Assembly: GCA_028122555.1 (NCBI GenBank)
Contig: JAOHSH010000006.1
Coordinates: 1 to 42,868, forward strand
Direction of reading: 5' to 3'
DNA: 42,868 nt
Source of the DNA: Methylophilaceae bacterium
GTDB lineage: Bacteria; Pseudomonadota; Gammaproteobacteria; Burkholderiales; Methylophilaceae
The translations under genes and the position numbers were made by a program. Positions within the stretch are counted from its first letter, which is position 1. Each line of letters starts with the position of its first letter. This document shows, piece after piece, positions 1 through 42,868 of this stretch. Under the pieces are notes generated by a model. The model was given only the letters and a program-made list of their open reading frames with translations. It searched no databases and was not told the origin of the DNA.

Positions 1-677
1 GCTTGAATACGTTGATCGTCTATAAGCATATCTACGACATTTTTATTACCATTTACAATATTTAAAATTCCATTTGGCAAACCTGCCTCATGAAGCAGTT
101 GCGCAATAAAAATTGTAGAACTAGGGTCTTTCTCAGAAGGTTTGAGTATAAAACAATTTCCACAGACAATAGCAAGTGGATACATCCAAAGCGGAATCAT
201 GGCTGGAAAATTAAATGGTGTAATACCTGCAACTACTCCAAGGGGATGTAATTCACTCCAACAATCTATTGATGATCCAACATTTTTACTATGCTCACCC
301 TTTAAAAATTCAGGTGCAGAACAAGCGTACTCTACATTTTCAATTCCTCTTTGGAGCTCACCCATTGCATCGTGGGAGATTTTACCGTGCTCCTCTCCGA
401 TAAGTTGGCAAATTTTATTAGAATTTTTCTCAAGTAGCTCTTTAAAGCGATACATAATTCTTGCTCGCTTAATAATGGGTGTATCTTTCCACATAGGGAA
501 TGCCTTTTCAGCACTTATAATCGCTTTTTCAACAGTTTCTTTAGTTGCTAGATTTAGGCTTCTACTTATTGAGCCTTTTGCTGGATTATAGATATCTAAA
601 CTTGACCCGCTAGAATGTTTAATTACACCGTTTATTAAATGCCCGACTGATTTTACTTCCTTTATAGCGCTAGCCAT
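1..677 (-). CDS. mmsA: CoA-acylating methylmalonate-semialdehyde dehydrogenase (N-terminal part; runs off the window)
   Basis: The first 225 residues of an aldehyde dehydrogenase superfamily protein are encoded; the rest lies before base 1. Members of this family oxidise methylmalonate or malonate semialdehyde with NAD and CoA to propionyl- or acetyl-CoA, in valine, inositol or beta-alanine breakdown. The N-terminus has the typical VGHLINGV and IYNPAKG pattern. At about residues 147-181 it has PLGVVAGITPFNFPAM and then FILKPSEKDPS, containing the conserved Asn156 of TPFNFP and the cofactor-binding Lys179. The catalytic Cys, near residue 285 in the family, is outside the window, so activity cannot be judged. 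The ATG at 675-677 follows a purine-rich GGTAGAAG. The gene is divergent from a LysR regulator 124 bases away, which is the obvious candidate regulator. Membership in the CoA-acylating branch rests on overall resemblance. Confidence 0.9.
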   Translation of the reverse strand, partial: MASAIKEVKSVGHLINGVIKHSSGSSLDIYNPAKGSISRSLNLATKETVEKAIISAEKAFPMWKDTPIIKRARIMYRFKELLEKNSNKICQLIGEEHGKISHDAMGELQRGIENVEYACSAPEFLKGEHSKNVGSSIDCWSELHPLGVVAGITPFNFPAMIPLWMYPLAIVCGNCFILKPSEKDPSSTIFIAQLLHEAGLPNGILNIVNGNKNVVDMLIDDQRIQ

Positions 678-757
678 CTTCTACCTCTTAATATTTTATA
701 TATGAATATATTATTCTTTTTATTTATGCAGTACAATACCAATATATTAATTTTCAT

Positions 758-773
758 AATGCAATTATGCATT
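758..773. promoter_or_regulatory. Inverted repeat in the mmsA/LysR divergent promoter region, possible LysR operator
   Basis: AATGCA-ATTA-TGCATT is a 6+6 perfect inverted repeat. It lies 28 bases before the LysR start codon and about 80 bases before the mmsA start, in a very AT-rich 124-base spacer. LysR proteins commonly bind dyads between themselves and a divergent target and repress their own gene. The position fits this, but the repeat is short and the local AT bias makes chance dyads common. Confidence 0.3.
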
Positions 774-801
774 TTAAAATTTAAATTTAAAAGGAAAAAA
801 A

Positions 802-1698
802 ATGCTTGATTGGAATGATCTACGGTCTTTTCTAGAGCTTGCTCGACGAGGTAAATTAACTATGGCGGGTAAAAGGTTGAATGTAGAGCCAACAACAGTT
901 GGCCGTCACATTAACCGATTAGAGACAGAGCTTGAGGTACATTTATTTGACCGTTCACCAAAAGGTTACTCCTTAAATGATGAAGGTTATAAGCTACTTC
1001 CATATGCAGAAAATATAGAAACTAAAATTAATTCGATTTATCAATCCATTTCAGGAACAGATACTGTCTTAACTGGAACCGTAAGAATGGCTGTACCAGA
1101 GGGATTAGGAATAGGAGTTATTTCGAAATATATTAAGGATTTTAAAGAGCAACATCCAGCTATTGAGCTAGAATTAGTTGCAGATACTAGATCTAGAAGC
1201 TTATCTAAGCGGGAGGCTGATATTGCTATTACATTAGCTAGGCCTTCAACAGGAAGATTAATCGCTTGGAAATTAGGAGAATATAGGCTTGCTTTATATG
1301 CTAGCCAAGAATACTTGAATAATAATAGTAAAATTAAATCTGTAAAAGATTTAACGCAACACTCATTTATCAGCTATATTGATGATCTTATTGAATTCCC
1401 TCAATTAAAGTATATGCAAGATTTACTTCATGAAGTAAATATTGTATTCAGAAGTAGTTCCTTACAAGCCCAATACCAGGCGGTTATTGATGGTATTGGG
1501 CTTGCTTTGTTGCACGGTTTTGTAGCAGCAGATGACAAAAAATTACAAGTAATTTTATCAAAAAAAATATTTGCTACTCGAGAGTATTGGATGGTTGTTC
1601 ATGAAGATTTATATAAATTAGCTCGTGTTCAAGCAGTTAGTAGATTTTTTACTGATGTAATTAAAAAAGAACAAGATCGACTGATGAGAATTGCCTAA
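802..1698 (+). CDS. LysR-family transcriptional regulator
   Basis: This 298-residue protein has the usual LysR length and layout. A winged helix-turn-helix fills about residues 1-62 (LARRGKLTMAGKRLNVEPTT, then VGRHINRLETELEVHLFDR). A linker helix follows, then a periplasmic-binding-protein-like effector domain from about residue 90 (GTVRMAVPEGLGIGVI) to the end. The ATG is preceded by AAAAGGAA at a suitable distance. The gene is divergent from mmsA and 47 bases upstream of a deacetylase-family gene on the same strand, so it may control either or both. In many bacteria mmsA is controlled by an AraC-type MmsR; a LysR neighbour suggests different wiring here. The effector cannot be predicted from sequence. 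Confidence 0.93.
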   Translation: MLDWNDLRSFLELARRGKLTMAGKRLNVEPTTVGRHINRLETELEVHLFDRSPKGYSLNDEGYKLLPYAENIETKINSIYQSISGTDTVLTGTVRMAVPEGLGIGVISKYIKDFKEQHPAIELELVADTRSRSLSKREADIAITLARPSTGRLIAWKLGEYRLALYASQEYLNNNSKIKSVKDLTQHSFISYIDDLIEFPQLKYMQDLLHEVNIVFRSSSLQAQYQAVIDGIGLALLHGFVAADDKKLQVILSKKIFATREYWMVVHEDLYKLARVQAVSRFFTDVIKKEQDRLMRIA

Positions 1699-1745
1699 AA
1701 CTATTAAAATAAAAAAACAAACATGCTTATTATAAAATATTAAAA

Positions 1746-2774
1746 ATGAAAACTTTGTTACTTAGTATTATTTTACTTTTTACTGCAAATAATCTTGTTG
1801 GTGAAAATATAAACAATAAAAACAAGGTAGCAGTTTTATATAGCGATGAATTTTTATTACACGATACAGGCTTAGGCCATCCAGAAAATCCAGAAAGATT
1901 ATCTAAAGTAGTAAATGGGATTAAAAATAATAAATCTCTAACCTCTTTTCTATTATGGCCTAAGATTAAAAAATCTAGTATTGAAGAAATACAGCTTGTA
2001 CATACTCAGAAATATGTAGACCTAGTAGCTCGTGAAATTTCAATGATAAAATCAAATGATACATCTTTCTTATCTACTGGTGATACAGCAATTTCAAAAC
2101 ATTCTAATGAAGTTGCAAAATTAGCAGTTGGTGCAGGTATAACTGGAGCAGATGAAATAATGAAAGGTAATGTTTCCTCAGCCTTTGCAATAGTAAGGCC
2201 ACCAGGGCATCATGCATCAGCTTCAAGAGGAATGGGTTTTTGTATCTACAATAATATAGCTATTGTTGCTCGTTATTTGCAAGAACAGCATGGTTTTAAA
2301 AGAATATTAATTGTAGATTTTGATGTGCATCATGGTAATGGAACACAAGATATCTTCTATGATGATGATTCTGTTTTTTACTTTAGTGTTCATCAACATC
2401 CTCTATACCCCAAGACTGGTAGACCAAATGAAACTGGAATTGGTAAAGGTAAGGGTTTTACCTTAAATGTAGATGTCCCTGAAGGTTCTGGAGATAAAAT
2501 ATTTTTAGATGCTTTTAGAAATCAACTCAATCCAGCTATGGATAAGTATAAACCTGAATTTATTCTTATATCTGCAGGATTTGATGCTCATAAAGGTGAC
2601 TTATTGGGACAATTAAATTATACATCGAATGGTTTTAGACAGGTTGCTTTAGAACTAAAAGGTATTGCTGAGAAATATGCTGCTGGAAGAACTTTATATA
2701 TGTTGGAAGGTGGATATGTTGCTGATAATATCTCGCAATCTGTAAATGAAATACTTGGTGTTTTGATAAAATAA
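1746..2774 (+). CDS. Histone deacetylase/acetylpolyamine amidohydrolase family protein with signal peptide
   Basis: This is a zinc-dependent deacetylase of the arginase/HDAC fold, 342 residues. Family motifs appear in order: GHPENPERL (44-52), RPPGHHA (151-157, active-site His155-His156), GFCIYNN (164-170), DFDVHHGNGT (191-200, zinc ligands Asp193 and His195), SAGFD (276-280, third ligand Asp280), and EGGY (321-324, transition-state Tyr324). The catalytic set is therefore complete. The N-terminus, MKTLLLSIILLFTANNLVGE, looks like a Sec signal peptide, so the enzyme is probably periplasmic, unlike typical cytosolic bacterial homologues. Likely substrates for the family are acetylated polyamines or other N-acetyl amines; the real one is unknown. 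There is no clear Shine-Dalgarno before the ATG. An internal ATG would remove the signal peptide but also sits upstream of the core motifs. Confidence 0.9.
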   Translation: MKTLLLSIILLFTANNLVGENINNKNKVAVLYSDEFLLHDTGLGHPENPERLSKVVNGIKNNKSLTSFLLWPKIKKSSIEEIQLVHTQKYVDLVAREISMIKSNDTSFLSTGDTAISKHSNEVAKLAVGAGITGADEIMKGNVSSAFAIVRPPGHHASASRGMGFCIYNNIAIVARYLQEQHGFKRILIVDFDVHHGNGTQDIFYDDDSVFYFSVHQHPLYPKTGRPNETGIGKGKGFTLNVDVPEGSGDKIFLDAFRNQLNPAMDKYKPEFILISAGFDAHKGDLLGQLNYTSNGFRQVALELKGIAEKYAAGRTLYMLEGGYVADNISQSVNEILGVLIK

Positions 2775-2812
2775 ATAAATAATCAATCGAAATTTTTTTT
2801 TGGTACTCAAGG

Positions 2813-2818
2813 TATAAT
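2813..2818 (+). promoter_or_regulatory. -10 box for tRNA-Lys
   Basis: A perfect TATAAT lies 21 bases before the first base of the tRNA, leaving room for a short 5' leader. No good -35 hexamer is seen; a T-tract (about 2793-2801) sits in its place. Confidence 0.5.
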
Positions 2819-2839
2819 GTTTTTCGGTAAATCAATTTT

Positions 2840-2915
2840 GGGGGATTAGCTCAGTTGGTAGAGCAGTTGACTCTTAATCAATTTGTCGCGAGTTCGAACC
2901 TCGCATCCCCTACCA
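2840..2915 (+). tRNA. tRNA-Lys (anticodon CTT)
   Basis: A complete 76-base cloverleaf can be folded by hand. The acceptor stem is GGGGGAT/ATCCCCT with a G1-T72 wobble. The D arm is GCTC-AGTTGGTA-GAGC. The anticodon arm is GTTGA-CTCTTAA-TCAAT with anticodon CTT at 2873-2875, reading AAG. The T arm is GCGAG-TTCGAAC-CTCGC, and CCA is encoded at 2913-2915. In such an AT-rich genome AAG codons are the minority, so this CTT isoacceptor probably supplements a TTT tRNA elsewhere. Confidence 0.97.
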
Positions 2916-2917
2916 AC

Positions 2918-2983
2918 TTATTTTGGCACCTTTTCTTTTTTTGGCTTTCCTTTCGACTCTTTTTTCTTATCACGATTACCCAT
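2918..2983 (-). CDS. Very small Lys-rich protein (21 residues)
   Basis: A 22-codon reading frame begins with ATG at 2981-2983 and ends with TAA two bases from the tRNA 3' end on the opposite strand. The peptide starts MGNRDKKKE and has 9 Lys plus one Arg in 21 residues, with no hydrophobic segment. A clear AGGAG lies upstream, but 12 bases from the ATG, which is longer than optimal. Short basic peptides of this kind are plausible nucleic-acid or ribosome-associated proteins, but that is inference, and I cannot name a family with certainty. In AT-rich DNA an A-rich frame gives Lys codons by chance, so the case rests on the Shine-Dalgarno and the tidy fit between neighbours. Confidence 0.45.
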   Translation of the reverse strand: MGNRDKKKESKGKPKKEKVPK

Positions 2984-3036
2984 AAAAATAATTTTCTCCT
3001 AATTTAATTCAATATCACAACTTATAATTTACTATC

Positions 3037-3261
3037 TTAACGATGGTATTCCTGATGTTCTTTAGTTAAATCGCCCTCTTCTATTGTAAATTCCATTCCA
3101 GACATTGATCCAACGTAAACACCATTTCTATATTGAAGATATATTTTAACTGTATTTAATGATACTTCCATATGACTTTTGGGTTTAATATCTAAAATAT
3201 AGCCCGTCACAGATTTTCCATTATCTGTGCACGTAATTTTTATTTCGTCCAAATTATTCAT
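3037..3261 (-). CDS. Small conserved-looking protein coupled to the molybdopterin oxidoreductase
   Basis: This is a 74-residue protein that I do not recognise. It has no signal peptide or membrane segment and looks beta-rich (EIKITCTDNGKSVTGYILDI, then VKIYLQYRNGVYVGSMSG), with a charged tail ending in EYHR. Its ATG overlaps the TAA stop of the upstream oxidoreductase by one base (TAATG), a classic translational-coupling arrangement, so the two are very likely made together. By position it could be a partner, chaperone or assembly factor for the Mo enzyme, but no motif shows this. It holds a single Cys, so it is not an iron-sulfur protein. Confidence 0.75.
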   Translation of the reverse strand: MNNLDEIKITCTDNGKSVTGYILDIKPKSHMEVSLNTVKIYLQYRNGVYVGSMSGMEFTIEEGDLTKEHQEYHR

Positions 3262-5390
3262 TAAATAGTTTGTATCTCAACTAAACAATCATGAGAAGTT
3301 TGTGCATTACCCATATCACCAAGAGCGCTAGAACTAACTGAATTTACAGTGCCGTTATTAAGCTGCCTCCAGTAACCAAGAGTAGCAACGACAACGCCTT
3401 TATTAACATCAGAAGTTATCTTAGCTAATGCGTCAAATGAACCCCTATCATTAAAAACCTTTACCATTTCACCCTCTTGAATACCTCTATCCATAGCATC
3501 GGCTTGATTTATAAGGATAAATTGCTCTCCCTGGCCCTTAAGCTTATTATCAATATTTGCGTAGCATGAATTTATAAAACCATGACTTTTAGGCGCTAAA
3601 ATATTTAATGGAAATTTTTTAAATAATTCTGGGTTAGCTAATGCTGTCTCTTTTGATGAAATATAATCTGGAAGCTCAGGAATATCCTGACCAGGCTGAA
3701 AGTCTTCATACATTTGTCTAAATGGCCCAGCTACAAAATTTTTAGCTCCAATTAACCTAAATTCACATTTGCCTGATGGAGTTGGAAAATTACCTTCTTT
3801 ATGTGGGGCACGATCATCTTTTGTACCCACATTCAAGCGAGCATAACCATTTTTTTTCATATAATTTAAATCAATTCCTTCACAAGCTGGTGAATCCCAA
3901 TCAATGTAATTCTCCAAACATTCGCTATCGTTCCATTTAAAATTATCTTCTTCGAATCCAAAACGTTTAGCCAATCTTCTAAAAATTTCATTATTTGGAA
4001 TAGCTTCACCCGGTGATTCGACACACTTAGTATTGTACGTAAGATATAAATGTCCCCATGAAAGTATCATATCTTCCTGTTCGGCTCCCATAGAAGCTGG
4101 CAAAATAATATCAGCATAGGCTGCTGTATCAGATATAAAATGTTCCGCCGATACTAAAAATAAATCATTCCTTTGAAGTCCTTTAAGGATCTTGTCAGTT
4201 TCGGTTGATTGTGTAACTGGATTAGTATTCCAACACATCATAGACTTAATTGGTACTTTGAGTTTTTGTTCACCAATTAAAACTTTACCCAATTGAAGAT
4301 TATTTACCACTTGAGTCCCTTTAGGTATCAAATCAGGCCTACAAATTACATCGAATTTATAAGGATGCTCCCATACTGGGAATTGAAGAATCCCTCCTCC
4401 CACATGGCGCCATGCCCCAGTTAATGCTGGAAGTGATGTGACTGCTCTAATTGTTTGACTTCCACCCCAACTTTTTTCTAACGCTACACCAATTCTAATT
4501 GCTGACGGTTGATGGTTAGCATATTCTCTTGCGAATTTTCGAATATCCTCTGCTGTTATTCCTGTAATTTCTGATGCCCATTCAGGAGTTCTTTCTTTAG
4601 CCTTTTCAGCTAATTCTGGAAAACCTATTGTATATTTATCAATATAATCTTGATCTACTAAATCTTCATCAATAATTACATTCATCATTGCCATTGCAAG
4701 GGCTCCATCTGTGCCTGGTTTTGGAGTAATATGCCAATCAGCTTCTTTAGCTGTTTTAGAAGCATAGGAGTCGATTACAACAACTTTAGCACCTTTCTTT
4801 TGTGCTTCTTTAATGATATGCCAGTGATGAAGGTTTGTACTTACTGAATTACATGCCCATACGATAATATATTTAGAATGAATGAAGCTTTCCGGATCTA
4901 CTCCTGCTGTTGGGCCAACAGTAAGTAACCATGCTGTAGCTGAACCCTCACCACAGAAAGTTCTCTCAGTCACTGTTGCACCTAGTCTTGCAAAAAAGGC
5001 ATCGCCACCATTTAGCCCATGAACTAATCCTTGATTACCTAAATAGCTATTAGGCATAATAGCTTGTGGCCCATACTCGTCAATTATTGATTTCCATTTG
5101 GTTGTTATTTCATCTAAGGCCTCATCCCAAGTAATTCTTTCGAACTGCATACTTCCTTTTGGTCCAATTCTTCTTTGGGGATATAGAACTCTATCAGGAT
5201 GGTAATGGCGTTTTTCGTAATCTTTAAGCTTTACACAAAGACCACCTCTAGTCATTGGGTGATCTTGATTTCCTTTAACACTTTTTAGTTTGCCATCTTG
5301 AACTTCATAAACCATTGAACATGTGTCTGGACAATCATGAGGGCAACCTCCGTGAAATTTTTTAATACCATTTGAAGAAAAATCATCCAT
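3261..5390 (-). CDS. Molybdopterin-dependent oxidoreductase (DMSO reductase superfamily)
   Basis: A 709-residue catalytic-type subunit of the BisC/formate dehydrogenase-like group. The N-terminal [4Fe-4S] site is Cys16, Cys20, Cys24 and Cys52 (GGCPHDCPDTCS, then GGLCVK). The molybdopterin domains follow, with TERTFCGEGSATAW at 141-154; Cys146 is the best candidate molybdenum ligand by position. The C-terminal part has the dinucleotide-binding barrel (about 590-709, FPLNILAPKSHGFINS). There is no twin-arginine signal, so it should be cytosolic. No iron-sulfur electron-transfer subunit, membrane anchor or cofactor insertion chaperone is nearby; only the 74-residue gene is coupled to it. The substrate cannot be assigned: formate, sulfur or N-oxide compounds, or hydroxylated or nitrated organics are all possible for the superfamily. 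Confidence 0.93.
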   Translation of the reverse strand: MDDFSSNGIKKFHGGCPHDCPDTCSMVYEVQDGKLKSVKGNQDHPMTRGGLCVKLKDYEKRHYHPDRVLYPQRRIGPKGSMQFERITWDEALDEITTKWKSIIDEYGPQAIMPNSYLGNQGLVHGLNGGDAFFARLGATVTERTFCGEGSATAWLLTVGPTAGVDPESFIHSKYIIVWACNSVSTNLHHWHIIKEAQKKGAKVVVIDSYASKTAKEADWHITPKPGTDGALAMAMMNVIIDEDLVDQDYIDKYTIGFPELAEKAKERTPEWASEITGITAEDIRKFAREYANHQPSAIRIGVALEKSWGGSQTIRAVTSLPALTGAWRHVGGGILQFPVWEHPYKFDVICRPDLIPKGTQVVNNLQLGKVLIGEQKLKVPIKSMMCWNTNPVTQSTETDKILKGLQRNDLFLVSAEHFISDTAAYADIILPASMGAEQEDMILSWGHLYLTYNTKCVESPGEAIPNNEIFRRLAKRFGFEEDNFKWNDSECLENYIDWDSPACEGIDLNYMKKNGYARLNVGTKDDRAPHKEGNFPTPSGKCEFRLIGAKNFVAGPFRQMYEDFQPGQDIPELPDYISSKETALANPELFKKFPLNILAPKSHGFINSCYANIDNKLKGQGEQFILINQADAMDRGIQEGEMVKVFNDRGSFDALAKITSDVNKGVVVATLGYWRQLNNGTVNSVSSSALGDMGNAQTSHDCLVEIQTI

Positions 5391-5497
5391 TACCTTAACT
5401 CCTATTTAAAGTAAACAATTTAGAGATTAATCTTAATAAATAAAAATTACAAGTAAGAGTAAATAAAAAATAAGAATAAAATAAGAAGAAATAAGGG

Positions 5498-5526
5498 TTG
5501 ACAGTAAAAAGTTCGTGAGTCATTGT
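5498..5526 (+). promoter_or_regulatory. Candidate promoter for the DUF1097 gene
   Basis: A perfect TTGACA at 5498-5503 is followed after 17 bases by CATTGT at 5521-5526, a poor -10 (3 of 6 matches to TATAAT). It lies in the 277-base divergent spacer 5391-5667. That spacer also has to hold the oxidoreductase promoter and would leave an mRNA leader of about 135 bases before the DUF1097 start. Nothing else in the spacer is recognisable. Confidence 0.35.
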
Positions 5527-5667
5527 AGAGAAATACTTTTTTTGTAGCTTAGATGTGAGTGCAATTTAAGTAATGTAAAAATCATTTAATTTTGTCGGTT
5601 AAGTGCTAATTAATTAAATTTAATCGATGATTAAAATATTAATTTAACTTCAACAGGAGGAAGTAGA

Positions 5668-6138
5668 ATGAAAAATGCATTAGGAGTAAGTTTAGGTATT
5701 TGTGCTTTAGTGTGGACCTACATAGCACTTTTTGTATTAGGTGATTATGTTCAAGTATGGGGTGGTTTTATTGCTTGGGGTGCTTACTTTACAATAACTA
5801 AAGACGCTTTACCACAAACTATGATCGCGACAATTTATGGTTCAATATTGGCTGCTGTCGCAGTTATTCTTCATGGTTACCTTGGAGTGGTTGGAGATCT
5901 TGCATGGCCTGTAGCTGTAGGTATTACAGTATGGGGCTTAACTGCACTTCCAAAATGTCCAAATATTCCTGCTAACGTATTTGGTTATGCAGCAACGTTC
6001 GGATTTATGCTTCTAGCAAGTAATATGGAAGTTATGGCAACTGATTTCTCAAACCCTGTAATTATGATGTCTGTTTCATTTATTCTTGGCTCAATCGCTG
6101 GACTAGCTTCGCAAAAAGTAGCTGGTATGATGGGATAG
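5668..6138 (+). CDS. DUF1097 family inner-membrane protein
   Basis: A 156-residue, very hydrophobic protein with about five membrane-spanning segments (roughly 3-25, 29-50, 54-75, 78-118 in part, and 130-152). It resembles the DUF1097 family, which includes E. coli YcdZ; the pattern WGGFIAWGAYF and the late PANVFGYAATFGFML are in keeping. Function is unknown for the family. The ATG is preceded by AGGAGGAAGTAG, the strongest ribosome-binding site in the window, and the gene ends at a clear terminator, so it is a well-expressed single-gene unit. It is divergent from the Mo oxidoreductase, which may or may not be relevant. A channel or small-solute transporter role is conceivable but not shown. 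Confidence 0.85.
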   Translation: MKNALGVSLGICALVWTYIALFVLGDYVQVWGGFIAWGAYFTITKDALPQTMIATIYGSILAAVAVILHGYLGVVGDLAWPVAVGITVWGLTALPKCPNIPANVFGYAATFGFMLLASNMEVMATDFSNPVIMMSVSFILGSIAGLASQKVAGMMG

Positions 6139-6169
6139 AAAAGTTACAAATAATTAAAGAAGATTTTTT

Positions 6170-6200
6170 AAAAAACCACTCTTTCAAGGGTGGTTTTTTT
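6170..6200. terminator. Bidirectional intrinsic terminator
   Basis: ACCAC at 6175-6179 and GTGGT at 6190-6194 form the base of a hairpin that extends inward with CTT/AAG-type pairs. It is flanked by a run of A on the left and eight T on the right. It can stop both the DUF1097 transcript and the long minus-strand operon that ends at 6200. Confidence 0.85.
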
Positions 6201-6580
6201 TATTGATTAAAAAATCCTATATTTTCAACACGGTCGTTAATAAGAGTTAATTCAACTTTAAGATAAGTTTTTTTAGGGGAGTATTCAACAATATTTTTGA
6301 AGTACCACATTTCAATTTTACTTTTTTTATTTGGATTTCTCTTATCAACTGTTGGTCGACCTATGACAGAGCTTGCACCTTTTGGCTTAATAGCTATTTC
6401 TTTACTATCAGGTTTACCTAAATATTTGAGAACTCTAGATTTTGGTTTGCCGCTAAAAAGAGATATAAATTCATCTTCTGTAAATATTCTTTTCTGTTTT
6501 TCATGCTGGTCTGCATTTATATTTAACGATAAAGCTAATAGCATTATTAGAGTAAAAATAGATTTTAACTTATATTTCAT
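6200..6580 (-). CDS. Small exported protein, possibly BamE/SmpA-like fold
   Basis: A 126-residue protein with a signal peptide (MKYKLKSIFTLIMLLALSLN, probable cleavage after INA near residue 23) and no lipobox Cys, so likely periplasmic. The mature part has SGKPKSRVLKYLGKPDSKE, then EMWYFKN and LKVELTLINDRVENIGFF. This helix, 'LGxPxxxE', aromatic strand and final strand order resembles SmpA/OmlA (BamE-like) domains. That resemblance is only a pattern impression. It is the last gene of the fab-tatD operon, 15 bases after the PhnP-like gene, and its stop overlaps the terminator region. Confidence 0.75.
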   Translation of the reverse strand: MKYKLKSIFTLIMLLALSLNINADQHEKQKRIFTEDEFISLFSGKPKSRVLKYLGKPDSKEIAIKPKGASSVIGRPTVDKRNPNKKSKIEMWYFKNIVEYSPKKTYLKVELTLINDRVENIGFFNQ

Positions 6581-6595
6581 ATCAAATCCTTATCT

Positions 6596-7366
6596 TCAAT
6601 TAATTTGTAATTTTAAACCATCGTAACCGACATAAATACCCTCTGGCAAAATATTTTTTAATGACTCATATTCTAATGTGTGCATCATATGAATCAAATA
6701 TGTTTCTTTTGCATTAATCTTTTTCGCAATTTCAATACTTTCTGAAAATGAGAGATGAGTAAAATGGGGTTCCATTCTTAAACAATCAAGCAGTAGAACA
6801 TCAATACCCCCTAAAAGTTTCATTGATTTCTCAGATACTTCAGAGGCATCAGTTATATAGCCAAGATTTCCTACGCGATAGCCATTAATATTAGCCCTAC
6901 CATGCCTAATCGGTATAGGAACAATTTTTTCATTAAAAATTTCAAACGGCTTAGTAATCACAATTGGTTTAAGGACTGGTATTTCCCAAAAATTTTTTGG
7001 CTCAATCATTGCATACTTAAATTTATTAGTTAGTTGGTCAATAACATCTTGATTTCCATAAAGAGGTATTTGGATTTTATTAATTTGACAAAATGCCCTC
7101 AAATCATCAATACCATGACAATGATCAGCGTGTGCATGAGTAAAAAGAACTGCATCAACCTTTGTGATTGATTCTCTTAAAGATTGTTGCCTTAAATCTG
7201 GACTAGTATCAATAAGTATATTTTTACCATTTTTAAGTGTTATTAAGCTTGAGCATCTAGTTCTTGTATTTTTAGGATTGATTGATAAACAAGTTTTACA
7301 TTTGCAGCCAACAACAGGAGTTCCTGCACTTGAACCTGAACCAAGAATGGTTAGAGTATTTTGCAT
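6596..7366 (-). CDS. Metallo-beta-lactamase-fold hydrolase, PhnP-like
   Basis: A 256-residue MBL-fold protein. The metal motif THAHADHCHG (76-85) gives His77, His79, Asp81 and His82; further ligands are likely in LLLDCLRME and LIHMMH near the C-terminus. The N-terminal GCKCKTC (20-26, Cys21, Cys23, Cys26) matches the structural zinc site known from PhnP phosphodiesterases, so a phosphodiesterase role is the best guess. No phosphonate (phn) genes are nearby; a gene like this after tatD is common in proteobacteria and is probably a housekeeping hydrolase. It overlaps the end of tatD by 16 bases, indicating coupled translation. Confidence 0.9.
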   Translation of the reverse strand: MQNTLTILGSGSSAGTPVVGCKCKTCLSINPKNTRTRCSSLITLKNGKNILIDTSPDLRQQSLRESITKVDAVLFTHAHADHCHGIDDLRAFCQINKIQIPLYGNQDVIDQLTNKFKYAMIEPKNFWEIPVLKPIVITKPFEIFNEKIVPIPIRHGRANINGYRVGNLGYITDASEVSEKSMKLLGGIDVLLLDCLRMEPHFTHLSFSESIEIAKKINAKETYLIHMMHTLEYESLKNILPEGIYVGYDGLKLQIN

Positions 7367-8124
7367 TTAGTAAAAAGTTTAAAAAAATTATTAGTGGTAA
7401 TTTCAGCAACTTTGTCAACGGATATACCTTTTAGTTCTGCAATCTTTTCTGCAACATATCTTACATTTGATGGTTCGTTTAGCTTCCCTCTATTTGGAAC
7501 AGGAGATAAATACGGCGAATCAGTTTCAATTAGTATATTTTCTAAAGGTATTTTTTTAACAGTTTCTCTTAAGGTTTCAGCATTTTTAAAAGTAATAATT
7601 CCTGAGAAAGAAATATAAAATCCAAGGTCAATTGCATTTTTAGCCATTTCGTATGATTCAGTAAAGCAATGCATAACACCAGTTACAGAATTAGCACCCT
7701 CTTCCCTCATAATACTTATTGTGTCTTCTGGGGCATTTCTTGTGTGAATTATAAGTGGAAGCTCTGACTTTATAGCTGCTTTTATATGAGTTCTAAATCT
7801 ATCCCTTTGCCAACTTAAATCCCCTTTAAGCCTAAAATAATCCAAGCCAGTTTCACCTATAGCTACAACTTTTTTATCCTTAGAATATTTAAATAGGGTA
7901 TCAATATCTGGTTCTTTTATATCCTCATAATCAGGATGTACTCCAACAGAAGCATAAATATTAGAATATTTTCTGGTTAGATCTAAGATTTCATCAATTT
8001 TATCAAGCGTTACACTTACACATAAAGCATGTGAAATTTTATTACTTTCCATATTATTAAGAACCACATCAATTTTTTGATTAAGCTCTGGGAAATTTAT
8101 ATGGCAATGAGAGTCAATATACAT
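7351..8124 (-). CDS. tatD: TatD-family metal-dependent deoxyribonuclease
   Basis: A 257-residue TIM-barrel hydrolase of full length. Metal ligands are visible: His6 and His8 (DSHCH), Glu91 (GETGLDYF), His127 (IIHTRNA), His152 (MHCFT) and Asp202 (IETDSPYL). TatD proteins are 3'-5' exonucleases or DNases, and some act as D-aminoacyl-tRNA deacylases. It sits two bases after holB, the usual gammaproteobacterial position, though the PilZ-domain gene often found between holB and tatD is missing. Confidence 0.95.
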   Translation of the reverse strand: MYIDSHCHINFPELNQKIDVVLNNMESNKISHALCVSVTLDKIDEILDLTRKYSNIYASVGVHPDYEDIKEPDIDTLFKYSKDKKVVAIGETGLDYFRLKGDLSWQRDRFRTHIKAAIKSELPLIIHTRNAPEDTISIMREEGANSVTGVMHCFTESYEMAKNAIDLGFYISFSGIITFKNAETLRETVKKIPLENILIETDSPYLSPVPNRGKLNEPSNVRYVAEKIAELKGISVDKVAEITTNNFFKLFTKCKIL

Positions 8125-8126
8125 AA

Positions 8127-9092
8127 TTAATTTGAAAAAATTTTTTTATATTCAATCATAACTGAATCAAGATTAATCTCTTTATTAATTGCTATTTGAG
8201 GATATGATTTTATAGTATTTAAAGTTTTTTGATAGGTCAATAATTTACTTAAATCTGCTCTTAATGCTAACTTACTAATTACTTCTATGTCTTTTGGAAA
8301 GAAACTATATCCTTGAGTTAATTTGCTTAATAAGAGCTCATAAGTCCATTTCTGTAATATATTAATAATCCAAGCTAGACCATTATTAAGCCATGCACTA
8401 TTTACTTTCATTAGATCTATTTCTTGTCCCTTTTTAAGCTCAACTAAAATAATATTAATACTTGTAAGCATTTCTTTATCATTAATAAGCTCTAAAGGTA
8501 AATTATTATATAACGATAAGTTGTCGATAAATTCAGCATTATCTGTTTGCTTCAGAAACTCTATTGCATCATCTTTACTTGGTTTGGAGAATGATACCAG
8601 CCTACAACGGCTTATAATTGTTGGGAGTAAATTGTTTAGTTTATTTACAGTAAAAATAATTAAAGAATTATCAGGTGGTTCTTCAACAATTTTCAATAAG
8701 GCATTTGAAGCTTGAATATTTAATCTATCTGCGCCATAAATTGATACGATTTTTTTTCCATTAGCTTGGTGAGATGAAGTTTGTAAAAAATCTTTAGCTC
8801 CTCTTATATCATCAACTTTTAGAATATCAGTTTTTAAATTTTTTTCCTCTGAGTTATTAATTACCCTAATTAAGTCAGGGTGATTTGTTTTACTCCATAA
8901 ACAGTCTTGACATTTACCACATGCAAAATATTCTTTATTTGTCTTAGAACATAAGACTGATTTAATTAACTCATCAGCAAATTTATTAATTTCTAAGGTT
9001 TGGGCACCATGCAATATATAGGCATGTGGCATTTTTAATTTATTTGAAAATACTTCAACCCAAGAACTCCTCTGCCAAGGATAAATACTCAT
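8127..9092 (-). CDS. holB: DNA polymerase III subunit delta'
   Basis: A clamp-loader subunit of 321 residues. It has the AAA+ delta' features: LHGAQTLEINKFADELIK in place of a functional P-loop, a four-Cys zinc module (Cys48, Cys58, Cys61, Cys64), and the sensor region NALLKIVEEPP followed by ISRCRLV (SRC motif). Like other delta' subunits it would not bind ATP and serves as the stator opening the beta clamp. Its ATG overlaps the tmk stop by four bases (ATGA). Confidence 0.95.
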   Translation of the reverse strand: MSIYPWQRSSWVEVFSNKLKMPHAYILHGAQTLEINKFADELIKSVLCSKTNKEYFACGKCQDCLWSKTNHPDLIRVINNSEEKNLKTDILKVDDIRGAKDFLQTSSHQANGKKIVSIYGADRLNIQASNALLKIVEEPPDNSLIIFTVNKLNNLLPTIISRCRLVSFSKPSKDDAIEFLKQTDNAEFIDNLSLYNNLPLELINDKEMLTSINIILVELKKGQEIDLMKVNSAWLNNGLAWIINILQKWTYELLLSKLTQGYSFFPKDIEVISKLALRADLSKLLTYQKTLNTIKSYPQIAINKEINLDSVMIEYKKIFSN

Positions 9093-9706
9093 GAAAAAAG
9101 CTTGTCTAACACTAGATAAATTTCTTTTTCGATGATATTTATATTTTGATTGCTATCTATTATTTTAAATCTAGAAGGTTCTTTTTTTGCTAAGTCTAAA
9201 TATGAATTCCTTATTCTTTTATGAAAATCTGATGATTCTTTTTCAAATTTATCAAGATTTCCATTTGATTTTAGTCTAGTTAAACTTACATCAATTGGTA
9301 AATCAAAAAGTAAAGTTAAATCTGGTTTTAGATTAACATGAACCCAATTCTTAAGTACGGTAATTTTTTTTGAATCAACATACTTGCCTCCACTTTGATA
9401 GGCATATGTAGCATCAGTAAATCTATCGCTAATCACATTTATTCCAGACTGAAGATTTGGTGTTATAACTTGCTGAACGTGTTCATTCCTAGCAGCAAAC
9501 ATCAACAGTGTTTCAGTTTCTGGGGTTATTTCATCATGCAGTAAAATTTCTCTTAATTTTTCACCAAGCAAAGTTCCACCTGGCTCTCTTGTAAAGAAGG
9601 AATTATGATTCTTGTCTGTAAGATATTTCTTTATAAATTTGATACATGTACTTTTTCCAGCGCCATCAACGCCCTCAAGCGTTATAAATTTAGGATTTAG
9701 TTTCAT
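9089..9706 (-). CDS. tmk: Thymidylate kinase
   Basis: A 205-residue dTMP kinase making dTDP for DNA synthesis. The P-loop GVDGAGKST covers residues 12-20. TREPGGTLLGEKLRE holds the DR(Y/H)/E-P-G segment, and SDRFTDATYAYQSGG is the thymidine-binding/lid approach. The length is typical. It overlaps mltG upstream and holB downstream by four bases each, so mltG-tmk-holB is translationally coupled. Confidence 0.96.
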   Translation of the reverse strand: MKLNPKFITLEGVDGAGKSTCIKFIKKYLTDKNHNSFFTREPGGTLLGEKLREILLHDEITPETETLLMFAARNEHVQQVITPNLQSGINVISDRFTDATYAYQSGGKYVDSKKITVLKNWVHVNLKPDLTLLFDLPIDVSLTRLKSNGNLDKFEKESSDFHKRIRNSYLDLAKKEPSRFKIIDSNQNINIIEKEIYLVLDKLFS

Positions 9707-10707
9707 CTTTGATATTTTTTTACTGCTTTATTATGTTCCCTTAGTGTAGCTGAAAAATGGTGTCTTCTGCCACCTTTAGCAACAAAATAAAGAGCATTGG
9801 TTACCGCAGGATTAAGAGCTGCTTCTATTGAATTTAAGCTTGGGAGTGAAATTGGAGATGGTGGAAGTCCTTTTCTAGTGTAAGTATTGTAAGGGGTATC
9901 TTTTTTTAAATCTTTTCTTGTAAGATTTCCATTAAATCTATTACCCATTCCATAAATTACTGTTGGATCACTTTGCAGTGGCATACCTATATTCATTCGA
10001 TTAACAAAAACACCAGCGATAACTGGAGCCTCTTCAATTACACCTACTTCTTTTTCTATTATTGATGCAATTATTAATGCTTCATACATATTTCTATAAG
10101 GTAATTCATCTGAACGATTATCCCATGCATGCTGAAGTTTTCGATTCAAAACACTATGTGAATTTTGAAGTATTTCTATATCGGAGGTGTTTTTATAAAA
10201 ATAATAGCTATCTGGAAAAAATAAACCTTCTAAATGTTTTTTATCAGAAGAGATAGCTTTCAAAATTGTTTCTTTATTATATGATTTTAATGTTTGCTTT
10301 ATGTACTTATTTTTTTTTATTTTATTAATCATCTCTAAAGAAGTAAGGCCCTCAGCAAAATAAATAGAATATAAAGACTCTTTTCCATTAGCCAACATAT
10401 CAAGAAGGTCTAAGGCTGTTGCGTTAGATTTAAGTTTATAATGACCTTTTTTTAACTCTTCTCTTTTATCAAAAACAAAAGTAAGTAATTTAAATCTAAA
10501 AGATTCTTTTAAAATCTTAATCTCAACAAGTTGTTCCGTAATTTCATCTATATTACTTCCTTCAGAAATTTCAAAACTTGCATTTTCTTCAGTTATATTC
10601 AGGGGAAGAAGTAAATAACTTATTATCCAAAAAATAAAAAAACAAAAGATAATTAAAATTTTTCTATTTTTAATATTATTTAATATTTTTGATAATATTA
10701 AATTCAT
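9703..10707 (-). CDS. mltG: Endolytic murein transglycosylase MltG
   Basis: A 334-residue inner-membrane enzyme that cuts nascent glycan strands. One membrane helix lies at about 17-35, followed by a periplasmic LysM-like segment (EISEGSNIDEITEQLVEIKI) and the YceG catalytic domain. The catalytic Glu218 is in IIEKEVG, and conserved QSDPTVIYG, YNTYTRKGLPPSPI and HHFSATLREHN follow. It lies in the standard pabC-mltG-tmk position and overlaps pabC by four bases. Confidence 0.96.
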   Translation of the reverse strand: MNLILSKILNNIKNRKILIIFCFFIFWIISYLLLPLNITEENASFEISEGSNIDEITEQLVEIKILKESFRFKLLTFVFDKREELKKGHYKLKSNATALDLLDMLANGKESLYSIYFAEGLTSLEMINKIKKNKYIKQTLKSYNKETILKAISSDKKHLEGLFFPDSYYFYKNTSDIEILQNSHSVLNRKLQHAWDNRSDELPYRNMYEALIIASIIEKEVGVIEEAPVIAGVFVNRMNIGMPLQSDPTVIYGMGNRFNGNLTRKDLKKDTPYNTYTRKGLPPSPISLPSLNSIEAALNPAVTNALYFVAKGGRRHHFSATLREHNKAVKKYQR

Positions 10708-11525
10708 TTAACGTCCAATGGAATAATAAAATCCTTTATCAATGAGGTGAATAAATCATCATGCCATTTTTTTTCTTCAATTTGATTTACATATAAGGCA
10801 CCAAAAACTGAATTGGTAATTATAACTTCATCTGCTTTTTTTAATTTGTCTAATGTAATATTTTGATTCTTAAATCTAAATCCAATAGATTTAATATTTT
10901 TAATAATTATTTCTTTACAGACACCTGATACACCTGCATGATCTTGATTAGGACTTACTAAAACTTTGCCGTACCTTGCAAAAATATTACCGCTTACACA
11001 TTCATTAACATACCCATTTTTATCAAGCATAATACCATCAAAAACTGAAGCACTTAATTCGGTTTTAGCAAGAATATTATCTATTCTATTTAGATGTTTT
11101 ACACCACCATAAATATCATTATGAGATGTTCTTGTTTTGCAAACACTGATCCTTACCCCATCTGTATGAAACGTACTTTTAATTTTTTTATAATTCGACT
11201 TTAATATAATACGAGTGCTTTTTATATTTTTATTAAATTGATAACCATGATTTGATATTCCACGAGTAATAATAACTTTACCAATATAGGTTTTATGGTC
11301 AGCAAATAATTTTTTAATGTCACAAAATAATTCTTTTTTTGTTGGGACTTTAATCTTAAGGATATTTGCATCTACTTTTAGTTTTTTATAGTGCATATCC
11401 CAATTTATTGGGCATCCACTCTTAACTAAAAAAGTTCTAAATACACCATCCCCAAAAGATAATCCCCTGTCAAATGGATTAATTTTTTTGGAAGGGCTGC
11501 CATTAATTAAAAAGTTATTTTTCAA
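10704..11525 (-). CDS. pabC: Aminodeoxychorismate lyase (class IV PLP enzyme)
   Basis: A 273-residue fold-type IV PLP enzyme. The N-terminal FDRGLSFGDGVFRT is typical, the PLP-binding Lys143 is in GGVKHLNR, and Glu175 in VNECVSGN contacts the cofactor. Branched-chain and D-amino-acid aminotransferases share the fold; the fabF-pabC-mltG context makes the folate enzyme, converting aminodeoxychorismate to 4-aminobenzoate and pyruvate, the best call. Confidence 0.9.
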   Translation of the reverse strand: MKNNFLINGSPSKKINPFDRGLSFGDGVFRTFLVKSGCPINWDMHYKKLKVDANILKIKVPTKKELFCDIKKLFADHKTYIGKVIITRGISNHGYQFNKNIKSTRIILKSNYKKIKSTFHTDGVRISVCKTRTSHNDIYGGVKHLNRIDNILAKTELSASVFDGIMLDKNGYVNECVSGNIFARYGKVLVSPNQDHAGVSGVCKEIIIKNIKSIGFRFKNQNITLDKLKKADEVIITNSVFGALYVNQIEEKKWHDDLFTSLIKDFIIPLDVK

Positions 11526-11541
11526 TTTAACTATTACTATT

Positions 11542-12774
11542 TTAAATTCTTTTAAAAATTAAACTACCGTTTGTTCCACCAAACCCAAAATTATTCTTTA
11601 ATGCAGCATTTATATTAATTTCTTTAGCCTCATTTGCAGAAAAATCTAAATCACATTCGGTATCTTGATTGAAAATATTCATTGTTGGTGGTGAGATTTG
11701 ATGATGAACAGCCAATACTGTGAAAACTGATTCTATCCCTCCCGCACCACCTAATAAATGTCCTGTCATAGACTTTGTAGAATTAACAACTAAATCATAA
11801 GCATGTTTGTTAAAAGTCTCCTTAATAGCATTAACTTCGTTTAAATCACCAAGCTGAGTCGAAGTACCATGTGCATTAATATATCCAACTTCATTTAAAT
11901 TAATACCTGCATTTTTAATTGCATTAAGCATAGATCTTTTAGGGCCGTCTATACTAGGAGCAGTAATATGATAAGCATCAGCACTCATGCCATAACCACT
12001 TAGTTCACAATAAATTTTTGCTCCACGTTTCATAGCATGCTCATACTCTTCGATTACCATTACTCCAGCACCTTCTCCAATAACAAAACCATCCCTGTCT
12101 TTATCCCAGGGTCTGGAAGCTGTTTTTGGGTCATCATTACGTTGTGATAATGCCTTGGCTGCTGAGAAACCTGCTACAGTTAATTCTGTAATTGCTGCTT
12201 CTGAACCACCTGCAATCATTACATCCGCATCTCCATATTCAATCATTCTACTGGCATCCCCTATCGAATGAGTACCTGTAGTACAAGCTGTTACAATTGA
12301 AATATTTGGACCTTTAATTCCATACATTATAGATAAATTGCCTGATATCATATTTATAATTGTTCCTGGAACGAAGAAAGGGGAAACTTTTCTAGGGCCA
12401 CCCTGATTAAAATTATCACAAGTAGTTTCTATAAGATTGATGCCTCCGATACCGGAACCGATTGAAATACCAATTCTCTCAGAGTTTTCTTCAGTTACCT
12501 CAAGACCAGAGTCTTTAATTGCTTCAATACCTGCAACCAAACCAAATTGCATAAAAGTATCCATTCTTTTTGAATCTTTTGCATTCAAGTACATATCAGG
12601 ATTAAAGTTTTTAACTTCACCTGCAACTTGAGATTTAAAGCTTGATATATCGAACTTACTGATGTTGGTTATTCCCGAAACACCATTAACGATATTCTCC
12701 CACGATTCTGCAACACCTATACCAACAGGTGTTATCAAACCAAGTCCTGTAACTACAACCCTTCTTTTCGTCAT
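11542..12774 (-). CDS. fabF: Beta-ketoacyl-ACP synthase II
   Basis: A 410-residue condensing enzyme that elongates acyl-ACP with malonyl-ACP. The Cys-His-His triad is Cys164 (VTACTTGTHS), His302 (NAHGTSTQLGD) and His339 (KSMTGHLLGGAGG), with the C-terminal NNFGFGGTNGS. It lies just downstream of acpP, but a nine-base-pair hairpin fills the gap and no Shine-Dalgarno is visible before the ATG at 12772-12774; the upstream bases read AGATAAATCC. Its translation may therefore depend on the acpP message structure. Confidence 0.97.
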   Translation of the reverse strand: MTKRRVVVTGLGLITPVGIGVAESWENIVNGVSGITNISKFDISSFKSQVAGEVKNFNPDMYLNAKDSKRMDTFMQFGLVAGIEAIKDSGLEVTEENSERIGISIGSGIGGINLIETTCDNFNQGGPRKVSPFFVPGTIINMISGNLSIMYGIKGPNISIVTACTTGTHSIGDASRMIEYGDADVMIAGGSEAAITELTVAGFSAAKALSQRNDDPKTASRPWDKDRDGFVIGEGAGVMVIEEYEHAMKRGAKIYCELSGYGMSADAYHITAPSIDGPKRSMLNAIKNAGINLNEVGYINAHGTSTQLGDLNEVNAIKETFNKHAYDLVVNSTKSMTGHLLGGAGGIESVFTVLAVHHQISPPTMNIFNQDTECDLDFSANEAKEININAALKNNFGFGGTNGSLIFKRI

Positions 12775-12780
12775 GGATTT

Positions 12781-12802
12781 ATCTAATCAGTTTTGATTAG
12801 AT
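12781..12802 (-). promoter_or_regulatory. Hairpin between acpP and fabF
   Basis: ATCTAATCA (12781-12789), loop GTTT, TGATTAGAT (12794-12802) form a perfect nine-base-pair stem in the 35-base acpP-fabF gap. There is no T-run on the minus strand after it, so it is not a standard terminator. It could be an mRNA stability or processing element that keeps acpP messages abundant, or it could limit fabF translation. Confidence 0.55.
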
Positions 12803-12809
12803 TAGTTGG

Positions 12810-13046
12810 TTATTTAAGATTTTTATTTATATAATCTATTGCTTGTTGCACTGTTGTAATTTTTTCAGCTTCTTCATCAGGAATTTCAGTATCAAACTCT
12901 TCTTCTAAAGCCATTACAAGCTCAACAGTATCGAGTGAGTCTGCACCAAGATCATCAATAAATGATGATTCATTTTTTATTTTATCGTCATCTGCTCCTA
13001 ATTGTTCTGAAACAATTTTTCTAACTCTTTGCTCGATATCTGACAT
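12810..13046 (-). CDS. acpP: Acyl carrier protein
   Basis: A 78-residue acidic ACP that carries growing acyl chains on 4'-phosphopantetheine. The attachment Ser37 is in [10 protein letters not shown], and helix II ([20 protein letters not shown]) is the usual partner-binding surface. The start has GGGG upstream (AAAAGGGGTTAACAA). A 132-base gap separates it from fabG, enough for its own promoter, in keeping with the high ACP demand of a cell. Confidence 0.98.
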
Positions 13047-13178
13047 TTGTTAACCCCTTTTTTAAAAAACAAATAAATTACTGTCGCTATTTTATCAAAT
13101 GAATGCTTACTTTATAAAACTATTTTGTAAAAATTAATAAAAAATTTTTAACTTATTGATTTATATGAAAATAAATAA

Positions 13179-13919
13179 TTAAATCATTAACATTCCACCA
13201 TTTATGTGGAGTGTTTCTCCGGTTATATAGCCAGCTTTATCAGATACCAAAAAAGCTACAGCTTGAGCAATATCATGTGGTTTACCTAATCGCCCAAGCG
13301 GGATTTTACTCAACAATTGAGTTTTATGATCCTCTGAAAGAGAATTTGTCATATCAGTATCTATAAAGCCTGGTGCGACACAATTTACAGTAATTCCCCT
13401 ACTTCCAACTTCTTGGGCAAGAGATTTGGTAAATCCAGATATGCCAGCTTTAGATGCAGTATAGTTTGTTTGTCCTGCATTACCAGAATGTCCAACTACT
13501 GAAGATATATTTATAATACGACCATATTTCTTTTTTAACATCTTTCTAATTACAGATTGACTCAATTTAAATACAGATTTTAAATTTGTGTCAATAACCT
13601 CATTCCAATCTTCTTCTTTCATTTTCATCAATAAAGTATCTTTAGTTATTCCTGCATTATTTACTAGAATATCGATATCTCCATAAGTTTCTTCAATATT
13701 TTTTATTAATGTTTCTATTGATTCATTATTATTAGCATTTAAAATTAATCCAGCACCAACGCCTTTTGTATCGACTTGAAGCATTTCTTGTATTTTTTTA
13801 ACTCCTATATCTGAAGTTGCTGTACCGACAACAAAAATATTATTTCTTGATAACTCTAATGCGATTGCCTCACCAATACCTCTGCTAGCACCTGTAACAA
13901 GTGCAATTTTTTTATCCAT
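13179..13919 (-). CDS. fabG: 3-oxoacyl-ACP reductase
   Basis: A 246-residue short-chain dehydrogenase that reduces 3-oxoacyl-ACP with NADPH. The cofactor motif is TGASRGIG (9-16), with NNAG (87-90), and the catalytic Ser (INISSVVG, 137-144), Tyr153 and Lys157 (NYTASKAG). The C-terminal GYITGETLHINGGMLMI is the FabG end. Its ATG shares one base with the fabD stop. Confidence 0.97.
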   Translation of the reverse strand: MDKKIALVTGASRGIGEAIALELSRNNIFVVGTATSDIGVKKIQEMLQVDTKGVGAGLILNANNNESIETLIKNIEETYGDIDILVNNAGITKDTLLMKMKEEDWNEVIDTNLKSVFKLSQSVIRKMLKKKYGRIINISSVVGHSGNAGQTNYTASKAGISGFTKSLAQEVGSRGITVNCVAPGFIDTDMTNSLSEDHKTQLLSKIPLGRLGKPHDIAQAVAFLVSDKAGYITGETLHINGGMLMI

Positions 13920-14854
13920 TAGTCATTCCTTAATTGTAAAAAAATTTCGTTTATTGCCTCTTCATTATTAACAGAAAAATGTGAAGCTTTTTTATTAATT
14001 CTTTTATTTAAACCTGTTAAAACTTTTCCAGGTCCAGCCTCAACAAATATATCAATTTCTTTTTTTGATAAAAATTGAATTGTTTGTGTCCATTTTACTG
14101 GATTAAATAATTGTTTAACAAGAGCTAGTTTGATTTCATCAATATTATTGTAATTGATAGCATTAAAGTTTTGAATAATAGGAAAATCTGGCATATCAAA
14201 ATTAACTTGATTTAAATAATTACTAAATAAAATTGATGCTGGCTCCATTAATTTACAATGAGAAGGGACACTTACTGAGAGTAAGATAGCTCTTTTAGCC
14301 CCAGCATGTTTAAAGCTCTCTAGTGATTTTTCTAAAATACTCTTTGATCCAGCAATAACTACTTGTCCTGGAGAGTTAAAATTAACAGCTTGCAAAACAC
14401 CTTCCCCTTGTTCTTGTTTGCATATATCAATAACTTCTTTATCTTTTAAACCTATTATTGCAGCCATTCCACCTTCATTATTAGGTACTGCATTCTGCAT
14501 TAATTCCGCTCTTTTTGTAACAATTTTTAATGCATTTTCAAAAGTTAAAGAATTTGCTGCAACTAAAGCTGTAAATTCTCCCAAACTATGTCCAGCTATA
14601 TAGCTTGGTGAGCCTAAATTATTTTCTTGAAGATATTTCCAAGTTGCAACTCCTGCCGTAAGCATTAAAGGTTGCGTATTTACTGTTTGATTAATCTCTT
14701 TATTTTCAGATGAAATCATTGCCCAAAAATCTTTCCTCAAAATTTCTGAAGCTTCATTAAAAGTTTTTTTAATTACAGGAATATGAGAAAGGTCATTCAT
14801 CATTCCAATTGATTGGGAACCTTGACCAGGGAATGTAATAATATATTTACGCAT
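13919..14854 (-). CDS. fabD: Malonyl-CoA:ACP transacylase
   Basis: A 311-residue acyltransferase that loads malonyl onto ACP. It has FPGQGSQ (8-14), the nucleophile Ser90 in GHSLGE, and the partner His199 in VSVPSH. The length is as usual. It starts directly after the fabH stop codon (TAA followed by ATG), so coupled translation is likely. Confidence 0.97.
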   Translation of the reverse strand: MRKYIITFPGQGSQSIGMMNDLSHIPVIKKTFNEASEILRKDFWAMISSENKEINQTVNTQPLMLTAGVATWKYLQENNLGSPSYIAGHSLGEFTALVAANSLTFENALKIVTKRAELMQNAVPNNEGGMAAIIGLKDKEVIDICKQEQGEGVLQAVNFNSPGQVVIAGSKSILEKSLESFKHAGAKRAILLSVSVPSHCKLMEPASILFSNYLNQVNFDMPDFPIIQNFNAINYNNIDEIKLALVKQLFNPVKWTQTIQFLSKKEIDIFVEAGPGKVLTGLNKRINKKASHFSVNNEEAINEIFLQLRND

Positions 14855-15808
14855 TTAAAATCTTATGAGTGCTGAGCCCCAAGTGAATCCTCCCCCAAAA
14901 GCCTCCATCAAAATGAGGTGACCTGGTTTTATTTTGCCACTTATTATGCCCTCATCTAAAGCAAGGGGAATAGAGGCAGCAGAAGTATTTCCATGTCTAT
15001 CTATTGTAACAATTACTTTATCCATACTCATCTGTAATTTTTTTGCGGTTGCTTCAAGAATTCTAATATTTGCTTGATGTGGCACAAGCCAGTCAATATC
15101 TTTTTTTTGTAAATTATTCGCCTCTAATGCTTCATCAACAATTTTATCCAATGTGTTAACTGCAATTTTAAATACCTGGCTTCCTTGCATTGTGATTGTT
15201 TGTTTAATTTTATTTTTAATATTATTATTTGGAACATGAAGAAGTTCTTCGTGTTGGCCATCAGCATGAATATGTGTGGATAAAATACCTTGTTGATCAG
15301 AAGATGAAAGAATAACTGCCCCACCACCATCACCCCATAGAATTGCGTTACTCCTGTCAGTATAGTCTGTTATTTTTGACATGGAGTCAGCACCAATCAC
15401 TAAAATATTTTTTGCTGATTGTGTTTTAATAAATTTGTCAGCAATTGATAATCCATAAATAAAACCACTACAAACTGCTTGAATATCAAAAGCAGGGCAA
15501 TTTTTAATGCCCAATTTTGTTTGAACATTACATGCGATACTTGGAAAAATCTTATCTGGTGTGGTGGTAGCAACAATAATAAGATCAATTTCTTCGGTAC
15601 TAATATCAGCATTACTTATTGCCTTTTTAGCTGCTTCAAAAGCTAAATCACTCGTTTGTTCATCAGAACCAACTATATGCCTTTCTTTTATTCCTGTTCT
15701 TGATGTAATCCATTCATCAGTTGTATCTAAGGTTTTTTCAAGATCTTTATTTGTTAATACTTTTTTTGGGAGATAACTTCCCACACCTTTTATTTTGGAA
15801 AATATCAT
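14855..15808 (-). CDS. fabH: Beta-ketoacyl-ACP synthase III
   Basis: A 317-residue initiating condensing enzyme joining acetyl-CoA to malonyl-ACP. The triad is Cys113 (QAVCSGFIYGL), His244 (VPHQANIRI) and Asn274 (RHGNTSAAS). The C-terminal LILMEAFGGGFTWGSALIRF is typical. It is 17 bases after plsX in the standard plsX-fabH-fabD order. Confidence 0.97.
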   Translation of the reverse strand: MIFSKIKGVGSYLPKKVLTNKDLEKTLDTTDEWITSRTGIKERHIVGSDEQTSDLAFEAAKKAISNADISTEEIDLIIVATTTPDKIFPSIACNVQTKLGIKNCPAFDIQAVCSGFIYGLSIADKFIKTQSAKNILVIGADSMSKITDYTDRSNAILWGDGGGAVILSSSDQQGILSTHIHADGQHEELLHVPNNNIKNKIKQTITMQGSQVFKIAVNTLDKIVDEALEANNLQKKDIDWLVPHQANIRILEATAKKLQMSMDKVIVTIDRHGNTSAASIPLALDEGIISGKIKPGHLILMEAFGGGFTWGSALIRF

Positions 15809-15825
15809 ATTTTTCCTTACTTAGA

Positions 15826-16836
15826 TCAATTAGATTCAATTTTAATTTGTTTTTTTATTTTCTCAAGTACTCTATTTTCAGATTCTTCAATAGCTGTAAT
15901 TATGGCTGTTTTAAAAGCAAGAATATCAGCACTTCCGTGACTTTTAATAACAATACCATTAAGACCAAGAAAAGATGCACCATTATATCTTCTAGGGTCA
16001 AGTCTTTTCCTAAAAGATTTTAATAGCGATAAAGAGATCAAAGCTATAATTTTTGTAAGCCAATTCTTTCTGTACTCAGCAGTTAGAAAATTGCCAAACA
16101 TTCTAAGTACGCCTTCAGTTGTTTTTAATGCTACATTACCCACAAATCCATCGCACACAACAACATCAGTTGTTCCTTTAAAAATATCGTCGCCTTCTAC
16201 GTTACCATAAAAATTTAAATGGCTTTCTTTGAGAAGTGTAAAAGTTTTTTTAACCACTTCATTTCCTTTAATATCCTCTGAACCAATATTTAAAAGACCT
16301 ACTGACGGATTTTTCTTTTTAGATAAAGTGCTTGTTAGCATAGCTCCCATTACTGAAAATTGAAGGAGTTGTTCAGGAGTGCTATCAGTATTAGCTCCCA
16401 AATCTAAGACACAAGTAACACCACCACTTCTATTTGGAAAATTTGATGCGATAGCTGGTCTCTCAATACTTGGAAGCATTTTAAGAACGAATCGAGCTGT
16501 TGCCATTAAAGCGCCAGTGTTACCTGAACTCACACAAGCTGCAGCTTTATTAGTTTTAACTAAATTAATTGCTAATCTCATTGAAGATTTTTTTTTATTT
16601 TTTAAAGCAGATTGAGGAGATTCATCCATCTCCACTGACTCTAAAGCATTTACTATAGTTATACGCGGATGATTGGCTTCTTTCAGCTTAGTGAGAATTT
16701 TTTTTATACCCTCCTCTTTCCCAACAAGAATAATATTTATTTCGGGAAACTGGTGAAGGATTTGTATTGATGCAGGAACTGTGACTTTAATACCATAGTC
16801 TCCTCCCATTGCATCAATGGCAATTGAATGTTGCAT
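15826..16836 (-). CDS. plsX: Phosphate acyltransferase PlsX
   Basis: A 336-residue enzyme making acyl-phosphate from acyl-ACP for phospholipid synthesis. It begins with the family signature [10 protein letters not shown] (5-14), and contains [10 protein letters not shown] and [19 protein letters not shown], and [17 protein letters not shown] near residue 240. It lies 25 bases after rpmF, the conserved rpmF-plsX pair. Confidence 0.97.
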
Positions 16837-16861
16837 AATTTAAATGGAGATTATAATGAGA

Positions 16862-17041
16862 TTATCCACCTTTGGTAGTTATAACTTTTTTACCTTTATA
16901 AAAACCAGAAGCACTAACATGATGTCTCAAATGAGTTTCCCCAGTTGTTTGCTCAACAGCTAACGCTGGACTTGATAAACTGTCATGTGATCTTCGCATA
17001 CCTACTTTTGAAGGTGATTTTTTACTTTTCTGAACAGCCAT
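16862..17041 (-). CDS. rpmF: 50S ribosomal protein L32
   Basis: This 59-residue gene starts at ATG 17039-17041 after a good AAGGAG and ends with TAA at 16862-16864. The protein begins [20 protein letters not shown], the invariant L32 start, and continues with [17 protein letters not shown]32 is a large-subunit protein. The DUF177/YceD gene that usually precedes rpmF is absent; instead a divergent promoter region lies upstream. Confidence 0.97.
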
Positions 17042-17121
17042 AATGACTCCTTAAATGAATAATGAACACAAAAAAATAACTACTTGTAAGTTAAGAAGTT
17101 TTGCTCAAAATTTAAAGCGAG

Positions 17122-17130
17122 ATTTTAGCA
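17122..17130 (-). promoter_or_regulatory. Extended -10 promoter candidate for the rpmF-plsX-fab operon
   Basis: Read on the minus strand this is TGCTAAAAT, an extended -10 (TGnTAAAAT), 81 bases before the rpmF start. The matching -35 (TTATAG at 17 bases) is weak, as is usual with extended -10 promoters. Confidence 0.45.
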
Positions 17131-17201
17131 TAAAATCACAAATTCTATAAATAAATCACATTGATTAGTATTTCATTTAATATCTTTCAATTTATTTTAG
17201 T

Positions 17202-17232
17202 TTGAAAAATGCATTAACTCACATGATATAAT
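17202..17232 (+). promoter_or_regulatory. Promoter candidate for the pyruvate carboxylase operon
   Basis: TATAAT at 17227-17232 is a perfect -10 with an upstream TG (TGATATAAT, extended -10). A TTGAAA at 17202-17207 could act as -35, though the 19-base spacing is long. It lies about 65 bases before the TTG start at 17297. The rest of the 255-base divergent spacer shows no other structure. Confidence 0.55.
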
Positions 17233-17296
17233 TAGAAAAATAATTAACAAAATAAATCAAGTAGTAGCCCAGAAATAATTCAAGGAAATCCTATTT

Positions 17297-18715
17297 TTGA
17301 TTGAAAAAATTTTAATAGCTAATCGTGGAGAAATTGCAGTTCGTATCATCAGAGCTTGTAAGGAGATGGGTATAACTAGTGTCGCAATTTATTCAGAAGC
17401 AGATCGTCATTCACTTCATGTTAAGAAAGCAGACGAATCCTATTTTATCGGTTCTGATCCATTATCTGGATATTTAAGCCCATATAGAATTGTTAATCTT
17501 GCTGTTGCTTCAAGGTGTGATGCGATTCATCCTGGTTATGGATTTTTATCTGAAAATCCAGAATTAGCTGAAGTTTGTGAAAGAAGGAATATAAAGTTTA
17601 TTGGCCCTGACTCTAAAATAATAAAACGAATGGGCGATAAAATTCAAGCAAGGCAAGCTATGATAGATGCAGATGTTCCAGTTATACCAGGAAGTGAGGG
17701 GAATGTTCTAAGTATAGAAGATGCTAAAAATGTTGCTAATAATATTGGTTACCCAATCATGCTTAAAGCTACAAATGGGGGTGGTGGAAGAGGAATTAGA
17801 AGATGTGATAATAATGATGAATTAAATTCTAATTACGACCGCGTTATTTCAGAAGCAACTAAAGCGTTTGGGAAGCCAGAAGTTTTTATCGAAAAATGTG
17901 TTCTAACTCCTAAACATATAGAAGTTCAAATATTAGCTGATAAAAATAATAACGCAGTACATTTATTTGAAAGAGATTGCTCAGTTCAAAGAAGAAATCA
18001 AAAGTTAATTGAAATTGCACCCTCTCCCCAGTTAAATGAAGAACAGAGAAGTTATATTGGAAAATTAGCAGTAAAAGCTGCTAAAGCCGTTAATTATGAA
18101 AATGCTGGAACTGTTGAATTTTTGCTTGATTCTGAAGATAATTTTTATTTTATGGAAATGAATACTAGACTTCAAGTTGAGCACACAATAACAGAAACAA
18201 TAACTGGTATAGATATAGTGCAAGAGCAAATAAGAATTGCAAGTGGAAACTCTCTAAGTTTCAAACAATCAGAAATTTCTTATAGGGGATTTGCTATTGA
18301 ATTTAGAATTAATGCCGAAGATCCAAAACAAGACTTTTTGCCATCTTTTGGTAAAATAACTAGATATTATGCTCCAGGCGGTCCAGGAGTAAGGACTGAT
18401 GCCTCTATATACACTGGGTATATAATACCTCCTTACTATGATTCTATGTGTGCAAAACTAACAATTTGGGCAATGAGCTGGTCAGATGCAATTCATAGAG
18501 GAAGAAGAGCTTTGGGTGATATTGGTTTATTTGGAATTAAGACAACCATTCCTTACTATCTTGAGATATTAAAAAACCAGAGTTTTATTGATGCTGATTT
18601 TAATACTAGTTTTGTAGATACACATCCAGAACTTACAGACTATGAAGACGAACTGCCGCCAGAAGTAATTGCAGCAGCCATTGGAGCTGCGATTGCTGCC
18701 CATGAAGGAATATAA
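17297..18715 (+). CDS. pycA: Pyruvate carboxylase subunit A (biotin carboxylase)
   Basis: A 472-residue ATP-grasp biotin carboxylase that charges biotin with bicarbonate. It has the biotin carboxylase N-terminus (EKILIANRGEIAVRIIRACK), the Gly-rich ATP loop KATNGGGGRGIRRC, ERDCSVQRRNQK, and the catalytic FMEMNTRLQVEHTITE. The C-terminal tail, ending AAIAAHEGI, is longer than AccC and typical of PycA-type subunits. The start is TTG with AAGGA about ten bases upstream; ATG starts further in would cut the conserved first strand. It is six bases before a carboxyltransferase/biotin gene, which favours pyruvate carboxylase over acetyl-CoA carboxylase. Confidence 0.9.
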   Translation: MIEKILIANRGEIAVRIIRACKEMGITSVAIYSEADRHSLHVKKADESYFIGSDPLSGYLSPYRIVNLAVASRCDAIHPGYGFLSENPELAEVCERRNIKFIGPDSKIIKRMGDKIQARQAMIDADVPVIPGSEGNVLSIEDAKNVANNIGYPIMLKATNGGGGRGIRRCDNNDELNSNYDRVISEATKAFGKPEVFIEKCVLTPKHIEVQILADKNNNAVHLFERDCSVQRRNQKLIEIAPSPQLNEEQRSYIGKLAVKAAKAVNYENAGTVEFLLDSEDNFYFMEMNTRLQVEHTITETITGIDIVQEQIRIASGNSLSFKQSEISYRGFAIEFRINAEDPKQDFLPSFGKITRYYAPGGPGVRTDASIYTGYIIPPYYDSMCAKLTIWAMSWSDAIHRGRRALGDIGLFGIKTTIPYYLEILKNQSFIDADFNTSFVDTHPELTDYEDELPPEVIAAAIGAAIAAHEGI

Positions 18716-18721
18716 AAAGTT

Positions 18722-20575
18722 ATGAAGAAAATTAATGTAACAGAGCTTGTATTAAGAGATGGGCATCAATGTCATATTGCGACCCGACTCAGGACAGAGG
18801 ATATGATTCCAATATGTCCAATGCTAGACAATTTAGGTTTTTGGTCTATTGAAGCCTGGGGCGGCGCAACGTTTGATGCATGTGTTCGCTATCTTAAAGA
18901 AGATCCATGGGAGAGATTAAGTAGGCTCAGAAAAGCATTGCCAAATAGTCAGATACAAATGTTATTAAGAGGTCAAAATTTACTTGGTTATAGACATTAT
19001 TCCGATGATGTTGTAGAAATGTTTGTTAAAAAATCAGCAGATAATGGGGTTGATATTTTTAGAATATTTGACGCCCTTAATGATATTCGAAATTTAGAAG
19101 TTTCAATTAAGTCAGTAAAGAAATACAAAAAACACGCTGAAGGAACAATAAGTTACACAACATCACCAGTTCATAGCCTTGAATATTTTGTTTCTTTAGG
19201 TAAAAAACTTGAAGAACTTGGATGCGATAGCATTGCTGTTAAAGATATGGCTGGACTATTAACCCCTCAGGACACAAAAGAATTAGTAAGCTCATTAGTT
19301 AAAAATACAAGTTTACCAATTCATATGCATTGTCATGCAACATCTGGATTAGCTAGCATAAACTTAATTACTGCTGTGGAAGCAGGAGCTAAAATAATTG
19401 ATACTTGTAATTCAAGTTATTCTGAGGGTGCCAGCCATCCTTCTACAGAATCAATAATAGTAGCTCTTGAGGGTATGGGTTATAAAACTAGTATTGATCT
19501 ATCTAAAATAGATGAAATTACAGATTATCTAAAAGAGAATAGAAAAAAATATTGGCAATTCGAGTCTAATTTTACTAATTTAGATCCTAAGGTTTTAATT
19601 AACCAAGTTCCTGGAGGAATGATTTCAAACCTTTCAAATCAACTAAAAGATCAAGGTGCATTAGATAAAATGAATGAAGTTCTAAAAGAAATTCCTGAGG
19701 TTAGAAAAGATTTAGGCTACCCTCCATTGGTTACACCTACATCTCAAATTGTTGGGACTCAGGCTGCCCTAAATGTTATTACAGGTGAGAGATATAAAAC
19801 AATTACAACTGAAGTAAAAAATTATTTCTTAGGTCAATATGGCATGGCTCCTGGAAAATTAAATAATGATATAAAGAAAAAAGCAATTGGCGATCAGAAA
19901 GAAATTACTTCAAGACCAGCAGATAAATTAAAGCCAGAGATGGTAAACCTAAAAGCTAAATCAGAATCTTTTGCAAAATCTGAAGAAGATATTTTGACTT
20001 ACGCAATGTTCCCAGATGTTGCTACAACATTTTTACAAGAAAGAAATGCTGGATCATTAGAACCAGAAGTACTCCTAAATGAAGATGATGAAAAGCATAA
20101 AGGAGATCATTATGCTCCTAACGAATTTAATATTACTTTGCATGGCGAAACATATCACATTAATTTAACTGGCTCAGGGGACCCTAGTGATTCGGAGAGA
20201 CCATTTTATGTATCAGTTGATGGTATATCAGAAGAAGTTTTAGTTGAGACATTAGATGAGGTATTAGTAAGTAAACCATCCTCATCTTCCGGTGGTGAAA
20301 CAGAAAATAAAAAATTATCTGGGGTAGGGGTAGATGGATCAAGACCAAAGCCAACACATGATGGATGCGTAGCTACTGCGATGCCTGGAAAGATTGTAGA
20401 TATTAAAATTGGTGTTGGGGATAAAGTTAAAGCAGGAGATAGCATTATTGTTATTGAAGCAATGAAGATGGAAAATGAAATCCAAGCGGCAATATCAGGA
20501 ACAGTTATTGTAATAAATATAAGCAAAGGTGATGAAGTTTCACCAAATGAAACCCTACTTGAAATTCAGCCTTAA
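18722..20575 (+). CDS. pycB: Pyruvate carboxylase subunit B / oxaloacetate decarboxylase alpha-type carboxyltransferase with biotinyl domain
   Basis: A 617-residue protein. The TIM-barrel carboxyltransferase domain (about 1-290) has LVLRDGHQCHIATRLRTEDM, AVKDMAG and HMHCHATSG (metal site). A PYC/OADA conserved helical domain follows (about 300-460), then a Ser/Gly linker near 518-545 and a biotinyl domain (about 547-617) with biotin Lys582 in EAMKMENE. With the adjoining biotin carboxylase it should form two-subunit pyruvate carboxylase, refilling oxaloacetate. The same architecture serves Na+-pumping oxaloacetate decarboxylase, but no oadB or oadG is here. 2-Oxoglutarate carboxylase is another homologous possibility. 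Confidence 0.9.
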   Translation: MKKINVTELVLRDGHQCHIATRLRTEDMIPICPMLDNLGFWSIEAWGGATFDACVRYLKEDPWERLSRLRKALPNSQIQMLLRGQNLLGYRHYSDDVVEMFVKKSADNGVDIFRIFDALNDIRNLEVSIKSVKKYKKHAEGTISYTTSPVHSLEYFVSLGKKLEELGCDSIAVKDMAGLLTPQDTKELVSSLVKNTSLPIHMHCHATSGLASINLITAVEAGAKIIDTCNSSYSEGASHPSTESIIVALEGMGYKTSIDLSKIDEITDYLKENRKKYWQFESNFTNLDPKVLINQVPGGMISNLSNQLKDQGALDKMNEVLKEIPEVRKDLGYPPLVTPTSQIVGTQAALNVITGERYKTITTEVKNYFLGQYGMAPGKLNNDIKKKAIGDQKEITSRPADKLKPEMVNLKAKSESFAKSEEDILTYAMFPDVATTFLQERNAGSLEPEVLLNEDDEKHKGDHYAPNEFNITLHGETYHINLTGSGDPSDSERPFYVSVDGISEEVLVETLDEVLVSKPSSSSGGETENKKLSGVGVDGSRPKPTHDGCVATAMPGKIVDIKIGVGDKVKAGDSIIVIEAMKMENEIQAAISGTVIVINISKGDEVSPNETLLEIQP

Positions 20576-20585
20576 AAAAAATTAA

Positions 20586-21173
20586 ATGACACAACTTATT
20601 CTTGCATCATCATCCGTCTATAGAAAAAAATTACTTGACAGATTAAAGATAGAATTTAAAGTTGTAAATCCAAAAATGGTTGAAGTTAGATTAGAATCAG
20701 AAACAGCATATGAAACAGCCGAACGACTTTCAGAAGAAAAAGCTAGAAAAGTATCAAATGAATTTCCAGAAGCAATTATAATTGGTTGTGACCAAACTGC
20801 TGAATATAACGGTATTCAAATTCAAAAACCATTAGACCAAAAATCAGCCGTATTACAATTAACAAAATTAAGTAATCAGATAGTAAATTTTTATAGTGCC
20901 ATATGCCTATTTCATAAAAAGAAAAACATTATCCAAAAAAAAGTTATTAGCTTTGATGTTAAATATAGAGATTTAGGCTTATCTGAAATTGAAAGTTATT
21001 TAAATAAAGAAAAGCCTTTTAATTGCGTAGGCAGCATAAAGTCAGAGGGTTTAGGAATAGCTCTTTTAGAGGAAATTAATAGTAACGATCCGACTGCAAT
21101 AATTGGACTACCTTTAATTACCTTAGTTAGTATGCTAAAAAAAGTTGGAATACATATTAATGATCAAAAGTGA
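20586..21173 (+). CDS. Maf/YceF-family nucleotide pyrophosphatase
   Basis: A 195-residue Maf protein. It has the N-terminal LILASSSVYRKKLLDRL phosphate-binding motif, IIGCDQTAEYNG with the catalytic Asp, the KPLDQKSAV segment, and the late GSIKSEGLG and DPTAIIGLPL. Sequence and typical location near rpmF/plsX suggest the YceF branch (m7GTP pyrophosphatase) rather than the dTTP/UTP branch. It starts ten bases after pycB and is probably cotranscribed. Confidence 0.92.
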   Translation: MTQLILASSSVYRKKLLDRLKIEFKVVNPKMVEVRLESETAYETAERLSEEKARKVSNEFPEAIIIGCDQTAEYNGIQIQKPLDQKSAVLQLTKLSNQIVNFYSAICLFHKKKNIIQKKVISFDVKYRDLGLSEIESYLNKEKPFNCVGSIKSEGLGIALLEEINSNDPTAIIGLPLITLVSMLKKVGIHINDQK

Positions 21174-21217
21174 AATACAGAGCATGCTTTTTTCCCCCAT
21201 AAGTAACTTCTTTTTAT

Positions 21218-21979
21218 ATGATTAATAATCATACTTCAGAAATAAAAAAAAGTAATACATATAAGAATTATGGGGCTCTTTACTTGATACCCTCTTCGAT
21301 TGTCCAACTTGAAAATGTTAGCTTTCTTCTAGAGCAACAAAAAAAACTGCTTTGTAATATAAAATATTTTATAGTCGAAAATGAAAAAGTAGCTCGAAAA
21401 ACTATTAAAGAACTTAATTTAAAAACTCAACTACAGTCAATTACTCTTTTTAAATATAATAATAAAATAAGTAGTGATAAAGTAACTATCAAATTAAGCG
21501 AATATTTTGCTCCTATTTATAATGGAAATGATATGGGCTTACTCTCGGATTCTGGAAGTCCTTGTATTGCTGATCCTGGGTCTAAGTTAGTTGAGTACGC
21601 ACATTTGAATAACATAAAAATTCAACCTTTAGTGGGTCCATCGTCAATTATATTAAGCCTTATGGGATCTGGTTTTAATGGGCAGAAATTTAAATTTCAT
21701 GGGTATATCCCAACAATTAGCAAAGAAAAAGAGAATTATATTAAAAATATGATGGTATCAATAAAAAAAGAAAAAGAGACGCAAATATTTATTGAGACGC
21801 CATATAGAAATCAGAAATTATTAATCGATTTAGTAAAAATATTAGATAAAAATATTAGACTTTGTCTAGCAATAAATTTAGGAAGTAGTAAGGAAAATAT
21901 AATTTGTGATTCAATTGAAAATTGGGCTCATAAAAAAATTGATATAAATAAGCAACTATGTATTTTTCTTATCAACTAA
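21218..21979 (+). CDS. Tetrapyrrole-methylase-family SAM-dependent methyltransferase (RsmI-like)
   Basis: A 253-residue SAM methyltransferase of the RsmI-like group. It has GALYLIPSSI at 19-28 in place of the usual first strand, GLLSDSGSPCIADPGSKLVE (107-126), PLVGPSSIILSLMGSGFNGQ, FHGYIP, and ETPYRNQKLL. These are RsmI family landmarks, but the protein is shorter than RsmI (about 285 residues in E. coli). It matches a short paralogue group often found after maf, so rRNA 2'-O-methylation is likely but not certain. Its 3' end overlaps the convergent rnhB by 24 bases. Confidence 0.85.
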   Translation: MINNHTSEIKKSNTYKNYGALYLIPSSIVQLENVSFLLEQQKKLLCNIKYFIVENEKVARKTIKELNLKTQLQSITLFKYNNKISSDKVTIKLSEYFAPIYNGNDMGLLSDSGSPCIADPGSKLVEYAHLNNIKIQPLVGPSSIILSLMGSGFNGQKFKFHGYIPTISKEKENYIKNMMVSIKKEKETQIFIETPYRNQKLLIDLVKILDKNIRLCLAINLGSSKENIICDSIENWAHKKIDINKQLCIFLIN

Positions 21980-22537
21980 ATCTTTAACTGGCTTGAAGCT
22001 CAGTCGATAAATTTCATTTACCCCATATTTTTTTAATAACTTAATATGTTCTTTTGTTGGGTATCCCTTATGTTGCTTTAAATTATATTGTGGATATTTT
22101 TTATCGAGAGCATACATGAATTTATCTCTTTCAACTTTTGCAACTACAGATGCAGCTGATATTGAGTGAACCAATGAATCACCTTTGATAATAGCTTTCA
22201 TTGGTACTCTATTATTAATATCTGGGCAATATAGACCATCAATATATATTAAATTAGGCTTTATTTTTAAAAGCAGAAACGCTCTTCTCATTGCCAACAA
22301 TGAGGCTTGTAAAATATTTAATTTATCAATTTCCTGAACTGAAGCCATTGCAAATGAATAATCAATAGCTCTTAGCTTAATTTCATCATATAAATAATCT
22401 CTATCGGGTTCAGATAACTTTTTTGAGTCTTTTAATTTTTGAATAACTTCAGCATCATCTAAAATAACTGCAGAAGCAAAAACTGGACCACAAAGTGGCC
22501 CTCTCCCGGCCTCATCAATTCCACAAATAAAGCTCAT
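21956..22537 (-). CDS. rnhB: Ribonuclease HII
   Basis: A 193-residue enzyme removing ribonucleotides from RNA-DNA hybrids. The metal-binding set is visible: Asp8 and Glu9 in CGIDEAGRGPLCG, Asp in IYIDGLYCPD, and the later SAASVVAKVERD. It overlaps lpxB by four bases and ends inside the convergent methyltransferase gene. The dnaE gene that follows rnhB in many gammaproteobacteria is not here. Confidence 0.96.
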   Translation of the reverse strand: MSFICGIDEAGRGPLCGPVFASAVILDDAEVIQKLKDSKKLSEPDRDYLYDEIKLRAIDYSFAMASVQEIDKLNILQASLLAMRRAFLLLKIKPNLIYIDGLYCPDINNRVPMKAIIKGDSLVHSISAASVVAKVERDKFMYALDKKYPQYNLKQHKGYPTKEHIKLLKKYGVNEIYRLSFKPVKDLVDKKNT

Positions 22538-23685
22538 TTTAAATGATTAATTATTTTTTTATAAATAAGTTCTGAGCTATCTCTTTTTAAATTTATATGG
22601 AGTTCTTTAAATTTTCTTTTTAGATGATCTTGAAGTTTTTTATCGGAAATTACTTCAACTGCTTTGAGTGAAATATTTTCAGGAGTTGCATTTACTTGAA
22701 TGAATTCAGGTACTGTGAGCTTATTTAATAATATATTAGGTAGGCCGATATAAGGAATCAATAGCATTTTTTTTAATAAATGGTAAGACAGAAAAGAAGT
22801 TTTATAAATAATTATCATTGGTTTTTTAAAAAGAGCAGCCTCAAGAGTTGCTGTACCTGATGCAGATATAACCATATTAGCTGAACATATTGCATCATGA
22901 GAGTGCCCAATAATTATTTTGATATCTTTTATTTTATTACTATAAGAATCAAGCATATTAGCCATTTTTATATAATTATCCTTAGAATTAATAGGTATTA
23001 AAAATTCTGCCCGCCTTAATTTTCGCCATGTTAGCTCTTTGTTTATTAGGATTGCTGTGTTAATCATTAATTCTAAATGATATGTTATCTCACTTGTTCT
23101 ACTTCCAGGTAATAGTGTAATGATTCTCTTACTTTTCTCAAGATTTAATCTTTCACGCCCCTTATTTATACTTGGATTAAGAGGAATTTGATTTGCTAAA
23201 GGGTGCCCAACATATGTTGTTGGAATTTTGGCTTTTTGAAAAATTTTTGCTTCATGAGGAAAAACTGAAAATAAATGATTAACATTATCCTTAATATCAT
23301 CTATTCTTCCCTTTCTCCATGCCCATACTGAGGGAGCAACATAATGAAAAGTAGGAATATTATTAGACTTTAACCTTCTCTCTATTGCAAAATTAAAATC
23401 TGGGGCATCAATACCAATAAATATATCTGGTTGTTCTTTTAAAAAATACCTTACTACTTTACTTCTTAAAGATAATAATCGAAAAATTTTTTTTAACGCA
23501 TCAAAATAACCATGAACACTTAATTCTCTATAATCAAAATATGAAACTAGGCCATTTTTGCTCATTTCTGGCCCACCAATACCTATAAATTCTAAGTTTT
23601 TTATTTTTGAATTTAAATATTTCATTAAATGACTAGCGATTAAATCACCTGAAGCCTCACCAGCCAAAATAGCAATCTTTGGCAT
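22534..23685 (-). CDS. lpxB: Lipid-A-disaccharide synthase
   Basis: A 383-residue GT-B glycosyltransferase (GT19) that joins lipid X and UDP-diacylglucosamine. It begins IAILAGEASGDLIASHLM and has FIGIGGPEMS, GIDAPDFNF, HYVAPSVWAWR, LLPGSRTSEI and SASGTATLEAAL. The length matches the family. It abuts lpxA (stop and start adjoining). Confidence 0.97.
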   Translation of the reverse strand: MPKIAILAGEASGDLIASHLMKYLNSKIKNLEFIGIGGPEMSKNGLVSYFDYRELSVHGYFDALKKIFRLLSLRSKVVRYFLKEQPDIFIGIDAPDFNFAIERRLKSNNIPTFHYVAPSVWAWRKGRIDDIKDNVNHLFSVFPHEAKIFQKAKIPTTYVGHPLANQIPLNPSINKGRERLNLEKSKRIITLLPGSRTSEITYHLELMINTAILINKELTWRKLRRAEFLIPINSKDNYIKMANMLDSYSNKIKDIKIIIGHSHDAICSANMVISASGTATLEAALFKKPMIIIYKTSFLSYHLLKKMLLIPYIGLPNILLNKLTVPEFIQVNATPENISLKAVEVISDKKLQDHLKRKFKELHINLKRDSSELIYKKIINHLK

Positions 23686-24471
23686 TTATCTTATAAGGCC
23701 TCTATTCGACTTATCAATAAAATCAACAAAAAGATTAACTTCTTTAGTTTTTTTAGCTAGCTTTACAAGTATCTTATTTGCTGTCTCTATAGTATTACCT
23801 TCCCTATAGATTACTTTATAAGCTTTTTTAATATCTGATATAGATTGAGTGGTAAAATTTCTCCTTTTTAAACCTTCAAGATTTATGCCATTTGGTTTTG
23901 CATTAGTTCCTGCAGCTATTATAAATGGTGGAATATCCTTCAAAATAATAGTACCTACTGAAGTTATAATATGCGCACCAATCTTACAAAATTGATGAAC
24001 TAAGGTAAAACCACCAAGTATTGCAAAGTCATCAATTTCTACATGACCAGCTAAAGAGGTATTATTTGCTAATATAATATTATTTTGTAACTTACAATCA
24101 TGTGCAATATGAACATAAGCCATTAACCAATTATTATTTCCGATTTTAGTGATCCCTCCACCGCCAATAGTGCCAACATTAAAAGTACAAAATTCACGAA
24201 TTGTATTACCATCTCCAATACTTAAAAAAGTTTTTTCATTATCAAATTTTTTATCTTGAGGAATTTCTCCAAGAGAGCAATAATGATAAATCTTATTGTC
24301 TTTACCAATAGTTGTATTACCTGCTAATGTAACAAAGTTTCCAATTTCAGATCCCTCATCAATTTGAACATTCTCACCTACAACTGAGTAAGCTCCAACT
24401 TTTACTGTTGGATGTAATTTTGATTTAGGGTGAATTAAAGCCGTTGAATGAATTTTCTGATTGAATTCCAT
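23686..24471 (-). CDS. lpxA: UDP-N-acetylglucosamine acyltransferase
   Basis: A 261-residue left-handed beta-helix enzyme, the first step of lipid A synthesis. Hexapeptide repeats fill about residues 10-190, with catalytic His124 in HIAHDC and the conserved HQFCKIG. A helical C-terminus follows (GINLEGLKRRNF). It lies four bases after fabZ, placing 3-hydroxyacyl-ACP use and dehydration side by side. Confidence 0.97.
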   Translation of the reverse strand: MEFNQKIHSTALIHPKSKLHPTVKVGAYSVVGENVQIDEGSEIGNFVTLAGNTTIGKDNKIYHYCSLGEIPQDKKFDNEKTFLSIGDGNTIREFCTFNVGTIGGGGITKIGNNNWLMAYVHIAHDCKLQNNIILANNTSLAGHVEIDDFAILGGFTLVHQFCKIGAHIITSVGTIILKDIPPFIIAAGTNAKPNGINLEGLKRRNFTTQSISDIKKAYKVIYREGNTIETANKILVKLAKKTKEVNLFVDFIDKSNRGLIR

Positions 24472-24475
24472 GAAA

Positions 24476-24937
24476 CTATTTTTTTATTTCTTTTAAAATA
24501 CACATCATATTTGCCTCTGCAACAATTTCATTATCTACAGTTGCCTTTCCAGAATACTTCCATATGCCTTTAAGCACCCTATCTATTTCAACATGTAATA
24601 TAATTTGATCTCCTGGATTTACAGGTTTTTTAAAACGAGCATTATCAATGCCAGCAAAATAATAAACCGAATCTTCTGTTGGTTTTGTATCCATTGTTTT
24701 AAAAGATAATAGTGCTGCAGCTTGTGCAAGAGCTTCGACTATTAGTACCCCGGGCATAACTGGATGATATGAAAAATGACCTGGAAAATATGGCTCATTA
24801 ATAGTTACATTCTTGATGGCTGTTATCTCTTTTCCTAACTCCATAGATATAACTCTATCAACAAGGATAAAAGGATATCTGTGTGGTAAATGATTTAATA
24901 TTTCATGTATATCCATCGAAAATTTATTGGTAGCCAT
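24476..24937 (-). CDS. fabZ: 3-hydroxyacyl-ACP dehydratase FabZ
   Basis: A 153-residue hot-dog-fold dehydratase. Catalytic His54 is in PYFPGHFS and Glu68 in [29 protein letters not shown] is the typical N-terminal motif. It competes with LpxA and LpxD for 3-hydroxyacyl-ACP, and its place between lpxD and lpxA is conserved. Confidence 0.97.
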
Positions 24938-24942
24938 CTTTT

Positions 24943-25917
24943 CTATTTTTCCCGTAATTTTGATGCTAACTTAAGCCATTTTTTATGTTCCATAAATGGC
25001 ATGATAGCTGTATATTTAATATTAGGTTTACTTAAAGACTTTGTAATCATTGTCCCAGGTGAAATTGTTATATTGTCATTAATTATAAGATGTCCTAAAA
25101 TCATAGCCGCACCACCAATTTTGCAATTCTTACCAATTCTAGTGCTGCCCGCTATACCAACACATCCTGCTATTATTGTATTTTCATCAATATAACAATT
25201 GTGACCTACTTGAACTTGATTATCAATTTTAACCCCTGAGTTTATTATTGTATTATCTATAGCACCCCTATCAATTGTTGTATTAGCTCCGATATCAACA
25301 TTATCTCTTATAATGACAGAGCCAATTTGAGGTATCTTATTCCATTCTTCATTTGAATCTTGAGCATATCCAAAGCCATCAGTGCCAATAGAAGCATTTG
25401 AAAAGATTTCACAATTTTTGCCTATTATCACGTCATTACCAACTGATACATTTGGATGTAACTTAGAACCTTCTCCTATTTCGACATTATTACCAATTGA
25501 TATATTTGAAGAAATAAAAACTTTATCATTAATGATTGTATTATCACCAATTGAATTAAATGGTCCAATATAGCAATCCTTTGATATATTTGTATTTAGA
25601 CCTTTATGCATATTTTTATCGATAGAAGGCTTGAAAGTATTTTTCTTAAGAAAAAAATTGGCAACCTTCGAGAAAGCCAAATATGGATCAGCAACAATTA
25701 TCCAATCCCCTTTTCTTAAATCAACATCTTCTTTTTTTATTATTACTACTTTAGCTTTAGTATTTTTTAAATCATCAATTAACTTGCGATCAGAAAAGAA
25801 TGATATAGATGATTCGTTTGATGACTTAAGCGATGAAAAATTATCAATTAATATATTTTTATTTGAGCATTTTCCATCTATGATAAGCGACAATTTTTCG
25901 GAAGTAATATCCTTCAT
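24943..25917 (-). CDS. lpxD: UDP-3-O-acylglucosamine N-acyltransferase
   Basis: A 324-residue enzyme adding the N-linked acyl chain in lipid A synthesis. The N-terminal uridine-binding domain (about 1-100) is followed by a left-handed beta-helix of hexapeptide repeats. GTDGFGYA (178-185) and catalytic His239 in VQVGHNC are present. The C-terminus is slightly short compared with E. coli (341). Confidence 0.97.
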
Positions 25918-25944
25918 TACGTTTAAGAGCTATTTCTCAATTAG

Positions 25945-26442
25945 TTACTTAAGTTTACCTAAAGCATCTATAACCACGTCAGTTATGTCAACTTTTTTTC
26001 CTGCATAAGCTACTCCTTGATACAAAACTAAGTCATAACCTTTGTCCTTTGCAACATTTTCAACTGCAATATTAACTAACTTTTGAACTTTTGCTATTTC
26101 TTCTCTCCTTCTTAAATCTATATCCTCTCTAACTTCTCGCTCAGTTCTTTTAGCATCAATTTTTAATCCCTGAATTTCTTTTTGTTTTTTTGCTCTATCC
26201 CCGTCTGACATAGTCATACTATCTTTTCTAAAAGCAGCTTCCTTGCTTTGTATTGACTTAACTGCTTTTTTTAATTTATTAGTTCTTTTTGTAAATTCTT
26301 TTTCTAAATTTTTATTTGCCTTTACAGTTTGAGGAGCATTCTTTAATATTTTTTGGATTTCAACAAAACCAATTTTGACCTCTGCAATTACATTCGAGGT
26401 ATTGAAAATTAAAATTAAAATTATTGCTAGCATACTTTTCAT
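25945..26442 (-). CDS. skp: OmpH/Skp-family periplasmic chaperone
   Basis: A 165-residue secreted protein with a signal peptide (MKSMLAIILILIFNTSNVIA, cleavage near residue 20). It then has the Skp start VKIGFVEIQKILKNAPQ, a long charged coiled-coil (about 40-125, rich in Lys, Glu and Arg), and a C-terminal strand segment KGYDLVLYQGVAYA. Skp trimers hold unfolded outer-membrane proteins for BamA, whose gene is directly upstream. Confidence 0.93.
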   Translation of the reverse strand: MKSMLAIILILIFNTSNVIAEVKIGFVEIQKILKNAPQTVKANKNLEKEFTKRTNKLKKAVKSIQSKEAAFRKDSMTMSDGDRAKKQKEIQGLKIDAKRTEREVREDIDLRRREEIAKVQKLVNIAVENVAKDKGYDLVLYQGVAYAGKKVDITDVVIDALGKLK

Positions 26443-26477
26443 TAGGTTCTCTCCATAAAGATTTTAATCAATTTATT

Positions 26478-28784
26478 TTAAAATACACCACCCATACCGA
26501 ATTGTAACTCAGTTACCTTATCATTTGTACCTTCATTTAGTGGTTTTGCGTATGTAATTGATAATGGCCCAAATGGTGAAAGCCAAACAGCCCCTATTCC
26601 CGCAGAAAACCGAGCTACATCTCCATCTATACCATTTTTAAATACACCCCCACCATCAACAAATGTACTAAGCCTAAAGCTTTGAACATTTTTTAACCCA
26701 GGTGGTGGAAAGAACAATTCAGCACTACCTAGTAAGGAAGTTTTACCTCCTGTTGTCTCCAATTCACCTGTAGCTATATTAAGTGTCTTTTCACCAACAG
26801 AAGCTTGATCATAGCCTCTTATAGTAGTTGCTCCACCCATAAAGAAGTTCTTGAAGAATGGAAATTTTTTATCTCCATAAGCATCTGCGAGCCCGACTGT
26901 ACCTTTAAGTTTAAAAGACATCCCGCCATCGATAGGCCAATATTTTTCTGCCTTACCTGATAATATATAATAATTCATATCAAAAACTGGAAGTCCAACC
27001 TGTGCAGTTGTTCTAAATACTTGTCCAGCAGTTGGGAATTGTGCATTATTTCTAGTATCTTTTCCATATGAAGCACTAACAGATAATGAGTCACTATTAC
27101 AATCAGTTGCTGTTGTACTTCCAGATATACTTCGACAATATTCTATGTAGTCTTGGGTGGCATTCGCACCAAGTTCGATATCAGTTAAATCAAGAGTGGC
27201 ACCAAAGGCAATAGAATTATATTCACTTAAAGGGATAGTAAAATCTATATTGGTTCCATAAGAAAATGTATTATATGAAGCTGTTGATAGATCTGAGGTA
27301 TTAACATCTTTTCTGTAAGCTCCAAATGTCCTAGATACACCATCATCAGTCCAGTAAGGATCTTGATAGCTTAAAGCGTAGGTTTTGTTAACCTCGCCTG
27401 TACTTACTGAGCTAGAAACAGTATTACCTGTACCTAAAAAATTTGATTGACTAACTGTAAAAGTACCTACTAAACCTTCACCAGAACTTACACCAGCACC
27501 TAACATTAATTTACCTGTATTTCTTTCTACTACCTGAAAATTCAAATCAATTTGATCAGTTACTCCGGGTACATTTGAGGTTTGTAAGTCAATATTATCA
27601 AAATATTGGGTTCGGGAAAGACGCTCTCTTGATCTATCAACCTTCTTTTTTGAATACCAAGATGATTCAAACTGCCTTAACTCTCTTCTTATTACACTGT
27701 CTTTTGTTTTTTCATTACCAAAAAAGTTAATTCTTCGCACATAAATTTTCTTTCCAGGATCAATAAAGTAATTAAAGCCTACTGTCCTTTCCTCCTTGTC
27801 AATCTCAGGTATTGCATTTGCATTAGAAAAAGCATAACCGTAGTCACCCAATATTTGATTAATTCTTGCAGTCGTTTGAGTTACTTGAGACCTGCTGAAA
27901 ACATTTCCTTCGTATGTGCCAATTTGAGCCTGAAGGAGTAATTCAGGTACATTTTCATATTTACCAGAAAGCTTACTTTTGGCAAAAGTGTACTTATTGC
28001 CTTCATCAACTGATATATCAATATAAACATGTCTTTTATTTTCTGAAATTCTTATTAGTGAAGAATTAATTTTAAAATCTAAATATCCTCTATCCATATA
28101 AAAACTTCTTAAATTCTCTAAGTCCCCATTTAAAACTTGTCGTGAATATCTATCATCTTTGTTATACCAAGATAAAATATTTGTTACCTTAAGATTAAAA
28201 TTATCCAATAAAGACTCGGTTGTAAAAAGTCTATTCCCAATAACATTAATTTCTTTAATTCTAGAAATACTTCCTTCTTCAACATAAATGTTTACTTGCA
28301 TTCTATTTCTTTCTAATGGAATAGCTTCTGCTTCAACCGAAGCAGTGTATTTACCAAGAGATAAATATTGCCTTGCTATTTCTTGCTCAACTTTTTTCAA
28401 ATCTGTTTTATCAAAGACTAGTCCAGCTGCAAAGTTCATCTGACTCAATCCAATTTTTAATTTATCATCCTGAAAAGCTTCTACTCCGAAAAAATTTAAC
28501 TCAGAAATAACTGGCTTTTCATTAACAATAATAATGATTTGAGTACCTTCTTGTTCAAGAGAAATATCTTTAAATTGACCAGTTTTATATAGAAGTTTAA
28601 TAGTACTGCTTACATCAACAGCTCCGATTGGATCATTTATCTCAAAAGGTATATTGTTAAAAACTAATCCAGGCTCGACTCTTTGCAGACCTTCAATTTT
28701 AATATCGCTTATTAAAGCAGACTTCTCTGCAAAGGCAGAAAAATTCATTAAGATCATAAATATTGTAAGTAAAAGTCTTTTCAT
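26478..28784 (-). CDS. bamA: Outer membrane protein assembly factor BamA
   Basis: A 768-residue Omp85 protein. The signal peptide ends near residue 19 (MNFSAFAEK), five POTRA domains span roughly 22-420, and the transmembrane beta-barrel fills the rest. The barrel has GGATTIRGYDQASVGE, the conserved lid-loop (V/I)RGY/F motif, and ends in Phe, the usual outer-membrane C-terminal signal. It inserts outer-membrane proteins. Its ATG shares one base with the rseP stop. Confidence 0.97.
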   Translation of the reverse strand: MKRLLLTIFMILMNFSAFAEKSALISDIKIEGLQRVEPGLVFNNIPFEINDPIGAVDVSSTIKLLYKTGQFKDISLEQEGTQIIIIVNEKPVISELNFFGVEAFQDDKLKIGLSQMNFAAGLVFDKTDLKKVEQEIARQYLSLGKYTASVEAEAIPLERNRMQVNIYVEEGSISRIKEINVIGNRLFTTESLLDNFNLKVTNILSWYNKDDRYSRQVLNGDLENLRSFYMDRGYLDFKINSSLIRISENKRHVYIDISVDEGNKYTFAKSKLSGKYENVPELLLQAQIGTYEGNVFSRSQVTQTTARINQILGDYGYAFSNANAIPEIDKEERTVGFNYFIDPGKKIYVRRINFFGNEKTKDSVIRRELRQFESSWYSKKKVDRSRERLSRTQYFDNIDLQTSNVPGVTDQIDLNFQVVERNTGKLMLGAGVSSGEGLVGTFTVSQSNFLGTGNTVSSSVSTGEVNKTYALSYQDPYWTDDGVSRTFGAYRKDVNTSDLSTASYNTFSYGTNIDFTIPLSEYNSIAFGATLDLTDIELGANATQDYIEYCRSISGSTTATDCNSDSLSVSASYGKDTRNNAQFPTAGQVFRTTAQVGLPVFDMNYYILSGKAEKYWPIDGGMSFKLKGTVGLADAYGDKKFPFFKNFFMGGATTIRGYDQASVGEKTLNIATGELETTGGKTSLLGSAELFFPPPGLKNVQSFRLSTFVDGGGVFKNGIDGDVARFSAGIGAVWLSPFGPLSITYAKPLNEGTNDKVTELQFGMGGVF

Positions 28785-30106
28785 TAACTAGTCAATAAAT
28801 TAAAAACGTCATTATATACCGCTAACATGAATAAAAGAAATAAAATAACAACGCCAAGTCTTTGAGATATAATCATATTTTGTTCTTTTAGTGGTCTGCC
28901 TAATGCTGCCTCAATCATATAAAAAAATAACTGTCCACCATCTAACATCGGTATTGGTAAAAGATTAAGGAAGCCAATATTAATATTTAAGAATACTAAA
29001 AAGCTTAGATACGCAATTAAGCTTATTGATAAAGTCTCTGAGGATAGTTCTGCAATTGAGATTGGGCCAGAAAGTAATCTCCAATCAATATTGCCTGTAA
29101 TAATATTAATGAAAGAATTAAATACCATTTTTATGCCATCAATAACATCATAAAATGATTTATAAATTACTTCTAAACTATTGTATTTAAAGTAATATAA
29201 GTATTTATTTCTATTTTCAAGATTCTGTTTAATTCTAACTCCAATAACAGCATTATTTTTAGAATTAAGATTTGGAGTAACTGAAGCTGAAATCAACGCA
29301 CCGTCTCTAACTAACTTTAAATTCAATGGTTCATTCACTCTACTGTTAATTAACTCAACGAAATCTGAAGAACTGTAAATAAGATTGTTATCAACGCTGA
29401 TAATCCTATCTTTTTTTCTAATACCTGATAATTCTGAGGGAGATCCAGGGGCAACATCAACTATTTCTAATGAATTCTCTGAGGATGGAAAAAAATATAT
29501 CCCATTCGGACTATTTTTATTAAGCTGCTTTCTTTTTAAATCTGTACGATCCGAACTATTGATCGTAATTACTATTTTTTCATTATTTCTTAACAAATTA
29601 TATGTTAAATCTCTATTTGCTAATTTAATAAGAGTTTTATTATGCTCTGCTACTGAACTTATTTTTTTATCATTAATAGAGATAATAATATCGTTTTTTT
29701 TAAAACCAAGTTTTTCTGAGATGCTATAGGAATTTACAGCGGTAATCTGAGGGAGTATTTTAAATTGCTCACCTTGATTTAAAAATAATAATAAAAGGAA
29801 AGCAAAAATAAAATTTATTAAAGGTCCGGCTAATACGATAAGTGATCTTTTTAATAAAGAAATATCTTTAAATAAATTTAAATCTTTAATCTTAGATTCT
29901 TCATAGAATTTAACAAAACCACCAAGTGGGATAAGTCTTAAACTAAACTCGGTCAAGCCAAATTGTTTTTTATATAAAACTTTACCGAATCCAACTGAAA
30001 ACTTCTCAATACTTACATTAAATATTTTTGCAACTATAAAATGTCCAAATTCATGAACAATCACAACCAAAGAAATAGTTATAATAAAAGAGAGCATGCT
30101 ATGCAA
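28784..30106 (-). CDS. rseP: Site-2 intramembrane zinc protease RseP
   Basis: A 440-residue polytopic protease that cleaves anti-sigma factors in envelope stress. The zinc motif HEFGH sits in the first membrane helix (VVIVHEFGHFIVAK, His18, Glu19, His22), two PDZ domains follow (about 110-200 and 205-280), and LLPIPMLDGGQLFF near 385 supplies the third ligand. Two starts are possible: TTG at 30106 with AAAGG eight bases upstream, overlapping dxr by eight bases, or ATG at 30097, one base after the dxr stop. Only three residues differ. Confidence 0.96.
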   Translation of the reverse strand: MHSMLSFIITISLVVIVHEFGHFIVAKIFNVSIEKFSVGFGKVLYKKQFGLTEFSLRLIPLGGFVKFYEESKIKDLNLFKDISLLKRSLIVLAGPLINFIFAFLLLLFLNQGEQFKILPQITAVNSYSISEKLGFKKNDIIISINDKKISSVAEHNKTLIKLANRDLTYNLLRNNEKIVITINSSDRTDLKRKQLNKNSPNGIYFFPSSENSLEIVDVAPGSPSELSGIRKKDRIISVDNNLIYSSSDFVELINSRVNEPLNLKLVRDGALISASVTPNLNSKNNAVIGVRIKQNLENRNKYLYYFKYNSLEVIYKSFYDVIDGIKMVFNSFINIITGNIDWRLLSGPISIAELSSETLSISLIAYLSFLVFLNINIGFLNLLPIPMLDGGQLFFYMIEAALGRPLKEQNMIISQRLGVVILFLLFMLAVYNDVFNLLTS

Positions 30107-31271
30107 ATTTTGTGCCTTTCAGTAATAGTTTTGCTTTAATTTTTGCCTCATTATCTATCGCAAGTATATCGTCAATACTATTGATGTTTGTACTTATTGC
30201 TCCACTAAGTGCTAATTCAATTAAGTCTGATATTTGTGTGAATTTTATTTTTTTGCTTAAAAAAGCATCGACTGCCACCTCATTGGCAGCATTAATTTCT
30301 ATTGGAAAACTCCCACCTTGCTCCAAACAATTATATGCTAATTTAAGACATCTAAATTTTTGTAAATTTGGGACTTCAAATTGTAAATCTTCAGATAAAG
30401 CTAAGCTTATTCCAGCTATACCTGAAGATATTCTTTCAGGATAACTTAAAGCATATGATATTGGAACTTTCATATTAGGTGTTCCAAGCTGAGCAAGACT
30501 ACTTCCGTCAATAAATTCAACAAGAGAATGAATAATACTTTGCGGGTGAATGAGTACCTCAATTTTTTTATAATCTATTTTAAATAAGAAAGCTGCCTCA
30601 ATCACCTCTAATCCCTTATTCATCATAGTGGCAGAGTCTATTGTTACCTTCTTACCCATTTTCCAATTTGGATGATTTAAGGCATCTTCAACTTTTACAT
30701 TTACTAAATCTTCTATTTTTGAATTTCTAAAGGGTCCGCCAGAGGCTGTTAAAATCAATTTATTAATTTTATCTGGATTATTTTCATCGTGAATAACTTG
30801 AAAAATTGCATTATGCTCACTATCAACAGGAATAATAAAGCCATTATTTATTTCACATGTTTTGGATAATAAATCACCAGCCATAACCATTGACTCTTTA
30901 TTTGCTAGAAGAATCTCCTTACCTTTTTTAGCAGCTTCCATTGTTGAGATTAAGCCAGCTGATCCAGAAATTGCAGCCAGAACAGTTGAGACATTTTCAT
31001 GGCCAGCTATATACTTATGTCCCTCAGAACCAAACAAAACTTCTGTTTTTTGATTCTTATTTTTTAATAAAGCTGATAACTCTACTTGTGATTTTTCATC
31101 TTTAGTGACAATATAAGCAGGTTGAAATTCAATAGCTTGATTTAATAATAAATCTAAATTTGTATGTCCAGATAGAGCAAAAATTTTAAATCTACTTGGA
31201 TGTAACCTTATAACATCCAGTGTGTTACAGCCAATACTTCCAGTTGAGCCAAGAATTGATATTATTTTCAT
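30099..31271 (-). CDS. dxr: 1-deoxy-D-xylulose-5-phosphate reductoisomerase
   Basis: A 390-residue enzyme of the MEP isoprenoid pathway. The NADPH motif ISILGSTGSIGCNTLDVI starts the protein; LANKESMVMAG, PVDSEHNAIFQ (metal Asp and Glu) and LTASGGPFR follow, with PNWKMGKKVTIDSATMMNKG. Cotranscription with uppS and cdsA groups precursor and carrier lipid synthesis. Confidence 0.97.
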   Translation of the reverse strand: MKIISILGSTGSIGCNTLDVIRLHPSRFKIFALSGHTNLDLLLNQAIEFQPAYIVTKDEKSQVELSALLKNKNQKTEVLFGSEGHKYIAGHENVSTVLAAISGSAGLISTMEAAKKGKEILLANKESMVMAGDLLSKTCEINNGFIIPVDSEHNAIFQVIHDENNPDKINKLILTASGGPFRNSKIEDLVNVKVEDALNHPNWKMGKKVTIDSATMMNKGLEVIEAAFLFKIDYKKIEVLIHPQSIIHSLVEFIDGSSLAQLGTPNMKVPISYALSYPERISSGIAGISLALSEDLQFEVPNLQKFRCLKLAYNCLEQGGSFPIEINAANEVAVDAFLSKKIKFTQISDLIELALSGAISTNINSIDDILAIDNEAKIKAKLLLKGTKFA

Positions 31272-32126
31272 TTAAATATATAAATAGCCGAAAGTAATAT
31301 ATAAAATTGGTATCGTTGGACAAAAACTATCTAATCTATCCAAAAAACCTCCATGACCTGGAATCAATGAACTACTGTCTTTGATTTTAGCCATTCTTTT
31401 TAAAAAAGATTCATAAATATCACCATATAAACTTAAAGCAGTTACTAAAAATGCCAATAAAAAACCTTCAATTAAACTTAAGTTTAAATATGAAAACCAA
31501 AAAAATACAAAAATAATATTACAAACAAATCCACCCAATAAACCTTCGAAAGTCTTACCTGGACTAATTTTTTTGGCTATTTTAATACTTCCAAAATTCT
31601 TACCTACAAAATACGCTCCAATATCTGCAAACCAAATCATTAGTAAAAGAATAATTAAAAAATCTTTATCTCCATAAAAGAAAAATAAAAGTGAAAGAAG
31701 CATTGGTGTAATATAAATAAGACCGTAAAAGACTTTAATTAACGGATTTGATGAAATTTTCTTATAAAAAATATCAATAGGGACAATTAGAAACCAAAAA
31801 AATAAAGTAAATGGAGCAAAAATTAAAATATACGAATCATAAATTTGATGTATTAAAAATGTGTCGTATTGTACCAATAAAGAGTTAAAAAAAGATGACG
31901 AGTATGAAAGATAATAATAAAAATACGTTAGTATCGGCAAAGTAGCTAAAACCCAATAAAATAAAGCACTTATACCTTTTATTTTTAAAATTTTACTTAA
32001 CTCAAATAATAAGAAACCACCAATAAAAATTACTAAACCTCCAAAGAAAATAGGGTCTAGAAAAAAATAAAAGGAAACAAAGATTACTAGCAGGACAATT
32101 GAAGATATTATTCTCTGGCTAAGCAT
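31272..32126 (-). CDS. cdsA: Phosphatidate cytidylyltransferase
   Basis: A 284-residue polytopic membrane enzyme (about eight helices) forming CDP-diacylglycerol. The C-terminal signature KISPGKTFEGLLGG, then GDIYESFLKRMAKIKDSSSL and IPGHGGFLDRLDS, holds the metal-binding Asp residues. Its ATG overlaps the uppS stop by one base (TAATG), and its stop adjoins the dxr start. Confidence 0.96.
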   Translation of the reverse strand: MLSQRIISSIVLLVIFVSFYFFLDPIFFGGLVIFIGGFLLFELSKILKIKGISALFYWVLATLPILTYFYYYLSYSSSFFNSLLVQYDTFLIHQIYDSYILIFAPFTLFFWFLIVPIDIFYKKISSNPLIKVFYGLIYITPMLLSLLFFFYGDKDFLIILLLMIWFADIGAYFVGKNFGSIKIAKKISPGKTFEGLLGGFVCNIIFVFFWFSYLNLSLIEGFLLAFLVTALSLYGDIYESFLKRMAKIKDSSSLIPGHGGFLDRLDSFCPTIPILYITFGYLYI

Positions 32127-32854
32127 TATTTTTCACCTTTAAGATTTCCAAATTTTCTTTCCGTATTTTGAAAAAAATATAATGCATTAACTAAGTCTTT
32201 GTCAGAGAAATCAGGCCATAAAGTATCAATGAAATATAGTTCTGAATAAGCAATCTGCCATAAAAGAAAATTACTTAACCTTCTCTGCCCCCCAGTTCTA
32301 ATTAATAAATCAACATCAGGCATTCCATTTGTATAAAGATTATCAATTAAATCTTTTTCTAATAAAGCCCCTTTCTTTTTAATAGCTGCTTTATTTACCG
32401 CCATTAATATTTCTGATCTAGCACCATAATTTAATGCAATGTTCAATTGTAGTCCTGTGTTTATCGATGATTCTTTAACTAAAGTCTTAATCTCAGATTG
32501 AAGCTTTTTAGTAAAAATACCAATATCGCCCAAAACACGAACCCTTATATTATTTTCTATAACTTTATTTCTTTGACTTTTTATTGAATCTGAAAAAAGA
32601 TTCATCAATCCATTTATTTCCTCAGATGGACGGTTCCAATTCTCAGTACTAAATGCATACAAAGTAGCAGTTGGGATATTATAATTAATTGCTGATTTAA
32701 TTATTACCTGTATGGAATTCAGTCCTTTTTTATGTCCAGCAATCCGTGGAAGAAGCCTTTTTTTTGCCCAACGACCATTCCCATCCATTATAACGGCTAA
32801 ATGTTTAGGGGCTTTTAATGGATTTAAAAATCTTTTTTTAAAAAAATAAAACAG
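32126..32854 (-). CDS. uppS: Undecaprenyl diphosphate synthase, probable non-ATG start
   Basis: A cis-prenyltransferase making the C55 lipid carrier for cell-wall synthesis. Motifs: MDGNGRWAKKR with the catalytic Asp, YAFSTENWNRP, LNYGARSEI and DLLIRTGGQRRLSNFLLWQ, YTELYF-like SELYFIDTLWPDF. The first ATG (32786-32788) encodes that first motif directly, giving 220 residues and losing the preceding core strand. The upstream codons read PKHLAVI in frame, exactly the expected strand, and the frame stays open back to the frr TAG. The best start for a full-length protein is CTG at 32852-32854, with GAGG seven bases before it, giving 242 residues and the catalytic Asp at 24 (26 in E. coli). An ATG-only caller would report 32126-32788. 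A one-base error in the 7T/7A run at 32833-32846 is the main alternative. Confidence 0.92.
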   Translation of the reverse strand: MFYFFKKRFLNPLKAPKHLAVIMDGNGRWAKKRLLPRIAGHKKGLNSIQVIIKSAINYNIPTATLYAFSTENWNRPSEEINGLMNLFSDSIKSQRNKVIENNIRVRVLGDIGIFTKKLQSEIKTLVKESSINTGLQLNIALNYGARSEILMAVNKAAIKKKGALLEKDLIDNLYTNGMPDVDLLIRTGGQRRLSNFLLWQIAYSELYFIDTLWPDFSDKDLVNALYFFQNTERKFGNLKGEK

Positions 32855-32869
32855 AGTGAAACCTCGGGC

Positions 32870-33424
32870 CTATATAGCCAACAAATCTTTTTCTTTTGCA
32901 TTAATTAGTTTATCAATCTCAATAATAAACTCATCAGTAATTTTTTGTATTTCTTCCTGCATTCTTCTCTCGTCATCTTCACTAATTTCTTTCACTTTTG
33001 ACATTTTTTTTAATATTTCGTTACAGTCACGGCGGATATTTCTAATTGCAATTTTTGAATTCTCACCTTCTGATTTTACAACCTTTATTAAATCTTTTCT
33101 TCTTTCTTCAGTTAAAGCTGGCATTGGAATTCTAATTAGCTCACCTGAAGTAGATGGATTTAATCCTAAATCACTTTCTCGAATTACTTTTTCTATCGTC
33201 TGAATCATAGTTTTCTCATATGGCTGAATATTGATTGTAGTTGCATCTGCAACCGTAATATTTGCAAGCTGAGTCAATAGAGTCTGGGTTCCATAATAAT
33301 CAACTGATATATGATCTAATATACCGGCATGTGCTCTACCTGTTCTTATTTTTGATAAATCTAATTTTAGAGCATCAACGCTTTTTTGCATTCTTATAAC
33401 TGCATTTTGTTTAACTTCATTCAT
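32870..33424 (-). CDS. frr: Ribosome recycling factor
   Basis: A 184-residue factor that splits post-termination ribosomes with EF-G. It is full length, with the conserved [23 protein letters not shown], the helix-rich three-helix bundle and [17 protein letters not shown]. Its TAG stop is followed in frame, with no further stop, by uppS. It lies 18 bases after pyrH. Confidence 0.97.
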
Positions 33425-33442
33425 TCCAAAACTTTCCTTGTC

Positions 33443-34162
33443 TTAATTCATAGTAACTAAAGTGCCCTCTTCTTTATCCAGAAGAAGATTTGTTAATGCA
33501 TCTTGCTTAAAAATATTAAAAACAGCAATTGGAAGCTTCTGATCTCTGCATAGAGTAAATGCTGTTGCATCCATTACTTTAAGGTTTTTATTTATAGCTT
33601 CATTAAAAGTCAACGTTTTGTACATCTTAGCTTTAGGGTTCTTTTCTGGATCATCTGAAAAAATACCATCTACTTTGGTGGCTTTAATCATAATATCAGC
33701 ATTAATCTCCATGGCTCTTAAAGCAGCCGCAGTATCTGTTGTAAAAAAAGGATTTCCAGTTCCAGCAGCAAATATAACAATTTTTTTATCTTCTAGATAC
33801 CTTATCGCTTTACCTCTTATATATGGCTCAACTATTTGATCAATATTTATTGCAGACTGGACTCTGCTATTAATTCCAGCATGCTTCATTGCATCCTGGA
33901 GTGCCAGTGCATTCATTACTGTTGCCAGCATCCCCATATAATCTGCTGTTGCCCTGTCCATCCCAGCAGCGCCAAGTGCTACCCCTCTAAAAATATTTCC
34001 ACCTCCAATAACAATTGCTATTTCTGCACCTATGGAGATGGCTAATTCTATTTCTTTTACTATTTTATTTATAGTATCGGGATTTACTCCAAATGCATCA
34101 TCACCCATCAAAGCTTCACCTGACAACTTCAAAAGAATTCTTTTATATTTTATATTTTTCAT
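33443..34162 (-). CDS. pyrH: UMP kinase
   Basis: A 239-residue amino-acid-kinase-fold enzyme making UDP from UMP. It has [49 protein letters not shown], and [21 protein letters not shown] terminator-like hairpin only 28 bases upstream separates it from tsf, so its expression probably depends on read-through. Confidence 0.97.
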
Positions 34163-34190
34163 AAAGTCTTATTTTAGCTTGTTTTAGGTT

Positions 34191-34226
34191 AAAAAAAAGG
34201 ATTGCAATAAACAATCCTTTTTTTTA
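34191..34226. terminator. Intrinsic terminator or attenuator between tsf and pyrH
   Basis: Eight A, AAGGATTG-type stem (to 34204), loop CAATAAA (34205-34211), then CAATCCTT followed by T-run to 34225. On the minus strand it lies nine or more bases after the tsf stop and ends in a long T-run. There is no room for a full promoter before pyrH at 34162, so partial read-through is likely. Confidence 0.8.
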
Positions 34227-34235
34227 AGATAATTT

Positions 34236-35111
34236 TTATCCTTTAGATGCTGCTGCAACTTCAGCTGCAAAATCTTCCTCTTTCTTATCAATACCATCCC
34301 CAACAATATAGATATAAAAAGCATGTACTTTTGCATTATTGTTTTTTAGAAGTGTTTCAATTGTAATTTTTTCATCTTTAACAAAAGCTTGATTCATTAA
34401 TGTTATCTCTTTTAGAAATTTATTAACAGAGCCTTCAGCAATTTTTGGAAGCATCTCTTCAGGCTTACCTGCCTCTTTTGCTTTTTCTGTTGCCACTCTT
34501 CTTTCAGTTTCAATAAGCTCGGGATCAACACCAGCTTGATCTATTGCTTTTGGCTTTGTTGCAGCTATATGCATGGCAATATCTTTTCCTAACTCTTCGT
34601 TACCAGACTCTAAGTCCAGCATTACCCCAAGTTTTGATCCATGAATATAGGAATATAAAGAGCCTTTCGCACTATGATTAATAAATCTTCTTGGTGTAAT
34701 ATTTTCACCAATTTTTCCGATTAATTGTGTTCTCAATTCTTCTATAGTTAAGTTGTCAGTTTCCACTTTGCTAAGGTTTTCTATATCTGTAAGCTTTTGT
34801 TCAACAATAATCTTAGCTAATTTGTTTGTAAAATTAAGGAATTCCTCGTTTTTAGCACAAAAATCAGTTTCAGAATTAACTTCTATCAATGAACCAAATT
34901 TACTATCCTCAGATATATATGAGCTAACTACACCTTCAGCAGCAATTCTCCCTGCCGCTTTACTAGCTTTATTGCCAAAACGAACTCTAAGAATCTCTTC
35001 AGCTCTTGCCATATCACCATCTGCTTCTTTTAAAGCTTTCTTACAATCCATCATTGGTGCATCTGTTTTACCTCTTAATGCCATTACCATACTTGCAGTT
35101 ATTTCAGCCAT
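34236..35111 (-). CDS. tsf: Elongation factor Ts
   Basis: A 291-residue nucleotide exchange factor for EF-Tu. The N-terminal UBA-like domain has LRGKTDAPMMDCKKALKEA, followed by NKASKAAGRIAAEGV and the core motif VNSETDFCAKNEEF (the TDFV-type EF-Tu contact, here TDFC). The length matches the family. It is 31 bases after rpsB in the universal rpsB-tsf operon. Confidence 0.97.
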   Translation of the reverse strand: MAEITASMVMALRGKTDAPMMDCKKALKEADGDMARAEEILRVRFGNKASKAAGRIAAEGVVSSYISEDSKFGSLIEVNSETDFCAKNEEFLNFTNKLAKIIVEQKLTDIENLSKVETDNLTIEELRTQLIGKIGENITPRRFINHSAKGSLYSYIHGSKLGVMLDLESGNEELGKDIAMHIAATKPKAIDQAGVDPELIETERRVATEKAKEAGKPEEMLPKIAEGSVNKFLKEITLMNQAFVKDEKITIETLLKNNNAKVHAFYIYIVGDGIDKKEEDFAAEVAAASKG

Positions 35112-35142
35112 CGCCTATAAACTCCTATCTGTTCAAATTAAA

Positions 35143-35904
35143 CTAGTTTTTTTCTTCTTCCACCTCTTGATTTTGCTCAATATCTTCCTTTTCATTTGAA
35201 ACCATTTTAGCTAGATCATTGATAGCTTGATTTTTTCCATCAAGAATTGCATCAGCCATACCTCTGGCATACAATCGAATAGCTCTACTTGAATCATCAT
35301 TTCCAGGAATAACGTAATTAATATTTTCTATTGAATTATTTGTATCAACAATTCCAATAATAGGAATTCCTAATTTTGCAGCTTCTTCAATAGCGCCATT
35401 TTCATAACCTACATCAATAACAAAAATAGCATCAGGTAATGAAGCCATGCTCTTAATACCACCAATAGATCTTTCTAATTTATCAAGCTCTCTTGTTAGA
35501 TTAAGCCCTTCTTTTTTAGTTAATTTGTCTAGACTCCCATCTTCTTGCATCAACTGAAGTTCATTTAATCTTTTTATTGATTGTTTTACAGTTTTAAAAT
35601 TCGTTAACATCCCCCCCAACCATCTATAGTTGACGAAAGAACAATCAGCTCTTATAGCTTCCTCTTTGAGTATTTCCCTGGCTTGCCTCTTAGTGCCAAC
35701 AAATAAAATACGGCCCTTATTCGCAGCAAGTGTTTTTGCATACTTTAATGCATCATTAAACATGGGTAATGTTTTTTCAAGATTTACTATATGAATTTTA
35801 TTTCTGTCTCCAAAAATATAAGGTGCCATTTTTGGATTCCAATAACGGGTTTGATGTCCAAAATGAACACCCGCCTCTAACATTTGTCTCATAGTTATAG
35901 ACAT
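35143..35904 (-). CDS. rpsB: 30S ribosomal protein S2
   Basis: A 253-residue small-subunit protein. It begins with [20 protein letters not shown] and has [23 protein letters not shown] and PDAIFVID, with an acidic C-terminal tail. An AAGGAG lies upstream of the ATG. The 159-base spacer to map contains two hairpins that fit an autoregulatory leader. Confidence 0.98.
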
Positions 35905-35934
35905 TTTGTATCTCCTTGTAAGGGTTAATCACTT

Positions 35935-36008
35935 CATTAAGTTTAAAATGACTATGTAAATAGCACCCTCAGCTAAACTTAATGGTTTATTTTTTCGTTA
36001 AAACGAAA
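35935..36008 (-). promoter_or_regulatory. Structured rpsB leader (S2/t44-type candidate)
   Basis: On the minus strand the leader has a short hairpin from TTTCGTT/AACGAAA (35993-35999 with 36002-36008) and then an 11-base-pair stem (35935-35945 with 35974-35984) enclosing a 28-base loop that contains GAGGGTGCTA. The stem ends about 30 bases before the rpsB ATG. In gammaproteobacteria the map-rpsB gap holds the t44 element, by which S2 represses its own operon; position and shape match, but I could not run a covariance model. Confidence 0.55.
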
Positions 36009-36015
36009 GCTGGCT

Positions 36016-36024
36016 ATGATAACA
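36016..36024 (-). promoter_or_regulatory. Extended -10 promoter candidate for rpsB-tsf
   Basis: On the minus strand this reads TGTTATCAT, an extended -10 (TGn plus TATCAT). Transcription would begin just before the two leader hairpins, as expected for a leader-regulated ribosomal protein operon. No good -35 is seen. Confidence 0.4.
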
Positions 36025-36063
36025 TATTTAATTAACAATTTCTTCTTATCCAAGCTTACTTAA

Positions 36064-36855
36064 ATGACAATTACAATAAAAAATTCAGAAGATATAAAAA
36101 AGATGAGAATTGCTGGTAAATTAGCTTCAGAGGTTCTTGATTTCATCACTCCATTTATACAATCAAATATCACTACTGGGGAAATTGATAAACTTTGTCA
36201 TGATTATATGGTAAACGAACAAAAAACTATCCCAGCCCCACTCAATTATGCACCACCAGGTCATAGTCCATACCCAAAATCAGTTTGCACCTCAGTCAAT
36301 AATCAAATTTGTCATGGCATACCAAGTTCAAAAGCTTTGAAAAAAGGGGATATCGTTAATATTGATATTACAGTAATAAAAGATGGGTATCACGGCGACA
36401 CAAGTAGGATGTTTTATGTTGGAGAGCCATCAATACAAGCAAAAAGACTCTGTGAAATCACTTACCAATCAATGTGGTTAGGTATAAGAGAAGTTAGGCC
36501 AGGAGCGCATCTAGGTGATATTGGTTATGCAATTCAAAATTTTGCTGAATCAAATGGCTTTAGCGTTGTTAGGGAGTTTTGTGGGCATGGTATTGGTTTA
36601 GTTTTTCATGAAGAGCCTCAAGTACTTCATTATGGAGAAATTGGTAAAGGTATTGAACTTAAACCTGGAATGATATTTACAATAGAGCCTATGATTAATG
36701 CAGGAAAGAGAGATATTAAGATGCTACCTGATGGTTGGACTGTTGTTACAAAGGATAGGAGTTTGTCAGCACAATGGGAGCACACAATTTTGGTTACAGA
36801 TTCATCATATGAAGTTTTAACAGTATCCGAAGGCACCCCAGAGCCTTTTAAATAA
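36064..36855 (+). CDS. map: Methionine aminopeptidase, type I
   Basis: A 263-residue enzyme removing the initiator Met. Metal ligands are all present: Asp101 and Asp112 (NIDITVIKDGYHGDTS), His175 (GHGIG), Glu208 (TIEPM) and Glu239 (QWEHT); His84 in QICHGIP is the substrate-binding His. It is divergent from rpsB, the conserved gammaproteobacterial arrangement, and 27 bases before glnD. Confidence 0.97.
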   Translation: MTITIKNSEDIKKMRIAGKLASEVLDFITPFIQSNITTGEIDKLCHDYMVNEQKTIPAPLNYAPPGHSPYPKSVCTSVNNQICHGIPSSKALKKGDIVNIDITVIKDGYHGDTSRMFYVGEPSIQAKRLCEITYQSMWLGIREVRPGAHLGDIGYAIQNFAESNGFSVVREFCGHGIGLVFHEEPQVLHYGEIGKGIELKPGMIFTIEPMINAGKRDIKMLPDGWTVVTKDRSLSAQWEHTILVTDSSYEVLTVSEGTPEPFK

Positions 36856-36882
36856 TCAATTAGATAATAAAATATTTCTTAA

Positions 36883-39432
36883 ATGAATAATAAAGAATTA
36901 ATACAATTAAAAAAATCATATCAAGAAAAATTTAATTATTTTTGTCAAAATTTCCAAAAAAATCATAATAGTCAGACGTACTTAAAAAAACAGACACTTT
37001 TAGTCGATCAATTACTAATCTATTTATGGAAAAACTTAACTATCTCTGAGGATATTTTGTTATTGGCAGTTGGTGGCTATGGAAGAAAAGAGTTATTTCC
37101 GTTTTCCGATGTTGATATATTAATAGTATTTGAAAAAAAAATATCAGGGCTGGATCAAGATGCTATCAGTCAATTCATAACTCATTGTTGGGATCTGGGA
37201 CTTAAAATTGGGCATAGCGTTAGAAATATTAATCAAACTAAGCAGGAATTTAAAGCTGATATTGCAACAGCAACTAATCTTATAGAATCTAGATTTCTTA
37301 TTGGCTCATCATTAGTGTTTACTAAAATGAATAATGCAATAGGCTCTTCATTATCAATAAAAAGCTTTTACAAACTAAAGCTTCAAGAACAAGCAAGTAG
37401 ACATAGAAAATTTAAAGATTCTGCTTATCAATTAGAGCCTAATATAAAAGAAAGTCCAGGAGGATTAAGAGACTTACATATGGTTAGATGGCTATCAATT
37501 AGCCAAGGTAAAGGTAGAACATTTAAAGAAATGTTTAAGAATAATGTGATTAATAAAGTTGAATTTAACAAAATACAGCTTCATGAAAATAAAATAACAA
37601 AACGTCGCATACTTTTACACATCTTGGCTGGAAGAATTGAGGATCGATTAGTTTTTGATGTTCAAAATAAACTTGCAGATAATCTTGGTTTTAAAAATAA
37701 AAAAAATAAAAAATCTAGTGAAATTATTATGAAAAGTTATTATAAATCAGTAAATTATATAACTTTATTCAATGAGATTATAATAAAAAGATTAGACCCT
37801 AATATTCAAAATAAGAGAATATTAAAGCACACACTACCATTTTATATATATAACGATTTAATAGAATTAGATCAAAAAAATATTTCTAAAATAAAGCCTT
37901 ATATATTAGATATCTTTTTATTATTTCAACAATTTAAAAAAGTTAAGGGTTTTGGACCAAATCTACTGGGAGCATTAGATGCCCAATCTATTCAAATAGA
38001 TAAAAATTATAGGAGTGATCCAAATAACCAAAAAAAATTCCTTGCTATCTTTAAAAGTCAAAATAAAGTTAGTCGATCATTAAGACTATTAAATAAATGC
38101 AATATTTTAGGAAAATTTATTCCAGCATTTGGAAAAATTGTTGCTCAGATGCAGCATGATTTATTTCATATATACACAGTTGATGAGCATACATTAAACG
38201 TTATAGAAAATATAAGGCGCTTTACACTAGATAAATGGAAACATGAATTTCCAGAGTGTAATGAAATATTCAAGAGCTTTAAAAAACCATATTTATTGTA
38301 TCTTGGGGCATTATTTCACGACATCGCAAAGGGTCGTGGAGGAGATCATTCAAAGCTTGGAAGTTCAATTGCTTATAGATTTGGAAAAATAATGGATCTT
38401 CAAAGCGAAGATAAAGATTTAATTGTATGGCTTGTTAAGTCTCATTTAAAAATGTCGAGTGTAGCTCAAAAATCTGACTTAGCAGACTCCTTTGTAATAA
38501 ATGAATTTGCAGGATTCGTTAAAACACAAAATAGACTAGATGCATTATATCTTCTTACGGTTGCTGATATTAGAGGAACAAGTCCTCATGTTTGGAATCA
38601 GTGGAAAGCAAGTTTGTTAAGAACACTATATTTAGAAACAAAAAATAATTTAATTAGCGATGAGCTTGATATATCTCAAGTTATAACAGAGAGAAAAGCA
38701 GTGGCACATAAAATATTATCTAAATATTCAATCAGTTTACAAAGTTACAAAAAGCTATGGATTAATTTTAACGAAGATTACTTTTCACGTTTTGATGGAA
38801 AAGATATAGCCTGGCATACAAGAGTACTTTTGCCTTATTCCAAAAATGAAAAGTCAATAGTAAAAGTTCGTCATAGCTCTGATGGGCAAGGTATAGAGGT
38901 ATTAATTTTTACCAAAGATGCTGAGGCTCTTTTTGCTAAAATCACAAATTTTTTCTACAATATTAAGTGTGATGTTGTTCAAGCTACGATTTCAACCACT
39001 AAAAATAATTATGCATTAGATGTATTTAATCTTATTGATACTCCAAACGAATCTATTAGCTATAAGCACTATTTCCAGCATATTGAAAAAGAACTAACAA
39101 GCTACTTATTAGATAAACACTCTAAATTAAATATACCTGTCACTAAAAAAACGGCTCAAGCAACATTTCATAAAATTGAATCCCAAATAACTTGTAAAAA
39201 AATTAAATCTAATCGCTTTCAGCTTGGGGTAATATGTGCTTCAAGACCAAATCTTTTAGGGCTAATTGTAAAAGAAATTAACTTATTAGAAATGTCTGTT
39301 CATAATGCTAAAATAAATACTCTTGGTCAAAGAGCAGAGGATTTCTTTATTATCTCTTCAAAAATTAAACTAAATTTAGAAAATAGAATCGAAATGCTTA
39401 TAAAAAATATTAGGTTGAAGGTTGATGAATAG
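36883..39432 (+). CDS. glnD: Bifunctional PII uridylyltransferase/uridylyl-removing enzyme
   Basis: An 849-residue nitrogen-status sensor that adds UMP to, or removes it from, PII proteins. The nucleotidyltransferase motif GGYGRKELFPFSDVDIL (64-80) has Asp76 and Asp78. A helical domain follows, then the HD hydrolase motif ALFHDIAKGRGGDHS with His479 and Asp480, and two C-terminal ACT domains (about 660-740 and 775-849) that sense glutamine. It is slightly shorter than the E. coli enzyme (890). No clear Shine-Dalgarno is seen before the ATG. Confidence 0.96.
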   Translation: MNNKELIQLKKSYQEKFNYFCQNFQKNHNSQTYLKKQTLLVDQLLIYLWKNLTISEDILLLAVGGYGRKELFPFSDVDILIVFEKKISGLDQDAISQFITHCWDLGLKIGHSVRNINQTKQEFKADIATATNLIESRFLIGSSLVFTKMNNAIGSSLSIKSFYKLKLQEQASRHRKFKDSAYQLEPNIKESPGGLRDLHMVRWLSISQGKGRTFKEMFKNNVINKVEFNKIQLHENKITKRRILLHILAGRIEDRLVFDVQNKLADNLGFKNKKNKKSSEIIMKSYYKSVNYITLFNEIIIKRLDPNIQNKRILKHTLPFYIYNDLIELDQKNISKIKPYILDIFLLFQQFKKVKGFGPNLLGALDAQSIQIDKNYRSDPNNQKKFLAIFKSQNKVSRSLRLLNKCNILGKFIPAFGKIVAQMQHDLFHIYTVDEHTLNVIENIRRFTLDKWKHEFPECNEIFKSFKKPYLLYLGALFHDIAKGRGGDHSKLGSSIAYRFGKIMDLQSEDKDLIVWLVKSHLKMSSVAQKSDLADSFVINEFAGFVKTQNRLDALYLLTVADIRGTSPHVWNQWKASLLRTLYLETKNNLISDELDISQVITERKAVAHKILSKYSISLQSYKKLWINFNEDYFSRFDGKDIAWHTRVLLPYSKNEKSIVKVRHSSDGQGIEVLIFTKDAEALFAKITNFFYNIKCDVVQATISTTKNNYALDVFNLIDTPNESISYKHYFQHIEKELTSYLLDKHSKLNIPVTKKTAQATFHKIESQITCKKIKSNRFQLGVICASRPNLLGLIVKEINLLEMSVHNAKINTLGQRAEDFFIISSKIKLNLENRIEMLIKNIRLKVDE

Positions 39433-39446
39433 ATTAAAGGGAAACA

Positions 39447-39713
39447 ATGGCTAATAAAAAGAAATTTAATGAGTCTGATACTTCCAGAATTATTGAGATG
39501 GCATGGGAAGATAGAACATCATTAGATGCGATCCTAAGGGTTTACGGTTTAAATGAAAGTAATTTAAAACTATTAATGAAGAAAGAATTAAAACCAAGAA
39601 GTTATACTTTATGGCGCGAAAGAATGAAAAATAGTAATTTAAGACATGAATCTTTAAGGCCTGATGGCATTACAAGAGCTTACTGCCCCCAGCAACATAA
39701 ACAAAAAAAATAG
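39447..39713 (+). CDS. DUF2805/TIGR03643 family small protein
   Basis: An 88-residue basic protein resembling the DUF2805 (TIGR03643) family. It has DTSRIIEMAWEDRTSLDAIL, a helix-turn-helix-like segment FGL-type here RVYGLNESNLKLLMKKELKP, then SYTLWRERM. Function is unknown in the family; a DNA-binding role is suggested only by the shape and charge. AAGGGAAAC precedes the ATG. It ends three bases before the convergent fumC stop, with no terminator between. Confidence 0.85.
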   Translation: MANKKKFNESDTSRIIEMAWEDRTSLDAILRVYGLNESNLKLLMKKELKPRSYTLWRERMKNSNLRHESLRPDGITRAYCPQQHKQKK

Positions 39714-39716
39714 TTA

Positions 39717-41111
39717 TTATTCAGGGCTAATCATTTTTTTTGGGTTAATAGTAAGATCAAAAGTCTTTTCATCAATTAAACCTGACTTCAATGCCTCTTC
39801 TTTTAAGGATGTCCCATTCTTATGCGCTTTCTTGGCTATCAAGGCAGCATGATCATAACCAATTAAAGGGGTCAGAGCTGTAACTAGCATAAGGCTACTA
39901 TTCATTAATTTATCAATGGTTATTTTATTAGGTGTAAGCCCATCAAGACAATTGTCATTAAATGCCATACAAGCATCTGAAATAAGTTGTAATGATTGTA
40001 GAATATTGTAAGCTATCATTGGTTTATAAGTATTTAATTCCAAATGTCCCTGAGAACCAGCAAATCCTATAGCAGCATCGTTTCCAAAAACATGAACGCA
40101 GACTTGAGTTAAAGCTTCAATTTGTGTTGGATTTACTTTTCCTGGCATGATTGAACTTCCTGGTTCATTTTCAGGGAGATTTAATTCACCTAAACCGCCC
40201 CTTGGTCCAGAACTTAACAATCTAATATCATTTGCTATCTTAAACAAAGATACTGTTGAAGCTTTAATAGCTCCAGATAATTCGACCATTGTATCGTGAC
40301 TTGCAATAGCTTCAAATTTATTAGGTGCAGGAATAAAGGGTAATTTTGTTAAATTAGCAATATTCTTTATAACCAACTTGTCCCAACCTTTCTGGGTATT
40401 AAGTCCTGTACCAACTGCAGTTGCTCCTTGTGCAATTTCATATATTCTTGGAAGTACATTTTTTATTCGTTGAATAGACATTTTAATTTGATGGGAGTAA
40501 CCAGAAAATTCTTGAGATAATGTTACAGGAGTTGCATCCATCATGTGGGTTCTGCCAATTTTCAAGATTCCATCAAACTCCTTAACTTTCATTTCTAAAG
40601 TTTTATAAATATTATTCAAAGCTGGTAAGAATAAATCATTAATGGTTGTCGCACAGGCAATATGGATAGCTGAAGGAAAAGTATCATTTGATGACTGACT
40701 CATATTACAATGATCATTCGGATGTATTGGGTCTTTCGAGCCAATAACGCCTCCTAGAATTTCAATTGCTCTATTAGCTATGACTTCATTTGCATTCATA
40801 TTTGATTGAGTTCCAGAACCAGTTTGCCATACAACTAAAGGAAAATTATCATCAAATTTTCCATCAACAACTTCACTTGCTGCCTGAATTATTGCATTTG
40901 CTTTATTAGTATCCAATTTACCAATCTCTTCGTTTGAGATCGCACAAGCTTTTTTAACTAATCCAAGAGCATGAATTATGGAGATTGGTTGTAGCTCCCA
41001 ACCAATCGGAAAATTAATAATAGCTCTTTGAGTTTGAGCCCCCCAATATTTATCTTTTGGGATTTCTATTGAACCAAATGCATCAACCTCTATTCTTAAA
41101 TCACTTTTCAT
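39717..41111 (-). CDS. fumC: Class II fumarase
   Basis: A 464-residue oxygen-stable fumarase of the aspartase/fumarase superfamily, converting fumarate to malate. It has [49 protein letters not shown] and the signature [13 protein letters not shown]. It overlaps the sdhE end by 11 bases, so it is cotranscribed with succinate dehydrogenase and carries on the next TCA step. Class I fumarase is not seen here. Confidence 0.96.
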
Positions 41112-41376
41112 TGAATTTTATGCCTTTTTTACTTTCATAGATTGGATAATTTTTAATTAACTTTAGCAAGTATTTTGTATCTTGACTAGAATAGAATTTA
41201 AGATTATTTAATAATTTTAATAATTTAAGATCATCATTTTCAAGGAAACTTAAAAAATTCAACTTATCTTTAGTTGTCAATTTTTTTATTGATTCTGTGT
41301 AAAATTTATTTAAAAATAAATCTAATTCTAAGTGCCCTCTTCTGCAACGATATTCAATTTTATTATCAATATTCAT
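41101..41376 (-). CDS. sdhE: FAD assembly factor SdhE
   Basis: A 91-residue protein of the SdhE/YgfY (Sdh5) family, which helps attach FAD covalently to SdhA. The key motif RGxxE is present as RRGHLELD (residues 13-20), followed by helices ([23 protein letters not shown]). It lies five bases after sdhB and overlaps fumC. Confidence 0.88.
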
Positions 41377-41381
41377 TAAAT

Positions 41382-42119
41382 TTAACTTTTAATAGAAAAA
41401 ATTTTTCTTAACTTTTTGAAATTACTTTTATTTTTTTTAATTTGTAATTTTTTTATATTCGAGATTGCTTTAGATGGATTTAAGCCTTTCGGACAAACAT
41501 CTGCACAATTCATAATATTATGACAACGATATAACTTATCAGGATGATCTAAATCAATTAATCGCTCTTTAGATCCATCGTCTCTTGAGTCTGCTAAAAA
41601 TCGATATGCTTGTAGTAAACCAGCTGGACCTACAAACTTATCAGGATTCCACCAAAACGATGGGCATGAAGTTGTGCAAGCACCGCACAAAATACACTCA
41701 TATAAACCGTCTAATTTTTTTCTTTCTTCCGGACTTTGAAGCCTTTCTTTTTTTGGTGGTAATTCTTTATTAATTAAATATGGTTTAACTGAGTTATATT
41801 GATCAAAAAATTGAGTCATATCAACCACTAAGTCTCTTATGATTGGTAATCCCGGCATTGGTCTTAAAATAATTGGATGTTTTAAATCTTTTAACTTTGT
41901 TACACAAGCTAAACCATTCTTTCCATTTATATTCATCGCATCAGATCCACAAACACCTTCCCTACAAGACATTCTCATTGATAAAGAATCATCTATACCT
42001 TTAATTTTAATCAGAGCATCAAGAAGCATGACGTCTGTTTTTTCAGGCTCAAAATCATAACTCTGCATATATGGCTTTTTATCTTGGTCGGGATTAAATC
42101 GTAAAATTGAAATTTTCAT
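41382..42119 (-). CDS. sdhB: Succinate dehydrogenase iron-sulfur subunit
   Basis: A 245-residue subunit passing electrons from FAD to quinone. The [2Fe-2S] site is Cys52, Cys57, Asp60 and Cys72 (MSCREGVCGSD, LAC); Asp in place of the third Cys is as in E. coli SdhB. The second domain has Cys142, Cys145, Cys148 and Cys152 (ECILCGACTTSCP) and Cys199, Cys205, Cys209 (RCHNIMNCADVCP) for the [4Fe-4S] and [3Fe-4S] clusters. A basic C-terminal extension (KKNKSNFKKLRK) is present. Confidence 0.97.
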   Translation of the reverse strand: MKISILRFNPDQDKKPYMQSYDFEPEKTDVMLLDALIKIKGIDDSLSMRMSCREGVCGSDAMNINGKNGLACVTKLKDLKHPIILRPMPGLPIIRDLVVDMTQFFDQYNSVKPYLINKELPPKKERLQSPEERKKLDGLYECILCGACTTSCPSFWWNPDKFVGPAGLLQAYRFLADSRDDGSKERLIDLDHPDKLYRCHNIMNCADVCPKGLNPSKAISNIKKLQIKKNKSNFKKLRKIFSIKS

Positions 42120-42124
42120 AATTA

Positions 42125-42868
42125 TTAGTAAACCCTTTCTTTTAGAGGAAAAGATTTAACAGTTAATGGTTTCATATTAACAGGCCTAAACGATATATTT
42201 TTTTCAATAGAACTATAAAATGAATGTTTAAGCCAATTTTCATCATCTCGTTTAGGAAAATCATATCTAGAATGTGCACCCCGACTTTCTTTTCGAGTAA
42301 ATGCTGCGTTGATTGTAGCTTCCGCAACCTCAATTAAATTAGAAATTTCTAATGCTTCTGTTCTAGCAGTATTAAAAACTTTCGACTTATCTTTAATTTC
42401 TAGATTATTAGTTTTTTTTCTTAACAACTTAATCTCACTTAAACCTTTCTCTAACAATTCTGGAAAACGAAAAACACCGCAATGATCTTGCATAACCCTC
42501 CTTAAATCATCTCCTACCTCTTTAGGATTCTCACCATTATTATTTTGATTTAATTTGTCTAATCGATCTAAAGTAAATTCTGCAGCATTTTTAGGTAGTG
42601 TTTTATGTTTTTTATTTTTTGAATTTTTAATAATACTTAATCCTGCAGCTCTGCCAAAAACTACTAAGTCTAATAATGAATTTGAACCTAAACGATTAGC
42701 ACCATGAACAGATACACAAGCACATTCTCCCACAGCATACAAGCCATCAACAATAGAATTATTAATTATGTCCCTTACTTGCCCATCAAGGTTTGTTGGT
42801 ATACCTCCCATCATATAATGCGCCGTTGGCACGACTGGAATAGGATCAGTAACTGGATCAACATTAGC
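42125..42868 (-). CDS. sdhA: Succinate dehydrogenase flavoprotein subunit (C-terminal part; runs off the window)
   Basis: The last 247 codons of sdhA; the start lies past the window. PTAHYMMGGIPTN holds a substrate-binding His, GECACVSVHGANRLGSNSLLD is the FAD-binding end, and ESRGAHSRYDFPKRDDENWL carries the conserved Arg/His segment. The coding frame is open to the last base; a GTG in it (42830-42832) is just an internal Val. The N-terminal FAD domain and the His that binds FAD covalently are not in view. Confidence 0.97.
   Translation of the reverse strand, partial: ANVDPVTDPIPVVPTAHYMMGGIPTNLDGQVRDIINNSIVDGLYAVGECACVSVHGANRLGSNSLLDLVVFGRAAGLSIIKNSKNKKHKTLPKNAAEFTLDRLDKLNQNNNGENPKEVGDDLRRVMQDHCGVFRFPELLEKGLSEIKLLRKKTNNLEIKDKSKVFNTARTEALEISNLIEVAEATINAAFTRKESRGAHSRYDFPKRDDENWLKHSFYSSIEKNISFRPVNMKPLTVKSFPLKERVY

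Follow-up and report, generated by a model that had tools for sequence, protein, structure and literature searches.

CUG makes up 0.024% of bacterial start codons, and in E. coli its output is given as 0.86% of that of AUG (PMC11497404). Non-canonical starts are repressed by IF3, the Streptomyces gene sigR being among those named, and the E. coli infC start is given as ATT (PMC5472188). In a reconstituted system, weak codon-anticodon pairing is opposed by IF3, EF-G and RRF; CUG goes unnamed in the part of that report drawn on here (PMC10158994). We analysed a stretch of 42,868 nucleotides from a Methylophilaceae bacterium (contig JAOHSH010000006.1; hereafter the window), in which uppS, the gene for undecaprenyl/polyprenyl diphosphate synthase, appears to start with CTG. 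This gene is essential, and to our knowledge the common gene callers accept TTG and GTG, and not CTG, as starts. Among the open-access matches listed, no title or abstract opening reports a CUG start of uppS, although one may be in print elsewhere.

The minus strand of the window carries, in this order, rpsB, tsf, pyrH, frr, uppS, cdsA, dxr and rseP (table 1). The names rpsB, tsf, pyrH, dxr and rseP are presumed from the sequences, and so is cdsA. From the frr stop to the ATG at 32788, the uppS frame runs through 27 sense codons with zero stops. These codons include no ATG, GTG or TTG, and the CTG at 32854-32852 is their single NTG; PKHLAVI is encoded immediately upstream of the ATG. A first-pass annotation of the window had described the frr-uppS junction in just these terms, with no standard start before the Met of MDGNGRWA, 27 open codons back to the frr TAG, and the CTG, preceded by GAGG at seven bases, as the sole near-standard start. 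Its reading and its coordinates proved correct on re-reading. An aligned relative was available for 25 of the 42 ORFs selected from the window. For uppS the first standard start lay inside the aligned region in 9/9 relatives, by 5-25 residues. The runner-up, the ORF at 41385-42158, had its first standard start 11 and 7 residues inside in two of two relatives, and for the ORF at 35146-35931 it lay 8 residues inside in one of eight. This comparison took in the stretches L287-L289 besides L281-L286.

Table 1. Features of the frr-uppS-cdsA region, in positions of the window.
Feature	Position	Strand	Remark
uppS (undecaprenyl/polyprenyl diphosphate synthase)	32126..32854	-	242 codons from the proposed CTG, then TAA
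CTG, proposed uppS start	32852..32854	-	sole NTG ahead of the core in frame
GAGG, Shine-Dalgarno-like	32862..32865	-	read from the sequence; 7-nt spacer TTTCACT to the CTG
First ATG of the uppS frame (Met of MDGNGRWA)	32786..32788	-	
UppS N-terminal leader FYFFKKRFLNPLKAPKHLAVI	32789..32851	-	encoded from the CTG to the first ATG
T7/A7 homopolymer	32833..32846	-	no sign of a frame error
frr (ribosome recycling factor)	32870..33424	-	stop TAG at 32872-32870, CTG 15 nt further on
cdsA	31272..32126	-	ATG start overlaps the uppS stop; from the ORF list

The protein encoded from the CTG is a member of the UppS family, with 265 bits against PF01255 (cut-off 27, E = 6.2e-79) and 262.9 bits against TIGR00055, over the curated cut-off of 109.55. 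The frr product matched Pfam PF01765 with E = 1.5e-64. MDGNGRWA, ENW, RTGG and SNFLLWQ, which we take to be the motifs that define the UppS family, are all present in the window protein and are largely invariant in the alignment. In the AlphaFold2 model (mean pLDDT 88.8), a helix at residues 2-9 of the leader is followed by a strand at residues 18-22 (HLAVI), just before the Met encoded by the ATG. P16, H18, A20 and I22 are invariant across 25 aligned sequences. All 35 distinct sequences among the solved-structure matches align from before residue 23, and 29 of the 35 do so from residues 12-16. Conservation of the leader among relatives is no more than moderate at the protein level, which counts against initiation at the CTG: within the CTG groups described below, 7-14 of the 20-21 leader codons are identical, 3-7 differ silently and 2-8 change the residue. 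The leader is basic and hydrophobic, of an FFKKRFL-like type, in the CTG group and in several TTG relatives (window 32789-32851; L111-L124). This type differs from the SSST-type leader seen in numerous other genera, and in the window it is predicted to form a helix; it possibly binds the membrane, which is a guess.

The window comes from an assembly of 857 kb that is 69% complete; members of the genus that are at least 90% complete measure 1.2-1.4 Mb, and the genus presumably belongs to the streamlined OM43-type group. uppS was matched in 23 of the 31 genus genomes, and the junction could be read in all 23. In seven of these loci, L111-L117 (L111 is the window), the core is preceded by no standard start, and a CTG lies ahead of MDG in every one, by 22 codons for L111-L113 and by 21 for L114-L117. 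Initiation at the CTG, one of several options in the first-pass annotation, gains good support from this 7/7 pattern. An eighth CTG junction, L134 (1499-1589), lies at a contig end in the same assembly as L115. The same non-canonical codon recurs in the seven genomes and at L134, and in the seven no standard start retains the protein core. No other near-cognate start (ATA, ATT) in the leader is common to all seven CTG sequences. L134 also has an ATG immediately before PNH, a possible start, and perhaps derives from a related strain binned with L115.

The surroundings of the CTG differ between these loci. In L112 and L113 an in-frame TGA follows the frr stop ahead of the CTG, and in L115 and L116 an in-frame TAA precedes the CTG by one or two codons. 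Owing to these close upstream stops, the CTG is the first usable codon in all four. In L114-L117 frr is in a different frame from uppS, and all three frames occur among the 23 genus loci. frr itself starts with ATG in 22 of the 23, the script having left one unsettled. The remaining 16 genus loci start uppS with TTG (12) or GTG (4). A TTG is found 22 codons before MDG, the same distance as the window CTG, in L118, L119, L120 and L122, and 26 codons before MDG in L121, L123 and L124; the other nine loci have a standard start 13-17 codons before MDG. L126 was counted as GTG like L125 and L127, its TTG at 27 codons before MDG falling inside frr, and L132 was counted as GTG, with an ATG following two codons on. 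At the other end of the gene, L111-L117 have an ATG in the cdsA frame that follows the first base of the uppS stop by 2-9 nt; L125, L126, L128-L131 and L133 have no ATG at the stop and a candidate cdsA start, TTG, 14 nt before it. A search of the phage sequence collection gave no match, and the best 80 of 580 matches in a contig scan included one close relative, L031.

Three other routes to a UppS protein can be weighed against these observations. Initiation at the ATG at 32788 would use the first standard codon and barely alters the Pfam score (265 versus 262.4 bits), because the PF01255 model begins at the ATG site. That start falls inside the conserved core, however: according to the model it would delete residues 1-22, with the predicted strand at 18-22 (core strand A) and the four invariant residues, and the TIGR00055 score drops from 262.9 to 247.1 bits. 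We consider it very unlikely, although the ATG may give a minor second product. The earlier warning that an automatic ATG call gives the wrong N-terminus was right, and such calls would truncate uppS of these species by removing strand A. Slippage, such as a -1 frameshift, or a missing base at the T7/A7 run would instead place the start at an ATG inside frr (32901-32899), from which translation would pass into the uppS frame. This ATG opens a frame different from that of uppS, which runs across the homopolymer as the first-pass annotation had said and stops shortly past it; at the run it reads U UUA AAA, a slippery-type heptamer, and in the window and L113 it is open up to and through the run. 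In L112, however, a TAG is its eighth codon, which closes the frame upstream of the heptamer, and within each group the CTG lies at a fixed distance from MDG. The relatives retain the CTG-MDG frame across the homopolymer even where the run differs (TTTTCTTAAAAAAAG in L112), which argues that no base is missing. The proposal of slippage or sequencing error thus failed, and we regard a frameshifted start as highly improbable. Read-through of the frr TAG, which would yield an RRF-UppS fusion, agrees with the window, where frr and uppS share a frame and a single TAG separates them. L112 and L113 share this frame yet carry the further TGA, and in L114-L117 frr lies in a different frame; relatives thus do not keep the layout of one frame and a single stop. 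These stops and frames exclude read-through, to which we give next to no chance. The shared frame itself had been correctly observed; since all three frames occur across the genus, it carries no meaning. Re-initiation or coupling after frr, which the first-pass annotation had put forward together with read-through, is plausible with the CTG 10-15 nt away.

Our preferred reading is that uppS very probably starts at the CUG, read by the ordinary initiator tRNA, with ribosomes likely fed from frr and a weak codon that would hold output low. The CUG would be decoded as fMet, and ribosomes finishing frr 10-15 nt upstream would supply uppS as the next cistron. The CTG follows the frr stop at 15 nt for L111-L113 and at 10-11 nt for both L114-L117 and L134, and it is from this distance that we infer coupling. 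Re-initiation is reported to drop with distance and to be aided by a Shine-Dalgarno sequence (PMC2268962), and the GAGG in the window would assist initiation at the CUG. The computed Shine-Dalgarno duplex reaches -6.6 kcal/mol in the window and -5.6 kcal/mol in L113, with -2.1 to -2.9 kcal/mol at the other six CTG junctions. The 16S 3' end had no match in the window's own assembly, so the duplex energies were computed with the usual anti-Shine-Dalgarno. The weakness of the duplex at six of the eight CTG junctions counts against initiation at the CUG, and an output of 0.86% of that of AUG seems small for a cell-wall enzyme. To see whether local RNA structure might hide the CTG, 82 nt of RNA from each of the eight sequences were folded, in native order only; the minimum energies lay between -3.2 and -9.6 kcal/mol, and the 12 positions compared differed between sequences. 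The simplest reason for a CUG would be that selection keeps UppS output low compared with the neighbouring genes.

An unusual initiator tRNA was considered as an explanation and set aside for the two CTG-group genomes in which the stem was found, G016 and G018: there it is standard. Across the 31 genus genomes the anticodon stem is unchanged in 21 and has one mismatch in a 22nd (G009); a search found no initiator tRNA stem in the other nine, which include five of the seven CTG genomes (G000, G017, G004, G022 and G023), the window's own among them. The mismatch in G009 (L278, contig 16, bases 11-27) is in the anticodon triplet of an initiator-tRNA-like stem at a contig end, and perhaps reflects an assembly error or another tRNA.

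Weak starts of uppS extend beyond the genus. In the family, uppS was matched in 169 genomes, 23 in the genus and 146 in other genera, of which 101 were read. In genus g43 the start is GTG in 14 of the 14 read (15 had a match). The 87 loci of the remaining other genera gave TTG in 47, GTG in 20 and ATG in 20; these counts are approximate, with more than one NTG at 9-31 codons before MDG in 33 of the 87 and a start-choice rule that disfavoured CTG if another NTG stood near. Altogether, with the genus included, 124 family genomes were read, and in 97 of them uppS starts with TTG or GTG (start choice approximate in 33). The distances from the start to the core and to frr vary from genus to genus. 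TTG or GTG is thus the usual start in the family, and the window lineage seems to have a still weaker codon. As a positive control for the reading of odd start codons we used infC, matched in 28 of the 31 genus genomes, whose start column holds ATA at all 26 loci that could be read (L245-L270), in place of the ATT given for E. coli. Two of these loci, L263 and L264, also have a GTG further in. One further infC match (L271, G029 contig 2) has four internal stops, one TGA and three TAA, in a genome that is 47% complete; it is either a broken copy or poor sequence.

Whether the CTG has been kept by selection was approached through the fate of other CTG codons. The seven CTG loci have a GC content of 29-32%. 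CTG codons of the window outside the uppS leader were compared with the matching codons of six stretches, L281-L286. Against L281 and L282, the longer versions of L112 and L113, none of 32 comparisons found CTG on both sides, and against L283-L286 1 of 57 did. In uppS and frr, none of the 11 columns with any CTG has it in all seven species. The fairest control, which mimics the choice between CTG and TTG at a start, is given by leucine columns free to swap CTR and TTR: where any CTR was present, the column was all-C in 0 of 26 cases with seven species and in 0 of 55 with six. On these counts ordinary CTG codons appear to be short-lived in these genomes. A protein tree of uppS and frr gives the branches that carry the two CTG groups lengths of 0.33 and 0.45 changes per site, and a single origin of the CTG start, by one change, was found in 28% of bootstrap trees. 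The CTGs of the two groups are offset by one codon, and the aligner placed them in separate columns.

In our view these results are moderate evidence for a preference of CTG itself over TTG at the uppS start; long retention across both groups is likely, and an odd codon common to related species suggests that the weak start is maintained by selection. It could also be that the CUG initiates and that the codon is common by descent or chance, with no selection against stronger starts. Seven related species, in two groups, make a small sample, the tree is compatible with one origin or two, and the one-codon offset between the groups makes chance sharing likelier; the swappable leucine columns that are never all-C and the low GC content of the loci speak against it, and we think it rather unlikely. 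Control by IF3 is an extension of the CUG-initiation explanation and no alternative to it. In this extension the CUG serves regulation: IF3 would reject the CUG complex and UppS output would follow IF3 activity, as for infC and sigR. In its favour, the sharing of the CTG exceeds that of ordinary CTG codons, and with ATA conserved in the infC of the genus, discrimination by IF3 is presumably active. A precedent is found in sigR, whose GTC start is repressed by IF3 and occurs in 32/34 Streptomyces (PMC5472188). Constant low output, however, accounts for the same data more simply, and the window's own genome yielded only a fragment of IF3. Such control is possible, if unlikely. By analogy, it is a fair hypothesis that UppS output would be linked to IF3 or RRF; the fuller version, that IF3 and possibly RRF disfavour the CUG complex, with UppS output tracking initiation-factor and ribosome-recycling status, is doubtful. 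If true, the conserved CUG would make a connection between the translation machinery of these bacteria and the growth of their envelope.

The interest of the uppS CTG lies in the combination of a rare codon, an essential gene and diverged species that share the codon. A rare CUG shared in a core gene offers a natural test of whether selection retains very weak starts, and with ATG, GTG, TTG and CTG starts within one family, uppS provides a ready-made measuring series. Next to infC, uppS is a further candidate for control that responds to IF3.

Among the closest known systems is the same gene in other Methylophilaceae, where uppS likewise has a weak start; TTG and GTG are, however, standard starts, whereas the CTG proposed in the window is non-standard. 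Together with infC and sigR, the uppS CTG would make a further case of a conserved non-canonical start. infC resembles it in this conservation and is reported to be controlled by its own product (PMC5472188), whereas uppS encodes no initiation factor and would use CTG. In Streptomyces sigR, the conserved GTC lowers output relative to the product of the neighbouring gene, as we propose for uppS. sigR differs in its codon, in being a regulator gene, and in that its repression by IF3 was shown experimentally (PMC5472188); uppS, with its CTG, is an enzyme gene.
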